NCBI RefSeq assembly: GCF_015265455.1
Contig: NZ_CP054492.1
Coordinates: forward strand, 2,480,001-2,544,000
Length of the DNA: 64,000 bases
Reading direction: 5' to 3'
Source: Candidatus Sulfurimonas baltica
Lineage (GTDB): Bacteria; Campylobacterota; Campylobacteria; Campylobacterales; Sulfurimonadaceae
A program made the translations under genes and the position numbers. Shown here one piece after another: positions 1 to 64,000 of the stretch; the stretch's first letter is position 1, and each line of letters opens with the position of its first letter. A model generated the notes under the pieces. That model was not told the DNA's origin. It ran no database searches and saw only the letters and a list, made by a program, of their open reading frames with translations.

Positions 1-519
1 AGCACCGCCATTTAAAATATTATCGCAAAAGTCAAAAACCTTTGTCTGTGGAAATTCATCTATAAAATCTTTTATATTTTTATATGTATCAAACTCTATA
101 TAAGAGCTTCTTCCACTTTGTTGCATAGATGCTTCTGTAATCCTCTCAAACCTCTTAAAATCAAGTTTGAAATTTTTTTGACTTCTTGCACACGATATAA
201 AAGAGATTTTTTCTACACCTATTTCACATAATGATGGAAGTACTTTTTCTATTGAATTTGCATCAATAATGCACCAGGCTACATGTAGAGACTTTTCACT
301 TTTTATCTCTTTAAGTTCAGAGCAGACAAGAGAGAGTTCCAACACTTTTGGCTCTACATGTAGAACTCTGTACGTGTGCAAATTTTTAGTATCAGTTCGT
401 GAGCGAAAACTTAGTTCATCACCTTCACAATGGCGTCTAACTTTAACTAAATATTTGTAAAGCTCCCCTTTTACATGTAAGGATTCCTTACCTGCATCAT
501 CGTTAAAAATATAGGTCAA
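1..519 (-). CDS. rsmE: 16S rRNA (uracil1498-N3)-methyltransferase RsmE, C-terminal part cut by window edge
   Basis: Methylates N3 of U1498 in 16S rRNA using SAM. I translated the minus strand from the window edge; it is open with no stop. The visible product reads LTYIFNDDAGKES near the start, then KVRRHCEGDELSFR (the RsmE N-terminal PUA-like domain), and later KRFERITEASMQQSGRS, a family hallmark in the SPOUT methyltransferase domain. The C-terminal SAM-binding knot lies beyond base 1. I chose the TTG at 519 because it overlaps the upstream TGA as TTGA and gives a normal short lead to the DAG motif; GTG at 525 is the alternative. It follows a small membrane-protein gene in the same operon. 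The tripeptide LHV occurs three times, twice from exact CTACATGTAG palindromes (279, 354) and once from TTACATGTAA (471). Confidence 0.85.
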   Translation of the reverse strand, partial: MTYIFNDDAGKESLHVKGELYKYLVKVRRHCEGDELSFRSRTDTKNLHTYRVLHVEPKVLELSLVCSELKEIKSEKSLHVAWCIIDANSIEKVLPSLCEIGVEKISFISCARSQKNFKLDFKRFERITEASMQQSGRSSYIEFDTYKNIKDFIDEFPQTKVFDFCDNILNGGA

Positions 520-923
520 AGCCACATCCAAAAAGAGATACTTAAGGTTACTAACACTTCAAGCATTAAAATTTTAAGCGCAAAAGTTTTATACACACTT
601 AGAGCATTTTGCTCTTTTTTGTTCAAATATTTCAATCTTGATGAGCGTTTTACCTCCAAGACTATTATAGCTACTGCAAAAATTATCATAGCAATATTTG
701 CTAAAGTGAACTCAAGATGTTTAGCGGCCATCATAACAATGCCTGTAAAAATAATTACACCAATTGCTATTGAACCTATTGGCATAAATAGCCTCATAAA
801 TCTTCTATATTTAGTTATATCTTTTGCACGCAAAAGCATAAAAACATTGATTAAAATCACACCCAAAACAGACATAACACCGTAGTTATGTGTTACAATA
901 CTCATATCATACATTTCATTCAT
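516..923 (-). CDS. Small integral membrane protein of unknown function
   Basis: A 135-residue protein with four likely membrane helices (about residues 12-30, 45-66, 73-92 and 112-134), separated by short loops, one of them basic (RAKDITKYRRFMR) and another KRSSRLKYLNKKEQ. I do not recognise a catalytic motif. Its stop codon overlaps the rsmE start by four bases, so the two are probably translated together. The start ATG at 923 is followed by a second in-frame ATG at residue 4. It is divergent from moeA, with 47 bases between the two genes that must hold both promoters. Function unknown. Confidence 0.7.
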   Translation of the reverse strand: MNEMYDMSIVTHNYGVMSVLGVILINVFMLLRAKDITKYRRFMRLFMPIGSIAIGVIIFTGIVMMAAKHLEFTLANIAMIIFAVAIIVLEVKRSSRLKYLNKKEQNALSVYKTFALKILMLEVLVTLSISFWMWL

Positions 924-970
924 AGTGGAATTTTACTATAATTATTATAATTTTTACTAAAAGGCGGGCA

Positions 971-2218
971 ATGGCTGTAACTATCGAAGAAGCGTTAGAA
1001 CTTATCTATAAAAACTCACCAGAAAAATCATTAAAAATATTGCCACTTGAACAACTACTAGGTTATGTTTTATGTGAAGATATAGTCGCAAAACACAACC
1101 TTCCTCCATACGACAACTCAGCGATGGACGGCTACGCTGTAAAAGTTGAAGATGGCGGCAAATTAGTAAAAGTCACTCATACTGTTTTTGCAGGCGATAG
1201 CTCAAAAGAGGTTCTTGAGTGTGGTTTTGCTATTAAAATTATGACGGGTGCGAAAATCCCATTTGGGACAGAGTGTATAGTTCCAATTGAGGATGTAAAT
1301 TTAGTAAGCTCTAATGAATCTAGTAAAGGTGCAGAAGTTAGTATAACCTTGCCGCATAACCTACAAAAAAATAAACATATTCGATTTTGCGGTGAAGATA
1401 TTAAAAGTGGGGATAAGCTTCTGCATAAAGGGCAAAGAGTTCATGCTCACCACATAACTTTACTGGCATCACAGGGTATTAGCCATGTCAGGGTTTACAA
1501 AAAACCTAAAGTAGCTATTTTTGCTTCGGGAAATGAGCTGAAAATGCACTTTGAAAATGTTCACTCACACCAGCTGTACAACACAAACAGCCCGACTTTT
1601 TATTCACGCGCACTTGAGCTTGGTTGTGAAGTTGAGTTTATAGGAACTGCACATGACTCGCTTGAGGATATCCATCTTCACATAAAAAGCGCACTTGACT
1701 GTGACCTAATCGTTACATCTGGTGGAGTTAGTGTAGGAGATGCGGACTTTACAAAAGAGGCTTTTGGAGCATTTGGCTATGAGATATTTTTTGATAAGGT
1801 GGAGATAAAGCCTGGAAAACCAACAACTTTCGGTAAAATTGGAAATACCTGCGTGTTAAATCTCCCTGGAAACCCATTAGCTGCAGCGCTGAACTTTGAA
1901 CTCTTTGGACAGAGTATTATATTGGCGCTAAGCGGTGATGAGTCTAAATATTTAAGCACGATAGATACAAAAATGGCAACTGATTACAGATTAAAAGCTG
2001 GAAGAAGAACATTGGTCCCGGGTTTTTTTGATGGCAACTCATTTGCACCATATGAGAAGTTTGCACCAGGGATGATATCTCCCCTCGCCACTTCAAACTC
2101 TTACATAATTATTGATGAGAGTGTCGGTTTTTTAGCAAAAGAGAGTAGTGTGAAAATTATTCCTACAAGATTTTATTTCACCTCTAAAGAGAGTAGTGAT
2201 TTAGTTAGCACTCAGTAG
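971..2218 (+). CDS. moeA: Molybdopterin molybdenumtransferase MoeA
   Basis: Inserts molybdate into adenylated molybdopterin, the last step of molybdenum cofactor synthesis. The 415-residue length is normal for the family. Visible hallmarks are PYDNSAMDGYA (residues 47-56), the molybdopterin-binding SGGVSVGDADF near residue 250, KPGKPTTFGK near 277 and LPGNPLAAALNFE near 298. The C-terminal domain IV follows. An aggcgggcaATG context gives a usable ribosome binding site. The gene points away from rsmE and converges on queD across a spacer holding two palindromic repeats. moaA, 2.5 kb away, is from the same pathway, consistent with molybdoenzymes such as nitrate reductase elsewhere in the genome. 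Confidence 0.95.
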   Translation: MAVTIEEALELIYKNSPEKSLKILPLEQLLGYVLCEDIVAKHNLPPYDNSAMDGYAVKVEDGGKLVKVTHTVFAGDSSKEVLECGFAIKIMTGAKIPFGTECIVPIEDVNLVSSNESSKGAEVSITLPHNLQKNKHIRFCGEDIKSGDKLLHKGQRVHAHHITLLASQGISHVRVYKKPKVAIFASGNELKMHFENVHSHQLYNTNSPTFYSRALELGCEVEFIGTAHDSLEDIHLHIKSALDCDLIVTSGGVSVGDADFTKEAFGAFGYEIFFDKVEIKPGKPTTFGKIGNTCVLNLPGNPLAAALNFELFGQSIILALSGDESKYLSTIDTKMATDYRLKAGRRTLVPGFFDGNSFAPYEKFAPGMISPLATSNSYIIIDESVGFLAKESSVKIIPTRFYFTSKESSDLVSTQ

Positions 2219-2248
2219 AACAAAGCACAAAAATGAGCTTAAAGGATC

Positions 2249-2394
2249 CGTCATTCCGTACTTGATACGGAATCTAGCTCGCGAGACAAGGCAACTAGAC
2301 TCACAGTCAAGCTGAGAGTGACGAAATGCTTATCTATCTGAGAGGAGAAAAATGAGTTTAAAATCTCCGTCATTCCGTACTTGATACGGAATCT
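2249..2394. repeat. Two direct copies of the CGTCATTCC...GGAATCT palindrome
   Basis: Two identical 27-base elements at 2249-2275 and 2368-2394, each with arms ATTCCGTA and TACGGAAT around a CTTGA loop. The bases before each copy are also similar (aaaatgagYttaaa), so the duplicated unit is longer than the hairpin. Between them is a weaker, degraded copy (agtcaagctgagagtgacg). They fill the convergent moeA-queD spacer and could serve as a bidirectional hairpin terminator. Same family as the arrays at 3764, 4390, 8615, 15402 and 31174. Confidence 0.85.
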
Positions 2395-2403
2395 GGTTTA
2401 TAG

Positions 2404-2985
2404 CTAAACACTAAGAGGGTTTATAAAACTCTCTCCTCTTTTTATTTTTTCCCAAAGTTCTGTATCGGACCAATCATTTTTTATAGTATCACTAAAAATA
2501 ATAGTCTCTAAATCAATTATTCCCATATTTTCAGAGTAAGCATCTTGCGCAAAACATTGAGCATAGCCAGTATCTGTCTCATGAACAATAATACTGTTTA
2601 GTTTTACTTCTCTCTCACCATTTACTGTTTTAGTAAGCTTTAAAATTCTATCAATCATAACAAATATAACACGAGAAAACTGCTCGGCTGATGGGGATAC
2701 CGGAAGTTGAATCCATCTGTCAGAGTATTTTTTCATATCTCTTATATAATTTTCATCATCTTTATCCCAAATAGTTACAGCATGGTCAAAACAGTCAATA
2801 AAAGCTTTCATATTCTGCTTCATAAGACCAAAATCATAAACCATTTGAGCATTGTCTAAAAAGTTGGACTCAAAAAGCAGTTCAATCTTGTATGAGTGTC
2901 CATGTAGGGAGCTTCTGCATCTTACAGTTGAGCAACCTCTCACTATATGAACGTTCTCAAATTTAAAAAGTTTTCTTATTATCAT
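2404..2985 (-). CDS. queD: 6-carboxy-5,6,7,8-tetrahydropterin synthase QueD
   Basis: Converts dihydroneopterin triphosphate to 6-carboxytetrahydropterin, the first dedicated step towards 7-deazaguanine and queuosine. The zinc-ligand pattern of the PTPS family is present: His13 in FENVHI, and His28 and His30 in SLHGHSY, with Cys23 as likely catalytic cysteine. VYDFGLMKQ and a C-terminal HETDTGYA segment fit the family. At 193 residues it is longer than the usual 120-150, as in other Campylobacterota, because of insertions in the second half. Its ATG shares one base with the queE stop (TAATG), so it is translationally coupled to queE. Confidence 0.92.
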   Translation of the reverse strand: MIIRKLFKFENVHIVRGCSTVRCRSSLHGHSYKIELLFESNFLDNAQMVYDFGLMKQNMKAFIDCFDHAVTIWDKDDENYIRDMKKYSDRWIQLPVSPSAEQFSRVIFVMIDRILKLTKTVNGEREVKLNSIIVHETDTGYAQCFAQDAYSENMGIIDLETIIFSDTIKNDWSDTELWEKIKRGESFINPLSV

Positions 2986-3743
2986 TACACACCTTTTTCT
3001 TTATCCCATATTCTCATATGGAGTCTGTCGCTAAAATTGTACCCTTTTAGTTTACAAAACTCCACCAATGGCTCTGTATTTGCTTCAACTTCTTTTTTTG
3101 AACCACCAAGAGGCATACAGAAAATTTGTGTTTTTGGTGCATATTTCACTATACTAGAAATTTCATCTTCCAAATCAATATTTATGTATGATGCACCAAT
3201 CGTAAACTTAAAAAAAGTCTCTTTGGCATTTGAGGTGATAGATTTTAGAACCTCACCTCTCACTCGTTTAGACAGAGGCTCGCCTGAATTGTATAACTTT
3301 ACAGACAAAGCAAAGATACACTCTTTAAATACTGGATACTCTAAAAAATCTACATGTAGAGATCCGTTTGTCTCAAATGTAATTCTGTGTCCCGCTACAT
3401 GTAGAGCATTTAAAAACTCAATAAACACAGGTTCATTAGCGTAAATAAGAGGTTCTCCACCAGTTAAAACTATATCTACATGTGGAGGTAATTTATAACT
3501 GCTTAAAATACTCAGGATTTCATCAACTTTTGTTATTTGAGTCCAATAATTACTAAAGTGTTGTTTATTTACAGCGTGAATTGTATCGCAGCCAAGAATT
3601 GTAGTGCCATCTTCTAAGACCTCTTCACAGCCAAAGCCTTCGCACTTCATATTACAGCCACCAAAACGAAAAAAAAGTGATGGAGTCCCTATATATTTTC
3701 CCTCACCCTGAATGGAGTAAAAATGTTCTACCAAATATATCAT
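2985..3743 (-). CDS. queE: 7-carboxy-7-deazaguanine synthase QueE (radical SAM)
   Basis: Radical-SAM enzyme that contracts the ring of 6-carboxytetrahydropterin to 7-carboxy-7-deazaguanine, using the product of queD downstream. The N-terminus has HFYSIQGEGKYIGTPSLFFR and then cysteines 30, 34 and 39 (GGCNMKCEGFGC), a CX3CX4C spacing, wider than the canonical CX3CX2C; Cys52 follows. TGGEPL near residue 95 is the SAM-binding GGE motif. Length 252 is normal for this lineage. A purine-rich AAAGGGAAAG precedes the ATG. Two exact CTACATGTAG sites lie in the gene (3350, 3395), both read as LHV. The upstream region is occupied by a palindromic repeat array. Confidence 0.9.
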   Translation of the reverse strand: MIYLVEHFYSIQGEGKYIGTPSLFFRFGGCNMKCEGFGCEEVLEDGTTILGCDTIHAVNKQHFSNYWTQITKVDEILSILSSYKLPPHVDIVLTGGEPLIYANEPVFIEFLNALHVAGHRITFETNGSLHVDFLEYPVFKECIFALSVKLYNSGEPLSKRVRGEVLKSITSNAKETFFKFTIGASYINIDLEDEISSIVKYAPKTQIFCMPLGGSKKEVEANTEPLVEFCKLKGYNFSDRLHMRIWDKEKGV

Positions 3744-3763
3744 TCTTTCCCTTTTTTTTAAAT

Positions 3764-4080
3764 AGATTCTGGGTCAAGCCCAGAATGACGTTTATGAAGA
3801 TTAAGATCCTGAATCAAGTTCAGGATGACGAACACAAAGCAGAATTACTTTCAAGATCCTGAATCAAGTTCAGGATGACGAGCACAGAGCAGAATTACTT
3901 TCAAGATCCTGAATCAAGTTCAGGATGACGAACGTAAAATCTCGTCATTCCAAACACAATCACTCGTCATTCCAAACACAATCACTCGTCATTCCAAACA
4001 CAATCGCTCGTCATTCCAAACACAATCGCTCGTCATTCCAAACACAATCGCTCGTCATTCCAAACTTGATTTGGAATCTA
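3764..4080. repeat. Composite palindrome and 22-bp tandem repeat array, left of the GIY-YIG gene
   Basis: Begins with a full hairpin (arms ATTCTGGG/CCCAGAAT, 3766-3786). Three hairpins with arms ATCCTGAA/TTCAGGAT follow at exactly 50-base spacing (GATCCT at 3805, 3855 and 3905). Then come five units of 22 bases, CTCGTCATTCCAAACACAAT plus CA or CG (unit starts 3941, 3963, 3985, 4007, 4029), and a final complete hairpin (ATTCCAAA CTTGA TTTGGAAT, 4057-4077). Each 22-base unit is only the left arm of that last hairpin with the right arm lost. There are no unique spacers. Confidence 0.9.
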
Positions 4081-4089
4081 GCTCAATTC

Positions 4090-4374
4090 TTACAATATTT
4101 CACTGTATAAATCATTCCAGCTATTATTTACTTTTTCAATCAACTCTACTTTCCACTCTCTTTTCCAAGATTTTAGCTGTTTCTCTCGCTTAATTGCTTC
4201 ATTTATATCATCATAAATTTCATAATAAACTAATTTTTTAAGATTATACTTTTTTGTAAAGCAATCCATTAGTTCATTTTTATGCTCGTAAACTCTTTTA
4301 ATTATATCAGATGTTACACCTATATACAAAGTGCCTTTTGGCTTGTTTGTCATTATGTAAATAAAGGAATTCAT
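4090..4374 (-). CDS. Single-domain GIY-YIG nuclease family protein
   Basis: A 94-residue protein that is little more than a GIY-YIG fold: FIYIMTNKPKGTLYIGVT holds the YIM..YIG core, followed by Arg27 in IIKRVYEHK, a KKLVYYEIYDDINEAI strand-helix with the metal-binding Glu, and KREKQLKSWKREWK. Such small UPF0213-like proteins are widespread; their role is not settled. AAGGA lies six bases before the ATG. The gene sits alone between two arrays of palindromic repeats in the same orientation, which suggests a link between nuclease and repeats (inference). It separates queE from moaA. Confidence 0.85.
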   Translation of the reverse strand: MNSFIYIMTNKPKGTLYIGVTSDIIKRVYEHKNELMDCFTKKYNLKKLVYYEIYDDINEAIKREKQLKSWKREWKVELIEKVNNSWNDLYSEIL

Positions 4375-4389
4375 TTATTTTCCTTAAGC

Positions 4390-4682
4390 TAGATTCTGAG
4401 TCAAGCCCAGAATGACGAACAAAATCACTCGTCATTCCAAACACAATCGCTCGTCATTCCAAACACAATCGCTCGTCATTCCAAACACAATCGCTCGTCA
4501 TTCCAAACACAATCGCTCGTCATTCCAAACACAACCACTCGTCATCCTGAACTTGATTCAGGATCTTAAGCTAGATTCTGGGTCAAGCCCAGAATGACGA
4601 ACATAAAACCTTGTCATTCCAAATGCAATCACTCGTCATTCCAAATACAATCACTCGTCATTCCAAACTTGATTTGGAATCT
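4390..4682. repeat. Composite palindrome and 22-bp tandem repeat array, right of the GIY-YIG gene
   Basis: Mirrors the left array in content and orientation. It opens with a hairpin carrying one arm mismatch (ATTCTGAG/CCCAGAAT), then five 22-base units starting at 4428, 4450, 4472, 4494 and 4516. A complete hairpin with arms ATCCTGAA/TTCAGGAT follows (4538-4567), another with ATTCTGGG/CCCAGAAT, two diverged half units (one with aaatgcaatc, one with aaatacaatc) and a final ATTCCAAA/TTTGGAAT hairpin ending just before the moaA stop. Together with 3764-4080 it brackets the GIY-YIG gene. Confidence 0.9.
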
Positions 4683-4694
4683 AACAAAAAATCA

Positions 4695-5660
4695 TCAACC
4701 GCCAGTTTCGTAAAAAGCGCGGGATGAGCTCTCACCATCTTCACCGCCCCAGCGATTTTTTTCTGGTTTTGTTCTAACTACTTCTCTTAAAACTTCTGCG
4801 GCAGCATTAATGTCACCTGCTTTTATAGCTTTACCGATACTCAGAGCCTCATCAAAATACAAACAAGGGATAAGATTACCCTCGGCAGTAAGTCTTATGC
4901 GATTGCACTTTTTACAAAAGTCATCTGCATAAGGCTCTATAATTCCAAATCTATAACCATCTTTCATTGTGTAGTAGTGTGAGGGTGAAGAGCCGTCAAA
5001 ACCGTCATCTGTAAACTCGTAATGCTCTCTTAAGCGCTCTAAAAGTTCATCTGATTTAAGTCCGCTGATATCTTTAGAAGCAAATTGATTTTCCATGTAC
5101 TCTATAAAACGTATAGACATGTTACGCTCTTTACAGTACTCTAAAACATCTACAATCTCATTTGCATTCATATTATTCATAGGAACCATATTTACTTTAA
5201 CTATAAGACCAACTTTTCTTGCCTCTTCGACACCCTCTAAAACATTTTTTAAAACATCTTTTGCTGCAATTCTGTGTGCTGTTATTGGGTCTAGCGTATC
5301 AATGCTGACATTTATCCGCTTTAATCCTGCATCTTTAAGTTTTTGTGCCGCACCTTTTAGCAAGTAGGCATTAGTTGTCATTGCTAAATCAATACTCGGT
5401 TCATAGTCATAAATCATCTTTATGAATTTATCTAAACCCTCACGAAGAAGTGGTTCTCCACCAGTTATACGGATTTTTTTAACACCTTCGTCTATAGCGA
5501 TTTTCATAAATAAAAAAAGCTCTTCAAAACTAAGGAGATTCTCTTTTGGAACCCATGAAAAAGGCTTTTCCGGCATACAGTACTGACACCTAAAGTTACA
5601 TCGCTCTGTAACGGAGACTCTTAAGTAGTCAACCACTCTCTCATAGCTATCAATTAACAT
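4695..5660 (-). CDS. moaA: GTP 3',8-cyclase MoaA
   Basis: Radical-SAM enzyme for the first step of molybdenum cofactor synthesis: GTP to 3',8-cyclo-GTP, with MoaC. The N-terminal SAM cluster motif is Cys21, Cys25, Cys28 ([12 protein letters not shown]). [10 protein letters not shown] is the GGE motif. The second 4Fe-4S site near the C-terminus is [18 protein letters not shown] (CX2CX13C), and the protein ends in the expected GG. The 321-residue length is normal. The stop lies about 13 bases from the repeat array. moeA in the same window is from the same pathway. Confidence 0.95.
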
Positions 5661-5674
5661 AATAATCTTCTTTT

Positions 5675-6328
5675 TTATTTAGCTAATATCTCAGCTTTTA
5701 GTTTTGTAAACTCATCTTCAGTCAAAATTCCGTCAACTTTTAGCTGATAAGCTTTTTTTACTTCGTCCATTTTAGATGAAGTCGTAGCAGGTATAGACTG
5801 TACTTTTTTAGCAACTGGTTTAGATACTATCTGCGCTTCTTCTTGAGGATCTTCTTCTACAAGTTCTGTAAGTATATTGTCCACTTCTATTGCACGTGAG
5901 CCAGCTAATCCAGTTTTTGCTATCTCTTTTAAACCTAGAGTGCTATCTACTTGAACTAATTCAAATGTAGCACTCTCTGAGTTATTTACAACTTTTAAGT
6001 AGTAAGTCTCTCCTGCCTTAAAATCTATCTTAAGAGCTTGTTCTTGTATATCATTTCTTGTAGTAGAGATTGTAGTAGAGTTTGGCTTTAGGTTAAAAGA
6101 TTTATATTCTCCATCAATAATTCTACCTTCGATTCTTTTATTATTTACACGGATTTTATAGCTTGAACCTGACATATCTTCTCCAGAGCCAACAGATATA
6201 GGAACATAAACATAAACAAGTGCAGCTCCTTGAAGCGGTTCCTCTTTTTTAAATGGAACTTTTGTTCCACATGCTGTAAACATAAGAACTGTTATTAGTA
6301 TAGTTGCTTTTATTAGTATGTTTTTCAT
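5675..6328 (-). CDS. Lipoprotein with DUF2846-like domain and C-terminal SHOCT-like motif
   Basis: I start it at the ATG at 6328 ([14 protein letters not shown]) because a good AAGGATAAG site lies just upstream and this gives a clean lipoprotein signal with lipobox LMFTAC; an in-frame upstream ATG at 6370 would put residues before the signal. The middle part ([19 protein letters not shown]) resembles DUF2846, a small beta-rich domain. After a linker rich in Glu and Pro, the last 30 residues ([20 protein letters not shown]) match the short SHOCT helix pair often found at C-termini. Probably an outer-membrane or periplasmic lipoprotein; role unknown. It lies downstream of the porin but behind that gene's terminator. 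Confidence 0.7.
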
Positions 6329-6451
6329 ATATCTTATCCTTGGGTTTATTAGTGATGTATTATTACACAAAAAGCTTAAATTTTACATTCAAAAATAGAG
6401 AAAAAAAATATTTATAAAAAGTGAGTGTTAAATGATTTAAAACGAAGAATA

Positions 6452-6473
6452 TTTCCAAGCAAAAGCTTGGAAA
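6452..6473 (-). terminator. Rho-independent terminator of the porin gene
   Basis: A perfect 9-bp stem TTTCCAAGC/GCTTGGAAA with a four-base loop lies 38 bases past the porin stop codon. Read on the minus strand it is followed by TATTCTTCGTTTT, a T-rich tail. Confidence 0.8.
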
Positions 6474-6510
6474 TAAGTTTGTCTAGCGACTTTTAAGTTA
6501 AGAGTAACTA

Positions 6511-7863
6511 TTAAAAGTTGTAACGAGCCCAAAGACGGATTCTAGTGTCTTGGTCTGTTCCAGCAGAAGTCAATAAGTGATCTCCTCCATTTGTCTCTGT
6601 TGTTGAAGCAACATCCCAATCACGAACAACTAAAGCAGCGAAATATTGAACACCACCAGCTTTAAGTTTATACATTAAATCAAACTCATTGTAATCTGAA
6701 CGCTCTAAGTTTGCTGCACCAGCAGAAGTTGAACCATACTGAGCGATAACAGTACCCATATCACCCATATTATATGCAGCTTTTACAACAAAAGTGTCAG
6801 CATCAAGTGCGACATTTAGTTGGTTATATACCATTTGAGAGTAAAGTGGTGACTTAACACCTGTTCCAGCATTTGTAATAGATACTGTACCATCATCAAC
6901 AGTAGTATAAATTGCAGTAAGAGTTAACTCTTTAACTGGTTTAATAGAAGCTTTAACACCAAATGCTGATGTATCTTTAAAAGTAGTAGATGCTGCTGTG
7001 TCAGCATCAGGAGCTATAACACCACCTTGAAGACCTAAACTTAGTCCCATAGGTAAATCTTTTCCACCGATAGCTACATCTCCCCAAAAAATACTTGCTC
7101 CACCATATTCTGTTGTACCTGCTACATTTTCAATATCGCCTAAGTCATAATAAGATGCTGTAATAGTAGTATTTGGAAGTGATTTATTTTGAGCAGTTAA
7201 TAAATAAATATTACCATTATATCTAAGTCCAGTAGCATTTGAACCTACACGAGAACCTACATTTAGATTACCAAAGTTTGTAGTATTAAATGGTGCAACT
7301 GGATTACTTTCACCAACAGATGAAGCAACTAAAGTTGTATTTGGTAAATCAGTATTTACAACTAATACAGCATCAAAGCTGTTTTTAAATACATTCCAAC
7401 CCTCTGTATATGCAAAAGGAGAAAGTGCTTTTGGAAGTTGTTGGCGACCAACTTTTACAGTTGTATTACCAATCTTTTTACTGATATTCATTTGAGATAA
7501 AATAATCTCATCAGCTATAGTACTATTAGCACTTCTAGTTGTAGCTGCTTGTCTGTCTCCACCAAGATTTTTATCTAAACTTGCTGTCCCTTTATACTGA
7601 ATCTCAGAACCAAAAGTAAAGTTGTTACCAAGGTCAGCACCTAAACCTAGTTGAACACCAAATTGAATTTCAGAGTTAGGTATTCCTGGGCTTGAATCGT
7701 GTCCATGTCCAAATAAATCACCATTACTATCACCATTGTCAGATTGTGTCTCATAATAAACTACTGCTTGACCAGTTGTTACGATATCTATTCCCTTATC
7801 TGCAGCTACTGCTGATGTTACCAATAATGACGCTGCCGCCAAAGATACTAAAGTTTTTTTCAT
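6511..7863 (-). CDS. Major outer-membrane porin (Campylobacterota type)
   Basis: A 450-residue secreted beta-barrel protein. It has a signal peptide cleaved after about residue 20 (AAASLLVTSAVAA), no cysteines in the barrel, alternating hydrophobic strands and a C-terminal aromatic strand ending in ARYNF, the BAM recognition signature. The early part (VTTGQAVVYYETQ, FGSEIQYKGTASL, VKVGRQQLPKALSPFAY) resembles porins of Sulfurimonas and relatives. A histidine- and aspartate-rich loop (FGHGHDSSPG) near residue 55 may bind a metal (inference). AGGAGA precedes the ATG. A promoter with a long inverted repeat lies upstream and a strong terminator downstream, so it is a single-gene unit, probably highly expressed. 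Confidence 0.85.
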   Translation of the reverse strand: MKKTLVSLAAASLLVTSAVAADKGIDIVTTGQAVVYYETQSDNGDSNGDLFGHGHDSSPGIPNSEIQFGVQLGLGADLGNNFTFGSEIQYKGTASLDKNLGGDRQAATTRSANSTIADEIILSQMNISKKIGNTTVKVGRQQLPKALSPFAYTEGWNVFKNSFDAVLVVNTDLPNTTLVASSVGESNPVAPFNTTNFGNLNVGSRVGSNATGLRYNGNIYLLTAQNKSLPNTTITASYYDLGDIENVAGTTEYGGASIFWGDVAIGGKDLPMGLSLGLQGGVIAPDADTAASTTFKDTSAFGVKASIKPVKELTLTAIYTTVDDGTVSITNAGTGVKSPLYSQMVYNQLNVALDADTFVVKAAYNMGDMGTVIAQYGSTSAGAANLERSDYNEFDLMYKLKAGGVQYFAALVVRDWDVASTTETNGGDHLLTSAGTDQDTRIRLWARYNF

Positions 7864-7893
7864 GTATTTCTCCTGTTTTGTTTAAATATCACT

Positions 7894-7958
7894 ATTATAG
7901 ATTAATTGAGAAGTGATAGCGAAATGACCCTCTCTAAGTCACTTTGCTATCACTTCTC
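7894..7958 (-). promoter_or_regulatory. Porin promoter with 13-bp inverted repeat
   Basis: On the minus strand a TATAAT -10 box occupies 7899-7894. Just upstream are two perfect 13-base arms, GAGAAGTGATAGC (7908-7920) and GCTATCACTTCTC (7946-7958), with a further partly paired inner stem. The inner arm covers the place of the -35 box. This could be an operator pair. The rest of the 274-base spacer 7864-8137 is AT-rich and holds no gene that I can see; it must also carry the promoter of the divergent RDD gene. Confidence 0.55.
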
Positions 7959-8137
7959 AAATACAATAATTAATTTTACTTCACATATCTTACATTAGTT
8001 TTTTTAATTTTAGTTTAAATTATACGATTTTGTTAGTATTTTGTTTACTTTCTTCATTAAATGTATAAATTAAGTATTATTTTATTTATTCTATTTAATT
8101 TGTTATAAAACTGGCTAATATTTGTTATAATTATAAT

Positions 8138-8599
8138 ATGAAATTCAGAACACTAAAAAAGCAAAAAAAAGCAAAAAAGCCCACTGTTAAGTATATATAT
8201 GCTTCTTATTTACATAGAATAAAAGCATTTATTACAGATATGTTTATGATATATGCTCCTATTTTATATTTGATTGCCTATATTATTATGGATGGCAAAG
8301 ATGATTTTCAGTCATCACAACTTGCCCCTTTTATTGGTGTATTGATTTATGGTCTGATATATGCGACTCTATTAAGTAGATTTGGACAGACTCCTGGCAA
8401 AAAAGCTTATGAAATGAAAGTAGTTGATGATAAAAAGGGTGAATTAATCAGTTTTTTTAGAGCGGCTTGCAGATTTATAGCTTTTTTGTTTACAGCATCA
8501 ACACTTCTAGGACTTTTTCTCCCGTTTTACAGAAAAGACAAAAAAGGTCTGCATGATTTAATTTGTGGGACTATTGTTGTTATAGAGAAAAAAGATTAA
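8138..8599 (+). CDS. RDD family membrane protein
   Basis: A 153-residue protein starting with a very basic tail (KFRTLKKQKKAKKPTVK). The RDD signature is visible: YLHRIKAFITDMFMIYAP with the Arg and Asp of the name, GQTPGKKAYEMKVVDDKKGE in the middle, and FYRKDKKGLHDLICGTIVV at the end. There are three likely membrane helices (about 35-52, 65-82, 110-130). RDD proteins are membrane proteins of mostly unknown role; some are linked to transport. It is alone in its transcription unit and is followed by a palindromic repeat array. Confidence 0.85.
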   Translation: MKFRTLKKQKKAKKPTVKYIYASYLHRIKAFITDMFMIYAPILYLIAYIIMDGKDDFQSSQLAPFIGVLIYGLIYATLLSRFGQTPGKKAYEMKVVDDKKGELISFFRAACRFIAFLFTASTLLGLFLPFYRKDKKGLHDLICGTIVVIEKKD

Positions 8600-8614
8600 T
8601 TACTAATTTTATTT

Positions 8615-9008
8615 AGATTCTGAATCGAGTTCAGAATGACGGAGTCTGTTGGTTTTAGATTCTGAATCAAGTTCAGAATGACGGAGTCTGTTGGTTTTAG
8701 ATTCTGAATCAAGTTCAGAATGACGAGGTTTTGTTTCAGGATGACGGAGTTGTGAGTTTTTGAATGACGGAGTGTTTCGTCATTCCAAGCTTGACTTGGA
8801 ATCTAGTTCAGAATGATGGAGTCTGCTGGTTTTAGATTCTGAATCAAGTTCAGAATGACGAGGTTGTGTTTGAGAATGACGAGATTTGTTGATTGGATTC
8901 TGAATCAAGTTCAGAATGACGAGGTTTTGTTTCAGGATGACGAGGTTGTTGTTTCAGAATGACGAGGTTGTGCTTGAGAATGATGAAGTTGTATATTAAG
9001 AATGACGA
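8615..9008. repeat. Array of TTCTGAATCAAGTTCAGAA palindromes with degenerate half-copies
   Basis: Five or more full hairpins with arms ATTCTGAA/TTCAGAAT (one with loop TCGAG), a reverse-oriented one with arms ATTCCAAG/CTTGGAAT near 8782-8802, and many half units of the form TTNAGAATGACGANGTTNTG. The first copies are about 44 bases apart (acggagtctgttggtttt spacer), which marks tandem duplication. Orientation is mostly opposite to the arrays at 3764-4682. It separates the convergent RDD gene and pet operon. No coding potential. Confidence 0.88.
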
Positions 9009-9019
9009 AGTTTTGAGTT

Positions 9020-9039
9020 TATGTCACCATAGTGACATA
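9020..9039. repeat. Perfect 8-bp hairpin TATGTCAC/GTGACATA
   Basis: An eight-base stem with a CATA loop, just beyond the pet operon terminator. No T-run follows on either strand. It may add to termination between converging transcripts, or be a regulator site. Confidence 0.5.
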
Positions 9040-9048
9040 AGAAGAAAT

Positions 9049-9068
9049 CCAAGGAATTACTTCCTTGG
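9049..9068 (-). terminator. Terminator of the petABC operon
   Basis: The stem CCAAGGAA/TTCCTTGG with a four-base loop starts ten bases after the petC stop; on the minus strand it is followed by ATTTCTTCTT. Confidence 0.75.
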
Positions 9069-9078
9069 GTGTTACAAA

Positions 9079-10026
9079 TTAATGTAAGTCTTTCCATACC
9101 GATCTTTTCCAAAGAAAAGCAAAGATAGCAAAGATTAAGATGTACCACATTACATTTTGACCAACTGCTTCTCTCTCGTGACGTTTAGTATCACCAGCGT
9201 CTTTAAGATGCTCAATAACTTTCTCAGCAGACTCTGCAGTAACACCAACTCTTGGCATTGCAGTTCCAGCTAAGTGGTTTTGAGGATTTTCAATAAAAGT
9301 ACTTATATAGTGCTCTCCACGAGAACGGATATACATACTTAAATCTGGAGGTAATTTACCCATATATTTAACAAGAGAGTCTTGGTATTCTAACACTTGA
9401 ATGTCAAATGCCAAAGAGTCTTTTTTATGTTTAAATGTTGGCTTAGTACCAATTTGAGTCCAATTTTCATAAGAAAGAGCATGACATCTACCACAAGCAT
9501 TTTCATATGCAACTTTAGGAGTCAATTCATCTTTACTAACAGCAATCGACTGTAAATATGCAACCATATCTGCAACTTCTTGATCAAGGTCTCCACCAGC
9601 ACCAAAGAAAGGAACCATTGGGTGCATCTTACCTTTGTTTGCGTCAAATTTATGCTCAACTTTTAGAGCATGTGCAGGATTTTTAATTAAGTCAGTTAAA
9701 AATTTAACATCATAAACAGCACCAGCATCACTTAAATCAGGTGGGTTAACACCATAACTTGCAGCAGCACTTACTGCATCCATAGGAGCAGGCATACCAT
9801 CTTTAGAAATTGAGTGACAACCTGTACAAGCTGCTGCCCCTGTTACTAATGCTTTTCCATTAGCAGCGTTACCAGTTTTAGTAACACTTGGTAAATCAGC
9901 GTAATTAAAATTTTCACTATCTACTTGTTTATGCATTACATGGTGAGCATAAGGCTCAACCAAGTAGTAAGTTACAAGTGAGAAGAAAACAACAACTGCT
10001 AATATTAAAGGTTCTTTATTTTTCAT
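9079..10026 (-). CDS. petC: Ubiquinol-cytochrome c reductase, di-heme cytochrome c subunit (PetC)
   Basis: Electron-accepting c-type cytochrome of the bc1 complex. It has an N-terminal anchor (residues 8-25), then two CXXCH heme sites, ACTGCHSI near residue 70 and ACGRCHAL near residue 180, and a C-terminal helix (NVMWYILIFAIFAFLWKRS) before the tail. Two hemes in one subunit are typical of the Campylobacterota bc1 complex and differ from the mono-heme c1 of other proteobacteria. MVPFFGAGG and AMPRVGVT may supply axial methionines. It follows petB by 12 bases in the same operon and is followed by a terminator. Confidence 0.93.
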   Translation of the reverse strand: MKNKEPLILAVVVFFSLVTYYLVEPYAHHVMHKQVDSENFNYADLPSVTKTGNAANGKALVTGAAACTGCHSISKDGMPAPMDAVSAAASYGVNPPDLSDAGAVYDVKFLTDLIKNPAHALKVEHKFDANKGKMHPMVPFFGAGGDLDQEVADMVAYLQSIAVSKDELTPKVAYENACGRCHALSYENWTQIGTKPTFKHKKDSLAFDIQVLEYQDSLVKYMGKLPPDLSMYIRSRGEHYISTFIENPQNHLAGTAMPRVGVTAESAEKVIEHLKDAGDTKRHEREAVGQNVMWYILIFAIFAFLWKRSVWKDLH

Positions 10027-10038
10027 TTGTTTCGCTCC

Positions 10039-11253
10039 CTATACTTTTTTTTCACGTGCTGTTATAAATGGAAGTGCAATCCACATTCCAATAAACACTA
10101 GTGCAGCAACTAAACCAATAGTGCTAAAGATACCTTCTGGAGGTAATTTACCCATAGCAGTTAAAACAATCATAACTACAAGCATCATCCAGAACCAATA
10201 TTTAAATGCTCCACGACGAGATGCAGGAACTGCATTTGGACTTCTATCTAACCATGGTAATAGTACGAAAATAACTTGTGCAAAACCAAACGCCATTAGA
10301 CCTATATCAATAGAGAATGGACGAAGAATCTCATAAGACCATAAGAAATACCACTCAGGGTAGATGTGTGCTGGAGTCTTAAGACCATCAGCAGGGTCAA
10401 AGTTTACAGGATCCATTGCAAAACCATAATTGTAAAAAGTCAGGTAAAAGAAGAATACTAAGAAAATTCCAACAATCATCATATCTTTAGACATAAAGTC
10501 ATTTGCAAAACGCATAACTTTAGAACCAGCTTTGTCGCCATCTAAATATTTTTTAGCTTCTGCATCAAAGTCAATCTCTTCACCATCTTGGTTATTAACG
10601 TGTGGAATACGAAGAGCTGCAAAGTGAAGACCAATAAGACCCATAATTGCTAAAGGAACTAAAAGTACATGTAACATAAAGAAACGAGTCAAGAAAGCTT
10701 GAGCAGGAACATAATCCCCACGAATCCATTCAACAACGAAATCTGCATGTAAAGAACCACCACTGAAAAGGTTAGTAATAACCATACCTGCCCAATAAGA
10801 CATTTGTCCCCATGGTAACATATAACCAGAGAAAGCTTCTGTTGAAAATGCAATAAATAAAAGCATACCAGAAACCCAAATCATTTCACGACCTTTTTTA
10901 TAAGAGCCGTAATAGATACCTGTAAACATGTGAATATAGATAACTAAGAAAACAACTGATGCCGCAACACCATGTACATGTCTCCATAACCAACCAAAAT
11001 CTACGTCTCTCATTATTGTATAGTTAACGCTATAAAATGCTGTATCAACGTTTGGTTGATAATACATTAATAAAAATATGCCTGAAACTAAAAGTATTGC
11101 AAATGTGATTGCTAGAACCATACCCATTGCCCACAAGAAGTTAATGTTTTTAGGAATCCAATATTCAGATGCCATTACCTTTTCTACTTTTTCAATTGCT
11201 AATCGTTGGTTTAACCAATCTTTAACACTTGTCGCCTTTGTAAAATGTGCCAT
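10039..11253 (-). CDS. petB: Ubiquinol-cytochrome c reductase cytochrome b subunit (PetB)
   Basis: Membrane cytochrome b that oxidises quinol and carries two b hemes. Visible marks are the heme histidines in WLWRHVHGVAAS and RFFMLHVLLVPLAIMGLIGLH, GYMLPWGQMSYWAGMVIT of the Qo region, and the PEWYF motif (IYPEWYFLWSYEILRPF). At 404 residues it is of the long, single-polypeptide type. The product ends with a helix followed by TAREKKV. It lies between petA and petC with short spacers (14 and 12 bases), so the complex is made from one transcript. The window also encodes the cbb3 oxidase that would take the electrons. Confidence 0.96.
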   Translation of the reverse strand: MAHFTKATSVKDWLNQRLAIEKVEKVMASEYWIPKNINFLWAMGMVLAITFAILLVSGIFLLMYYQPNVDTAFYSVNYTIMRDVDFGWLWRHVHGVAASVVFLVIYIHMFTGIYYGSYKKGREMIWVSGMLLFIAFSTEAFSGYMLPWGQMSYWAGMVITNLFSGGSLHADFVVEWIRGDYVPAQAFLTRFFMLHVLLVPLAIMGLIGLHFAALRIPHVNNQDGEEIDFDAEAKKYLDGDKAGSKVMRFANDFMSKDMMIVGIFLVFFFYLTFYNYGFAMDPVNFDPADGLKTPAHIYPEWYFLWSYEILRPFSIDIGLMAFGFAQVIFVLLPWLDRSPNAVPASRRGAFKYWFWMMLVVMIVLTAMGKLPPEGIFSTIGLVAALVFIGMWIALPFITAREKKV

Positions 11254-11267
11254 TTATTTCCCTTTCC

Positions 11268-11792
11268 TTAAAGTGTTATGCCAGTTTCTTTCATTTTTGT
11301 GTATTCAGGTCCAGCTTCACCTAAAACCAATATGTTCCCATCTATTTTAAATGGAGGTATATCAAAACCGCGTGGAGGTGGAACTTTTGTAACTTCACCA
11401 GACCAGTCAAACTGACCGCCGTGACAAGCACATGCGAAACCTTCCTCTGCAGCATTGTAAGCAGGGATACAACCTAAGTGTGTACACAAACCAATTGCTA
11501 TCATATAATGTGAACCAGAAATAACAATGTCACGAGCTTTTTGACTTTCAGTTGCTCTTGAAACCATTGCTTCAGTCTTTTTCATAACAAAGATAGGTTT
11601 CCCTCTCCACTTTTCAGTTACCAAAACATTCTCTTCATATATTGACATATCAAGAGTTGTAAATCCAGCTGCTTTAACACTTGGAAGCGGATCCCAAGTT
11701 TTTTTCATTGCAACTAATGAACCTATTGCACCAACACCTGCAACGGCGCCAAATGCTTTGCCCATAAAACCTCTACGGCTACTATTATGCAT
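11268..11792 (-). CDS. petA: Ubiquinol-cytochrome c reductase Rieske iron-sulfur subunit (PetA)
   Basis: Carries the 2Fe-2S Rieske cluster that takes the first electron from quinol. The N-terminus has a twin-arginine signal and anchor (SSRRGFMGKAFGAVAG). Cluster ligands are CTHLGC and CACHGG, followed by FDWSGEV and PPPRGFDIPPF. The 174-residue length is normal. It is the first gene of petABC; a TATAAT box lies 34 bases before its start. Confidence 0.95.
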   Translation of the reverse strand: MHNSSRRGFMGKAFGAVAGVGAIGSLVAMKKTWDPLPSVKAAGFTTLDMSIYEENVLVTEKWRGKPIFVMKKTEAMVSRATESQKARDIVISGSHYMIAIGLCTHLGCIPAYNAAEEGFACACHGGQFDWSGEVTKVPPPRGFDIPPFKIDGNILVLGEAGPEYTKMKETGITL

Positions 11793-11825
11793 ATTTGCTC
11801 TCTTTCTTGTAATTTTTAAAGACTG

Positions 11826-11831
11826 ATTATA
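11826..11831 (-). promoter_or_regulatory. Putative -10 box of the petABC operon
   Basis: TATAAT on the minus strand, 34 bases before the petA ATG. No clear -35 box is visible at the usual spacing, which is common in this phylum. Confidence 0.35.
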
Positions 11832-11852
11832 TACTAAAATAGTTTTAAGTAA

Positions 11853-12731
11853 TTATAAATTTAAGTTTTCTTTTATAAATTTTACCATTTTGTTACTATT
11901 TTGTCTCATTTTAGAATACTTATGCTCATTTATGGACTCAAGGGCACTTAAAAGTGATTTTTTATCATAATTTTTAACTATTGGTATGTTTAACTCTTCA
12001 AAAAGCTCTAAAAAATCTGTAGTGTAATCATCTCTTTGGATATATATAGGTTTTCCACCAGAGGCAAGATTTTCTAAAACTGCCTGTGGGGATGCAGTGA
12101 TTAAAACTTCCGAATTCATAATAACTTCATCATAATCTTCAAACTCATAATGATTATAAAATTTTTCTTTTAGCATATCTTCATAATCAAAAAAGTAGTA
12201 AAAACCCAATAATAAATCAGGATTAAGTCCATCAATCATATTAAAGTTTTTCTCTAAATCTTTTTCATAGTCATCATCTCCGAAAAAATATGACAATTTA
12301 ATGGATTTTTCTTTTTCGAGTGCACCCTCTGCAAAGTACTTCTCATCTACTATATATGCGTTGCAAATATCTGCTCCATCTAAATATGGAGAGACTAAAA
12401 ACTCATTTAGCTCTTTTTTATCATCTTTTTTATCACTAACACGGATAAAAGTGGAAAAATACTTTCTCATATCTTCGAGCATTATAGGATTTGCTTCTTC
12501 GGAGTCAAATATTATCTTAGCGCCGCTATGCGCTATATTTGGGATATTTCTGATAACATCAATCCCTACACTGTTTTTTACACCAAAATGTTTCGCCTCA
12601 TGTGCAATACGGAAATCAGAACATAATAGTGTAATCTCAATGTCACCTAGTGAACGGATAATTGTGCATGCCCGTCTAAATCTGTCAAGACCAATGCGGT
12701 GTCCTGTATGTACGTAGTAATATATATTCAT
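11853..12731 (-). CDS. Conserved protein resembling a GT-B glycosyltransferase or PseG-like nucleotide-sugar enzyme
   Basis: 292 residues. The N-terminus (MNIYYYVHTGHRIGLDRFRRA) looks like the glycine-histidine loop that opens GT-B and PseG-type folds. The C-terminal half has NSEVLITASPQAVLENLASG, resembling the nucleotide-sugar binding region of such enzymes (a conserved run before a SGGxP-like turn). The middle is acidic, with DYEKDLEKNF and KDDKKELNEF. It starts ten bases after the mnmG stop, so it is probably co-transcribed with mnmG. No substrate can be named. It could instead be a non-catalytic relative. Confidence 0.5.
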   Translation of the reverse strand: MNIYYYVHTGHRIGLDRFRRACTIIRSLGDIEITLLCSDFRIAHEAKHFGVKNSVGIDVIRNIPNIAHSGAKIIFDSEEANPIMLEDMRKYFSTFIRVSDKKDDKKELNEFLVSPYLDGADICNAYIVDEKYFAEGALEKEKSIKLSYFFGDDDYEKDLEKNFNMIDGLNPDLLLGFYYFFDYEDMLKEKFYNHYEFEDYDEVIMNSEVLITASPQAVLENLASGGKPIYIQRDDYTTDFLELFEELNIPIVKNYDKKSLLSALESINEHKYSKMRQNSNKMVKFIKENLNL

Positions 12732-12740
12732 TGTTTTGCC

Positions 12741-14615
12741 TTACTTTTTTCTGCCTGCTATTTTTATATATATATGCAGTATCTCTATCGCCGCGGGAGT
12801 TATTCCGCTTATCATTGATGCTGATTGAAGAGTTGGAGGGTTAAAAGTCTCTAATTTTTCAACAATCTCTGTCGACAACCCGCTAACAATTCTAAAATCA
12901 AAGTTTTCTGGAATTTTGATTTTAAGATATTTTTTCATTTTTTCTATCTCTTCACTCTGCTTTATAATATAACGGGCATATTTCCCCTCGACAAGAATCT
13001 CTTCTTTAATATACTCATCATATTTATCTAGCTCTGGAAGTAGTTTTACCATTTTTGCTACATCAAAAGTTTTTCTAGCAACTAGCTGTTGAGCCGTTAT
13101 GGTGTCTTTTATCTTCTCTTCACCCATAGACTCTAAAAATTCTATAAACTCTTTGTTTGGAGTGTATTTTGTCTCATTAAGAAGTTGTGCACCATCTTGG
13201 ATTTGCTGGTGTTTTAGTTTTACTTTTTCATATACCTCATCACTAAGCAAACCAATCTCATGTCCATATCTGCTGAGTCTTGTATCAGCCGACTCTTCAC
13301 GAAGAAGAAGTCTATACTCTGCACGAGATGTAAACATGCGGTAAGGTTCTTTCGTACCTTTAGTTACCAAATCATCTATCAAAACCCCGATATATGCTTC
13401 ATCTCTACGTAATACAAGTGGCTCTTTTTCTTGAATACTAAGCGTTGCATTTATACCAGCCATCAAACCTTGAGCTGCCGCCTCTTCATAACCTGTTGTT
13501 CCGTTTATCTGTCCAGCAAGGTAAAGACCTTTGATTTTTTTAGTCTCTAACGAGTGTTTCAGTTCTCTTGGGTCTACAAAATCATACTCTATTGCATATC
13601 CATAGCGTACAATTTTTGCATTTTCCATCCCTTTTACGGAATGAATCATCTGCTGTTGAACCTCTGGCGGTAAAGATGTGCTCATACCATTTATATAGCA
13701 CTCTGTATTTTCCATAGTTTGCGGTTCAATAAAGAGGTGGTGTCTGTCTTTATCACGAAATCTATTCACTTTATCTTCTATGCTTGGGCAGTATCTTGGT
13801 CCAGTTCCCTCAATTTGACCCGTAAACAGTGGCGCTCTGTAAAAATTTGACTCGATTATATTATGAGTGTTTTCATTTGTGTAAGCTATAAAACATGGGA
13901 TTTGCTTCTTAGTTTTTCTAAACTCTTCGCGATTTGTTCTAAAACTAAATGGACTTGGAACTTCGTCTCCACCCTGCTCATCCATAACAGAAAAGTCAAT
14001 TGACGAGCTGTCAATTCTGGCACATGTACCAGTTTTAAGCCTCCCCATTTGCAGTCCGCATTTTTTCAGTGACTCACTAAGACCTACGCTCGTCTGCTCA
14101 CCAAAACGGCCACCCTCTTGTTTAATCTCACCAATATGAATAACACCTTTTAAAAATGTTCCACTTGTTACAATTACTTTTTTAGCTCTGTATTCATTTA
14201 AGAGGTTTGTTTTAACACCTTTTACCTCTTCGTCTTCTACTATAAGTGATTCTGCCATCTCTTGAACTAAGTCAAGATTTGGAGTAGTTAAGACTTTATT
14301 TCTTGCAATAACACGGTACTTATCCATATCTATCTGAGCACGAGAACCACGAACAGCAGGACCCTTTGTCTCATTTAAGATGCGAAACTGAATACCCGCT
14401 TCATCTGTAATAAGTCCCATTTCACCGCCAAGTGCATCTAGCTCACGAACCAAATGTCCTTTTGCCAAACCGCCGATAGCAGGGTTACAACTTGTAGCAC
14501 CTACATTTTCGGCAAGCATTGAAATCATTAAGGTTTTACTACCCATTCTAGCACTAGAAAGCGCAGCTTCAACACCTGCATGACCGCCGCCAATTATTAT
14601 TACATCATAATTCAT
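12741..14615 (-). CDS. mnmG: tRNA uridine-5-carboxymethylaminomethyl synthesis enzyme MnmG (GidA)
   Basis: FAD enzyme that, with MnmE, adds a carboxymethylaminomethyl or aminomethyl group to U34 of certain tRNAs. The N-terminal FAD site is [19 protein letters not shown]; the MnmG signatures [18 protein letters not shown] (about residues 43-60) and [13 protein letters not shown] (near 270) are intact, as is [16 protein letters not shown] near 370. The 624-residue length is normal. An mnmC-like gene further along (18128) could act on its product. The neighbouring Sel1-repeat gene is divergent. Confidence 0.97.
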
Positions 14616-14707
14616 ATATTATTCCATATTTTCTTTAGGCGAATTTTATCATTTTTGAGTATCATTTGCATAATATATATTCAATTAGTTAGGGTTTTTA
14701 ATAAATT

Positions 14708-15394
14708 ATGATAAACAAAGCACACGAAGCCTATAATAAAGGTGATTTTACGACTGCTTTTGAGCTGTATTCAACATTAGCAGAGAGTGGCAATGCAGAT
14801 GCTCAAACCTCTTTGGCATACATGTATCAAAATGCCCAAGGGTGTGAAAAAAACGATAAAAATGCACTTGAACTTTACGAAAAAGCAGCTGAGGCAAAAC
14901 AACCGTATGCACTTTTTAATTTAGCTATACTTTATATGAATGGTCTCGGTGGAGTACAACACGACCAATTCAAAGCACATGACCTTCACATGGAGGCCGC
15001 TACAAGAGAAGTTCCGCCTGCCATGTATGAAGCTGCACTGATGCTTGAGCGTGGACTTGGATGTTCACAGAACTATTCCGAGGCTGCTTTTTGGTATGAA
15101 GAGGGGGCAAAGAGAGGACATCTGGAATCTTTTAACAACCTTGGTGTCCTTTATAAAGAGGGTCATGGCGTTAGTTTAGACGAAGCTAGATGTTTTATCT
15201 GTTTTTCTAAAGCCGCCGAAGGTGGGTTGGCTGAAGGTCTTTACAACCTCGGTCAACTATACGATCAAGGTTTTGGGTGCGAGCAAGACCACGATATGGC
15301 ACTTGACTTGTGCAGAAAGGCTGCCTATAAAGGTCATGTAAAGGCTAAAGCAATTATAAAAGGTCTTCAAGAAGAGGGAAAGATAGTTTTTTAA
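14708..15394 (+). CDS. Sel1-like repeat protein
   Basis: 228 residues made almost wholly of about six Sel1-type (SLR) helical repeats of 36 residues, with the usual pattern of alanine, LYxxG and GxGVxxD (ADAQTSLAYMYQNAQGC, PYALFNLAILYMNGLGG, ESFNNLGVLYKEGHGV, EGLYNLGQLYDQGFGC). No signal peptide, so probably cytoplasmic, unlike the cysteine-rich secreted Hcp proteins of Helicobacter. The repeats form a solenoid for protein binding. Partner unknown. Its stop is followed by two palindromic repeats and then ribE. Confidence 0.85.
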   Translation: MINKAHEAYNKGDFTTAFELYSTLAESGNADAQTSLAYMYQNAQGCEKNDKNALELYEKAAEAKQPYALFNLAILYMNGLGGVQHDQFKAHDLHMEAATREVPPAMYEAALMLERGLGCSQNYSEAAFWYEEGAKRGHLESFNNLGVLYKEGHGVSLDEARCFICFSKAAEGGLAEGLYNLGQLYDQGFGCEQDHDMALDLCRKAAYKGHVKAKAIIKGLQEEGKIVF

Positions 15395-15401
15395 CGGAGG
15401 A

Positions 15402-15460
15402 GATTCCAAATCAAGTTTGGAATGACAACACACGTCATCCTGAACTTGATTCAGGATCTA
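15402..15460. repeat. Two inverted palindromic repeats in the ribE leader
   Basis: ATTCCAAA TCAAG TTTGGAAT (15403-15423) and ATCCTGAA CTTGA TTCAGGAT (15437-15457), in opposite orientations. The second ends only a few bases before the ribE ribosome binding site (AAAAGGAGAT, 15461-15470). In RNA the hairpin would stand directly upstream of the site. Confidence 0.85.
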
Positions 15461-15473
15461 AAAAGGAGATAAC

Positions 15474-16091
15474 ATTTTTACAGGACTAATAAGAGAGATA
15501 GCTAATGTTAAAAGTTTAGCAGGAAGCACTCTAACAATAAAAGCAAAACACAAAGCAAAAATCGGTGATTCTATTGCTATAAACGGTGCGTGTCTAACAG
15601 TTATAAAAGTTTTAAATGATGGCTTTAGTGTTGAGCTCTCCCCTGAGAGTCAAAAACTTTTAGCTATGGAGAACTACAAAAATGAAGTTCACATAGAACC
15701 TGCCATGATGATGGGCGATAGATTTGAAGGACATGTTGTTCAAGGACATGTAGATTGTATTGGCACTATAAAAGAGATAAGAAACAACGGAAACTCCTTT
15801 GATGTTTTTATACATGTAGATAAAAAATACATAGCTTTTGTTATTCCTAAAGGCTCTATAACCATAGATGGGGTCAGTCTTACTGTTAATGATGTAATGA
15901 GTGATAGTTTTAGACTCACTATAATTCCCCATACAATGAAAGAGACACTTTTTAGAAACTATAAAAAAGGCTCAAAAGTAAATGTAGAGACAGATATGTT
16001 TGCCAGATATGTTTCACACATAATCGCTCATCAGAGTAAAGCAGCCTCTCTTTCATGGGACGAAGTTGACTCAATAAGTGCAAGATATTAA
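15474..16091 (+). CDS. ribE: Riboflavin synthase alpha chain, apparent ATT start
   Basis: Makes riboflavin from two molecules of 6,7-dimethyl-8-ribityllumazine. The product is 205 residues with the two lumazine-binding barrels: FTGLIREIANV, then SIAINGACLTVIKV in the first, and GHVVQGHVDCIGTI and SITIDGVSLTVNDV in the second. RibE proteins begin MFTGLI, and here that place is ATT at 15474. An in-frame TAA at 15459 and no ATG, GTG or TTG before codon 65 leave ATT as the only start giving the full N-terminal barrel. AAGGAGAT lies at ideal spacing. Starting at ATG 15666 would delete most of the first barrel. The downstream flhB-like gene follows by two bases. Confidence 0.9.
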   Translation: MFTGLIREIANVKSLAGSTLTIKAKHKAKIGDSIAINGACLTVIKVLNDGFSVELSPESQKLLAMENYKNEVHIEPAMMMGDRFEGHVVQGHVDCIGTIKEIRNNGNSFDVFIHVDKKYIAFVIPKGSITIDGVSLTVNDVMSDSFRLTIIPHTMKETLFRNYKKGSKVNVETDMFARYVSHIIAHQSKAASLSWDEVDSISARY

Positions 16092-16093
16092 CA

Positions 16094-16360
16094 GTGCAAG
16101 ATAAAGCCGCTGCTTTAGAGTATGACAAAAAGAGCGGCTCCGCTCCAAAAGTTACAGCTTCGGGCAAAGGGACAATAGCTCAAAGCATAATCGCCAAGGC
16201 AAAAGAGTTTGATGTTCCTATATTTGCAAACGAGGCACTTGTAAACTCTTTGGTTGATTTAGAGATTGACAAAGAAATTCCGAGTGAGCTTTACCAAGCA
16301 ATAGCTGATGTTTTTATCTGGCTTATGAAAAATGAGAAAAGCTTTAAACTTGGAAAATAA
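16094..16360 (+). CDS. FlhB C-terminal domain paralogue (FlhX-like)
   Basis: 88 residues matching only the cytoplasmic C-terminal domain of the flagellar export protein FlhB: AAALEYDKKSGSAPKVTASGKG, IIAKAKEFDVPIFANEALVNSL and EIPSELYQAIADVFIWL. The NPTH self-cleavage site and the four membrane helices are absent, as in stand-alone paralogues known from Campylobacter and Helicobacter. It may act in the flagellar export gate. The start is GTG at 16094, three bases after the ribE stop. It overlaps recQ by 29 bases. Confidence 0.85.
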   Translation: MQDKAAALEYDKKSGSAPKVTASGKGTIAQSIIAKAKEFDVPIFANEALVNSLVDLEIDKEIPSELYQAIADVFIWLMKNEKSFKLGK

Positions 16361-18131
16361 AAACAGAGTCTTAAAAGACGTATTTGGTCACAACAGTTTT
16401 AGAGAGCTGCAAGAAGATGGTATTGACGCTATTTTACAAAACCGTGATTTGCTTATGATACTGCCCACCGGCGGTGGAAAATCACTTGTTTACCAACTTC
16501 CTACACTTATAAAAGATGGCATTAGCATAGTTATATCCCCACTAATCGCACTTATGCAAGACCAAGTAGCTTCACTTAAAGCGCAAGGTATCAGTGCAGA
16601 TATGATCTCATCCGCTCAAACTCAAGAGGATATAGACAATATTGTTTACTCTGCCAAGATGGGTCAACTAAAGTTTTTATACCTCTCTCCTGAGAGATTA
16701 AACACGCAGTGGACATTAAATCTTCTGAGTGAACTAAAGATAAACTTTTTTGTAGTAGATGAAGCCCACTGTATCTCCCAATGGGGACATGAGTTTCGCG
16801 ATGACTACAGAGCATTAGGAAGATTAAAATCTAATTTTCCCAACTCTAATATCTGCGCATTTACAGCGACTTCTACAAATCATGTAACTGAGGACATCAT
16901 TAGAGAGCTGCGACTTGAGAATCCTCTTCTTCTTAAGGGTAAAATTTTTCGCAAAAACCTCTACATATCTTCGCAGAGACGCATTACGAACGGTCAAGCA
17001 CAACTAAAGAACTTTCTCAAGCGTCATGAAAACGAGAGCGGAATAATTTATGTGAGTTCAAGAAAAAAGGCCGAGGAGTTAAGTTTAAATCTAAATATAG
17101 CCGGCTACAAGTCACTGGCTTATCATGCCGGACTTCCTCAGCATATTCGAGAAAACAACTTTAAAATCTTTGTCAATGACAAAGTAAATATAATGGTGGC
17201 AACTATTGCTTTTGGAATGGGGATTGACAAAAGCGACATTCGTTTTGTAGTTCACATGTCTCTGCCTAAAACACAAGAAAATTACTACCAAGAGATAGGC
17301 CGTGCCGGACGTGATGGCGAGGATAGTGAAGTTTTACTACTCTTTAACTCTTCTGACATGATAATGCAAAAACAATTTTTAAAAGACATACCAGACCAAA
17401 ACTATGCAAATCATTTAGATGCAAAAATAGACTCTATTTACAAGTATGCAACAAGTGAGATATGTTTTCACAAGCAACTTGCTGAGTATTTTGAAGACAC
17501 ACTTGATGAATGTGGAAGTAGATGCGACAACTGCTCAAACTCAGATGATTTAAGGCAAGATATTACAAAAGAGGCTCAGATGGTCTTGAGCACAATTTAT
17601 AAAACTAACCAAAATTTCGGAAAGAACTACATCATAGATATACTTCGCGGCTCAACAGAACAAAAGCTTTTAAGCAATGGTGCCGATAAACTGTCGGTAT
17701 ACAATATAGGGTCTGCTCTAAGTAAAAAAGAGTGGTTTGTGGTTATAGAGCGCTTAACGGAGATGAAAATTTTAAACCTTGGTGAATTCAGCTCTCTTAA
17801 ACTTACAAATGATGCTATAGCAATACTAAAATCGCAAAAAAAAGTTGATATAAAATCTTCAAGGCTTCTGGTGAAGGGTCAAGAGAAAAAAGTAAAACGT
17901 ACCCAAGAGTTTGATTATGATGAAGAGTTGTTTGAAAAACTTCGAACTAAAAGAAGTGAAATCGCGTCTAAAATGGGAATTCCTGCCTACTTGATTTTTG
18001 GAGATAAGACTCTCAAACATCTTGCAAGCGATAAACCTTTTGACAAAGCGAGTATGCTTGAAGTTAATGGCGTAGGAGAAAAAAAGTTTGAGCAGTTTGG
18101 AGAAGAATTTTTAAATGTTATTAACTCTTAA
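16332..18131 (+). CDS. recQ: ATP-dependent DNA helicase RecQ
   Basis: Superfamily 2 3'-5' helicase in recombination and fork repair. Walker A is LPTGGGKSLVYQLP (about residues 44-57), motif II FFVVDEAHCISQWGHEF, motif VI QEIGRAGRDG. A zinc site follows (CFHKQ...CGSRCDNC), then the winged helix and an HRDC domain at the C-terminus (PFDKASMLEVNGVGEKKFEQ). The 599-residue length is normal. The start at 16332 lies inside the flhB-like gene, so translation may be coupled. The 3' end overlaps the convergent mnmC-like gene by four bases. Confidence 0.95.
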   Translation: MRKALNLENKNRVLKDVFGHNSFRELQEDGIDAILQNRDLLMILPTGGGKSLVYQLPTLIKDGISIVISPLIALMQDQVASLKAQGISADMISSAQTQEDIDNIVYSAKMGQLKFLYLSPERLNTQWTLNLLSELKINFFVVDEAHCISQWGHEFRDDYRALGRLKSNFPNSNICAFTATSTNHVTEDIIRELRLENPLLLKGKIFRKNLYISSQRRITNGQAQLKNFLKRHENESGIIYVSSRKKAEELSLNLNIAGYKSLAYHAGLPQHIRENNFKIFVNDKVNIMVATIAFGMGIDKSDIRFVVHMSLPKTQENYYQEIGRAGRDGEDSEVLLLFNSSDMIMQKQFLKDIPDQNYANHLDAKIDSIYKYATSEICFHKQLAEYFEDTLDECGSRCDNCSNSDDLRQDITKEAQMVLSTIYKTNQNFGKNYIIDILRGSTEQKLLSNGADKLSVYNIGSALSKKEWFVVIERLTEMKILNLGEFSSLKLTNDAIAILKSQKKVDIKSSRLLVKGQEKKVKRTQEFDYDEELFEKLRTKRSEIASKMGIPAYLIFGDKTLKHLASDKPFDKASMLEVNGVGEKKFEQFGEEFLNVINS

Positions 18132-18859
18132 TCTCTGAGAGACTTAACATCTGGGTTACAAGATATCTTATGTTGCATATCTACATGTAGGAACTCTCTT
18201 AGCTCACTCAACGATGCAACTGTAGCATCACGAAACCCCTCACCGCTGTTTATATAAATGTTGAATCCATTCTCATATAGAGCAAGCCTAGTAGCGAGTG
18301 CCATTGAGTATGTTGTTAAAACACCATCTTTTCTCATACTATTTTCAATATCTCTAAAGTACTCTTTTGTCCAAAGAGCATGATTTTTTTTTGGAGAAAA
18401 GGCATCCTGATATACTATGTCAAATTTGTTTTTAAATTTTTTTATATATTCTCTTGCATCTCCGATAAATAACTCTACATGTAGGTTTTCATCTTCATAC
18501 TTTCCACTCTCACACAACTTAAAAACAATATGCTTCAATTCATCAAACTCTTTTGGATAGGTAAAATCTACTAATAATTTCACCAAAGAAGCATCAAGCT
18601 CAGGAGAATAAATATTTAATTTTGAACTCAATAAGTTCTTTTTATGATAGTAGATTGTAGCTAAAGTGTTAAAGCCCAATCCAAAACAAATATCCAAAAT
18701 ATTTATCTCTTCTAAGTGTTGCTTTATTTTAAAAGCTGGATGGACATGCTTAAGAAGAGACTCTTTTAATGCTCCATCCCTTGTAGAGTGGTAGTGTTCT
18801 TCATATTCTACCGAATATGCAGTATAACTCCCATCTCCACTTAATATCACTTCATGCAT
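18128..18859 (-). CDS. MnmC methyltransferase-like protein (DUF752, MnmD type)
   Basis: 243 residues matching the SAM-dependent methyltransferase half of MnmC, which methylates 5-aminomethyl-2-thiouridine in tRNA U34. Visible are EHYHSTRDGALKESLLKHVHP near the start, the SAM site ILDICFGLGFNTLATIYY, and IVYQDAFSPKKNHALWTKEYF, the family's DAFSP motif. The FAD oxidase half is absent, so this is the MnmD-like form. mnmG in this window supplies the preceding step. It overlaps recQ tail to tail. Two exact CTACATGTAG sites (18181, 18475) read as LHV. Confidence 0.85.
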   Translation of the reverse strand: MHEVILSGDGSYTAYSVEYEEHYHSTRDGALKESLLKHVHPAFKIKQHLEEINILDICFGLGFNTLATIYYHKKNLLSSKLNIYSPELDASLVKLLVDFTYPKEFDELKHIVFKLCESGKYEDENLHVELFIGDAREYIKKFKNKFDIVYQDAFSPKKNHALWTKEYFRDIENSMRKDGVLTTYSMALATRLALYENGFNIYINSGEGFRDATVASLSELREFLHVDMQHKISCNPDVKSLRD

Positions 18860-18867
18860 ATAAATTT

Positions 18868-19734
18868 TTAATCGTCAATTTTGCAGCTAGCCAACTTAAT
18901 AGTCTTATAAAACCATCCAAGAGCTACGAACATCAATGTTGTGCCTAATATAAGATAAAAAGCTGAAAGCATCTGTGAAACATCACCAGAAAGAGCTATC
19001 TTAAACACTACAAGCAAAGTTTCAATTGACAATGCGATAATTATTGAAATTAAAAATTTTCCAAGAACTTTATACTCTTTATCCTCGTCGTGCTCAAAAG
19101 TTTTGAACAACACTTCATGTTCAAATATTTGCTTAGCCAAATCAAATATTGCCAAACCTAACGTTACCGCAATAATTGACTTGAAAATATCTTGTAGAAA
19201 ATCCACATGAGACTTTATAAAAATGATTGAACCAAAAATGTAAGATCCGTAACTTAGCAAAGCTATTGCTACTAATGCAAGTATAGTTGAACCAAACAGA
19301 TAAACAAATCTCTTGATTTTATCGTGCAACCCATTGAATTCTATTAGCTTAAGCTCTTCTAGAAGTGCTATCAGATTTATGTCAAAAACATAATATGTAT
19401 CATCTTTAAAATAAACCACCGATAAACTGGCCTTACCTGTTCTGTAGTGAATATACGGGCTTGACACATAAACATTCTCTTCTAAAATCATTTTTTGAAA
19501 ATAGTGTTTTTTATCATTTCCTATATGTTCACTATCTTTTTCTTTTCGACAGATAATAGGTGATTTTTGTTTAAAATCAGCGTCAACCGAATATATAAGT
19601 TGAATATATTTGTATTGATTTAGAATTTCTTTGGAGTCTTCGATAATATCTTTTTTTATATTTTTAACTAAATGTTTTATATACTTATCTACGGTATCTT
19701 TATGTTTTTTATATACGTTTATTACTTGTTTCAT
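18868..19734 (-). CDS. Membrane protein with N-terminal PDC/Cache-like segment, function unknown
   Basis: 288 residues. The first 130 are soluble and end in VYVSSPYIHYRTGKASLSVV and YYVFDINLIALLEELKL, which resemble the small-molecule-binding PDC/Cache sensor fold. After that come four likely membrane helices in two pairs (about 150-172, 180-198, 223-245, 255-275). There is no kinase, GGDEF, EAL or HAMP motif. The arrangement, sensor in front of the helices without an N-terminal anchor, puts the sensor domain in the cytoplasm. It follows a 146-residue unknown gene. I know of no characterised member. Confidence 0.55.
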   Translation of the reverse strand: MKQVINVYKKHKDTVDKYIKHLVKNIKKDIIEDSKEILNQYKYIQLIYSVDADFKQKSPIICRKEKDSEHIGNDKKHYFQKMILEENVYVSSPYIHYRTGKASLSVVYFKDDTYYVFDINLIALLEELKLIEFNGLHDKIKRFVYLFGSTILALVAIALLSYGSYIFGSIIFIKSHVDFLQDIFKSIIAVTLGLAIFDLAKQIFEHEVLFKTFEHDEDKEYKVLGKFLISIIIALSIETLLVVFKIALSGDVSQMLSAFYLILGTTLMFVALGWFYKTIKLASCKIDD

Positions 19735-19767
19735 CTATTTTACCTTTTTGCTTTATTTTTTCTAATA

Positions 19768-20208
19768 TCAAAGTCCATTACCCCACATGTGCATTTTTTT
19801 TGCCATGACTAAGTCATAACCATCAACTATATCTATATCATTTGGTGCACGAAATTCAAATTCTTCAAGCATAGCTTTTAAAGCTTCAATATCCATAATG
19901 CCTTTTTTTTCCATAATTATAATGTTTGCTGTATTTGCGAGAGATAAATAAGAGAGCTTCAAAAGCATCTTTTGGTCTTGATGAGCAAAGAATACATCTT
20001 TTAAAAGCACAATGTCGTTAGATCTGGGAAGAGCACGAAAACTCTGCGAAAAATTCAAGTTTTCATCATTATAAAGAACTAAGTTAAACTCACCATCAAC
20101 ACCCTGCATCATCTCTTCAAAGATGTCGCTTATTTCATCTCTACATGTAGAGACCTGCAGATAGTGGTTGCCTGGAAGTGGGGTAAAGAGTTCTTTAAAC
20201 TGTTTCAA
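19768..20208 (-). CDS. Conserved protein of unknown function
   Basis: 146 residues, soluble, no signal peptide. The segment FRALPRSNDIVLLKDVFFAHQDQKMLLK, followed by alternating strand and helix (NIIIMEKKG), and the end (GYDLVMAKKMHMWGNGL) suggest a small alpha/beta protein; the context might be a methyltransferase remnant, but no SAM motif is seen. It overlaps the upstream 100-residue gene by four bases (ATGA type), so the two are made together, after luxS. One exact CTACATGTAG site (20141) is here, the only one of 13 read in another frame (Ser-Thr-Cys-Arg). Confidence 0.6.
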   Translation of the reverse strand: MKQFKELFTPLPGNHYLQVSTCRDEISDIFEEMMQGVDGEFNLVLYNDENLNFSQSFRALPRSNDIVLLKDVFFAHQDQKMLLKLSYLSLANTANIIIMEKKGIMDIEALKAMLEEFEFRAPNDIDIVDGYDLVMAKKMHMWGNGL

Positions 20209-20507
20209 TATGCTAAATCATGAAGCTCTTTAAATAGATACGCTTCAACTATATCATCTATACTTCTCCCAGTATGTGCAACTAAAACCATCATATTTTT
20301 CTCCATAAATGGCCAAACATATTCATTGTCATTTATAACGACTGCACACTCGCTAAGGTTCTCAAATGCATTATTATCAATGTTGTGGTTCACCTCTACA
20401 AGCTCACCCTCTTCAATTAACAATTGAGCCCATATTTTTGCATCCTCTATCTTAGTAAGAGATGCCTCTTGAACATCATCGCTATCCATCGGAAGTAAAA
20501 TATACAT
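20205..20507 (-). CDS. Conserved small protein of unknown function
   Basis: 100 residues: a strand (MYILLPMD), helix, strand and a conserved-looking end HTGRSIDDIVEAYLFKELHDL. The overall pattern resembles the NifX/NifB-C-terminal (dinitrogenase cofactor-binding) fold, but the similarity is weak and I do not assign a role. It lies three bases after luxS and overlaps the next gene by four bases, so luxS and two unknown genes form an operon. Confidence 0.6.
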   Translation of the reverse strand: MYILLPMDSDDVQEASLTKIEDAKIWAQLLIEEGELVEVNHNIDNNAFENLSECAVVINDNEYVWPFMEKNMMVLVAHTGRSIDDIVEAYLFKELHDLAY

Positions 20508-20510
20508 TAC

Positions 20511-21014
20511 TTAATCTACTTTTGACAAATCTAGGGCTAAAGCATCATTATCCATAATGCCAATATTTTTATTTAAAACAGCAGAAGCTATGCTTTTTGC
20601 ATCTTCTAGTGAATGCATTTTATATGTTCCGCACTGGTATAGATTTAGTTCTGGTATATCATCTTGAGTTTTTACATTTAAGACATCTTCCATAGAAGCC
20701 CTCCATGCATCTGCAACAACTTTTTCATCAGGAGCACCTAAAAGTGACATATAAAAACCTGTTCTACAACCCATAGGTGAGAGGTCAATAATCTCTACTT
20801 TATCGCTGTTTAAATGGTCTCTCATAAAGCCTGCAAATAGATGCTCTAGCGTGTGAATTCCTTCAGATGAAAGAATATCCTCATTTGGTTTTACAAATCT
20901 TAAATCAAAAACTGTAACATCGTCTCCACTTGGAGTCTTCATCCCCTTTGCTCGACGAACGGCAGGTGCTGGCATAATTGTGTGGTCAACTGTAAAACTA
21001 TCTAATAATGGCAT
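20511..21014 (-). CDS. luxS: S-ribosylhomocysteine lyase LuxS
   Basis: Splits S-ribosylhomocysteine into homocysteine and DPD, the precursor of autoinducer-2, as part of the activated methyl cycle. The metal site HTLEH ([17 protein letters not shown], near residue 55) and the third ligand in [11 protein letters not shown], including the key Cys, are intact. 167 residues is normal. It heads an operon with two unknown genes and is divergent from the MCP gene. Confidence 0.96.
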
Positions 21015-21174
21015 AATTGTTTCCTTGTTTTAATTGAATAATTGTATCGTTATTTTATCTTAAAAAGACAATATAACGACTAGACAAAAAAAATAATTAT
21101 TTTGCAGTAATATTATTTGTTTTTTTATAATATTTTGCTAGAATTCCACAATAAAATTTCACTAGGAACTTAAG

Positions 21175-23220
21175 ATGAAAAACATCTCCATAAAACTACA
21201 GGTTATACTACTTACAGTATTTTCCCTGCTATTACTAGCATTTATAACAACTTACATATCAAGCACAAAAAGTAAAGAAGCTTTAGTAAAAAATAGCTAT
21301 TCTCAGCTTACAACAGCAAGAGATATGAAAAAAAATTTTATAGAATCATTTTTTAATGAAAGTACAAGCGACATAGAAGTGTTGTCACTATCACAAAATG
21401 TTGAGAGTCTAGTAAATGACCTTATGTTTGTACATAAAGAACTAAAAGTTCAGGGAACAGACAACTATCCTGTCACAAATGAGCTAGCAAAAGAAAAAAC
21501 TGTTTCTCATGAGCTGTTTTTTCAAAACTATATGAAATCATATAAACTGGCTGATATATTTGTCATTTGTGCAAAGCATGGACATGTAATGTATACAGCT
21601 GCAAAAGAGTCCGACTATGGTGCTAATCTTACATCTGGCTCACTTAAAGATAGTGGTCTCGGAGAAGCGTATAGAAAAGCTCTTCAAAATAATCGTACAA
21701 CTTTTATAGATATGAAGCCCTATGCTCCAAGTAACAATGAACCAGCTATGTTTATATCAACACCTGTCAAGATTGATGGAGAGGTTAAAGCAGTATTAAT
21801 ATTTCAAGTAGCCGATAAAGCTATTAACAATATCATACAACACAGAATTGGATATGGTGATTCTCAAGAGGATTATTTAGTTGGTTCAGATAAGCTTATG
21901 AGAAGTGATAGTTTCCTTGACACTAAAAATCACACACTTAAAGCTTCTTTTGCAAATCCATCAAAAGGTTCTGTGGATACTGAGGCATCAAATGAAGCTC
22001 TAAGTGGTAAATCTGACACAAAAATAGTCATTGACTATAATGGCAATCCTGTTCTATCTTCTTATTCTACTGTTAATGTTGGTGAAGACTTTAAATGGGC
22101 TATTCTTTCAGAGATTGATGAAGCAGAAGTTCTTATAGTTCCAAACAGTATTAGAAATACTATAGTTTTATGGTCAGTTGTTATCTTAATTATCATTATT
22201 ATTTTATCAGTTATTTTAGTAAATAACAGCCTTATTAAGCCTATAAATAAATTCAAAGAAACTCTTTTAAGTATAGGTAATAATAAAAATCTTACTTTAA
22301 CTGTAGATGAAAATGCACCGCTTGAACTTTCTCAAATGGCTAAAAGTTTCAATAATTTAATAAAAGAGCTTAAAGATTTGATAGAGACTACTAAACTAAG
22401 TTCATCTGAAAATGCTTCTATCTCTCATGAACTCTCTACTACTGCTATGGGTGTTGGAAAAAATGTAGAAGAATCTGTTATTGTTGTAGATAATGCAACT
22501 GCAAAAGCTAATGAAATTAAAAGTGAGATTACAATCTCTATCATTGATGCCCAAGAGAGTAAAAAAGACATCATTAAAGCAAATGCCAATCTTGGTGAAG
22601 CTCGTCAGGATGTTGTAACTCTTACATCTCAGATTCAGCATAGTGCTCAACTTGAGATTGAGTTAGCTGATAGAATGAATACTCTATCATCTGAAGCGAG
22701 TGCAGTAAAAGCTGTCCTTGAAGTTATCTCAGATATAGCAGATCAAACAAATCTTTTAGCACTTAATGCTGCTATTGAAGCTGCACGAGCCGGTGAACAT
22801 GGACGTGGATTTGCTGTTGTTGCGGATGAAGTTAGAAAACTAGCAGAGAGAACACAAAGATCTCTAACAGAGATTAATGCAACTATAAATATAATCGTTC
22901 AATCTATTTCGGATGTCAGTGGTCAAATGACTAGTAATTCTGAAGAAATTCAAGCACTAGCTAACACTGCAACAGAAGTTGAAGCAAAAATAAACCTTAC
23001 TGTTAAAATTGTAGATGATGCAGTTAATGCAAGTGATAAAACTGTTACAGATTTTGAGAAAACTGGAATAAATATTGAAGCTATTGTTATGCAAGTCACA
23101 CAGATAAATGAAATATCTTCTCAAAATGCTCGCAATGTTGAAGAGATTGCAGCTGCGGCTGACCATCTAAACTCGATGACAGACGAACTTCACTCTAAAC
23201 TTGAAACATTCCGTACCTAG
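21175..23220 (+). CDS. Methyl-accepting chemotaxis protein with periplasmic Cache domain
   Basis: 681 residues. An N-terminal helix (8-28), a periplasmic domain with the dCache look ([58 protein letters not shown]), a second helix (about 325-350), HAMP, then the signalling domain with the hairpin tip [20 protein letters not shown] and [19 protein letters not shown]. The C-terminus lacks a pentapeptide CheR tether. The ligand is unknown. Its 3' end overlaps cheB, and cheR follows, so the receptor is encoded with its own adaptation enzymes. Confidence 0.92.
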
Positions 23221-23779
23221 AAAAATTGTCCTTATTGGTGCCTCTACAGGAGGTCCAGGACAAATAGAAAGGATTATTAAATCTTTACCGCAACTTAGTG
23301 ATTTGACCATAATTATTGCTCAGCATATGATTGATATTTTTTTACCTAGCTTTGCAAAAAGGTTACAAAGCATTAGTGTCAATCCTGTTTACATGGCAAC
23401 TGATGGCCTCAATATTGATGTAAATCATATATATATATCTAATGGTCTAACATCTATTGCTGAAAAAGGCTCGCAACTCTATTTTAATATACAATTATCC
23501 GATAAGCACCAATATAATCCAGACATCAATACTCTCTTTAGTTCTTTGGTTCCTTTTAGTAAAAATATAGAAATACTTAGTATTATTCTTACAGGAATTG
23601 GCGATGATGGAATAATTGGATGCAGATTATTATCTATAAATGGGGCAAGGTGTATTACTGAAAGTGAGAAGAGTGCTATTGTTGATGGTATGCCATTTAG
23701 AGCTAGACAAGATGTACCAAATATTGAAGTATCTGATATAAATGAAATTATAAACAGTATAAAGGAGTTTTGCAGCTAA
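23201..23779 (+). CDS. cheB: CheB methylesterase catalytic domain, no receiver domain
   Basis: Removes methyl groups from chemoreceptor glutamates. The 192 residues hold only the catalytic domain: [16 protein letters not shown] with the active Ser, [18 protein letters not shown] with the His, and [15 protein letters not shown] with the Asp. The receiver domain that normally controls CheB is missing, as in Campylobacter jejuni. The start appears to be TTG at 23201, inside the MCP gene (20-base overlap); no ATG lies near. No clear ribosome binding site, so expression may depend on coupling to the MCP gene. Confidence 0.88.
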
Positions 23780-24555
23780 TGTTTGGACTTTTTAATAAAA
23801 ACAAAATAGCAGAGGAAGTAAAAAAGGTATTTATAGCTGAGGACTACAAAGATATTTTACCAGTCGCAGAATATTTTAAAAATGAGACAGGTGTAACATT
23901 TGAGAGGCAGACCAGTATACTTCAAAGCAAAGTAACTACCTTTTGTAAACAAAGAGAAATATATTCATTTATAGAACTTTTAAATACTATAGAACATAAT
24001 AAAAATATAAAACAAGAGCTGATTGACTATCTGACAACCAATGAAACATATTTCTACAGAGAGTTTAAACAAATTTCAGAACTTGTTGACTTAGTTAAAA
24101 AAGAAAACAATAAAGTAAATATTTTATGTGCGCCATCTTCCACAGGAGAGGAATCTTACTCTATTGCAATTGCTCTACTCGAAGCAGGAATTCCATCTTA
24201 TGATTTTCACATTACAGGTATTGATATTAACTCAGATGCTTTGAATAAAGCAAATATAGCTATCTATAGAGAAAGAAACGTAAGAAATCTATCATCAGAT
24301 ATTATTGAAAAATATTTCATAAAAAATGGTAGCGAATATATTTTAAACGATAATTTAAAACATCTTGTCAACTTTAAACTTGTAAATGTGTTTGATTCTT
24401 CTTTTAAACAAATTGGTAAATTTGACTTTGTGTTTTCAAGAAATATGCTTATCTATTTTGATAGTAAAACAAGATTAAAGGCTAAAGAAATTTTAGAGAG
24501 TATGAGAAAAGATAATAAATATAATGTATTTTTTGGACATGCGGATTTGTTTTAA
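23779..24555 (+). CDS. cheR: CheR chemoreceptor glutamate methyltransferase
   Basis: SAM-dependent methylation of chemoreceptors. It shows TTNETYFYREFKQ (the NxTxFFR motif), CAPSSTGEESYSIAIAL (SAM site), TGIDINSDALNKA and VFSRNMLIYFD. I start it at ATG 23779, which shares a base with the cheB stop (TAATG) and lies a workable distance after AAAGGAG; TTG at 23770 is too close to that site. 258 residues. The N-terminal domain is shorter than in enteric CheR. Last gene of the MCP-cheB-cheR unit. Confidence 0.9.
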   Translation: MFGLFNKNKIAEEVKKVFIAEDYKDILPVAEYFKNETGVTFERQTSILQSKVTTFCKQREIYSFIELLNTIEHNKNIKQELIDYLTTNETYFYREFKQISELVDLVKKENNKVNILCAPSSTGEESYSIAIALLEAGIPSYDFHITGIDINSDALNKANIAIYRERNVRNLSSDIIEKYFIKNGSEYILNDNLKHLVNFKLVNVFDSSFKQIGKFDFVFSRNMLIYFDSKTRLKAKEILESMRKDNKYNVFFGHADLF

Positions 24556-24613
24556 TAAAACTTGGAATTATTAAATAAGGCTTTAGATTTTATGTAGATT
24601 GTGCCTGAGGAGC

Positions 24614-24639
24614 AAAAAAGGCTAGACTATAAGTCTGCC
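24614..24639 (-). terminator. Terminator of the por operon
   Basis: On the minus strand GGCAGACT TAT AGTCTAGCC (one bulge) is followed at once by TTTTTT, a classical rho-independent terminator. Outer arms GAGCAAA/TTTGCTC (24610-24616, 24641-24647) extend it and may let it end cheR transcripts from the other side. Confidence 0.8.
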
Positions 24640-24681
24640 ATTTGCTCATCTGGTGCAAGATGTGTGAAAGCTAAAAAGTTT

Positions 24682-25638
24682 TTAAACTCTAGCTTCTTCA
24701 CGACGATTTAGATACTCCCAGTTAGCGTCTACGCGCTCTTGCCACTCTTTTATTAAGTATTTGTATTCATCTTTAAATAGATGCTTAAAACGACCTTGTG
24801 CTGCTAAATACTCTTCAACAGGAACAACGTTTTTAGGTCTGTATGTAATATTCCACTCTTTACCATCAATAATTTCATAAAGTGGAAATACTAATGAATC
24901 TGTCGCTAAATCAGTTATCGCCATAGTGTCTTTTGGATCAAATCTCCACTCAGTTGTACAACAAGAAACTGCATTGATAAATGTTGCACCCTCTGTTGAA
25001 AAACCTCTTTGGATTTTTTTAACCATATCTTTCCATTTGTTTGGAGAAACTTGTGCTGCATATGGAATATGATGAGCAGCCATAATGCCCATAATATCTT
25101 TTTTATTTTTTGTCTCACCATAAGAGATTGAACCAGCAGGTGATGTTGTAGCACTTGAACCAATAGGTGTAGAGCTTGAACGCTGTCCACCAGTATTTGC
25201 ATATACTTCATTATCTAAAGTAACATACATCATATTGTGGTTTCTTTCCATACAACCCGATAACCACTGTAAACCAATATCATAAGTTGCACCGTCACCA
25301 CCAAAAGCAACGAACTTAGGGTTGCGATCTGGTTGCTTTAAACGACCTTTAGTTTTAAGTGCTTGGTACATTGACTCAGCGCCAGCAACTGCAGTTGAAC
25401 TATTTTCAAAACCGATATGAATCCAAGAAGCATCCCATGAAGTGTATGGATAAACAGCTGTACAAACTTCAAGACAACCAGTTGATGCAGAAAGTACTAA
25501 ATCATCATTTGTTGCATTTAAAACTTCACGAACAATAATAGAGTGAGCACAACCAGGACATAGAAGATTTGCACCCTCAAAACGGTCAGCTGAAGTTGAG
25601 AACTCTTTTAGGTTTTTAATTTTTTTTATTTCGCTCAT
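24682..25638 (-). CDS. porB: Pyruvate:ferredoxin oxidoreductase beta subunit
   Basis: Thiamine-diphosphate subunit of the enzyme that oxidises pyruvate to acetyl-CoA and CO2 with ferredoxin or flavodoxin, or runs in reverse in the reductive TCA cycle. The TPP site is FGGDGATYDIGLQWLSGCM, followed by TLDNEVYANTGGQRSSS. Cys residues for the proximal 4Fe-4S cluster are in NLLCPGCAHSI and STGCLEVC, with a later Cys pair near 205. 318 residues is normal. Last gene of porGDAB, with a strong terminator behind it. Confidence 0.93.
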   Translation of the reverse strand: MSEIKKIKNLKEFSTSADRFEGANLLCPGCAHSIIVREVLNATNDDLVLSASTGCLEVCTAVYPYTSWDASWIHIGFENSSTAVAGAESMYQALKTKGRLKQPDRNPKFVAFGGDGATYDIGLQWLSGCMERNHNMMYVTLDNEVYANTGGQRSSSTPIGSSATTSPAGSISYGETKNKKDIMGIMAAHHIPYAAQVSPNKWKDMVKKIQRGFSTEGATFINAVSCCTTEWRFDPKDTMAITDLATDSLVFPLYEIIDGKEWNITYRPKNVVPVEEYLAAQGRFKHLFKDEYKYLIKEWQERVDANWEYLNRREEARV

Positions 25639-25647
25639 AATAACTTC

Positions 25648-26871
25648 CTATAAATATGCTAGTTTCGGTCCACGAACACCGATAAACTGTTGTAATTGTG
25701 TAGTTATTTTACCAGCATCAGCATTTGCTTGAAGCTCGTTAAAAAGATCTACTAGATGTGCCTTAGTTAAGTCACGACCACCAAGACCATAAATATAACC
25801 AGAAAGTAATACTTTTGAATCAGTATTAAACAATGAGCCTGCAACTTCGTTAAACATAGCTCCTGCTGCACCACCTGGAGAAGAACGATCTAAAATGCCA
25901 ACCGCTTTAATATCTTTAAGTGCGTCTGCAACTGCCATAAATGGGAATGGGCGAACAACACGAAGACCAACAACACCAGCTTTAATACCTTTAGCTCTCA
26001 TCTCTTCCGCAACTTCTCTAGCTGTTTCAACAGAAGTACCAAGACAAAGTACTGCTACATCTGCATCATCCATACCATAACACTCAACTGGATTATATTT
26101 ACGACCAGTTAATTTTTCAAATTCAGCAAAAGCTTCATCTAATTTTGGAGGAACACTTAACATTAGGTCTCTATGTTGACGAGCTTTATGCTCATAATGC
26201 CAATCTTCTTCAGTTTGAACACCGTGAGTTGCAGGATGTTCAAAGTCTAACATGTCATTCATCGGCTTATACTCACCAACAAAATTATATGCTACATCAT
26301 CACTTAAAGTTTTAACACCTTGAGCTGTATGAGAAGTCATAAATCCATCTTGATTAACAATAGCTGGAAGTCTAACATCGTGATCTTCAGAAACTTTAAA
26401 AGCAATAAGGTTTAAATCATAAACATCTTGTGGGCAAAATGCATCAAGTTGTATCCAACCACTATCACGACATAAATACATATCAGAGTGATCACCATTA
26501 ACATTTAATGGAGATGCTAAAGTACGATTTACAAGATTTAAAACAATTGGTAAACGCATACCAGATGCTTGGTAAAGAGTCTCTACCATTAATGCTAAAC
26601 CTTGAGAAGATGTAGCAGTAGCAACACGACCACCAGCAGCAGCAGCACCAATACATGCGCTCATTGCAGCATGCTCAGACTCTACCATTACATATTCACC
26701 CTCAACGTAATTGTCAGATTTAAACTTTGCATAACCTTCAACTATTGGAGTTGATGGCGTAATAGGGTAAGCGGCAACAACATCAACTTGAACTTGTCTC
26801 ATTGCTTGTGCTGCTGCGAAGTTACCATCCCATACTTCAGTCTCATTTAATTCCATTTTATCAAATGCCAT
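25648..26871 (-). CDS. porA: Pyruvate:ferredoxin oxidoreductase alpha subunit
   Basis: Catalytic partner of PorB that binds pyruvate. AAYPITPSTPIVEGYAKF is the family signature for the substrate site, and TATSSQGLALMVETLYQASG and LNVNGDHSDMYLCRDSGW follow. 407 residues, as in four-subunit POR enzymes. It comes straight after porD (adjacent codons) and nine bases before porB. Closest in pattern to pyruvate rather than 2-oxoglutarate enzymes, since the arginine- and threonine-rich loop is of pyruvate type (inference). Confidence 0.92.
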   Translation of the reverse strand: MAFDKMELNETEVWDGNFAAAQAMRQVQVDVVAAYPITPSTPIVEGYAKFKSDNYVEGEYVMVESEHAAMSACIGAAAAGGRVATATSSQGLALMVETLYQASGMRLPIVLNLVNRTLASPLNVNGDHSDMYLCRDSGWIQLDAFCPQDVYDLNLIAFKVSEDHDVRLPAIVNQDGFMTSHTAQGVKTLSDDVAYNFVGEYKPMNDMLDFEHPATHGVQTEEDWHYEHKARQHRDLMLSVPPKLDEAFAEFEKLTGRKYNPVECYGMDDADVAVLCLGTSVETAREVAEEMRAKGIKAGVVGLRVVRPFPFMAVADALKDIKAVGILDRSSPGGAAGAMFNEVAGSLFNTDSKVLLSGYIYGLGGRDLTKAHLVDLFNELQANADAGKITTQLQQFIGVRGPKLAYL

Positions 26872-27270
26872 TTATGCTTTCTCCTCTTCTTTTTTAGGCC
26901 ATGAAGCTAGTTCTGCCTCTTCTTCTGCTTGCTCAGGGAACATCAAAAGCGACTTAGGGTTTGTAGGACAAACCTCAACACATATTCCACACCCTTTACA
27001 GTGATCCATATCGATACCAATCATTTTTTTGTCTCTAGAAATAATAGACATATCTGGACAAAAAATCCAACAAAATTGACAATCAATACAAAAGTCTTTG
27101 TTAAATACAGGTTTTTGTAATCTCCAGTCAGAAACATTTGCTCTAAAAGAGTTGTTTTCTGAATAAGCACGATCATCTTGGCTTGTTCCAGCAATGTCAT
27201 CTATCTTACCATCAAAACTACGAAGTATAGCTCCAATTTCAAGTTCATTCCATCCTTTGTGTTCCATCAT
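26872..27270 (-). CDS. porD: Pyruvate:ferredoxin oxidoreductase delta subunit (2x 4Fe-4S)
   Basis: Small ferredoxin-like subunit that carries electrons out of the enzyme. Two cluster motifs are visible: CIDCQFCWIFCP and CKGCGICVEVCP. Residues 1-60 are an unusual N-terminal extension (KGWNELEIGAILRSFDG) typical of this lineage's PorD. It begins seven bases after porG, and its stop adjoins the porA start. Confidence 0.92.
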   Translation of the reverse strand: MMEHKGWNELEIGAILRSFDGKIDDIAGTSQDDRAYSENNSFRANVSDWRLQKPVFNKDFCIDCQFCWIFCPDMSIISRDKKMIGIDMDHCKGCGICVEVCPTNPKSLLMFPEQAEEEAELASWPKKEEEKA

Positions 27271-27277
27271 CTACTCC

Positions 27278-27835
27278 TTATTTCACTTCATCATAAGCGC
27301 GTTGAATTGCAAGCATATTCGCGTCAATAATTTTTTGTGGTAATTTTTTAAGAACTCTTTTCATACTCTCTTTAAAAAATTCTATTTCAAACATTCCAGA
27401 AACTTTCATAAATGCGCCAAGCATCGGTGTATTTGGAATTGGACGACCAATAGTTTCGTTTGCAATTGTTATACAATCAACAGTATGGACTTCTTTGCCA
27501 GCAAGTTTTGGTTGTTTTGCAACTAACTCTTCAACTGTTAAATGTGTAGTAACTATATATTTTGTATTTTCTTTTCCATTTAGTGTTATATCACCAGTCA
27601 GGGCCAATGCAGGATCAATTACAAAAACATAATCAGGCTTCATATACTTTTCATGATTCATTACAACTTTATCTGAAACGCGATTGTAAGCTGTCATTGA
27701 CGCTCCACGTTTTGCTGATCCATAAAATGCAAATGCTTGCACATGCTTTCCTGTTGCAGAAACAACATCCGCCAAACCTTTAGCTCCTGTTACAGCTCCT
27801 TGACCAGCACGACTATGCCATCTAATTTCTAGCAT
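27278..27835 (-). CDS. porG: Pyruvate:ferredoxin oxidoreductase gamma subunit
   Basis: 185-residue gamma subunit with the RWHSRAGQGAVTGAKGLAD start and FYGSAKRGASMTAYNRVSD characteristic of the 2-oxoacid oxidoreductase gamma family, and NTPMLGAFMKVSG near the end. First gene of porGDAB, with AAGGAG at the right distance before the ATG and a TATAAT box 18 bases before the start. Confidence 0.93.
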   Translation of the reverse strand: MLEIRWHSRAGQGAVTGAKGLADVVSATGKHVQAFAFYGSAKRGASMTAYNRVSDKVVMNHEKYMKPDYVFVIDPALALTGDITLNGKENTKYIVTTHLTVEELVAKQPKLAGKEVHTVDCITIANETIGRPIPNTPMLGAFMKVSGMFEIEFFKESMKRVLKKLPQKIIDANMLAIQRAYDEVK

Positions 27836-27852
27836 ATAATCTCCTTCTATTT

Positions 27853-27873
27853 ATTATAAGAACAATTAGTTCT
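27853..27873 (-). promoter_or_regulatory. Promoter of porGDAB with overlapping palindrome
   Basis: TATAAT (minus strand 27858-27853) is preceded directly by the palindrome AGAAC TAATT GTTCT (27859-27873), which occupies the -10/-35 spacer, a usual repressor position. A second inverted repeat, ACACTTTAT/ATAAAGTGT (27925-27952), lies further upstream at the HAD gene end. Confidence 0.5.
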
Positions 27874-27953
27874 AATTTACTTCTTATTCTAGGCAAGTTG
27901 CTCTTAAAAATAGCTTGAAGTTATACACTTTATAATTAACTTAATAAAGTGTG

Positions 27954-28592
27954 TTATTTTTTCCTATTTTGAAGATAGTTAACTGCTTCAAGGGCATCAT
28001 TAAATATAACATTTGTATGCTCTTTCAAACTGTTTAGCTCTCCATATCCGCATAATAGACCTATAGAATTTACTTTCGCATTTTTGGCCGAAATTAAATC
28101 TAATTTAGTGTCTCCAATCATCCATATCTCTTTATTATTAGTATCTAATTTCTCCAAAGCTTTTAGTATAGGTTCTTCATGCGGCTTAGGGTTCTCAACA
28201 TCTTCTCTGCCAATTAAAACTTCAAAATATTCCATCAATTCAAAGTGCTCCATCAGAATTCTTGAGTATTCACCAGTTTTGGTTGTTACAATTCCTAAAA
28301 TCGCAAATTCACTCGCTTTAATTACAGCCTCTCTGGCATTTACTAAAAGCTCTGTCCTAAGTGTTGAAATCTCACGATAGTACTCTTTATATGTTGCTAC
28401 GTAATCCCAAACCACATCTCTGTGAACACCTAACTCTTCATACATTACATCAAGCGGATAGCCGATAAGTGCTTTAATCTCTTCATCTTTTGGATTTGGA
28501 TATTTATGAACATTAAAAGAGTGGTGAAAAGTCTCCAATATCGCATCTGTGGAATCAATAAGTGTTCCATCTAAATCAAATAGTATAATCAT
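27954..28592 (-). CDS. HAD family hydrolase, phosphoglycolate phosphatase-like
   Basis: 212 residues with all HAD motifs: IILFDLDGTLIDSTDAI (catalytic Asp pair), IVTTKTGEYS (Thr of motif II), NPKPHEEPILKALEKL (Lys of motif III) and WMIGDTKLDLISAKNAK (acidic motif IV). The cap domain is the alpha-helical type of Gph/pyrophosphatase enzymes. The substrate cannot be told from sequence. It follows the peptide-binding protein gene by three bases. Confidence 0.88.
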   Translation of the reverse strand: MIILFDLDGTLIDSTDAILETFHHSFNVHKYPNPKDEEIKALIGYPLDVMYEELGVHRDVVWDYVATYKEYYREISTLRTELLVNAREAVIKASEFAILGIVTTKTGEYSRILMEHFELMEYFEVLIGREDVENPKPHEEPILKALEKLDTNNKEIWMIGDTKLDLISAKNAKVNSIGLLCGYGELNSLKEHTNVIFNDALEAVNYLQNRKK

Positions 28593-28595
28593 AGT

Positions 28596-30095
28596 CTAAT
28601 CTTTCTCCCAATTTATATAGTCATGCCAAATTCCGCTAGGGCTTGGAGTAACGTTTTTAATATTTTTATTTATTGCTGTAATTGAGTTTGGAATATACAA
28701 AAAGAGATATGGATTTTCATCTGTTATTGTTTTAAACATCTCTTTCCACATTACCGACAACTTATCTCTGTCTATAATACTTTGAGATTTTTCTATCATT
28801 TCATCTATCTTTTGATTGGAATATCCTACCAGGTTGAAGCCACCTTTTTTATCGCTGTCACTGTGCCAAAACATGTATGGGTCTGGAGTAGGTGAGAGTC
28901 CCCAACCAAGAAGAACAGTATCAAATTCATGAGGGAAAACAACCATATTTAAAAATGCCTGCCACTCCATGACTCTTAAGTTCACAATAATACCGGCGCT
29001 TTTAAGCTGATGCTGAATTATCTGTGCGGCATAAGGTCTTATAGCACTTGAATTTGATGTAACAATCTCGAAAGTAAATGGATTGTTCTCATCATATCCA
29101 GCCTCACTCAAAAGCTGCTTGGCTTTTTTTATATTTTGTGTTGGAGCTTTTACATCTTTGTTGAAAGCTTTAGTCGCAGGGAGAAAAGGACCAGTACAGA
29201 CTTTGGCATGATTAAAAAATAAAATTTCTACTATCTCGTCTCTGTCGATAGATATGGAAATTGCCTCCCGTACTTTTGGATTTTTAAACTTTTCAACTCT
29301 TAAATTAAAACCAAGGTAAGTGTATGATCTGGAAATCTGCTCATATGTATTGAAATTATTAAAAAAATCTTTACTTAACTGTCTTTCAAACTGCATCGGT
29401 TCAATACTTCCAACATCTAAAGCGGATGATTTCAACATTAAAAAGCGTGTCATTGGGTCGGCTATCACATGAAAAGATATTTTGTCTATTTTTGCACGGC
29501 CTTCGAAATAATCATCAAATGCAGTTAGTATAATATTTTTTGAGTGTTCTAATTGATAGAGTTTATACGCACCTGTACCTATTGGATTTGTGTTAAAAGA
29601 TGAGTTCATAAGATTCTCTTCATCTCTTAAAACATGCTCTGGTAATATTCCCATCATCCAAGTTTCTAATGCCTTAAAATATGGCTCTTTATACCTTACT
29701 CTTACCGTCAGCTCATCAAGTACTTCAACACTCTTTACAAATCTGAAATTTGCACTGTATGGTGAGCTTATTTTTGATGAGACAAGCACATCATAAGTGA
29801 AAACAACATCTTTTGCAGTGAAAATCTCCCCATCATGCCACTTAACATTCTTATGAAGCTTGAATATAAGGGTTGTATTGTCCTCGTAGTAAAACTCTTT
29901 TGCCAAATCACCTATAATTGTGGATGAATCTTTGTCGTATTTTATAAGCCCATTAAATAAAAAACCTGTTATCTCTGATGAGCTTGAGTCTGTTGCCAAG
30001 ATAGGGTTCAATCGTGCCGGATTTGTTGAAGTTGCAAGGTTGAGTGTTGATGAAAAAAGGTTTATGGATAAAAGTAGCAGTATTATGTAGTGCAA
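28596..30095 (-). CDS. Extracellular solute-binding protein family 5 (peptide/nickel type)
   Basis: 499 residues, secreted (MHYIILLLLSINLFSS signal) without a lipobox. The SBP_bac_5 pattern is clear: ATSTNPARLNPILATDSSS, EITGFLFNGLIKYD, VVFTYDVLVSSK, IGTGAYKLYQLEHSKN, KVREAISISIDRDEI and FDTVLLGWGLSPTPDPYMFW. It should feed an ABC importer for peptides, but no permease or ATPase gene adjoins it here, so it is an orphan. It is followed by the HAD gene after three bases. Confidence 0.88.
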   Translation of the reverse strand: MHYIILLLLSINLFSSTLNLATSTNPARLNPILATDSSSSEITGFLFNGLIKYDKDSSTIIGDLAKEFYYEDNTTLIFKLHKNVKWHDGEIFTAKDVVFTYDVLVSSKISSPYSANFRFVKSVEVLDELTVRVRYKEPYFKALETWMMGILPEHVLRDEENLMNSSFNTNPIGTGAYKLYQLEHSKNIILTAFDDYFEGRAKIDKISFHVIADPMTRFLMLKSSALDVGSIEPMQFERQLSKDFFNNFNTYEQISRSYTYLGFNLRVEKFKNPKVREAISISIDRDEIVEILFFNHAKVCTGPFLPATKAFNKDVKAPTQNIKKAKQLLSEAGYDENNPFTFEIVTSNSSAIRPYAAQIIQHQLKSAGIIVNLRVMEWQAFLNMVVFPHEFDTVLLGWGLSPTPDPYMFWHSDSDKKGGFNLVGYSNQKIDEMIEKSQSIIDRDKLSVMWKEMFKTITDENPYLFLYIPNSITAINKNIKNVTPSPSGIWHDYINWEKD

Positions 30096-30174
30096 AATTA
30101 CTCTTTTTTTAAAGAGATTATACCAAAGTTACTTAGAGTTGTTAGTTAATGAAAAGTTTAGGGAGGAGCTTTAA

Positions 30175-30191
30175 CAGCGCCAAAAGCGCTG
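30175..30191 (-). terminator. Hairpin after rpsI, possible terminator
   Basis: CAGCGC/GCGCTG stem with a five-base loop, 20 bases past the rpsI stop. The minus strand has only TTAAAG after it, so it is weak as a classical terminator. Confidence 0.4.
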
Positions 30192-30211
30192 ATAAAAAGT
30201 TTTTGTAACGA

Positions 30212-30601
30212 TTAACGCTTAGAGAACTGACGAGAACGACGAGCTTTACGCTTACCTGGCTTCTTACGTTCAACAACACGTGAATCACGAGTCATCATGC
30301 CTTCTGGCTTAAGAATCGCTTTTAATGCTGGATCAAATGCAACTAATGCACGAGAAATACCGTGGCGAAGTGCATCTGCTTGACCACCAAAACCACCACC
30401 CATTGTGCTAGCTACGATATCAACTGATGTATTTTGTTTTGTTAAAGCAAGTGGCTGCTTAACACGAAGTTTCTTAGCTTCTAATCCACCTAACCATGCG
30501 TCTAAAGAAAGACCATTGATTGTGATATTACCTGAACCTGGTGTTAACCATACTTTTGCTATTGAAGCTTTACGACGACCTGTTGCGTATATTTTTGCCA
30601 T
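30212..30601 (-). CDS. rpsI: 30S ribosomal protein S9
   Basis: 129 residues, with [15 protein letters not shown] at the start and the basic C-terminus [18 protein letters not shown] ending in SKR, whose tail reaches tRNA in the P site. Ten bases after rplM, the universal L13-S9 pair. Confidence 0.97.
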
Positions 30602-30611
30602 ATGTCAATCC

Positions 30612-31034
30612 TTACTTAGCAAGTTGTGCAGTGTGAGGATGCTCAGCATCTGCATAAATTTTTAATTTTTTAATCATCTTAGCACCAAGCTTAGTTTTAG
30701 GAAGCATACCGCGAACAGCTAGTTTGTAAAGCTTTTCAGGGTTTTTTGCTAAAAGCTCAGTCATTTTAACACTCTTAGTGCTACCGAAGTAACCTGAGTG
30801 AGAAAAATACTCTTTATTAGCTATTTTACCTAGACCGTTAAATTTTGCTTTAGAAGCATTTACGATAACAACGAAGTCACCACAGTCAATGTTTGGAGTC
30901 CAACATACTTTGTTCTTACCACGAAGTATAGTAGCTACTTCAGTGATCATACGACCAAAAGTCTTACCCTCAGCGTCAATCAAAACCCATTTTTGATCAA
31001 TTTGTTCAGAAGTTGCAATTTTTGTAAATTTCAT
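30612..31034 (-). CDS. rplM: 50S ribosomal protein L13
   Basis: Early assembly protein of the large subunit. I use ATG 31034 (MKFTKIATSEQIDQKWVLID), preceded by AAAGGTTCAAGA, and not the upstream in-frame start at 31073, which would add 13 unusual residues. LRGKNKVCWTPNIDCGDFVVI and the C-terminal PHTAQ segment are as expected. 140 residues is the usual length. Confidence 0.96.
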   Translation of the reverse strand: MKFTKIATSEQIDQKWVLIDAEGKTFGRMITEVATILRGKNKVCWTPNIDCGDFVVIVNASKAKFNGLGKIANKEYFSHSGYFGSTKSVKMTELLAKNPEKLYKLAVRGMLPKTKLGAKMIKKLKIYADAEHPHTAQLAK

Positions 31035-31173
31035 TCTTGAACCTTTATCTTGAGATTTTAACAAAACAGTCAATAGGACTGCTTGTTTTAGTGGCGAAAG
31101 TATAACCGTATAAACTTACAAGAAGCTTAATTTTTGGTTTATTTAAGGTTGCATTATTTCTTAGTCAGATAGA

Positions 31174-31229
31174 CCCTGAATCTATTTCAGGGCTACGGAG
31201 GTGTCGTCATTCCAAACTTTATTTGGAAT
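31174..31229. repeat. Two palindromic repeats of the CGTCAT family
   Basis: CCCTGAA/TTCAGGG (31174-31192) and ATTCCAAA CTTTA TTTGGAAT (31209-31229), the latter with the usual CGTC before and CTTA after. They lie between the small barrel gene's stop and rplM. The remaining gap 31035-31248 otherwise holds the rplM promoter region. Confidence 0.8.
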
Positions 31230-31248
31230 CTTATATTTTATAAACTGA

Positions 31249-31845
31249 TTAATACTTATAAATAACGCTCATATATCCAGATATGACATTATCAAACTGA
31301 TACGATACACTACTCTTTGTATTTTCAGTATTTAAGCTCATATATCTTGCTCCTATATCTATATCAATATCTTTGCTCACATGTATATTTGTTCCTACAT
31401 CTATGCCGTAATATACATCAGTAGCTGTTCTTGAAAAATTTTCTCCATCTCCTGTAAACTCTATGCTTGCAAGACCAAGATTTAAGCCAATAAACAAGTC
31501 AAGCGCCTTTGATGCCTCAAACATATACTGACCTTCTACCCCGAATGTTGCTAAACTATCAAAAGTGTCATCTGTATCAGCATAGTATGCAGCACTAACA
31601 AATATTCTGTAATCATCTGACCTTGCACCTAGCTTTAATCCTATATGCCCAAAGTTGTAATCGTTGTTTAGTGAAGTTACACCATCACTCATTTTATTAT
31701 TTAAAACACTATAGCCAGCTTCAATAGCGACTAGAGAAGTTTCACTGTCAAAACTAAAGTCTGAGTCACCAGCAACTAAAGATGTACTTATAATAGCACT
31801 CGCTAAAACAATTTTTTTTATATTATTTATCATATGATTATGCAT
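31249..31845 (-). CDS. Outer-membrane beta-barrel protein (OmpA-like fold)
   Basis: 198 residues: signal peptide (IKKIVLASAIISTSLVAG), then an eight-strand-like series of alternating hydrophobic segments (FGHIGLKLGARSDDYRIFVSAAYY, LDLFIGLNLGLASIEF, DIDIGARYMSLN) with a C-terminal YMSVIYKY strand. A start at ATG 31836 (residue 4, MINN) is equally possible. It follows the large lipoprotein gene after five bases in one operon, so the two may act at the surface together. Confidence 0.7.
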   Translation of the reverse strand: MHNHMINNIKKIVLASAIISTSLVAGDSDFSFDSETSLVAIEAGYSVLNNKMSDGVTSLNNDYNFGHIGLKLGARSDDYRIFVSAAYYADTDDTFDSLATFGVEGQYMFEASKALDLFIGLNLGLASIEFTGDGENFSRTATDVYYGIDVGTNIHVSKDIDIDIGARYMSLNTENTKSSVSYQFDNVISGYMSVIYKY

Positions 31846-31850
31846 CCTTT

Positions 31851-34800
31851 TTAAAATTCATCTGCAACTAAAATATTTACAATTTCAATTGTGCCAGCAG
31901 CAGGTGTTGCCCCAATATCTGTTACATTAACATCTGCATATGCTACATTATTACTTAAGTTATTATCTGAAGAGATTACACTGTTTACTTGTAAATTATC
32001 ACTTGTTTTTACACTGTATGCAAAGTTAGCGTGTCTATACCACTCTGGTGATTCTTTTATCTTAATAGGAATTCTATATGTCGCTCCAACAACTCCAGCT
32101 GAAGTATTTACTACATCTGCTTCCAATCCTGATGCTCGCAATGTGATTTTTTTAGCTTCACCGACTCTTACATATTTAGCAGTAGGCAAATCATACCCTA
32201 CAAGATTTACCCACAACATAACACTTTTACCAGTTAAGAAATAATCATATGTTACCTTAATAGCCATTGTTCCAGTATCGTCCATTATATAGTTGCCATC
32301 TTTTGGTTCAACTATTGCTATTGCTTCACCGCCTTCAGGGTCTTGACGATGGTTATTTCCAACTGCAAAACCTAAGCTTGACGTATCATTACCATCATAA
32401 TTCTCTATTAAATCAAGTATGCTATCTGTATTTGTATTGATACTCCACTTTCCAGACGCTTCATATGTAAAACCGTCACCAAAAAGCACTAAGCTATCCG
32501 TTGCTTGATTAACATTAGCAAAGACATTATTTGGAGCCGTAAAAGTATTGGCTGTTCCATCAATATCACCACCATCTACTGTGTCGAAATACAAGTTGTT
32601 ATTAGCGCCGACACCACTTAGGTTCGAATCAACTGCATACCCTGCTATCATCCCCATTGATACTGATGGATTGGAATTGACTACATTGTTATATCTATCA
32701 GTTACTCTTAGTATCCAGTTTTCAGTAAAGCTTGCGGTTGAGCCATCATTTGTTTCTGTGCTTGCATAAGAGAGGCTAATCGCACTTGGTGGACCAGATA
32801 CAACAATGACATTAAATACTTTTGATAAATTTTGCTCATTGTTATTCACATCTAAAAATGTAGCACTTACCTCAATAGGTATAACACCAGAAATAATATT
32901 AGAATTTACATTTATGGTTATATTGTTCTTAGTAAAATCCAATGTTGTTGACGTAGTATTTGTTTCATTACCATCAGTGTTAGATAGAGTTCCAAGATTT
33001 GGATTTAAGATGGTAGTTGTAAAAGTCGTTACATTAGCATCTGGAACCAACGCACCATCAGAATCTTTAATAAAAAATGACATCAACTTACTTGTTTCAA
33101 GTCCCATTGTAATATTATTATCTGATAGACTGCTATACAATATGTAATTTGTTGCTACTTGATTAGAATCAGGATTAATTGTGAATGTAAATGCTTTTTT
33201 ATTTGTTGGATTTGTTTCATGATAAAAATTAAATACAATATCCGAAGTATTATTATCTAATTGAGCTGGAGCTGTATAAGTAAATGTAGCTTTTCCATTT
33301 ACAATCGATACATTCAAATCAGAGAAACTACCTATATCTCTATTTTCCTTTATGTCATCAGGAAATTGAACCTTAACATTTCCATCTGAATATGGGTTAT
33401 TACTTCCATCCACAACATTCATCTCTATACTGATAAGTTGGCTGTTCTGTGTGATTTCTTTTGTTTCTTCAACTAAATATACATCAATTACTGATGGCTC
33501 ATAGTTAACAGTTAAAGTAGCGTTTACATCGCTGTTGTATGAAAATATAAAGTTTAAAGAAGGGATTGACTTCAATGGATTTGGAGCAATAAAATTAAAT
33601 ATAGCTTCACCATTTACTATAGCAACCTCACTCTGTGTAAATTGTCCACCTGAAACATTCCCATCAACAATCTCAGAAGGATAACTAATGCTGATTGTGC
33701 CATCGTTAAAAACATTACCGTTATCATTAAATGCCAATACTTTAACACTTACATTTTCTGAACTTTCTGAAACAGTTATCTCAGATTTTTCTAAACGAAT
33801 TTTTGGCACTTGAGTTAACAACGGACTTACAGTAATTACTGCATTCACGTCCTTTGAGGTATTGTTTTGCATTTTAAAAGTTAAAGTAGATGTATTTAGA
33901 TCCGTCAAATTAACTGGTGCTGTATATGTGAATGCAACATGCCCGTTTACATCTGTAATACCACTGAAAGAATTCATAGTGCCCACAGCACCGTCAAAAT
34001 AGTCTAGTAAAATACTTTCATTTGCTGCTGGTCTACTATCGTTATCTTCCAGGTATAGGTCAAACACTTCAACTTGGCTACTAGCTGTTATGGTTCTGTT
34101 AGCATCTACTAGTGTAAGGTTGTATGCACTGTAGTCTGTTGTTGTAATTGTTGTATTTACCAATAAATTAGTAGTTGCTATTTTAGAAGAGTCATTCTCC
34201 ATTCTAAATGTAAGAGCATATGTAGTTGCATGTACTACATTTTCTATTGATGTATAGTTAAATGCTGCATGTCCATTTGCATCTGTCGTTCCACTGAAAC
34301 TACTCATTGTTCCTTTACTTCCATCGAAGTAATCTAATGTAATAACTTCACCTGCAGCTGGTTTACTTATTCCAGTTGAGTTGTCATCTAAGTATACATC
34401 TATAACTTTTGATTGGAAGCCTTCTGTAATATTTGCATCTGATGGTACTGATGTAAGTGTATAGCTTGAATAATCTTTTGTTGGAACTGTTGTGTTTACT
34501 AATAGATTAGTAGTTGCTATTCTAGAAGAGTCATTCTCCATTCTAAATGTAAGAGCATATGTAGTTGCATGTACTACATTTTCTATTGATGTATAGTTAA
34601 ACACTACATGTCCATTTGCATCAGTTGTCCCTTCAAAAGCATTCATTGAACCGCTGTCTCCATCGAAGAAATCAACCATAATTACTTCACCTACAGCTGG
34701 CTTACTTATTCCAGTTGAGTTGTCATCCAAATATACATCTATTACTTTTGATTGTAAGCCTTCTGTAATATTTGCATCTGATGGTACTGATGTAAGTGTA

Positions 34801-35399
34801 TAACTTGAATAATCTTTTGGTACTGTAAACACAACTCTAAAAGTAGTATTTACATCAGTAGAAGTCGAACTATAAAATAAAAAATCTGCGCCTGTATGAT
34901 CTTGACTTCTCAAGTATGCTATATTGCTTGGTGGAGTATATGTAAAGCTTGCTTTTCCTCCACTAATACCAACACCATTAGCTGGAGACATTTGTCCCAG
35001 ATAAGTCACCGGTACACCTGAAACATATGGATAACCAACAAGTATAGCCCCTTCTGTATTTCCTGTACCAGCAGTGTTAAATGCAGCAATATCAATGCCT
35101 ACCACTCCATCTGCTCCATTATCTTCTGTTACAGCAACACTTACCAATCCACTAGCAGTATCAACTATAGTGTATTGATCTGTGCTAATAGAAGCAGAAA
35201 GGTATCTAGGCTCAGTTGTTGCATTCACATCAATAGGTGGAAGAGTAGTATTAATATCAGGCGGAATAGTAGTATTCCCATCCACTGAAGTATTAATATC
35301 TACTGAAGAAGCACTTGGTGCATCACTATTGTCACTCTGACAACCAGTAAATGAAACAAGCAATAGTAAACTAAGTAGTAGCGATTTATATATATTCAT
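31851..35399 (-). CDS. Large lipoprotein with tandem Ig-like repeats
   Basis: 1182 residues. A lipoprotein signal ends in LVSFTGC (Cys20), followed by a Thr/Asn/Asp-rich linker. The body is a string of Ig-like (invasin/BIG_1-type) beta-sandwich domains, recognisable by TDANGHVVFNYTS or GKATFTYTAP, the turn that closes each domain. Two of them (about residues 193-418) are nearly identical over a 113-residue period; a third has diverged. It resembles the rod part of intimins and surface adhesins, but has no barrel of its own. Probably a surface-exposed adhesin anchored by its lipid (inference). Unusually rich in Asn, Thr and Asp. Followed by a barrel-protein gene. Confidence 0.7.
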   Translation of the reverse strand: MNIYKSLLLSLLLLVSFTGCQSDNSDAPSASSVDINTSVDGNTTIPPDINTTLPPIDVNATTEPRYLSASISTDQYTIVDTASGLVSVAVTEDNGADGVVGIDIAAFNTAGTGNTEGAILVGYPYVSGVPVTYLGQMSPANGVGISGGKASFTYTPPSNIAYLRSQDHTGADFLFYSSTSTDVNTTFRVVFTVPKDYSSYTLTSVPSDANITEGLQSKVIDVYLDDNSTGISKPAVGEVIMVDFFDGDSGSMNAFEGTTDANGHVVFNYTSIENVVHATTYALTFRMENDSSRIATTNLLVNTTVPTKDYSSYTLTSVPSDANITEGFQSKVIDVYLDDNSTGISKPAAGEVITLDYFDGSKGTMSSFSGTTDANGHAAFNYTSIENVVHATTYALTFRMENDSSKIATTNLLVNTTITTTDYSAYNLTLVDANRTITASSQVEVFDLYLEDNDSRPAANESILLDYFDGAVGTMNSFSGITDVNGHVAFTYTAPVNLTDLNTSTLTFKMQNNTSKDVNAVITVSPLLTQVPKIRLEKSEITVSESSENVSVKVLAFNDNGNVFNDGTISISYPSEIVDGNVSGGQFTQSEVAIVNGEAIFNFIAPNPLKSIPSLNFIFSYNSDVNATLTVNYEPSVIDVYLVEETKEITQNSQLISIEMNVVDGSNNPYSDGNVKVQFPDDIKENRDIGSFSDLNVSIVNGKATFTYTAPAQLDNNTSDIVFNFYHETNPTNKKAFTFTINPDSNQVATNYILYSSLSDNNITMGLETSKLMSFFIKDSDGALVPDANVTTFTTTILNPNLGTLSNTDGNETNTTSTTLDFTKNNITINVNSNIISGVIPIEVSATFLDVNNNEQNLSKVFNVIVVSGPPSAISLSYASTETNDGSTASFTENWILRVTDRYNNVVNSNPSVSMGMIAGYAVDSNLSGVGANNNLYFDTVDGGDIDGTANTFTAPNNVFANVNQATDSLVLFGDGFTYEASGKWSINTNTDSILDLIENYDGNDTSSLGFAVGNNHRQDPEGGEAIAIVEPKDGNYIMDDTGTMAIKVTYDYFLTGKSVMLWVNLVGYDLPTAKYVRVGEAKKITLRASGLEADVVNTSAGVVGATYRIPIKIKESPEWYRHANFAYSVKTSDNLQVNSVISSDNNLSNNVAYADVNVTDIGATPAAGTIEIVNILVADEF
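34143..34821 (-). repeat. Near-identical 339-bp tandem repeat inside the lipoprotein gene
   Basis: Two copies in direct order with a period of exactly 339 bases (113 codons): cttttgattg at 34406 and again at 34745; the stretches agaagagtcattctccattc and catgtactacattttctatt also recur. Differences are few and many are silent, showing a recent duplication or ongoing gene conversion. Confidence 0.85.
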
Positions 35400-35546
35400 T
35401 TGTAATCCCTTTATGATTTCACATTTTTTTTACAATAAAGAACAATATAATACATTAATAATTGTAAGATATAAATTAAATAGATAATTATGCACTGAAA
35501 AGGAACTAGCTGACTTTTTTAGTAACAATATGTAACTAAAACTAGC

Positions 35547-38285
35547 TTAAACTACAACTAACTTTACTTCATTTTTAAGCAAATAACATATATATCCATT
35601 TACCTCTTCGCCTGTTATCTCTTTAATGGCTTTGACATAGTAGCGAACTTGTTTTAAGTGGTGCTCACTGTAAGAGATAGAACTCTTATAATCTATAACA
35701 TTCCAGCTGTCAAACAGGCTCTCTGTATTTGTGTCACTTTTTACCAGTAGATCAATATATCTTAGGTTGTTTTTATATCTGATAGCTTGTTCTTTGTAAC
35801 ACTCACCGCTGGAGAGTCTCTTAAATTTCTCATTTTTCAAAAGCATTTTTACACGGTTTTGTATATCTTCAATCTCTTGTTCATCTAAAGAGTGTCCGTA
35901 TTTGTTGAGCATCATATCTTTGGCATTTATAATATTTTGCTCTTTGAAATCTCCAAGCATCTCCAACATGTAGTGAAGAGCCAAACCAAAGTTTATAGAC
36001 TTTAAGTCCTCCTCTTTCTCATCTTCAAGTTTTAAAATATCGCTTTGAGTTCCATAATAAAGATTTTTATAACTAAGATCTTTAAACTCTATTTGAGAAG
36101 CAGAGAAATTAGTGTTGCTTTCACATTTAAGAGTTCCGCTCTTCTTACATGTAAGGTCTAAAATCTCAAATATCGAGCCTTTTGATTTCATTATTACAAA
36201 AAGATTGTCTCGAGCTCTTGTAAATGCAACATAAAGAGCATTTAAACTATCCTCACGGACCAAACTCTTCTCTTTTAAGAGTGCATTTGCATACTTGGTG
36301 TCTATCGCGTCGCGACCCTTTATCCGGAGGTAAATATTTTTTAAAGTTATCCCCTCATACTCGTAGATTATGGTGTCTCTCTCTGGCGGAGCTTTTTTTA
36401 ATCTGTCCATAACTATGACATGCTCATACTCTAAACCTTTTGATTTATGAACCGTTAGGACTCTTACCCCGTTAAGCTCTGAAGCTGCAGCACTTGTATC
36501 TAAACGTTCATACTCAAAAAGAAGAGCTTCAATATCACTGTATTTTGAGATGGCGTTTAAAAACCTGATAAGATTAAAATCATCGCTGAAAAGTTCATAC
36601 TTCTCAATAACCTCTTTAACTACATGTAGAATCTTAACCTCATTCAAATCAACTCTTTTGATACCCCCGACCTCTTGTCTCACAAGAGCAAAAAAGTTGT
36701 ACATGTAGATATCTTCTCCAAAATAGAGATACTTCAAATACTCCAAAATCGCTTTCACGCTTCTTTGGTTTATTAGCTTTGTAGTTGTTTCTGTTACAAC
36801 CTCTATATTTTGAGCATTTAAAGACTGTTTAACCTCGCCGCCGTCACCGTTTGTGGCACATAAAATTGCTATTTCATTTATGTTTGCGCCATTACTAAGA
36901 AGTCTTTGAACCTGAGTTGTGACCTCCTGCAAAAGTTCGTCATTTTGGACAACTTCTACATAACCGCCGTTTGCTTCTGGCCTAACCAACTGGGAAGAGT
37001 AGTTTTTTATCTTATCAATAAAAGCACTATTTACAAACTCAATAACCTCTTTTTGTGAGCGGTAGTTCGTCAGCAGTTTTTCTACATGTGTGTTGTTTTC
37101 CTCTTGAACAGTCCCAAACAGAGATGAAACACCGCCGCGAAATCTGTAAATAGACTGCTTTACATCTCCGACAAAAAAGAAACTCCCGTTTTCAAAAATC
37201 CCGTTTCCTGATGTAATCTCATTAATCAGCGGTTTCATAATCTCATACTGCAATATGCTTGTGTCTTGGAACTCATCCAGCAACATATGCTCTATTTGTG
37301 AGTCAAGCCTAAAGTATAAAAACTCACTGTCGTCAATCAGGTTTAAAATCTCATAAACCAAATATGTAACATCAGAAAAACTAAGTTCGCTGTCATCCAT
37401 GTAGAGAGCTTTTTTGCTCTTTGCGTAGATGTCAACCAGCTCTTTTATACCAAAGAAGAAGTTCTGCTCTTTTGCACGGTTTTGATTTTTTATAGCCTCT
37501 TGAATTTTGAGTAGCAAATCATCCATTACAGGGGTGAAACACTTTTTAAAAGTGCTGTAATCAAGGGACTCTCTTGCTATCCAAGCCTTTTGGCTGAGTT
37601 CATAAAAGTTTTCTGCCTCTACTGATTTTATAGCGGTTTTCGAAGCTGCTTCGCAAGACTCAACGAGTGCTCTTAGCTCTGACATGTAAAGCATAGCCTC
37701 CTCTTCGAACTGCAAATAATTCTGCTTTGAAAACTCCATATCTTTAAGCTCAGAAAACTTCACATAAAACTCATCCAAAAGCGTAAAGATATCTGTAAGT
37801 CGTTTTTTTGAAGAGAGCGAGAGAGTTATCAGAGTCTCTTTTTTACCTGCAACTGTCACCTCTTTTAAAAATCGTGAAAGAAGTTTAAGTTCGTGCTGAG
37901 ATGCAAAAGTAGAGAAGTCAGGCATCAAAGAGGCATACAGAGAAAACTTTCTAAGTATCTGCGTGAAAAAGCTGTCAATCGTCATAATTTTTGTATGTGA
38001 GTTTAAAAACTCATTTAAAATTCTTTGACGGTTCTCAAGCAGGAACTCGCGCGGCAACTCTGTGACTTTAACTATCTCATCAAGCTCCCCACGATTCTCA
38101 AGCTCTTCGAGAGTTGAGACAACTCTCTCCTGCATCTCACTGGCAGCCTTGTTTGTAAAGGTAAGTGCCAATATCTTAGACGGTTGTGCCCCCTGAAACA
38201 GCAGACTAAGGTAACGGACAACGAGCATAAAAGTCTTACCGCTTCCCGCACTTGCTTCGTAAGCTAGATTATTTATAAATGCCAT
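35547..38285 (-). CDS. addA: AddA-like UvrD-family helicase-nuclease
   Basis: Helicase-nuclease of the AddAB double-strand break processing enzyme. 912 residues: Walker A EASAGSGKTFMLVVRYL, ILALTFTNKAASEMQERV, motif II LLDEFQDTSILQYE, VGDVKQSIYRFRGG, TNYRSQKEVI, VLTVHKSKGLEYEHV and VAFTRARDNLFV, then a C-terminal PD-(D/E)XK nuclease (FGLALHYMLEML, WNVIDYKSS). It is shorter than Bacillus AddA. Its ATG shares a base with the stop of a small upstream reading frame (TAATG). Its partner addB is 4.2 kb upstream, with foreign-looking genes between. One exact CTACATGTAG (36620) reads as LHV. Confidence 0.88.
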   Translation of the reverse strand: MAFINNLAYEASAGSGKTFMLVVRYLSLLFQGAQPSKILALTFTNKAASEMQERVVSTLEELENRGELDEIVKVTELPREFLLENRQRILNEFLNSHTKIMTIDSFFTQILRKFSLYASLMPDFSTFASQHELKLLSRFLKEVTVAGKKETLITLSLSSKKRLTDIFTLLDEFYVKFSELKDMEFSKQNYLQFEEEAMLYMSELRALVESCEAASKTAIKSVEAENFYELSQKAWIARESLDYSTFKKCFTPVMDDLLLKIQEAIKNQNRAKEQNFFFGIKELVDIYAKSKKALYMDDSELSFSDVTYLVYEILNLIDDSEFLYFRLDSQIEHMLLDEFQDTSILQYEIMKPLINEITSGNGIFENGSFFFVGDVKQSIYRFRGGVSSLFGTVQEENNTHVEKLLTNYRSQKEVIEFVNSAFIDKIKNYSSQLVRPEANGGYVEVVQNDELLQEVTTQVQRLLSNGANINEIAILCATNGDGGEVKQSLNAQNIEVVTETTTKLINQRSVKAILEYLKYLYFGEDIYMYNFFALVRQEVGGIKRVDLNEVKILHVVKEVIEKYELFSDDFNLIRFLNAISKYSDIEALLFEYERLDTSAAASELNGVRVLTVHKSKGLEYEHVIVMDRLKKAPPERDTIIYEYEGITLKNIYLRIKGRDAIDTKYANALLKEKSLVREDSLNALYVAFTRARDNLFVIMKSKGSIFEILDLTCKKSGTLKCESNTNFSASQIEFKDLSYKNLYYGTQSDILKLEDEKEEDLKSINFGLALHYMLEMLGDFKEQNIINAKDMMLNKYGHSLDEQEIEDIQNRVKMLLKNEKFKRLSSGECYKEQAIRYKNNLRYIDLLVKSDTNTESLFDSWNVIDYKSSISYSEHHLKQVRYYVKAIKEITGEEVNGYICYLLKNEVKLVVV

Positions 38286-38449
38286 TACTTATCCAACAAT
38301 TCATTTAATTCTTGCTCCCAACAAAACATGAGCAAAGCACTATTTACCGTGCTGGCGATTTTTGTTTGCGAATAGTTTATTTTAGATTTTATATCTATAA
38401 TAAAGGCTTTGTATTCTTTTGTTGTATTTATATTTGTTGGTTTATTCAT
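38285..38449 (-). pseudogene. Remnant of a DUF1016 (YhcG-like) N-terminal domain, coupled to addA
   Basis: A 54-codon reading frame starting at ATG 38449 (MNKPTNINTTKEYKAF), with IDIKSKINYSQTKIASTVN and LLMFCW, which resembles the first helices of DUF1016 nuclease-like proteins (pattern EYKxFxxxIKxxI...AxxxVNxxLLxxYW). The rest of the 300-plus residue protein is missing, and the frame ends EQELNELLDK, probably from another source. Its TAA overlaps the addA ATG. Most likely a truncated leftover that now leads into addA. It could be a real small protein. Confidence 0.5.
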
Positions 38450-38507
38450 TTTCTATTTTACCTTTTTATACTTACTTGCAAATCTCTAAGAGTAAAGATT
38501 TTGTTTT

Positions 38508-39514
38508 TTATATTAGCTGAAGCTCTTTGCTTATATCTTTGATGAGTTTTGAAAATGGCTGTTTTGATAAATCCTCATTTTCATCAATAAGATTAAAAAT
38601 ATCTTTTTTGATTTGCTGGAACGGTATGCCTGTTAAATCTTGCAACTCTCTGAGTCTGCTCTCTGGATAAAGTTCTGCATTTTGAATCATTTTAAAAACT
38701 ATATCTTTGTGTACTTTGTAGCGTTCATTGAGTTTGAAAATTTCTATGTATTTATCGTACTGATTTGTATAGTTTTCTTTGAGTGGTATATCAATATTCT
38801 TCTCTTTCTCTTCTTTTGATGTAATATGTAAATTTTTGCAATTTTTATTTAAAAAGAGTTTGAATTTTACTTTTTCGTGAAAATCGAAATTTGCATCATT
38901 TGGTGCGATACAAGTTTCATTTTGAAATATTCCTACCTTTGCATCTTGCTCAAAAGTATTTAGTTCCCCTTTCACTTTTTTTGAATTACAAGTTGGACAA
39001 GATGGAATAAGATTATAAAAACTAAGTGCCAAATACGGATAAGTAGCTTTATCAAAAAATGGTCAAGTTGAAAAGTTGAAACTTCTTTTTTTGCATCAAA
39101 ATTTGTAATAAAATCTTTGTTACAATAAAAGCAAGTTCTAAAATTAAAATTTTTTGTGAGAAATGGGGTTATCTTTTTACTTTGATTATTCCCTTCATAT
39201 TTAAATTTTTCTTTTATTTTATCTTTTGCTCCATAAATCAATATTTCTTTTTTTTCTTTTGCTCTAGGATTTTTAATTTTCTTGATAAGCATTGATTGTT
39301 CGATAATCTTCAATTCAATTTTATTTATTAAACATTTTAAATTATCTGCTTTAGCCAATATAATATCTTTAAAATCTATATTTAAAAAAATAATGTTGAA
39401 TGGATATTCTTTTTTTAACTCATCAAAGCTACTGCTATCAAATAAATTGTAATATTCATTTTCTAAGTCAAATTTTTCATCTTGTAAATAATTTGAATAA
39501 TCAAGCTTTATCAT
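38508..39514 (-). pseudogene. HNH endonuclease (PtuB-like), split by a frame change at 39053-39059
   Basis: One gene in two frames. From ATG 39514 the first frame runs through CFYCNK (Cys128, Cys131) to FQLDH (His152). It then leaves the expected sequence. The frame one base back continues DKATYPYLALSFYNLIPSCPTCNSKK and 140 further residues to 38508. Read together this is a 335-residue HNH nuclease with two CXXC pairs and the DH motif, similar to the nuclease of Septu systems. The change falls on TTTTTTG, read in frame as T TTT TTG, a -1 slippery heptamer. It could be programmed frameshifting, a recent mutation or a sequence error. It overlaps the ATPase gene by 14 bases, as in two-gene defence operons. 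Confidence 0.75.
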
Positions 39515-41138
39515 CTAAACTCTCTCGTAACTTTTCAAGTCTTTTTATTTCTTTGTCTAAAAACTCTTTTTTGCCATGAAATAAAATTTCCAGTTCATCC
39601 AAATAATTTTTCATAATAGTTTTTAAAAATGGCTCACCGATGATTCTTTGGATATTTTCAAAGTCTTTTTTATTTTCATTATATTTTTTTAAATAAGTTT
39701 TTTGAGGATTTTTGCTTTTTTTAACTTTGTCATAAAATTCTTTAATCTCATTAATTTTCTCTTTCGCAAACTCACCCATAAGCCCATCTTTCATAAAAAA
39801 ACCGTCAGAAAGCAGAGTGTGGATATTTGCTCCGAAAGGATTAAGTTCAATATACTTACTTACATTTATACAATTTCCATTTTCTAATCCATTTATCTTT
39901 AATTTTGGATATTTTTTCTTTGTTTCATCATCAAACTTATCTAAAAATATCACATTTTCTTTTGGTAGGTCTGAGAGAATGAATGGAGAGTGAGAGGCTA
40001 TTATAATATGTAGATTTTCTACTAATTCATTTTCTTGAATAAAATCAAGTATGATTTTTAAAATTCGTTTTTGCCAATTTGGATGAAGATACAACTCTAT
40101 TTCATCAAAAAGTACTATATTACTTTTGCTTTTAAATTGGGATAGCATAAAGTCTATTCTTTCCAAATAAAATAAAATTGTTTTTTCTCCTGCACTTAAT
40201 TTGATAGTTTTATTCTCTTCTGTTTGAAAAGTTAATTGAAACTCTTCTGCTAAATTTGCAGATGAAACCAAAGTAAAAAATGTTTTATAATCATCACTTT
40301 CAATAATTAAATTATTATCTATTTTTATTAAAAAATTTATTATTTTATCAATTTTATCAGGTACACTTTCATCTATTGCTCTTGATAGGTCACCATCGGG
40401 TGTGTTAGAAATTTTTATTTCTTCAAGCTTTTTTTCTGTATAGTCAATTTTAATACTATATGGCTGTTTTATTTTAAAAACTTCAAAAAATAGCTTTTTG
40501 TACTTATCATCAACTAATAAATTACCTATTGCATAAGTTTGAAAAAAGTTAAATTGTGAAAGTTTGAATCCTGAAAAAGTTGGATACAAACTATTTTCTT
40601 TATATAAATTAAAATCATTTTTTCTATAAATACCATAATACTTTATAGGGTCTTCTGGACTTGGTGAATCATTTTCAATAATTCCTTCTCTTTCTAAATG
40701 AGATATATTTAAATAATATACATCAAAATGATGCTTTAAATTTACTTTTGGATTATGTTCATTTGTACCCTCCTTACTATGCACAAAAGAAATATGTTTC
40801 TCAATATGTATGTCTGGATTTATCACATTTATATTGCCTGAATAACAAATGTTATCTATTCCGTTATTTAAGACATAAAAAAAGTTCAGTTCATCCACAA
40901 AATATGAGACAGTTAATATTTTTGAGATTATTTCAAATAAACTACTTTTGCCACTCCCATTCTCCCCAACAATAGCAGTAATATTGATATTATCAGGAAA
41001 AATACTCACATAGTCTTTGCTTTTATCATCAATAGTTAAATTTTCGCCATCAAACTTACACTCAAACCTAGGCGAAAAATTAAACCCTTGATGATGTATA
41101 TTTTTATAATCTTCAACCCATAAATAAACTAACTCCAT
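39501..41138 (-). CDS. SMC/ABC-type AAA ATPase, PtuA-like, of a Septu-like defence pair
   Basis: 545 residues: Walker A IVGENGSGKSSLFE (58-71), an insert with a coiled middle, an ABC-like signature IKLSAGEKTILFYLERIDF near 315, Walker B KSNIVLFDEIELYLHP near 340, and the switch IIASHSPFILSDLP. The C-terminus is a lysine-rich helical tail without a TOPRIM nuclease, which fits PtuA of Septu rather than OLD nucleases. It overlaps an HNH nuclease gene downstream by 14 bases. In Septu the ATPase and HNH nuclease act together against phages (family knowledge); similar ATPases serve in retrons and restriction systems. A and T are richer here than in the flanking addB and addA. Confidence 0.75.
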   Translation of the reverse strand: MELVYLWVEDYKNIHHQGFNFSPRFECKFDGENLTIDDKSKDYVSIFPDNINITAIVGENGSGKSSLFEIISKILTVSYFVDELNFFYVLNNGIDNICYSGNINVINPDIHIEKHISFVHSKEGTNEHNPKVNLKHHFDVYYLNISHLEREGIIENDSPSPEDPIKYYGIYRKNDFNLYKENSLYPTFSGFKLSQFNFFQTYAIGNLLVDDKYKKLFFEVFKIKQPYSIKIDYTEKKLEEIKISNTPDGDLSRAIDESVPDKIDKIINFLIKIDNNLIIESDDYKTFFTLVSSANLAEEFQLTFQTEENKTIKLSAGEKTILFYLERIDFMLSQFKSKSNIVLFDEIELYLHPNWQKRILKIILDFIQENELVENLHIIIASHSPFILSDLPKENVIFLDKFDDETKKKYPKLKINGLENGNCINVSKYIELNPFGANIHTLLSDGFFMKDGLMGEFAKEKINEIKEFYDKVKKSKNPQKTYLKKYNENKKDFENIQRIIGEPFLKTIMKNYLDELEILFHGKKEFLDKEIKRLEKLRESLDDKA

Positions 41139-41160
41139 CCTGTCCCCTTATTTCTCAAAA

Positions 41161-42363
41161 TCACAAAAACATCCCAAACGGTAAAGCTACCAAATCATCC
41201 CCAAACTCTACAACCATTTCGCCATTGTAAAAGACCACGCCTAAGCACTTTTGCTCACATCTGCTTTGAAAGTCGATGATGTGTTTAAAGTCATCTTTTT
41301 TGACACTGCTGCTTTGTTTTACCTCTATGGCGAGTATCTCATTGTCCACTTCGACTATAAAATCTATCTCTTTTTTGTCGTTTGTTCTGTAGTGGTAGAG
41401 TGTGCCGCTTTTTTGCATGTAAGAGAGGTGTTTTTGGAGTTCGCAAAAAATGTAGGTCTCAAAAACTTGTCCGCTGTAAGGTGAGCTAAGGAGTTTCTCT
41501 TTGGAATCGATTCGAAGCAGTGAGCAAAGTACTCCCGTGTCGTTGAAAAACACCTTAGGCGACTTTGTAAATTGTTTGCCGATGTTCGCAAAATAGGGCT
41601 TCAGAAGTGAGGCTTGGTAGATGCGGTTTATGATAGAGAGGTAGTTGTCCGTTGTGACATCTTTTATGCCTATGTCGTTGCTTAGGCTTGACTTGTTTAG
41701 GAGTGTGCCGCTTCTTGAAGCAAGAACATTGACAAACTTGATAAAGCTGTCAATATCCCGTATATCCGCCAAATCTCTTGCATCTCTCTCTATGTAGGTT
41801 GCGATGTAAGACTTAAACCATAAGTCTCTTGGCATCCCCTCAAGCGTTAAGATTTCAGGATACCCGCCGTCAATAATATGTTTGATAGTCTCCTCGCTAT
41901 ACTCTTTTTTGGCAAGTTTGAACTCTCTTTTGAGAAGCTTTTCTATCACATTTTCATGGGGTTTGTCATTTTTCTCTTTTGAACTGAGCGGATGAAGTCT
42001 TAGCTCGCAAAGCCTCCCTGCAAGGGTATCTTTTGCATCTTTGTGGTCAAGCACATTAGAACTGCCTGTAAGCAAAAAGCTCCCATTCACCCTCTCTTTG
42101 TCTATTTGCATTTTCATATACTCAAGGAGTGTAGGCACTTTTTGTATCTCATCGAGGCAGATGGGGAGTTCGAGGTTTTTAAGAAAAGCTTTTGGATTCT
42201 CTTTTGCGTAGAGTCTTAGCTCTCCATCATCAAAAGTGAGGTAATTTTGAAATTTTTCTAGTGCAAGTGTCGATTTGCCTACTTGTCTTGCTCCATTTAA
42301 AAGTACAATAGGGAATGTCTCAAGAGCTATTTTTAAAATGGTTTCTAAAGTTCTTATTTTCAT
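41161..42363 (-). CDS. AAA_14/DUF4143 ATPase with PD-(D/E)XK-like C-terminal end
   Basis: 400 residues. An N-terminal P-loop (VLLNGARQVGKSTLALEKF) with ICLDEIQKVPTLLEYMK (Walker B) and LLTGSSNVLDHKDAKDTLAGR is the AAA_14 pattern; ATYIERDARDLADIRD and FFNDTGVLCSLL mark DUF4143. The end has RTNDKKEIDFIVEVDNEILAIEVKQS, the E...D...EVK pattern of a nuclease fold, which may be active. Such ATPases are common in accessory DNA and of unknown role. It has its own promoter and begins the inserted block; the Septu-like ATPase gene starts 22 bases after it. Confidence 0.88.
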   Translation of the reverse strand: MKIRTLETILKIALETFPIVLLNGARQVGKSTLALEKFQNYLTFDDGELRLYAKENPKAFLKNLELPICLDEIQKVPTLLEYMKMQIDKERVNGSFLLTGSSNVLDHKDAKDTLAGRLCELRLHPLSSKEKNDKPHENVIEKLLKREFKLAKKEYSEETIKHIIDGGYPEILTLEGMPRDLWFKSYIATYIERDARDLADIRDIDSFIKFVNVLASRSGTLLNKSSLSNDIGIKDVTTDNYLSIINRIYQASLLKPYFANIGKQFTKSPKVFFNDTGVLCSLLRIDSKEKLLSSPYSGQVFETYIFCELQKHLSYMQKSGTLYHYRTNDKKEIDFIVEVDNEILAIEVKQSSSVKKDDFKHIIDFQSRCEQKCLGVVFYNGEMVVEFGDDLVALPFGMFL

Positions 42364-42377
42364 ATTTACCCCTATAG

Positions 42378-42399
42378 TGGTATATTTTATACCATTATA
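42378..42399 (-). promoter_or_regulatory. Promoter and palindromic operator of the inserted block
   Basis: TATAAT (minus strand 42399-42394), then the perfect inverted repeat TGGTATA AAA TATACCA (42378-42394) over the expected transcription start, 15 bases before the DUF4143 ATG. Suggests the block is transcribed from its own repressible promoter rather than only from that of addB. Confidence 0.5.
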
Positions 42400-42449
42400 C
42401 TATATATTTTATAAATTTTGTCGCTACATCCAACTCTTAAAAAAGATAA

Positions 42450-44798
42450 TCATTCTCTCCCGCACATTACTCTATAGTCACAAAACAAGCAATTTTTCAA
42501 ATCTTCACATTTTTCAAAGTTAACATCTTCAATGCAAAGCAAATCTTTTATATTCGACTCAAGCACTGCTAACTTCTCTTCTAAAAAAGCCTCATTTACA
42601 ATTTTAGACTCTTTGAGGTCATAGTATCCACACCCGACTACATTGCCTAATCCGCCAGCTAAGAGGTAGTAAAACTCAAGTTGGAAGTCTGTTGCTTCTG
42701 TAAAGTTCTTCTCTGTATAAAGAGGGTATTTTCCTGTTTTATAGTCAAGTACGAATATCTCATTTGCACGTTTATCTATTCGGTCTATTTGCCCAACCAA
42801 AGTGATTCCTGCAAAGCTACATTCCATACTCTCTTCACATTTGTACACTTCCCATCCATCTGCGAATCGTTTAACTTCTTCTTGGCAAAACTTGTCCAGA
42901 TTTCTTTTTTGCATAGCTATAAGATACTTCTCTAACTCACTCTCTCCACAAGCCTCGTCAAGCTCTACATGTAGATTTTTTTTGAGCTCGTCAACATTGG
43001 AGTAACTGCTCTTTTTCGTGTAGAGCTCTTTTAGCGCCTCATGGACATCTAAACCAATCTCATACTCTTTTGGCATATCTTTTGGTATCTCATGAGCGTA
43101 TATATTTTTGACATATCTGTAGTAGTATTTTCTTTTACATGTAAGAAAGTTTTTTAGTCTTGTAGCAGATAGTTTTTGGTTTTTAAAGCTGTACTCTAGC
43201 TTTATCTCTTCCTCTTCTTTTTCTACATGTAGAGTTTTTTTCTCGAACAAAATATTTGCATAATCTAATTCCACATGTAGAGTTTTCTCTTGAATCCCAA
43301 GCTGTTTTAAAAATCTAGAACCTGAACTATCGCTTGATTTTACAAACGAGATTGCCACCTCTTTACTTCTACTGATTAACATCTCATAGTAGTGTTTTTG
43401 TAGGTTTTCTCTGTCGCTCATTGTAGGGAGATTTGCCATCTCTCTTATGCTTGTGTTTAAAAACATATCTTTGTCGCTTCTCTTTGGTACGTTTGAATCG
43501 CTAAAGTCAACTATTACTACCGCATCGAACTTAACTGAACGTGTCTCTAAAACACCCATAACAGTTATTTTCCCACCTCGTACATCATCCAGAGTTCTGC
43601 TAGCCAATCTTTGCAAGAAAACTGAGAGCAGAGATTTAACACCCATCTCTCTCATATATGGCAATATATTTTTAAAACCGTAAAGCTCTTCTTCAAATAT
43701 TTTTATCTCTTTTTTATTTGAAAATCTCTCTTTGTACTCTCTCAAAAACGCTAAAATATCCACCTCATGACTTTTTTTGTAGTATATACTTCGAAGTAAC
43801 ATGTAGAACTCATCACCAACTCTCTCCAGTCTAGCTTCGTTCTCTTTTGAGTCTTGGTCTATAAACTTACATGTAGAGTCTAGTTTTTCATAAATCTTTG
43901 TTTTGTTAAACGGTTCGCCCATTGCAAAGTTAAAGTTAGATTTTTCATCAAAAGCTTTAAGCATTGGGGCAAATTTTTCATCTGGAAGTATTACCGCTAT
44001 ATTTTCAGGCTTATGTCCGCTCTTAATAAAGTCATATATCTTTTTTTGCACAAATGCAACTTGCAGTATTGTCTCACTAAAAGATTCACATGTAACATTT
44101 TTGTTTTGCACTTGCTTATGAGAGCTAATTATTTCACGCTTATTTAAAGAAATTTCATACTCAAAACCATTTTCCAGCTCTATACCTAACTCTAAGAACT
44201 TACTCTGCATTTTAGAATTAAACTTAGTAGTATTAAACACTACATGTAGCGTGCTAAACTCACAACATTTTTGTAAAAGTTCCAGTTCAAAGTTTGTTAA
44301 ATGGCCATCTACATGTAGAACAATTTTTTTATGAGTTTTTGCATATGATTCATTGAAGGTGTAGAGTTTAGCAAGAAATATTTTATCTAAAATTTTTCTC
44401 TCACTGCACAAGAGCTGATACCTTTTATACAACTCTTGCAAAATTGTTATATGCTCTTCATACTCGCCGTAAATATCTGAGGTATCCAATCTCTTTATGT
44501 CGTACATCTCAGCACTCATCTCTTCAAAAAATTTAAAAATATATGAACTGTTTTTAGTAAATGTGAAAAAGTTTCTCTGGATTTGAAGTTTCGTAAATGC
44601 TTTAAAGTCTGAAGCTTCAAGGAGAAGTAAAACTCTGCTATCCGCATCAAGTGTTTTAAAATCTTTGACTATACAGAGTTTTGAGATGAAATCACTCATA
44701 GTAATAAAGTTGGGAAGAAAAAGAGTTGAGTTATCAATTGCCATCTGCTCTGCTCTTATTGCGCGGGCTGATGGCAAGACTATAGTTGAGTTATTCAT
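42450..44798 (-). CDS. addB: AddB-like nuclease subunit with iron-sulfur cluster site
   Basis: Second subunit of AddAB. 782 residues, with a degenerate N-terminal helicase part (STIVLPSARAIRAEQMAI) and a C-terminal nuclease (VGQIDRIDKRANEIFVLDYKTG, the D...DYK motif). Four cysteines frame the nuclease: LTCKRKYYYRY, and CLFCDYRVMC at the very end, the 4Fe-4S site of the AddB/Dna2 class. It precedes addA in the usual order but is separated by 4.2 kb of accessory genes. The gene is the densest in CTACATGTAG (42965, 43223, 44240, 44309) and near variants. Confidence 0.85.
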   Translation of the reverse strand: MNNSTIVLPSARAIRAEQMAIDNSTLFLPNFITMSDFISKLCIVKDFKTLDADSRVLLLLEASDFKAFTKLQIQRNFFTFTKNSSYIFKFFEEMSAEMYDIKRLDTSDIYGEYEEHITILQELYKRYQLLCSERKILDKIFLAKLYTFNESYAKTHKKIVLHVDGHLTNFELELLQKCCEFSTLHVVFNTTKFNSKMQSKFLELGIELENGFEYEISLNKREIISSHKQVQNKNVTCESFSETILQVAFVQKKIYDFIKSGHKPENIAVILPDEKFAPMLKAFDEKSNFNFAMGEPFNKTKIYEKLDSTCKFIDQDSKENEARLERVGDEFYMLLRSIYYKKSHEVDILAFLREYKERFSNKKEIKIFEEELYGFKNILPYMREMGVKSLLSVFLQRLASRTLDDVRGGKITVMGVLETRSVKFDAVVIVDFSDSNVPKRSDKDMFLNTSIREMANLPTMSDRENLQKHYYEMLISRSKEVAISFVKSSDSSGSRFLKQLGIQEKTLHVELDYANILFEKKTLHVEKEEEEIKLEYSFKNQKLSATRLKNFLTCKRKYYYRYVKNIYAHEIPKDMPKEYEIGLDVHEALKELYTKKSSYSNVDELKKNLHVELDEACGESELEKYLIAMQKRNLDKFCQEEVKRFADGWEVYKCEESMECSFAGITLVGQIDRIDKRANEIFVLDYKTGKYPLYTEKNFTEATDFQLEFYYLLAGGLGNVVGCGYYDLKESKIVNEAFLEEKLAVLESNIKDLLCIEDVNFEKCEDLKNCLFCDYRVMCGRE
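42965..44318. repeat. Highly iterated palindrome CTACATGTAG, densest cluster
   Basis: Exact copies across the window start at 279, 354, 3350, 3395, 18181, 18475, 20141, 36620, 42965, 43223, 44240, 44309 and 61510. Palindrome-preserving variants TTACATGTAA (471, 36145, 43135) and GTACATGTAC (61453) and many one-mismatch forms also occur. All exact copies are inside genes; 12 of 13 read CTA CAT GTA (Leu-His-Val). By a rough base-composition estimate (about 35% GC assumed) fewer than one copy would be expected in 64 kb. Confidence 0.85.
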
Positions 44799-44812
44799 AA
44801 AAGAATTATAGC

Positions 44813-45319
44813 TTAATATTCAAAAGCCTCTTTAGCTCTAGTGTCGGCTTTAACATTGTAAAATCTTTGAACATCTTGCACATTGGCTTTTGCCATAATA
44901 TCCCATCTTCCCTCTTGAGGAAGTTTGATAGTTGCAAAAGTATAAACTCCATTTTCAACTGACGGATTACTCAGCTCTTGGTCGTGCTTATGGTTGTTTG
45001 GTCTTGTAACAATCACTTTTATCTTTGCACTATTTACCGGTTGAGAGTTTACGTCGGTAACCCTATATTTTATTGTTGAACCCTCTACATGTAAAGTATC
45101 AGTGATATACTCAATCTTATATTTTTTATCAAATGCAATCTTTGCTTGTATTAACTCATTTGCTTTTGCATCAGCTTCATGATAGCCCATCATATAAGTA
45201 TCACTCTTTTCAACTGGAAGTGTGTTAGCAACAACTACAGTCACTATACAGGCACTAAACACAAGCATAATTGATATACCGATTGCATATGGCCAAATTC
45301 TACCGTTAGCTATGTTCAT
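44813..45319 (-). CDS. FixH family protein
   Basis: 168 residues with an N-terminal membrane anchor (IWPYAIGISIMLVFSACIVTVVVA) and a periplasmic beta domain (YRVTDVNSQPVNSAKIKVIVTRP, GRWDIMAKANVQD) typical of FixH, an accessory protein for cbb3 oxidase assembly, with a proposed part in copper handling. It stands at the end of the cco operon, as in relatives. It overlaps the preceding gene by 14 bases. Confidence 0.8.
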   Translation of the reverse strand: MNIANGRIWPYAIGISIMLVFSACIVTVVVANTLPVEKSDTYMMGYHEADAKANELIQAKIAFDKKYKIEYITDTLHVEGSTIKYRVTDVNSQPVNSAKIKVIVTRPNNHKHDQELSNPSVENGVYTFATIKLPQEGRWDIMAKANVQDVQRFYNVKADTRAKEAFEY

Positions 45320-45992
45320 TTTTTTTCCTTATAAAATATAGTTTTCTTTTAATATACAAGACTATGCCATAAACAATAATGCCGTAAAACAATACCTTCA
45401 CGAGTAAAATACTGTTTTGATTAGCATTGCCGACTGCATTTTGCAAAACTACATTTTTACTTTCTGCTATCTGCTCTGCAATATCAGCGTAACCGTTAAA
45501 CATAGAACCACTGTACTTTCCAAGGATTTCTCCTTTTTTAGCTTTTTGAGCCAAGAGAGGCAAGATTGTACCGCCGCTTGTCATATCACTAAAATCCATA
45601 TTCATCAAAGCAATTACAAAAGCTTGAACCGGTGATGAAATGGGGCTTAAAATCTGTTTTTTATCGAAATACTTATATAAAGATGGCTCGCTTGCCAATA
45701 TATCCACTTTGGAGTCCATCTCTGAAAAGGTAAGCAAAATCGTAGGCTCACTGAAATCTTTCATCAGCTCTTTTTCATACTCAACTATATGCATCTTGTT
45801 TGGGAGCTCTTTAAGCATAATAAGTCTTAAAGATATTCCCGTTTTTTGATATAGTTCAGAACCCAGTTTCTCAATCTGTTCACTAAAAGCAGGATTGAAA
45901 ATAACTTCATCTTTATATAAATATTGCGCTGTAAGTGATGTGTTAAACAGTACTGTGAGGATGAGGGCCGCAAGCCCTCTAGAAAATTTCAA
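45306..45992 (-). CDS. TPM-domain-like secreted protein of the cco operon
   Basis: 228 residues: signal peptide (RGLAALILTVLFNTSLTA), then a domain like TPM (FSEQIEKLGSELYQKTGISLRLIML, TILLTFSEMDSKVDILASEP) and a C-terminal membrane helix followed by KRKLYFIRKKNEHS. TPM domains have been linked to photosystem repair and to phosphatase activity; here the position between ccoP/DUF4006 and fixH suggests help in cytochrome oxidase biogenesis (inference). The tail is cytoplasmic and basic. Confidence 0.65.
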   Translation of the reverse strand: MKFSRGLAALILTVLFNTSLTAQYLYKDEVIFNPAFSEQIEKLGSELYQKTGISLRLIMLKELPNKMHIVEYEKELMKDFSEPTILLTFSEMDSKVDILASEPSLYKYFDKKQILSPISSPVQAFVIALMNMDFSDMTSGGTILPLLAQKAKKGEILGKYSGSMFNGYADIAEQIAESKNVVLQNAVGNANQNSILLVKVLFYGIIVYGIVLYIKRKLYFIRKKNEHS

Positions 45993-46001
45993 AAAAATTT
46001 C

Positions 46002-46091
46002 CTAACCAACAAAAAGATGATTTGGCGTTAAAACCACATAAGCAGTGTAGATAGCCATTATTACAAGGCCCCATGAAATAATTTTTTCCAT
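46002..46091 (-). CDS. 29-residue single-span membrane protein in the cco operon
   Basis: A reading frame with a good ribosome binding site (AAAGGGGCAAATA before ATG 46091): MEKIISWGLVIMAIYTAYVV, then LTPNHLFVG. It is one membrane helix and a short tail. It lies 11 bases after the DUF4006 gene and 9 before the TPM-like gene. Small single-span subunits are common in oxidase operons (CcoQ, CcoH-type), so it may join or assemble the oxidase (inference). Confidence 0.7.
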   Translation of the reverse strand: MEKIISWGLVIMAIYTAYVVLTPNHLFVG

Positions 46092-46102
46092 TATTTGCCC
46101 CT

Positions 46103-46312
46103 TTACTTTACATCAACTATATGTTTAGCATTGTCTGTGCTAATCATTTTTATTGATTGTTCATCTTTTATCTCATAAAAGTTTGTCGCACTTGTATTTT
46201 GCACACTTAGTCCCCAAGCTGATAAAACAACTAGGATTGCAAGTAGCAATACAGTTGCAATTAACATACCTGTTATACCATCCAGAGCAAATACGCTTCT
46301 GTTCTCATTCAT
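46103..46312 (-). CDS. DUF4006 family membrane protein
   Basis: 69 residues: NENRSVFALDGITGMLIAT, one membrane helix (about 14-34), then a periplasmic tail. This family is known from Campylobacterota, following ccoP. Probably an accessory factor of the cbb3 oxidase; role not defined. Confidence 0.85.
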   Translation of the reverse strand: MNENRSVFALDGITGMLIATVLLLAILVVLSAWGLSVQNTSATNFYEIKDEQSIKMISTDNAKHIVDVK

Positions 46313-46322
46313 ATCTGACTCC

Positions 46323-47252
46323 TTATTTATTCAAGCTGCTGATATATGCACCAACAGCCTCTTTTTGTTTAGCGTTAAGTCTCTCAAATTTAGGCATTTC
46401 GCCAATAATACCTTTTTTGCCGTGAAGCAGAACATCCACAACAAGACTAGTTGTAAACGTTGCAATGCTTGGAGCAACATTTTCAATACCCATTCCATCA
46501 GCACCGTGACACATGGCACAAGTTCCGGCAAATATATCAGCACCCTCTCCACTCATACCGTTTGCAACATAAAAAGAGACCATATTAATCTCTCCATCCG
46601 TAATCAGAGCGCCGCTGTTGCTATTGAGAAGACCATTACGATCTGGCATCGGCGTTGACTGCTTAGGGTCTAGCAAATAGTTGTCAGAGCCATTTTCTAT
46701 TGCATACTTAACTGAACTTGCACTAATTCTTTTATTAAGATTAGCTGCTTTGCCATCAATACCATCAGCACTGATTCCGTGACAAACTTTACACTCAGCC
46801 AAATATACAGATTCACCCATCTCTACCAATCTACTGCCGGTTATATCAGCATATTTTGCTTCAAATTTGGCATTGTGAGCTGCCGTATCTTCATTATACT
46901 CACCAATTTGTGAATATGCATTTACAGGATAACCAATGGTCATATACCACATTCCCCAAACCATAAGTATTAAGAACATAACAGCCCAACCCATAGGCAA
47001 CTCATTTAAGTATTCACCGATACCATCCCAACTCTCTTCAGCCAACTGCCCATCTGCAGTGTCTGTTTGCATTTGACGAACATACTTGATTACAACAAAA
47101 ACTGTAATTATTACTAGTGCTATTGCGCCGGTAACTGCAAGAATATTGACGATATCACCATTTAAACCACCCTCTGAACCACCTACTGACAAGTAAGTCA
47201 ACAGTATCATCACAGCAGCAAAGATAATTCCCCCAAGATAAAGCTTATTCAT
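46323..47252 (-). CDS. ccoP: cbb3-type cytochrome c oxidase subunit III (CcoP), di-heme
   Basis: Di-heme c-type subunit that takes electrons from the bc1 complex or soluble cytochromes. Two N-terminal membrane helices (6-24, 35-58) and a third at about 85-105 (MGWAVMFLILMVWGMWYM), then heme sites CKVCHG near 157 and CAMCHG near 242, with axial methionines in STPMPDRNG and GEMPKFERL. 309 residues. Its start overlaps ccoQ by four bases. Confidence 0.94.
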   Translation of the reverse strand: MNKLYLGGIIFAAVMILLTYLSVGGSEGGLNGDIVNILAVTGAIALVIITVFVVIKYVRQMQTDTADGQLAEESWDGIGEYLNELPMGWAVMFLILMVWGMWYMTIGYPVNAYSQIGEYNEDTAAHNAKFEAKYADITGSRLVEMGESVYLAECKVCHGISADGIDGKAANLNKRISASSVKYAIENGSDNYLLDPKQSTPMPDRNGLLNSNSGALITDGEINMVSFYVANGMSGEGADIFAGTCAMCHGADGMGIENVAPSIATFTTSLVVDVLLHGKKGIIGEMPKFERLNAKQKEAVGAYISSLNK

Positions 47253-47488
47253 ATATCTCTCCTATTTCTCTTTATTCTACCCTCAAGGGGCACCTCGTCA
47301 TCAGACATAGGTGACACCGGAGTATCATCTATATCATCTTTGAGTGCCATATTGCTAAAACTCTCATAGTCTATTCCATCTGCATCTTTTCTTTTTGTAT
47401 ATAAATGATATATATATGCATAAAGAGCTATAACCAAAATAGTTATTAGAGCAAAATATCCATAAGCTTGAATTTGTGCAATATCCAC
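47249..47488 (-). CDS. ccoQ: cbb3-type oxidase CcoQ-like subunit
   Basis: 79 residues with one membrane helix (YGYFALITILVIALYAYIYHLY) followed by a hydrophilic tail. It sits between ccoO and ccoP and overlaps ccoP by four bases. The tail is longer and more acidic than in other proteobacteria. Confidence 0.85.
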   Translation of the reverse strand: MDIAQIQAYGYFALITILVIALYAYIYHLYTKRKDADGIDYESFSNMALKDDIDDTPVSPMSDDEVPLEGRIKRNRRDI

Positions 47489-47501
47489 TACAAACCCCTA
47501 C

Positions 47502-48194
47502 TTATTGAAGACTGTTCATGTAAGCAATAAGAGCAACTATCTCAGGAATATCTCCGTTAGCTACTGCATCTTTTACATCTTGATCTTTCATATCCGCCGC
47601 TATCACTTTTGCTTCAGCTAAGGCTAAATCGTTTGCATCGGCGACACTGCTTCCCATTTTAACAACTTTTTTAGAGCCGTCTTTCATAGGAACTTCTTTG
47701 TTATACGGAACTGAGAAGAACTGTGCAACAGTTAGTTGCTCTGCATAAGCAGTATCTATATCAGCCTTATTTGTAAACATCCATTTGTAAGCGGGCATAA
47801 TAGAGCCCGGAACCACAGAAGCTGGATCTTTCATATGATTTTCATGCCAGTCAGTAGTTCTATAATTACCAACGCGCATTAAGTCTGGACCTGTTCTTTT
47901 AGAGCCCCAAAGAAAAGGACGATCATAAGCATACTCACCACTTAAAGAGTAGTGACCATAACGGTCAGTCTCTGATTTAAACGGACGAACAAGCTGTGAG
48001 TGACATGCATTACAACTATTTTTAATATAAACGTGACGACCCGCCAACTCTAATGTAGAGTATGGAGCTGTACCGATTACAGGACGAGATGCTTGAGCAA
48101 AATTTGGTAATATTTCTACTAAACCAGCAAAAGCAATTACTACGAATACACCTACCGCAAAAAAGAACGGATGTTTTTCTAACCAATGAAACAT
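47502..48194 (-). CDS. ccoO: cbb3-type cytochrome c oxidase subunit II (CcoO), mono-heme
   Basis: 230 residues: an N-terminal helix (FFFAVGVFVVIAFAGLVEIL), heme site NSCNACHSQLVRPF near residue 60, DRYGHYSLSGEYAYDRPFLWG and KRTGPDLMRVGN, all typical of CcoO. It relays electrons from CcoP to CcoN. Seventeen bases after ccoN. Confidence 0.95.
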   Translation of the reverse strand: MFHWLEKHPFFFAVGVFVVIAFAGLVEILPNFAQASRPVIGTAPYSTLELAGRHVYIKNSCNACHSQLVRPFKSETDRYGHYSLSGEYAYDRPFLWGSKRTGPDLMRVGNYRTTDWHENHMKDPASVVPGSIMPAYKWMFTNKADIDTAYAEQLTVAQFFSVPYNKEVPMKDGSKKVVKMGSSVADANDLALAEAKVIAADMKDQDVKDAVANGDIPEIVALIAYMNSLQ

Positions 48195-48211
48195 ATTATT
48201 ATCCTTATCTT

Positions 48212-49705
48212 TTATGCGCCCATAGGCGATGCGTTTTGAAGCTCAGACTCTTCAACTCTGCGAGAAGACATAGTTTTATACATGTTATAAGCAAACATCA
48301 AGAAACCAACAAGATACAATAAACCACCCACGCCACGTATAGCGTAGTAAGGATGAAGAACAGTTACCGTATCAATGAAAGAGTAAGCTAAGTTACCAAA
48401 TTCATCATGAGCACGCCACATCATACCTTGAGTAATACCTGCAATCCACATAGAGGTGAAGTATAAAACAACGCCTAATGTTTGAATCCAGAACTGTGCC
48501 GCCATAAGAGATTTAGAGTAAATCTCTCTTTTAAACACACGTGGAGCCATATGAAAGAGTGCAGCCATAATCATAAAGCCGACCCATCCAAGAACACCAT
48601 CATGCACGTGACCAACAATCCAGTCGGTAAAGTGTGCAATCGCGTTAACTGATTTTATTGCTTGAATCGGACCTTCTAATGTTGAGAACATGTAAAAAGT
48701 TGAACCTAGAACCATAAACTTTATAAGAGGAGATGCTGCAACCTGCTGCCACTCACCCTTCATCGTAAGAAGCATATTAATAGCTGAACCCCATGATGGC
48801 AAGATTAAGATGACAGAGAAAATTGAACCCATTGTCTGTACCCAGTCTGGAACTGTTGAATATAGAAGGTGATGACCGCCAGCCCATAAATAAACGAACA
48901 TTAAGCCCCAAAAAGAGAGTAAAGATAGCTTATAAGAATAAATCGCTTGACCAGACTCTTTTGGTAAAAAGTAGTAAATCATGGCAACAATAGGAACCGT
49001 AAAACCAAAGGCAACAGCATTGTGTCCATACCACCACTGAACAAGTGCATCATTAGTGCCTGCATACATAGAAACAGAATGGTACCAAGCACCAATCCCA
49101 CTTTCGCCAGCAGCAGATGTACCTAAAATTGTAGGTATCTCCATATTGTTAAATAGATAAAGCATAGCTATACCTAGGAATGTAGCAATGTAATACCAAA
49201 TAGATATATATAGTGACTTTTCACGGCGCATACCGATAAGACCGAACATACTTAAGCCAAATACGACCCATACCACTACTACAGCAATATCAATTGGCCA
49301 CTCAAATTCAGCATACTCTTTTGAAGTAGTAACACCTGCTAATAGTGATATAACAACCGAAGCGACTACCACCAAATAGAGCCAAAAGTGTAATTTACCC
49401 AAAAACATCAATACTCTAGACTCTGCCATTGATACTTTTAATACACGCTGACCAACATAATACCAAGTAGCAAAAATACCACTAAGTGTAAAACCAAAAA
49501 TTACCGCATCTGTGTGCAGTGGACGAAGACGACTAAAATTAGTGTATTCAGCTAAACCGTCCCCCAGAAATAAATTAAGCCCGGGATAAGCAAGTTGAAA
49601 AGCTAAAATTACACCTACTAACATGCCAACAATTCCTAAAATAACTGTTGTAAACATGAACATCTTAGCAACTGTATAGTCGTACTCTAATGGACGATTC
49701 TCCAT
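48212..49705 (-). CDS. ccoN: cbb3-type cytochrome c oxidase subunit I (CcoN)
   Basis: Catalytic subunit with heme b and the b3-CuB centre, reducing oxygen at low concentration. 497 residues, twelve helices. Key parts: RLRPLHTDAVIFGF with a heme His, QWWYGHNAVAFGFTVPIVAMIYYFLPK with the CuB His and the cross-linked Tyr region, AGGHHLLYSTVPDWVQ, and HFTDWIVGHVHDGVLGWVGF near the end with the heme ligands. First gene of ccoNOQP; AAGGAGG lies eight bases before the ATG. Confidence 0.96.
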   Translation of the reverse strand: MENRPLEYDYTVAKMFMFTTVILGIVGMLVGVILAFQLAYPGLNLFLGDGLAEYTNFSRLRPLHTDAVIFGFTLSGIFATWYYVGQRVLKVSMAESRVLMFLGKLHFWLYLVVVASVVISLLAGVTTSKEYAEFEWPIDIAVVVVWVVFGLSMFGLIGMRREKSLYISIWYYIATFLGIAMLYLFNNMEIPTILGTSAAGESGIGAWYHSVSMYAGTNDALVQWWYGHNAVAFGFTVPIVAMIYYFLPKESGQAIYSYKLSLLSFWGLMFVYLWAGGHHLLYSTVPDWVQTMGSIFSVILILPSWGSAINMLLTMKGEWQQVAASPLIKFMVLGSTFYMFSTLEGPIQAIKSVNAIAHFTDWIVGHVHDGVLGWVGFMIMAALFHMAPRVFKREIYSKSLMAAQFWIQTLGVVLYFTSMWIAGITQGMMWRAHDEFGNLAYSFIDTVTVLHPYYAIRGVGGLLYLVGFLMFAYNMYKTMSSRRVEESELQNASPMGA

Positions 49706-49916
49706 ATATAGCCTCCTTATAGATTCAAAGCAATTAAATTTAACTAATTATCATAAAATTAGCAAATCAATTAACATTAGCATATTATCAGTATAAATGT
49801 TTAAGTAATCTTAAATATTGACAAAATTATGACAAATTTGAAAATTTTATTAATTATTTATCTAATTCTTATGCTTAAGCAATAAAAAAATGTTAATTGA
49901 GGGTTGGAGGAGAGCT
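49706..49916 (-). promoter_or_regulatory. Upstream region of ccoNOQP
   Basis: 211 bases without a gene between carA and ccoN, very AT-rich. On the minus strand it holds TTGTCATAATTTTGTCAAT with two TTGTCA-like -35 candidates, several TATAAT-like stretches and the ribosome binding site next to ccoN. No clear FNR box (TTGAT-N4-ATCAA) could be found by eye. Confidence 0.35.
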
Positions 49917-51047
49917 TTATCTTTTTATTAAAGATAAAAACTCATTGAAGATATATCTGCTCTCTTTTGGTCCAGGACTTGACTCTGGATGATGTTGAAC
50001 AGAGAATATTGGAGAGTCATTATATTTCAAACCCTCTATGGTGTTGTCAAAAAGATTTGTATGGGTAACTTTTGCAACTTCAATTATATTGTCAGGAACA
50101 TTATAGTTATGATTTTGCGCTGTAATCTCAACCAAGCCTGTTTTCTCATTTTTTACAGGATGATTTCCACCATGATGACCAAATTTGAGCTTGTATGTGT
50201 CATACCCATGAGAGATAGAGAGTAGTTGATGCCCAAGACAGATCCCAAATATTGGAATTTTTGCAGCTATAAGTTTTTTAATCTGCTCTTGCTCTTTTTT
50301 AAGCACCAAAGGGTCACCAGGTCCATTTGACAGAAATACACCGTCAATTTCTTTAGAGTTGTATCTGCTTATAAGATTATCGGCTGAAAAATCATTTGGA
50401 ATTACTTCAACACCAATCCCGGCACTTACAATCTCGTTTAATATATTTGTTTTAACACCAAAATCAATTACAACTATATTTGCTTGAACTTCGGGAGCCT
50501 TATCAAAATCAAAACCGATTTTTTCTGCATAAGTTGACTGAGTATGTTTATAAGCCTCTTTTGTGCTTACTATATCTATATAATTAATTTCTTCAATACG
50601 AGGAGAATTTTGCAAAATCTTTTTCAACTCATCTTTGTCACTAATCTCAGTAGATGCTACCATCATCATAGCACCCTCATCTCTTAACATCTTAGTTAAG
50701 TACCTCGTATCAATATCACAAATACCCATTACATTATGCTCTTTTAAAAATGCATCCAAAGAGTTTTCTGCTCTGAAGTTAGAATATCTTTTTTGATATT
50801 TTCTAACTAACATACCCTTGGCGTGAGCGCCTTTGCTCTCCATGTCTTGAGCATTTACTCCGACATTTCCAATTTCTGGCGCAGTAAAAGTTACAAACTG
50901 TCCAGCATAAGATGGATCAGACATAATCTCCTGATATCCACTCATAGATGTGTTAAAAACAATTTCACCGACTATTGTATCTTCTGCACCAAAGCTGCTT
51001 GCCTCTAAGAAAGTTCCGTTCTCAAGATATAAAAAAGCTTTTTTCAT
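49917..51047 (-). CDS. carA: Carbamoyl-phosphate synthase small subunit CarA
   Basis: Glutaminase subunit that passes ammonia to CarB for carbamoyl phosphate, used for arginine and pyrimidines. The triad is intact: Cys in FGICLGHQLLS, His and Glu in VQHHPESSPGP. The N-terminal domain shows FLYLENGTFLEA and GQFVTFTAPEIGN. I start at the ATG at 51047, eight bases after GGAG; the upstream ATG at 51053 would be only two bases from it and overlaps the previous stop. carB is not in the window. Confidence 0.94.
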   Translation of the reverse strand: MKKAFLYLENGTFLEASSFGAEDTIVGEIVFNTSMSGYQEIMSDPSYAGQFVTFTAPEIGNVGVNAQDMESKGAHAKGMLVRKYQKRYSNFRAENSLDAFLKEHNVMGICDIDTRYLTKMLRDEGAMMMVASTEISDKDELKKILQNSPRIEEINYIDIVSTKEAYKHTQSTYAEKIGFDFDKAPEVQANIVVIDFGVKTNILNEIVSAGIGVEVIPNDFSADNLISRYNSKEIDGVFLSNGPGDPLVLKKEQEQIKKLIAAKIPIFGICLGHQLLSISHGYDTYKLKFGHHGGNHPVKNEKTGLVEITAQNHNYNVPDNIIEVAKVTHTNLFDNTIEGLKYNDSPIFSVQHHPESSPGPKESRYIFNEFLSLIKR

Positions 51048-51052
51048 ACTCA

Positions 51053-51604
51053 TTACTCCATACCTCTTTTTGTTAATTCCTCACGATAAAGTTTTTCATA
51101 TAAAATATCAAACTCATCTGTGCCTGGAATATATCTTTTTTTATAAGTTTTAATTTTATCCATAATTGCAGTATCTAATTCTGAAGCCTCTGCAATAAAA
51201 GAGGTAATTGCATTATAGATAATATTTTTTATTCTGTTTTCTGTCACTTCAAAATGAATCAAATCTTCTTCATAAAGTTCATCTAAAATTTTATGAGAAA
51301 GGTCTGAATAACGCTCTTCATAGTTTAAGATAATTCCAAACTCAGGTGCGAGTTTTTTCTTTATCATAAAGAAAAGTTGTCTTTCATCAACAAGGTTAAA
51401 CTCAATTTCTTCTTCGTTATCTTCGCAGATATCATTAACTTTTTCTTCTAGTGCAAGCTCTTGATTTACGTTGTGAATCAATATCTTTTCAGCTTCTTTA
51501 GCAACAAATTCAAGACCTTTTGTAATAGTAACAACACCGCTCTTGTTTAGGTCAATTGCAATTTTACTGGATATATGAGGGATAGCTTTTAGTGATATTT
51601 TCAT
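51053..51604 (-). CDS. DUF507 family protein
   Basis: 183 residues, soluble, acidic and mostly helical: KISLKAIPHISSKIAIDLNKSG at the start, VEKILIHNVNQELALEEKVND-like helices and FFMIKKKLAPEFGIILNYEERYSDLSHKI. DUF507 is found in Campylobacterota and Aquificae, with no known role. ATG 51604 follows AAGG by eight bases; an in-frame TTG stands one codon before. Its stop overlaps the start of carA, so the two are coupled. Confidence 0.82.
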   Translation of the reverse strand: MKISLKAIPHISSKIAIDLNKSGVVTITKGLEFVAKEAEKILIHNVNQELALEEKVNDICEDNEEEIEFNLVDERQLFFMIKKKLAPEFGIILNYEERYSDLSHKILDELYEEDLIHFEVTENRIKNIIYNAITSFIAEASELDTAIMDKIKTYKKRYIPGTDEFDILYEKLYREELTKRGME

Positions 51605-51678
51605 CAATAGACCTTGTCTTGTATAAAATAATTTTTGTATTTTACACTAAGTAAGGTAAAGATATGATTAGAGAGAAA

Positions 51679-52188
51679 TTATTTTATTAAAAGTATAGTA
51701 AGTTCTGAGGCTTTTTTAGAATCCATCTTTGTTAAAATCTTTCCAACCGTCTTTGGCTTAAGGGAACTAAGAATAGAAGCTGCTTCATCTGGTTTCATAT
51801 CTGAGAGTATATTTGCAGCAGAGGCATCTTTCATTTTTGCAAATGTTTGAGCAATTTTATCAGTTTTTATATTTTTTGTCTCTTTTAAAACTTGCTCATT
51901 TCTTTGAAGCATTTTCTTTATTGACTCTTCCTTGGATGAGATTTCTGTTAGTTTTCTATTAACAACTTCCTCTTCTTGAGAGAGTTTTACCTCTCTCTTT
52001 ACAAGTAACTCTTCTGTTGCTGATTTAAGAGCACTGAGTGCTTGCTTTTGCTCATCAATTCTCTCAAGTTCAATAAGAAGTTCACTTTTTCTTGCTTTAA
52101 AAATTTCTGTACATTCAAAAAGTTTATCACTTGTCTCAAGAGATATAAGAGGTGAAAGTACCAGTATAAATAATAATATAATTTTCAA
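51679..52188 (-). CDS. MotE-like periplasmic protein with MgtE-N-like domain
   Basis: 169 residues: signal peptide (IILLFILVLSPLISL), a long coiled coil (about 25-110: RIDEQKQALSALKSATEELLV), and a C-terminal MgtE-N-like domain (AQTFAKMKDASAANILSDMK, EAASILSSLKPKTVGKILTK). MotE of Campylobacterota chaperones MotC, part of the flagellar motor scaffold. Eighteen bases after a fliJ-like gene, which supports a flagellar role. Confidence 0.75.
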   Translation of the reverse strand: MKIILLFILVLSPLISLETSDKLFECTEIFKARKSELLIELERIDEQKQALSALKSATEELLVKREVKLSQEEEVVNRKLTEISSKEESIKKMLQRNEQVLKETKNIKTDKIAQTFAKMKDASAANILSDMKPDEAASILSSLKPKTVGKILTKMDSKKASELTILLIK

Positions 52189-52206
52189 TTTTAGTTCCTT
52201 ACTGCT

Positions 52207-52623
52207 CTATTTGTTTTGACCATGAGTCATCAAGGCAATTTCATCTAAATCTTTTGCCTCTTGTATTTTTATTTTTTTTATCTCTTTTTTTATCTCTTGA
52301 ATTTCTAAATAATTGAATTTTTCATATTCTATAGTATCCAGCTTTAATTGTTCTTTTGCCTGAGAGACTTGGCTTTTTGCAAAACCGACCCACTCACTGC
52401 TATGTTGAATTATTACTCTTTGTGAGTCAAGAAGGGTTCTTGCTGCCAACATGTCACACATTCTTCCGCTTTTTGGAGATTCTAGGCCCTCTAAAGAGCT
52501 GTAAGAGATTTCAAGTGCCATTACAGCACTATTGAGGTCAGCATTTGCTTTTTGTACAACTTGCTCACTTTTTTGCATATTGTTTTTTTTTAGTTTTACT
52601 AATGAACTAAAGCGAGTCTTCAC
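52207..52623 (-). CDS. FliJ-like flagellar export chaperone
   Basis: 138 residues, almost one long coiled coil: RFSSLVKLKKNNMQKSEQVV, QVSQAKEQLKLDTIEYEKF, EIQEIKKEIKKIKIQEAKDL. FliJ is the central stalk of the flagellar type III ATPase. FliJ sequences vary greatly, so the call rests on size, the coiled-coil pattern and the MotE-like neighbour. Confidence 0.65.
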   Translation of the reverse strand: MKTRFSSLVKLKKNNMQKSEQVVQKANADLNSAVMALEISYSSLEGLESPKSGRMCDMLAARTLLDSQRVIIQHSSEWVGFAKSQVSQAKEQLKLDTIEYEKFNYLEIQEIKKEIKKIKIQEAKDLDEIALMTHGQNK

Positions 52624-52686
52624 AACCTATCCTTAATTTTATTTCTCTACCACCGCTGTGGAGACTAAAGACAAATCAAGATTCAA

Positions 52687-53949
<1,263 letters not shown>

Positions 53950-54798
53950 TTAGTTCACTTTTGTTTCTATTAATGTATCTGTATAAATTGCAAAACCTAC
54001 AGAACTTATCTCTGAATTTTTATATCTTCCGCCTCTTGCATACACTTCATTTTTATCTATTGCCCTGAAAAACAGTTCATCATAATAGAGCATTTTTGCA
54101 TAGTACATTGGTGCCAAAACTCTTTTTTCACACTTTATTTCAAAACATAACTCTCTCATTTTTAAAAGTTCTGTTTTTATTTCAGCTGGCACTATTTCAA
54201 GTAGTTCTTCTACTTGTTCTACATGTTGAAGATAGACAAGCTTTTCCAACCACTCAACTTTTAAGTTTAAAAATTTCTCTATATTAACATGTCTAAAATC
54301 ATCTAAAGTTAACTCATCGAACATACTTACCAATATGTGAGGTATTCTCATATTTGAAATCTGAATCAGCGGAGATACTTCAAGCTTCTCAAAAATATCA
54401 ACTGCTATATTTAAAACACTTGATAATTTTTTTTCATCCATAAACTCAACACCAACCTGATACTGCTCTGTTGTCGGATAAGTGAAAACTGGCTGTATGT
54501 AAAACCACTTTTTATGCTGTGTATTTCTACCGAGTCTTTTCTCAATTATGCGAACCACATCTATTGTAGAGTCAGCTCTAATAGAGATTGCATTGTTCTT
54601 TTCATCATTTACTTTTACTAACTTTTTCTCATCAGCAATACTTAAATGTTGGTGATATGAGAAAATTGGGGTAACAATCTCCTCAAATCCATTATCGCTC
54701 AATATCGTGCTAGCAACACTCTCTATCTCTCTTTTAGCTTTAGCACTTTTACCAAAGTAAAGCTTTGAGCCGTTAGGAATTTCATGCTCTAAAATCAT
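53950..54798 (-). CDS. hisZ: HisZ-like ATP phosphoribosyltransferase regulatory subunit
   Basis: 282 residues with the class II synthetase-like fold of HisZ: AKAKREIESVASTILSDNGFEEI, TPIFSYHQHLSIADEKK, NNAISIRADSTIDVVRII, QPVFTYPTTEQYQVGVE and GGRYKNSEIS at the end. HisZ works with the short HisG in histidine synthesis; it lacks the catalytic HisRS motifs. hisG is not in the window. In this phylum the gene is often beside purA. Confidence 0.82.
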   Translation of the reverse strand: MILEHEIPNGSKLYFGKSAKAKREIESVASTILSDNGFEEIVTPIFSYHQHLSIADEKKLVKVNDEKNNAISIRADSTIDVVRIIEKRLGRNTQHKKWFYIQPVFTYPTTEQYQVGVEFMDEKKLSSVLNIAVDIFEKLEVSPLIQISNMRIPHILVSMFDELTLDDFRHVNIEKFLNLKVEWLEKLVYLQHVEQVEELLEIVPAEIKTELLKMRELCFEIKCEKRVLAPMYYAKMLYYDELFFRAIDKNEVYARGGRYKNSEISSVGFAIYTDTLIETKVN

Positions 54799-54836
54799 CT
54801 ATTTAATAACCTTTATAAACTGTTCTGAAAACACTT

Positions 54837-55949
54837 CTATTTACCAATCTCAAAATATATTTCATTAAAAACTTTGTTTGCTGTTCCATCATAAACTCTA
54901 CGCCCTAATTTTGCAAGAGCGAGTTCTACGGAGTTTACAACCCAAGCCATCTCATAAACAGGAATAAGACCCATTTGGTTAATGCGGAATATTTTTCCAT
55001 TTAAGTGGTCTTGTCCTCCGGCTACATTTACAGCAAACTCTTCTTGTAAAAGCTTTCTGATTTGTGAAGCATTTTCATCATCAATTGTTGTCATTGATAA
55101 AGCAGGAGTAGCAGGATATACATGTAGACCAAGAGCTTCAAGTGAACTCTCTACTGCTTTAGCCCTTAAAGCTGTTGTCTCATAAAGTTTATCAATTCCA
55201 CCATCTTTTTCTATTGTCTCTAAAACTTCTAAAAGACCAATAATCAAAGTAGTTGCAGCTGTATATGCTGTTGTATTTTTTCTTTGATTTTTAATCTCTG
55301 AAGCAAGGTTTAAATAGTAACCTTTTCCTGCGCCGATTTTTTCAATCGCCAAACTGCTTAAGCCCAAAATAGAGAGTCCCGGAGGAAGCATAAGTGCCTT
55401 TTGGCTACCTGCTATAAGACAATCAATATTTGATATATCAATTTTTTCAACACCAACTGCTGTGATTCCATCAGCAATTATCATAATGTTTGGATTTATC
55501 TTTTTTATAGCTTTTGCAAGCTCTTCTACTGGGTGACGAAGACCGCCTGCAGATTCACTAATCTGAACTGCGATAGCATCTATTTCACTGTTTGCTTTAA
55601 CAGCTTCAACTACTGCTTCAATGCTAACAGGAGTATTCCACTCATTTTTTATCTCAACACTACCAAGACCGTGCGCTATTGCAATCTTTCCAAATCGCTC
55701 TCCAAATTTTCCAGAGTTTACATTTAAAAGTGTCTTGTGGCATAAATTTATAACGGCTGCTTCCATAGCACCTGTGCCGCTAGAGCTTAACATAACTACT
55801 TCATCACTCTTAAAAAGATTAAAAAGATGTTTTCTGGTTTGTTCAAAAATAGCTTCAAATTCTGGTGTACGATGATGCATAGTCTCATCGCTCATAGCGT
55901 TGCGGACATTTTGAGGTACTGGAGTTGGTCCAGGAGTAAAAAGTAACAT
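54837..55949 (-). CDS. Class V pyridoxal-phosphate aminotransferase (serine/alanine-glyoxylate type)
   Basis: 370 residues. LLFTPGPTPVPQNVRNAM and HHRTPEFEAIFEQTRKHLF open it as in alanine-glyoxylate and serine-pyruvate aminotransferases; LSSSGTGAMEAAVINL binds the phosphate and the catalytic Lys is in IAGSQKALMLPPGLSIL. Candidates are serine synthesis or glyoxylate transamination; the sequence does not decide. Stands alone, divergent from uppP. Confidence 0.85.
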   Translation of the reverse strand: MLLFTPGPTPVPQNVRNAMSDETMHHRTPEFEAIFEQTRKHLFNLFKSDEVVMLSSSGTGAMEAAVINLCHKTLLNVNSGKFGERFGKIAIAHGLGSVEIKNEWNTPVSIEAVVEAVKANSEIDAIAVQISESAGGLRHPVEELAKAIKKINPNIMIIADGITAVGVEKIDISNIDCLIAGSQKALMLPPGLSILGLSSLAIEKIGAGKGYYLNLASEIKNQRKNTTAYTAATTLIIGLLEVLETIEKDGGIDKLYETTALRAKAVESSLEALGLHVYPATPALSMTTIDDENASQIRKLLQEEFAVNVAGGQDHLNGKIFRINQMGLIPVYEMAWVVNSVELALAKLGRRVYDGTANKVFNEIYFEIGK

Positions 55950-56077
55950 GTGAAATTTCCTACAAAGTTTATTATAATTTAAAAACCCCGTATTATAGCG
56001 AAATTACTTAAATTGACTCTTTATTATTATGATAGAATTTCAATCTAAAATTTAAAATGTAAAGAATAAGGGACTTA

Positions 56078-56848
56078 ATGACAATATTTGATTCAATTAT
56101 CTTAGGGGTGATAGAGGGGTTTACAGAATTTTTACCCATCTCTTCAACCGGTCATCTTATAGTAGCTAGCGAGTTTTTAGGGATTGACCAAAGCAGCGTA
56201 AACAAAGCTTATGAAGTAATTATACAGTTCGCAGCTATTTTGGCAGTGGTATTCAACTACAAAGATAAATTCTCTCTCAAAAAAATAGATCTTTGGAGTA
56301 AAGTTTTTTTAGCATTTATACCTATTGGAGCTGTCGGATTTCTTTTCTCTTCACAAATAAAAGAGCTTTTTAGCATTAATATCGTTGCTATAATGTTTAT
56401 AATTGGAGGAGTTATTTTTCTCATTGTAGAGAAGTTTTTTATAAAAGAACAAGCCCAGCTAATAGATGATGTCGAGAAGGTTACCGTTAAACAATCTCTT
56501 ATAATTGGTTTCGCTCAAATATTTGCACTAATCCCGGGCACAAGCAGAGCTGGCTCAACAATCATAGGAGCACTTTTGGTAGGACTAAGCAGAAAAGCGA
56601 GTGCAGAGTTTAGCTTCTTGCTTGCTTTTCCGGTTATGAGCGCCGTAGCTGCGTATGACCTACTTAAGCACTACAAAGATTTTAGTGATCAAAACCTCAT
56701 AACATTAGCTGTTGGATTTATTGTCTCATTTATAGTCGCATATCTGACAATAAAATTATTCTTAGCCTTTTTGGATAAGTTTACATTTGTCGCATTTGGT
56801 ATATACAGAATTATTTTTGGAATTATTTTATTGGTTATGTTCAACTAA
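56078..56848 (+). CDS. uppP: Undecaprenyl-diphosphatase UppP (BacA)
   Basis: Recycles undecaprenyl pyrophosphate for cell-wall synthesis. 256 residues, eight helices, with both signatures: [20 protein letters not shown] (residues 10-29) and [20 protein letters not shown] near 155, then [12 protein letters not shown]. Ribosome binding site AAGGGAC. Followed by a small reading frame. Confidence 0.95.
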
Positions 56849-56900
56849 ATATGGAATTATAATTGCTGTAACTTCTTTTAGATAGTTTAAAGGAGTTATT

Positions 56901-56993
56901 ATGCAAGCTATTCACAGTTACAATTCAAAACTTGGTTCAGTTCTTAAAAAACTCGAACTTGCATTTTATGACATAAGTCGTAAGTTGTTTTAA
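56901..56993 (+). CDS. Possible 30-residue small protein
   Basis: AAAGGAG followed by TTATT and ATG at 56901 is a strong start signal. The frame reads MQAIHSYNSKLGSVLKKLEL and ends AFYDISRKLF before TAA at 56993. It could form one amphipathic helix with a basic end. It lies 52 bases after uppP on the same strand and is otherwise in a gene-free 184-base gap. I recognise no family. Confidence 0.45.
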   Translation: MQAIHSYNSKLGSVLKKLELAFYDISRKLF

Positions 56994-57032
56994 TAAATGG
57001 TTTAAAATCCAATTAAATTCAATGGACGGAAT

Positions 57033-57644
57033 TTAAAAAATTAATGGAACAAATGTAAAACCGTAGTGTTCAGAACCTTCAAGTTTGCCATTCTCATTTT
57101 TAGTTATTTCATAGATTGAACTTTTTATCGGAATCACAAGTTTTCCGCCAACTTTTAACTGCTCTGCCAACTCTTTTGGAAATTCATCAGCCGCTGCTGA
57201 GACTAAGATACAATCAAATTTTTCACCAACTACCCCTAGCTTATCTCCTGATTGAATAATTTTTGTATTTTTAAATCCATATTTTCCCAAGTTTTTATTC
57301 CCAAATTTTACAAGATCACCAACTCTTTCCACTCCAGTTACATAACCGTCACTGCCTACGATATAGCTAAGAAGTGCTGTTGTCCAGCCTGATCCGCTCC
57401 CTATATCCAGTATCTTTTGTCCTTTTTTGGGCTTTAGCATCTCCAGCATCATAGCCACTGTTGTTGGCTGAGATATAGTCTGACCATGGCCTATCGGCAG
57501 AGGGTAATCCTCATAAACATCAGAGTCAACCGGGTTTAAAACAAAATCAACTCTATCTATGTTCTCAAAAGCCTCTACAATATTACTTGAATAAAGGGCA
57601 TCTGTATTTTTTAAGTGTTGAACTAAACTATTGTTTGTGCTCAT
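57033..57644 (-). CDS. Protein-L-isoaspartate O-methyltransferase-like protein
   Basis: 203 residues. The Pcm hallmarks are present: GHGQTISQPTTVAMMLEML, then GQKILDIGSGSGWTTALLSY as SAM site, VTGVERVGDLVKFGNKNL, KFDCILVSAAADEFP and GGKLVIPIKSS. It lies 10 bases after lpd in the same operon as the lipoate genes. It repairs isoaspartyl residues, if catalysis is intact. Confidence 0.87.
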   Translation of the reverse strand: MSTNNSLVQHLKNTDALYSSNIVEAFENIDRVDFVLNPVDSDVYEDYPLPIGHGQTISQPTTVAMMLEMLKPKKGQKILDIGSGSGWTTALLSYIVGSDGYVTGVERVGDLVKFGNKNLGKYGFKNTKIIQSGDKLGVVGEKFDCILVSAAADEFPKELAEQLKVGGKLVIPIKSSIYEITKNENGKLEGSEHYGFTFVPLIF

Positions 57645-57654
57645 AAAAATCTCC

Positions 57655-58998
57655 TTAAAGATATGTAATTATCTCCGACACGGTAGGATGTGCATGTATC
57701 ACTGCTCTAAGCTCATTCATGGTAATCTTTTTCTCTACGCATAATACTATCTCATGAATAATCTCAGTTGCTTCAACCCCGATAATAACAGCACCTAAAA
57801 TCACACCACTTTTAGCACAGACTACAAGTTTGGCAAAGCCAGAATCGTCACCGTTGATTTTGGCTTTTGAGTTAACTTTAAAAAAGGCTTTTTTTACTTC
57901 AATCTCAATGCCATTCTGGTTTGCTTCTCTCTCTTTAAGACCACAACTTGCAATTTGAGGATTTGTAAAAATAGTAGATGGGGTAATATGGGTATTTGTT
58001 TTTGATTCATTGCTAACAATATTCTTTGCAACAATCTTAGCTTCCGCATAGGCGGTATGGGCATATGCAGGGGTATCTATACAGTCGCCAACTGCGTAAA
58101 TATGCTCTTGTGATGTCTGAAATGATGGGGAAACTTCAATAAATCCTCTTTCATCTTTTTTTACACCCGAATTTTCAAGCTTTACTCCATCGGTATTGGG
58201 AATACGACCTGTGGCACTAAGCACCAGCTCGCATTTAATGCTCTCTTGAGTATCGTTTAAAAATAGCTCCACCTCATCTTTATTCACTTTGACTTTCTCT
58301 ATGGTAGAAGAGGTTAAAACATTTATATTTGATTTTTTAAATACCCGCAGTAGTGCCTTGGAAACATCTTCATCTTCACTTGGCAGAAGTTGCGTGCTTC
58401 GCCCTATCAGGGTTACATCTACTCCTAAGGCACTAAAAAATGTGGCAAATTCGCATCCTATTGGACCTGTTCCTATAATAGCTATAGATTTGGGAATGGC
58501 ACTTAATTTAAAAACATCATCACTAGAGATTATAGAGCTCGAATCAATCGGCAGTTGTGGCAACTCACGAACATGTGAACCGGTTGCAATAATACACTTC
58601 TCAAATGCAATTATCTCACCATCAACATCAACTCTGTTTGCATCCACAAAACTTGCACTTCCATAAAATAACTCAACCTTTGACTGCTCCAGCATCCAAA
58701 GTACACCTGTTCTAATCTCAGTTATCAGGGCTGTTGTTTTCTCTTTTAGTTGCACAAGATTTAAACCCTTGTAATCCAGACTAAGTCCCATCTGCTCAAA
58801 GTATGGGATTTTAGATATAAATGAAGCTGTATGAAGATAATTTTTAGTTGGAATGCACCCCAAATTCAGACAAGTCCCACCTACTCTCTCCTTGCACCTC
58901 TCTATAAGCAGAGTTTTTACGCCCGCTTTACCAAGCTCAAGTGCTGCTTGGTATCCACCCGGTCCGCCTCCGATTACAACAACTTCGTACTCTCTCAT
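57655..58998 (-). CDS. lpd: Dihydrolipoamide dehydrogenase (E3)
   Basis: Reoxidises dihydrolipoamide on 2-oxoacid dehydrogenase complexes. 447 residues: FAD site VVIGGGPGGYQAALELGKAG, redox pair Cys43 and Cys48 in GGTCLNLGCIPTK, NAD site IGTGPIGCEFATFFSALG, IYAVGDCIDTPAYAHTA and the active-site IHAHPTVSEI near the end. Adjacent to lplA-lipA (one base apart) and divergent from the E1 genes, so it probably serves that dehydrogenase. Confidence 0.94.
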   Translation of the reverse strand: MREYEVVVIGGGPGGYQAALELGKAGVKTLLIERCKERVGGTCLNLGCIPTKNYLHTASFISKIPYFEQMGLSLDYKGLNLVQLKEKTTALITEIRTGVLWMLEQSKVELFYGSASFVDANRVDVDGEIIAFEKCIIATGSHVRELPQLPIDSSSIISSDDVFKLSAIPKSIAIIGTGPIGCEFATFFSALGVDVTLIGRSTQLLPSEDEDVSKALLRVFKKSNINVLTSSTIEKVKVNKDEVELFLNDTQESIKCELVLSATGRIPNTDGVKLENSGVKKDERGFIEVSPSFQTSQEHIYAVGDCIDTPAYAHTAYAEAKIVAKNIVSNESKTNTHITPSTIFTNPQIASCGLKEREANQNGIEIEVKKAFFKVNSKAKINGDDSGFAKLVVCAKSGVILGAVIIGVEATEIIHEIVLCVEKKITMNELRAVIHAHPTVSEIITYL

Positions 58999-58999
58999 A

Positions 59000-60622
59000 C
59001 TAAACTCCCACTTCTAAATATTCATGAGCCATGTAACTGCTGCGAGTATATGGTGAACTTTTTATATGAGCAAAACCCATATTCATTCCACTGTTTCTAA
59101 AATTCTCAAATCTCTCAGGCAGAGAGTATTCTACTACCGGTGTATGGTTATTTGACGGTGATAAAAACTGACCTATGCTTAAGTAGTCGCAACCGGCATC
59201 CAACAGCTCATGCATAAGAGTCTCAACCTCTTCATCTCTTTCTCCAAAACCGAGCATAATCCCACTTTTTATTGCAATATCAGGATTTAATGATGCTAAC
59301 AATTTTAACACCCGCAGTGAACGCCTGTACTCTGAGCCTTTTCGTACATGGTAGAGTCTGGGGACTGTCTCTAGGTTGTGACCTATAATATCTGCTCCGC
59401 TCTTGGCAATCAATTTTAGTGACTCTTTATTTTCTCTCATGTCAGGAATCAGTAACTCTACTACAATCGAGTCATCAACTGCTTTAATGGCACTTACAGT
59501 TCTACAAAAATGCTCAGCTCCACCATCGATTAAATCATCTCTAGTCGGGCTTGTAATTACTACATGTTGTAATCCAAGTCGCTTTACTGTTTGTGCTACA
59601 TTTTCAGGCTCGTTTATATCAAGTGGCATCGGTTTTCCTTTTGCCACCGCACAAAAGCTACATGTACGGGTGCATAGTGTTCCTAAAATCAAAAATGTGG
59701 CTAGTTTTTGAGAGAAACACTCGCTTATATTTTGGCACATTGCCTCTTGGCAGACTGTATTTACATGAGTATCTGTAAATATAGATTCTAACTCAGCATT
59801 AATACTTGGTCTGATTTTTTTATGTAACCATTGTGGTTTTGATGTAATATGTTTAGCACCTTGATTCCATGTTTTTAGAGTGTATTTATTTTCTAAAAGC
59901 TCATCTGCACTCCTCTGTTCTTCTATTCTTAGAGTATCAGAAACCATATTGACCTTAAAAGTTTGAGAAAAACTCTCTACGAGCAATTGGGATAACTGCT
60001 TGTCTGTTGCTTTTATCCCTATTTTATTTAATGTGCTTATATCCTCTAAATCTTTTAAAAAAACTTCTTTTAAAAAGATTTCGTCCAAACTAATTGGAAT
60101 GCTCCCATGCTGAAAAAGTGTTTTAGAGGTGTACCGTTGGGCATTACCACCAATTTTTTTACCATCTATTACAATGTCATAAGGCTCATTAGCTACCATA
60201 CATATATCTGATTTTGAAACATCAAGTTTCAAATCATAAGCAAAACTAGCACTAAGTCCTAACCTTTTATAAAACTCAATAAGAAATTTGCATAAGTAAC
60301 GGTAGCTTTTTTTAACCCCTACATCTTTAAAACTCTCTCTTGGCAAAATCAAAGAGTAAGAGAGGTCTCCGCCATGAACTAAAACACCTCCACCTGTCAT
60401 ACGACGAACATATGAGATATTCAGATTATCAAGTCTCTCTAAATCAAGAGTCTCTCTAACATTTGAAAATCTCCCAAGACTCAAAGATGGCTTCCATCTG
60501 TAAAGCCTAAAAATTGGTAAATCACCCTCTTTAAAGTTATTTAAAAGAGCTTCATCAATTGCCAAATTATGCTCAGCAGTTCCATATCCGGTATAAATTA
60601 GTCGCCATGATTTAAGATTCAT
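59000..60622 (-). CDS. Fusion of lipoate-protein ligase (LplA-like) and lipoyl synthase (LipA)
   Basis: 540 residues in one frame with two enzymes. Residues 1-about 225 are a lipoate ligase: AIDEALLNNF, RRMTGGGVLVHGGDLSYS (73-90) and IDGKKIGGNAQRY with the acyl-accepting Lys. From about residue 250 it is lipoyl synthase: CQEAMCQNISEC (CX4CX5C auxiliary cluster), CTRTCSFC (CX3CX2C SAM cluster), and RSSYMAHE near the end, whose first Ser is the auxiliary cluster ligand. Both halves look complete. Octanoylation or lipoylation and sulfur insertion could follow on one polypeptide (inference). Followed by lpd; divergent from acs. Confidence 0.9.
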   Translation of the reverse strand: MNLKSWRLIYTGYGTAEHNLAIDEALLNNFKEGDLPIFRLYRWKPSLSLGRFSNVRETLDLERLDNLNISYVRRMTGGGVLVHGGDLSYSLILPRESFKDVGVKKSYRYLCKFLIEFYKRLGLSASFAYDLKLDVSKSDICMVANEPYDIVIDGKKIGGNAQRYTSKTLFQHGSIPISLDEIFLKEVFLKDLEDISTLNKIGIKATDKQLSQLLVESFSQTFKVNMVSDTLRIEEQRSADELLENKYTLKTWNQGAKHITSKPQWLHKKIRPSINAELESIFTDTHVNTVCQEAMCQNISECFSQKLATFLILGTLCTRTCSFCAVAKGKPMPLDINEPENVAQTVKRLGLQHVVITSPTRDDLIDGGAEHFCRTVSAIKAVDDSIVVELLIPDMRENKESLKLIAKSGADIIGHNLETVPRLYHVRKGSEYRRSLRVLKLLASLNPDIAIKSGIMLGFGERDEEVETLMHELLDAGCDYLSIGQFLSPSNNHTPVVEYSLPERFENFRNSGMNMGFAHIKSSPYTRSSYMAHEYLEVGV

Positions 60623-60759
60623 AAAGAACTCCTAAAGTTTTATATTTTTGTAACAGATAAAAAATCTATTCTTTGTAAATTTAACTAATTTTAACTTAAA
60701 ATATTATATTCTATGCTATTATTTTTAAAAACTATAACAGACTTTTTAAAGGATCTGAT

Positions 60760-62511
60760 ATGAATGAGAAGTGGATTGAGAAAAATATAGATAGTTTTGC
60801 AGTTAAACCTAACCTAATTGATTACGAAAAAGAGTATAAAGAGTTTAACTGGGAAAAGGTAGAAAGTGAGTTTGAAGGATATCTCTCAGGGGGATTAAAT
60901 ATTGCCCACGAGGCGATTGACAGACATGCAAACGGCGTCCTTTCAGAAAAAATAGCTTTAGTATGGCTTGGTCAAAATGGAGAGAGAAAAACTTACACAT
61001 TCGGCAAAATAAAAAAAGAGAGTGCAAAATTTGCCAATGTTTTAAAAACTCTTGGGCTGTGCAAGGGGGAGAGAGTCTTTACCCTCTCTTCTCGCATACC
61101 TGAACTATATATATCAGTTATAGGGATACTCAAAAACCAAAATGTTCTCTGTCCTCTGTTTTCGCAGTTTGGTCCACAACCTATACTTCAACGGATGCAA
61201 AGAGGCGATGCAAAAGTCCTTCTAACTACAAAAAAACTTTATGAAAAAAAAATTATTCCTATTTTAGATGAGTTATCGGAGCTGCGTTTTATATTACTTC
61301 TTGACTCTGATGAGGATGAGAGTGAAAAGGTACTCTCATATTCACGTCTGATGAAAAAAGCCTCTGATATATTTGAGATTCCCCATACAAACCTTGGAGA
61401 TATGTCAATTTTACACTTCACAAGCGGAACTACAGGCATGCCAAAGGGGGTTGTACATGTACATAAAGTTATTTATACCCACTGGATTAGCGGCAAGTAT
61501 GTACTTGACCTACATGTAGACGATGTTTACTGGTGCAGCGCTGATCCCGGCTGGGTAACTGGAACATCATACGGCATCATTACCCCTTGGATTCATGGAG
61601 TTACAAATATTGTCGATGAGGGTGAGTTTGACGGGGCAAGGTGGTACAAAACACTCCAAGATGAGAAGGTAACTGTTTGGTACACCGCTCCTACAGCAAT
61701 TCGCCGACTTATGAGGATAGATTCTGAACCTACTGAGGAGTATGACCTCTCTCATCTTCGACTTATACAGAGTGTTGGCGAGCCGTTAAATCCTGAGGCC
61801 GTTGTTTGGGGAGAGAGAAAACTTAAACTTCCTATTCATGACAACTGGTGGCAGACGGAAACGGGCGGGATTATGATTGCAAACTTTATCTCTCAAACCA
61901 TCCGTCCCGGTTCTATGGGTAGACCTCTTCCTGGCATTGAAGCTGGCATTATACATGTGAATGATGATGGAACTGTTACAGAAGTTAGTGAGCCAAATAA
62001 GGAGGGAGATTTAGCCATTAAAGTTGGATTCCCATCTCTATTTAGAGCTTATCTACATGAACATGAGAAATATGATAAATGTTTTGTTGGAGATTGGTAC
62101 ATCTCCGGTGATTTGGCGTACAAAGACAAAGATGGGTACTTTTGGTTTGTAGGTCGGGCGGATGATATCATCAAAACCTCCGGTCATATGGTTGGTCCTT
62201 TTGAGGTTGAGAGTACACTTATGGAGCATCCGGCAGTTGCTGAAGCTGGAGTTATCGGCAAGCCTGATGAGCTTATAGGTCAACTTGTAAAAGCCTTTGT
62301 ATCTCTAAAATCAGGATATAAACCAAGTGAGGAGCTCAAACGTGAACTCATAGGTTTCGGGCGTAAAAAACTCGGGGTTGCTGTAGCCCCAAAAGAGATA
62401 GAGTTTCAGGAAAACCTCCCAAAGACCAGAAGCGGAAAGATTATGCGCAGACTGCTCAAAGCAAGAGAGATGGGACTACCTGAGGGTGACACCTCAACAC
62501 TTGAAGATTAA
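60760..62511 (+). CDS. Acetyl-CoA synthetase-like acyl-CoA ligase
   Basis: Activates acetate or a related acid with ATP and CoA. 583 residues, nearer the short Bacillus AcsA form than the 650-residue Acs. Motifs: [80 protein letters not shown] and the acetylatable Lys in [16 protein letters not shown]. It is 11 bases before the E1 alpha gene, which suggests that acetyl-CoA or acetate made by the complex is the link. One exact CTACATGTAG (61510) and GTACATGTAC (61453). Confidence 0.88.
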
Positions 62512-62522
62512 AGGGGTTTGTA

Positions 62523-63497
62523 ATGGAACTTGATTTAACTAAAGCTAAAGAGTTTTACTCCAAAATGCTTTTGATTCGGCGATTTGAAGAGAGGTGCGTA
62601 GAGTTTTATTCTAAGCAAAAAATTCGTGGTTTTTTACATCTTTACATTGGTGAAGAGGCTATAGCAGTGGGAATAATGAGTGCATTGACTCCAGAGGATG
62701 CTGTCCTTGCAACATATAGAGAACACGGACAAGCATTAGCAAAGGGAGTAAGTGCAAACAGCATTATGGCAGAGTTGTTTGGTAAGCAGGAGGGAACTTC
62801 ACGTGGACGAGGCGGTTCTATGCATCTTTTTGATGCAAATACACGATTTTATGGAGGTACTGCCATAGTTGCTGGCGGTTTACCTCTTGCTGTTGGAATG
62901 GCATTAGCAGATAAAATGATGAAACGTAATCGTGTAACAGTTTGTATGTTTGGTGATGGAGCCGTTGCTGAAGGGGAGTTTCATGAGTCTCTAAATCTTG
63001 CCGCATTATGGAATTTACCAGTTCTTTTTGTTTGTGAAAATAATCGTTATGCTATGGGAACTGCTTTAAATTTAACAGAATCTGAAACAGATATTTATAA
63101 AAAAGCAGCCTCATACAAGATAAACTCAAAACAGGTAGACGGGATGAGTGTTATAGAGGTGGCTAAAGCTGCTTCAAGGGCTGTAGAAGACATTAAAGAT
63201 GGGAAAGGACCCGTATTCCTTGAGTGTCTTACCTACCGTTTTCGTGCCCACTCTATGTTTGATGCTGAACTATATCGGGAAAAAGTTGAAGTTGAGGAGT
63301 GGAAAGAAAAAGGTCCATTGGTTGTGTTTCAAAAGAGACTTGAAGAGATGGGACTATGGTCTGAGATGGATGTAAAAGAGCTTGAAGATGAAATAAAAAA
63401 TACCATGGATGAAGCAGTAGAGTTTGCAGAGAATGGCACACTTGAACCTATAGAAGATTTAGAAAAATTTGTTTACTCGGAGGTGAGTAATGGATAA
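62523..63497 (+). CDS. pdhA: Pyruvate dehydrogenase-type E1 component alpha subunit
   Basis: Thiamine-diphosphate subunit of a heterotetrameric 2-oxoacid dehydrogenase E1. 324 residues: [71 protein letters not shown], and the TPP motif [15 protein letters not shown] with [11 protein letters not shown]. Acetoin dehydrogenase E1 is close and cannot be excluded without searching. It overlaps the beta gene by eight bases. Confidence 0.9.
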
Positions 63498-64000
63498 TAC
63501 TATTACATATCGTGAAGCTGTTAGAGAAGCTATCCGTAAAGCTATGAGTGAAGATGAACGAGTTTTTTTGATGGGTGAAGATGTTGGTAATTATGGTGGT
63601 TCTTACGCAGTTAGCAGAGGACTTTTAGATGAGTTTGGCCGTGAACGAATCATAGATACACCTCTTAGTGAATCAGCTTTTACAGGTGCGGGTATTGGTG
63701 CAGCAATGAACGGAATGAGACCTATTGTAGAGATTATGACTGTAAATTTTAGCCTTTTAGCACTCGATCAGATTATAAATAATGCTGGAAGTTTGCTTCA
63801 CATGTCAGGAGGACAGTTCAATGTTCCTTTAGTTATTCGTATGGCAACAGGTGTCGGCAATCAATTAGGTGCCCAACACTCTCACTCACTAGAGGGATGG
63901 CTGTCATATATAGTTGGTGTAAAAGTTTTAACACCAGCAACGGTACAAGATGCTTATGACATGATTGGTTTGGCTTTGAGTGATCCAGACCCTGTTCTGG
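63490..64000 (+). CDS. pdhB: Pyruvate dehydrogenase-type E1 component beta subunit, cut by window end
   Basis: Starts at ATG 63490 inside the alpha gene, after GGAGG. The 170 visible residues include [77 protein letters not shown] and [17 protein letters not shown]. The reading frame is open at base 64000. An E2 gene would be expected downstream. Confidence 0.9.

Follow-up and report, generated by a model that had tools for sequence, protein, structure and literature searches.

Translation starts of the AUU class are already known from infC, pcnB, cvfC1, ccpN and citZ. A 2017 paper by Hecht is said to deal with all 64 codons. The infC start is ATT in Escherichia coli and ATC in Streptomyces (PMC5472188), pcnB of E. 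coli has an AUU start and is translationally limited (cited in PMC13009471), and in S. aureus cvfC1 starts with AUU and ccpN, citZ and infC with AUA, three of these genes having an extended Shine-Dalgarno sequence (PMC13009471). In a comparison of 36 genome triplets (PMC5622118), a change to AUU is given for one of 61,358 ancestral AUG starts and one of 5,080 ancestral GUG starts, and is listed for none of 2,468 UUG starts.

The gene considered here is ribE, a vitamin B2 gene, of Candidatus Sulfurimonas baltica, which is a bacterium of the sulfur-oxidising type and whose genome is one contig of 2.74 Mb in which ribE occurs once. It lies in a stretch of 64,000 nucleotides that was analysed as a whole and is called the window; the positions below are those of the window.

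15474..16091, + strand: riboflavin synthase gene ribE, 205 codons before the stop, the only copy in this genome
15474..15476, + strand: ATT start codon of ribE, from direct reading, conservation of codons 2-61 and its presence also in the related locus L010
15463..15468, + strand: Shine-Dalgarno sequence AAGGAG, five bases before the ATT, forming a duplex of -8.9 kcal/mol with the anti-Shine-Dalgarno, unpaired in the predicted fold
15459..15461, + strand: in-frame TAA, the upstream limit of the open ribE frame
15666..15668, + strand: ATG at codon 65, the first in-frame canonical start and the likely start for an automatic caller
14708..15394, + strand: Sel1-repeat gene with an ATG start, the conserved neighbour upstream of ribE
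15398..15459, + strand: palindromic repeat of a dispersed kind, downstream of the Sel1 gene and ahead of ribE, with 49 further matching places in the genome, many of them partial
15422..15472, + strand: 16-codon ORF inside the repeat, its TAA ending one base before the ATT, probably incidental

After the TAA the frame reads AAA GGA GAT AAC ATT and goes on with TTT ACA GGA CTA ATA, the protein beginning FTGLIRE. The sequence-only reading had described an ATT start with a strong, ideally spaced Shine-Dalgarno sequence, a TAA five codons upstream and no canonical codon before codon 65, and all of this is borne out: ATG, GTG and TTG are absent from the frame between the TAA and the ATG at 15666, and of the in-frame codons from the TAA to FTGLIRE, ATT alone differs from ATG by a single base. 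The product matches the NCBIfam model TIGR00187 (ribE) from profile position 2, scoring 202.6 bits where the cut-off is 156.6, and contains two Lum_binding stretches (PF00677). Gene callers by default usually accept ATG, GTG and TTG as starts, and in genomes of this kind they would likely trim much of the first lumazine-binding barrel of RibE or miss the gene.

The nearest species, represented by L010, has a RibE protein of 97% identity amid different surrounding bases and also starts with ATT, in a similar AAAAGGA-ATAAC-ATT region that lacks the window's repeat; on the ribE tree the two genes, both with ATT, are sisters with a support of 99. Over codons 2-61 they differ by 26.0 synonymous and 2.0 nonsynonymous changes (dS 1.38, dN 0.015). 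Since change in these codons is nearly all synonymous, the stretch before codon 65 is translated, and since it contains no canonical codon, the start codon has to be one other than ATG, GTG or TTG. As judged from the sequences, a canonical start cannot yield the conserved RibE protein, and the observation that ribE appears to start at the ATT at 15474 is confirmed; we infer that initiation is by fMet at the AUU itself. When 263 ORFs of the window and the matching stretches of three relatives were compared, by a test that misses genes with the next canonical codon no more than 15 codons away, ribE stood out in all three ATT genomes. Only one other ORF showed coding conservation well upstream of its first canonical codon, a 2-thiouracil desulfurase-like gene in one relative, and three further ORFs, with ATG starts and a Shine-Dalgarno sequence nearby, were flagged between the two closest genomes only.

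The start codon was read across the genus, a check that the sequence-only reading had proposed. A match to ribE was found in 95 genomes and start regions were taken from 90 of them, as 30 loci and 60 stretches (G001, G020, the partial G015, G030 and G087 were left out, as were second or partial ribE copies in G016, G054 and G075). Merged with 80 loci from genomic contigs, they yielded 112 distinct genes. In one relative, G016, ribE is present as two complete copies separated by about 2.7 kb (C47:11187-11795 and 13859-14467). The 112 distinct Sulfurimonas genes begin with ATG (50), TTG (48), ATT (11), ATC (1), ATA (1) or GTG (1), and three additional genus members with TTG, GTG and TTG. The ribE start therefore varies among close relatives: 13 of 115 distinct genes have a start of the ATT type (ATT 11, ATC 1, ATA 1) and the remainder ATG, TTG or GTG, although 3 of the 13 assignments (L050, L037/L077 and L148/L107) are less certain as an in-frame canonical codon lies upstream. 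L126 and L179 were assessed by eye and each has an in-frame stop close upstream. The ATT start of ribE is not peculiar to one genome but recurs genus-wide, which was out of reach of the sequence-only reading. An order-wide search gave 148 genomes with a match, from which 40 start regions were hand-picked to span families; in 39 of these 40 loci the start codon is followed at once by FTGLIRE or a near variant, the starts being ATG, TTG and GTG. No ATT-type start was seen among 37 ribE genes outside the genus (ATG 24, TTG 7, GTG 6), compared with 13 of 115 inside it (Fisher p 0.04, taking as independent sequences that are not so).

Starts of the AUU class are regarded as very rare, yet a single gene of this genus has entered or left the class between seven and ten times. 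On a gene tree (not a species tree) built from 122 ribE sequences, the ATT-type state changes nine times in a quick reconstruction and eight times in a careful one, and over 1000 bootstrap trees from 7 to 10 times, with 8 the most frequent value; in all these counts gains are not separable from losses. Clades with an SH-aLRT of at least 95 bring ATT-type genes together with others, namely L179 with L178 (ATG) and L174 (TTG), and L126 with L127 (ATG).

This turnover stands beside fixed starts in other genes, as ribH begins with ATG and infC with TTG in all 30 genus loci. The window gene at 45992 likewise has TTG in 30 of 30; it is a 228-codon gene on the minus strand (45309-45992) without a Pfam match and, like infC, has a fixed UUG start in the genus. 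In 29 of 30 loci an MgtE_N-like gene has a canonical start within four codons, the remaining locus being cut off by its contig, and the Sel1 neighbour has one in all 86 readable cases of 95. The desulfurase-like gene has ATT in 1 of 30, with one further row unclear (L314, which lacks a canonical codon in frame close to the start, possibly through a frameshift, and was counted as not ATT-type). Pooled, the genus controls are of the ATT type in 1 of 235 cases against 13 of 115 for ribE (Fisher p 3e-6, kinship ignored). An flhB-like neighbour, kept outside the pooled count, gave 20 matches, of which 18 had a canonical start, 1 an ATG one codon later and 1 was unclear. The single desulfurase-like case (PF04463; L190:14245-14697 in relative G047) has an apparent ATT after AGGAG and an in-frame TAG just upstream, and a canonical start lies nearby in 28 of the 29 other genus loci.

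Start codon and Shine-Dalgarno sequence are linked in ribE. The median duplex energy is -4.5 for ATG (n=50), -5.8 for TTG (n=49) and -7.7 for ATT/ATC/ATA (n=13), one of the 112 rows being too near a contig end for scoring. With kinship ignored, the difference from ATG is significant for the ATT type (p = 8e-4) and for TTG (p = 2e-6). The ATT type and TTG do not differ significantly in duplex energy (p = 0.79), and extra compensation beyond that of UUG is therefore not demonstrated. Among 25 kinship-independent pairs, about 15 linked the non-ATG start to a Shine-Dalgarno match of at least 5 and none showed the opposite (median p 6e-5). When ATT-type starts were paired with ATG only, 3 or 4 of 5 independent pairs on supported branches were as expected and none went against, the median p of 0.125 reflecting a number of pairs too small for a test. 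Weak ribE starts thus accompany strong Shine-Dalgarno sequences, also when kinship is allowed for. Shine-Dalgarno compensation has been described for GUG and UUG starts (PMC5622118), and the ribE pattern fits it, extended to codons of the AUU class.

It is probable that ribE is initiated at AUU by ordinary fMet, with the help of a strong Shine-Dalgarno sequence and at a low set rate, and that start codon and Shine-Dalgarno sequence trade off over evolution. The ordinary initiator tRNA would begin ribE at the AUU at 15474, and the strong Shine-Dalgarno sequence at its ideal spacing would keep the 30S subunit on this codon and offset the poor match of codon and anticodon at the third base. Presumably the cell requires little riboflavin synthase, and for this reason a low initiation rate may be enough. 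Selection on the initiation rate of ribE is what we infer: it would act on the overall rate, while start codon and Shine-Dalgarno sequence would drift jointly, giving either AUG with a weak Shine-Dalgarno sequence or UUG, AUU, AUC or AUA with a strong one. The genus would then offer a natural experiment on this trade-off. A low output of RibE from AUU is plausible by analogy with reporters in S. aureus, where AUU and AUA starts are reported to give about 10% of AUG (PMC13009471). A tentative further reading makes ribE a hot spot of starts that IF3 discriminates against, in which AUU, AUC and AUA arose several times because output is set, or controlled by IF3, at initiation; if true, a single metabolic gene would provide a natural series of start codons, each with a Shine-Dalgarno sequence to match.

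A rival reading is that the AUU-type start persists for the sake of regulation, with IF3 repressing ribE such that riboflavin synthesis tracks the state of initiation factors and ribosomes. IF3 represses starts other than ATG, GTG and TTG, as described for the GTC of sigR in Streptomyces (PMC5472188, with PMC2268962 also cited for the IF3 sensitivity of such codons), and in vitro it is reported to have made initiation less frequent where a CAU anticodon reads AUU (PMC10158994); the AUA start of ccpN in S. aureus is medium-dependent (PMC13009471). The three codons AUU, AUC and AUA that recur in ribE all belong to the IF3-repressed class, and it is possible that IF3 sensitivity of the ribE AUU would follow from the known behaviour of such codons. 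However, the same gene has AUG or UUG in 98 of 112 cases and near sisters differ, a turnover which speaks against a needed control device. Furthermore, infC of the genus has TTG in every locus read, so that there is no AUU-type infC loop beside ribE. Retention of the start for the sake of IF3 control is accordingly considered unlikely.

More doubtful still is a start at some other non-canonical codon, or one by reinitiation once the 16-codon ORF has terminated. The ORF at 15422-15472 is present, some ORF ends within about 30 bases upstream of 7 of the 13 ATT-type genes, and the three genes with an in-frame canonical codon upstream (L050, L037/L077 and L148/L107) might start there. However, no such ORF precedes the other 6 of 13, the sister L010 among them, and the 16-codon ORF sits in a repeat that the sister lacks; the FTGLIRE motif right after the start in all but one of the outgroup-search loci argues against a start elsewhere. 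Termination-reinitiation was rejected as a general explanation, as ORF ends are no commoner before ATT-type starts (7/13) than before ATG (37/48) or TTG (35/47) starts.

The sequence-only reading had also suggested that an earlier start region may have been lost through the palindromic repeat, which would make the ATT a makeshift for a destroyed ATG. A search with a hand-picked motif found ATT or ATA in 4 of 5 leaders with such a repeat, a post hoc result that includes two sisters, but an unbiased palindrome score shows no link, palindromes at stem score 8 occurring before 1 of 13 ATT-type starts and 6 of 107 others. The suggestion does not hold up, since the sister species has ATT without the repeat, and insertion of the repeat is a very improbable cause of the ATT. 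The repeat is predicted to fold as one hairpin that leaves the Shine-Dalgarno sequence and the AUU free. Several of its copies are clustered near genome positions 2483801-2488867 (window 3801-8867). A different dispersed hairpin, GCTWGCCTC-loop-GAGGCAGA, lies between the Sel1 gene and ribE in L010, L048, L051, L055, L062, L132, L149, L152 and others. Exact copies number from 1 to 5 in four of the six genomes searched, and the window's genome has none, for which reason the hairpin was taken as a dispersed element and its candidacy as a riboswitch was set aside. At gathering scores Rfam has no match within the window.

An altered initiator tRNA that reads AUU can be dismissed almost entirely, given two identical initiator genes with a CAU anticodon and a GGG/CCC stem, while a scan of 19 loci reported no initiator gene out of the ordinary. 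The same is true of sequencing error or a decaying ribE: error is excluded because the ATT type recurs in 13 of 115 genes, ATT itself is common to L010 and present in 11 distinct genes, codons 2-61 are under strong purifying selection, and the ribE frames are free of internal stops.

A ribE case, or repeated change into the AUU class within one gene of a single genus, was not found in the open-access literature searched, which is weak evidence that none has been described. With AUU initiation by ordinary fMet as the preferred reading, the locus can be set beside the described systems. The infC gene of E. coli and Streptomyces, like ribE, combines a start of the AUU class with an essential gene, but it encodes IF3 and is autoregulated, whereas ribE is metabolic and infC in this genus starts with TTG. 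An AUU start outside infC with low output is found in pcnB, which differs from ribE in gene and lineage. The S. aureus set includes a metabolic gene, citZ, with an AUA start, and its starts were detected by ribosome footprints, whereas that of ribE is read here from sequence; the starts of cvfC1 and ccpN are stated to be conserved (PMC13009471), whereas the ribE start changes between species. Finally, sigR of Streptomyces shares with ribE a start outside ATG, GTG and TTG, but there the codon is GTC, its repression by IF3 was shown experimentally and it is described as well conserved in the genus (PMC5472188), whereas the ribE start is ATT.
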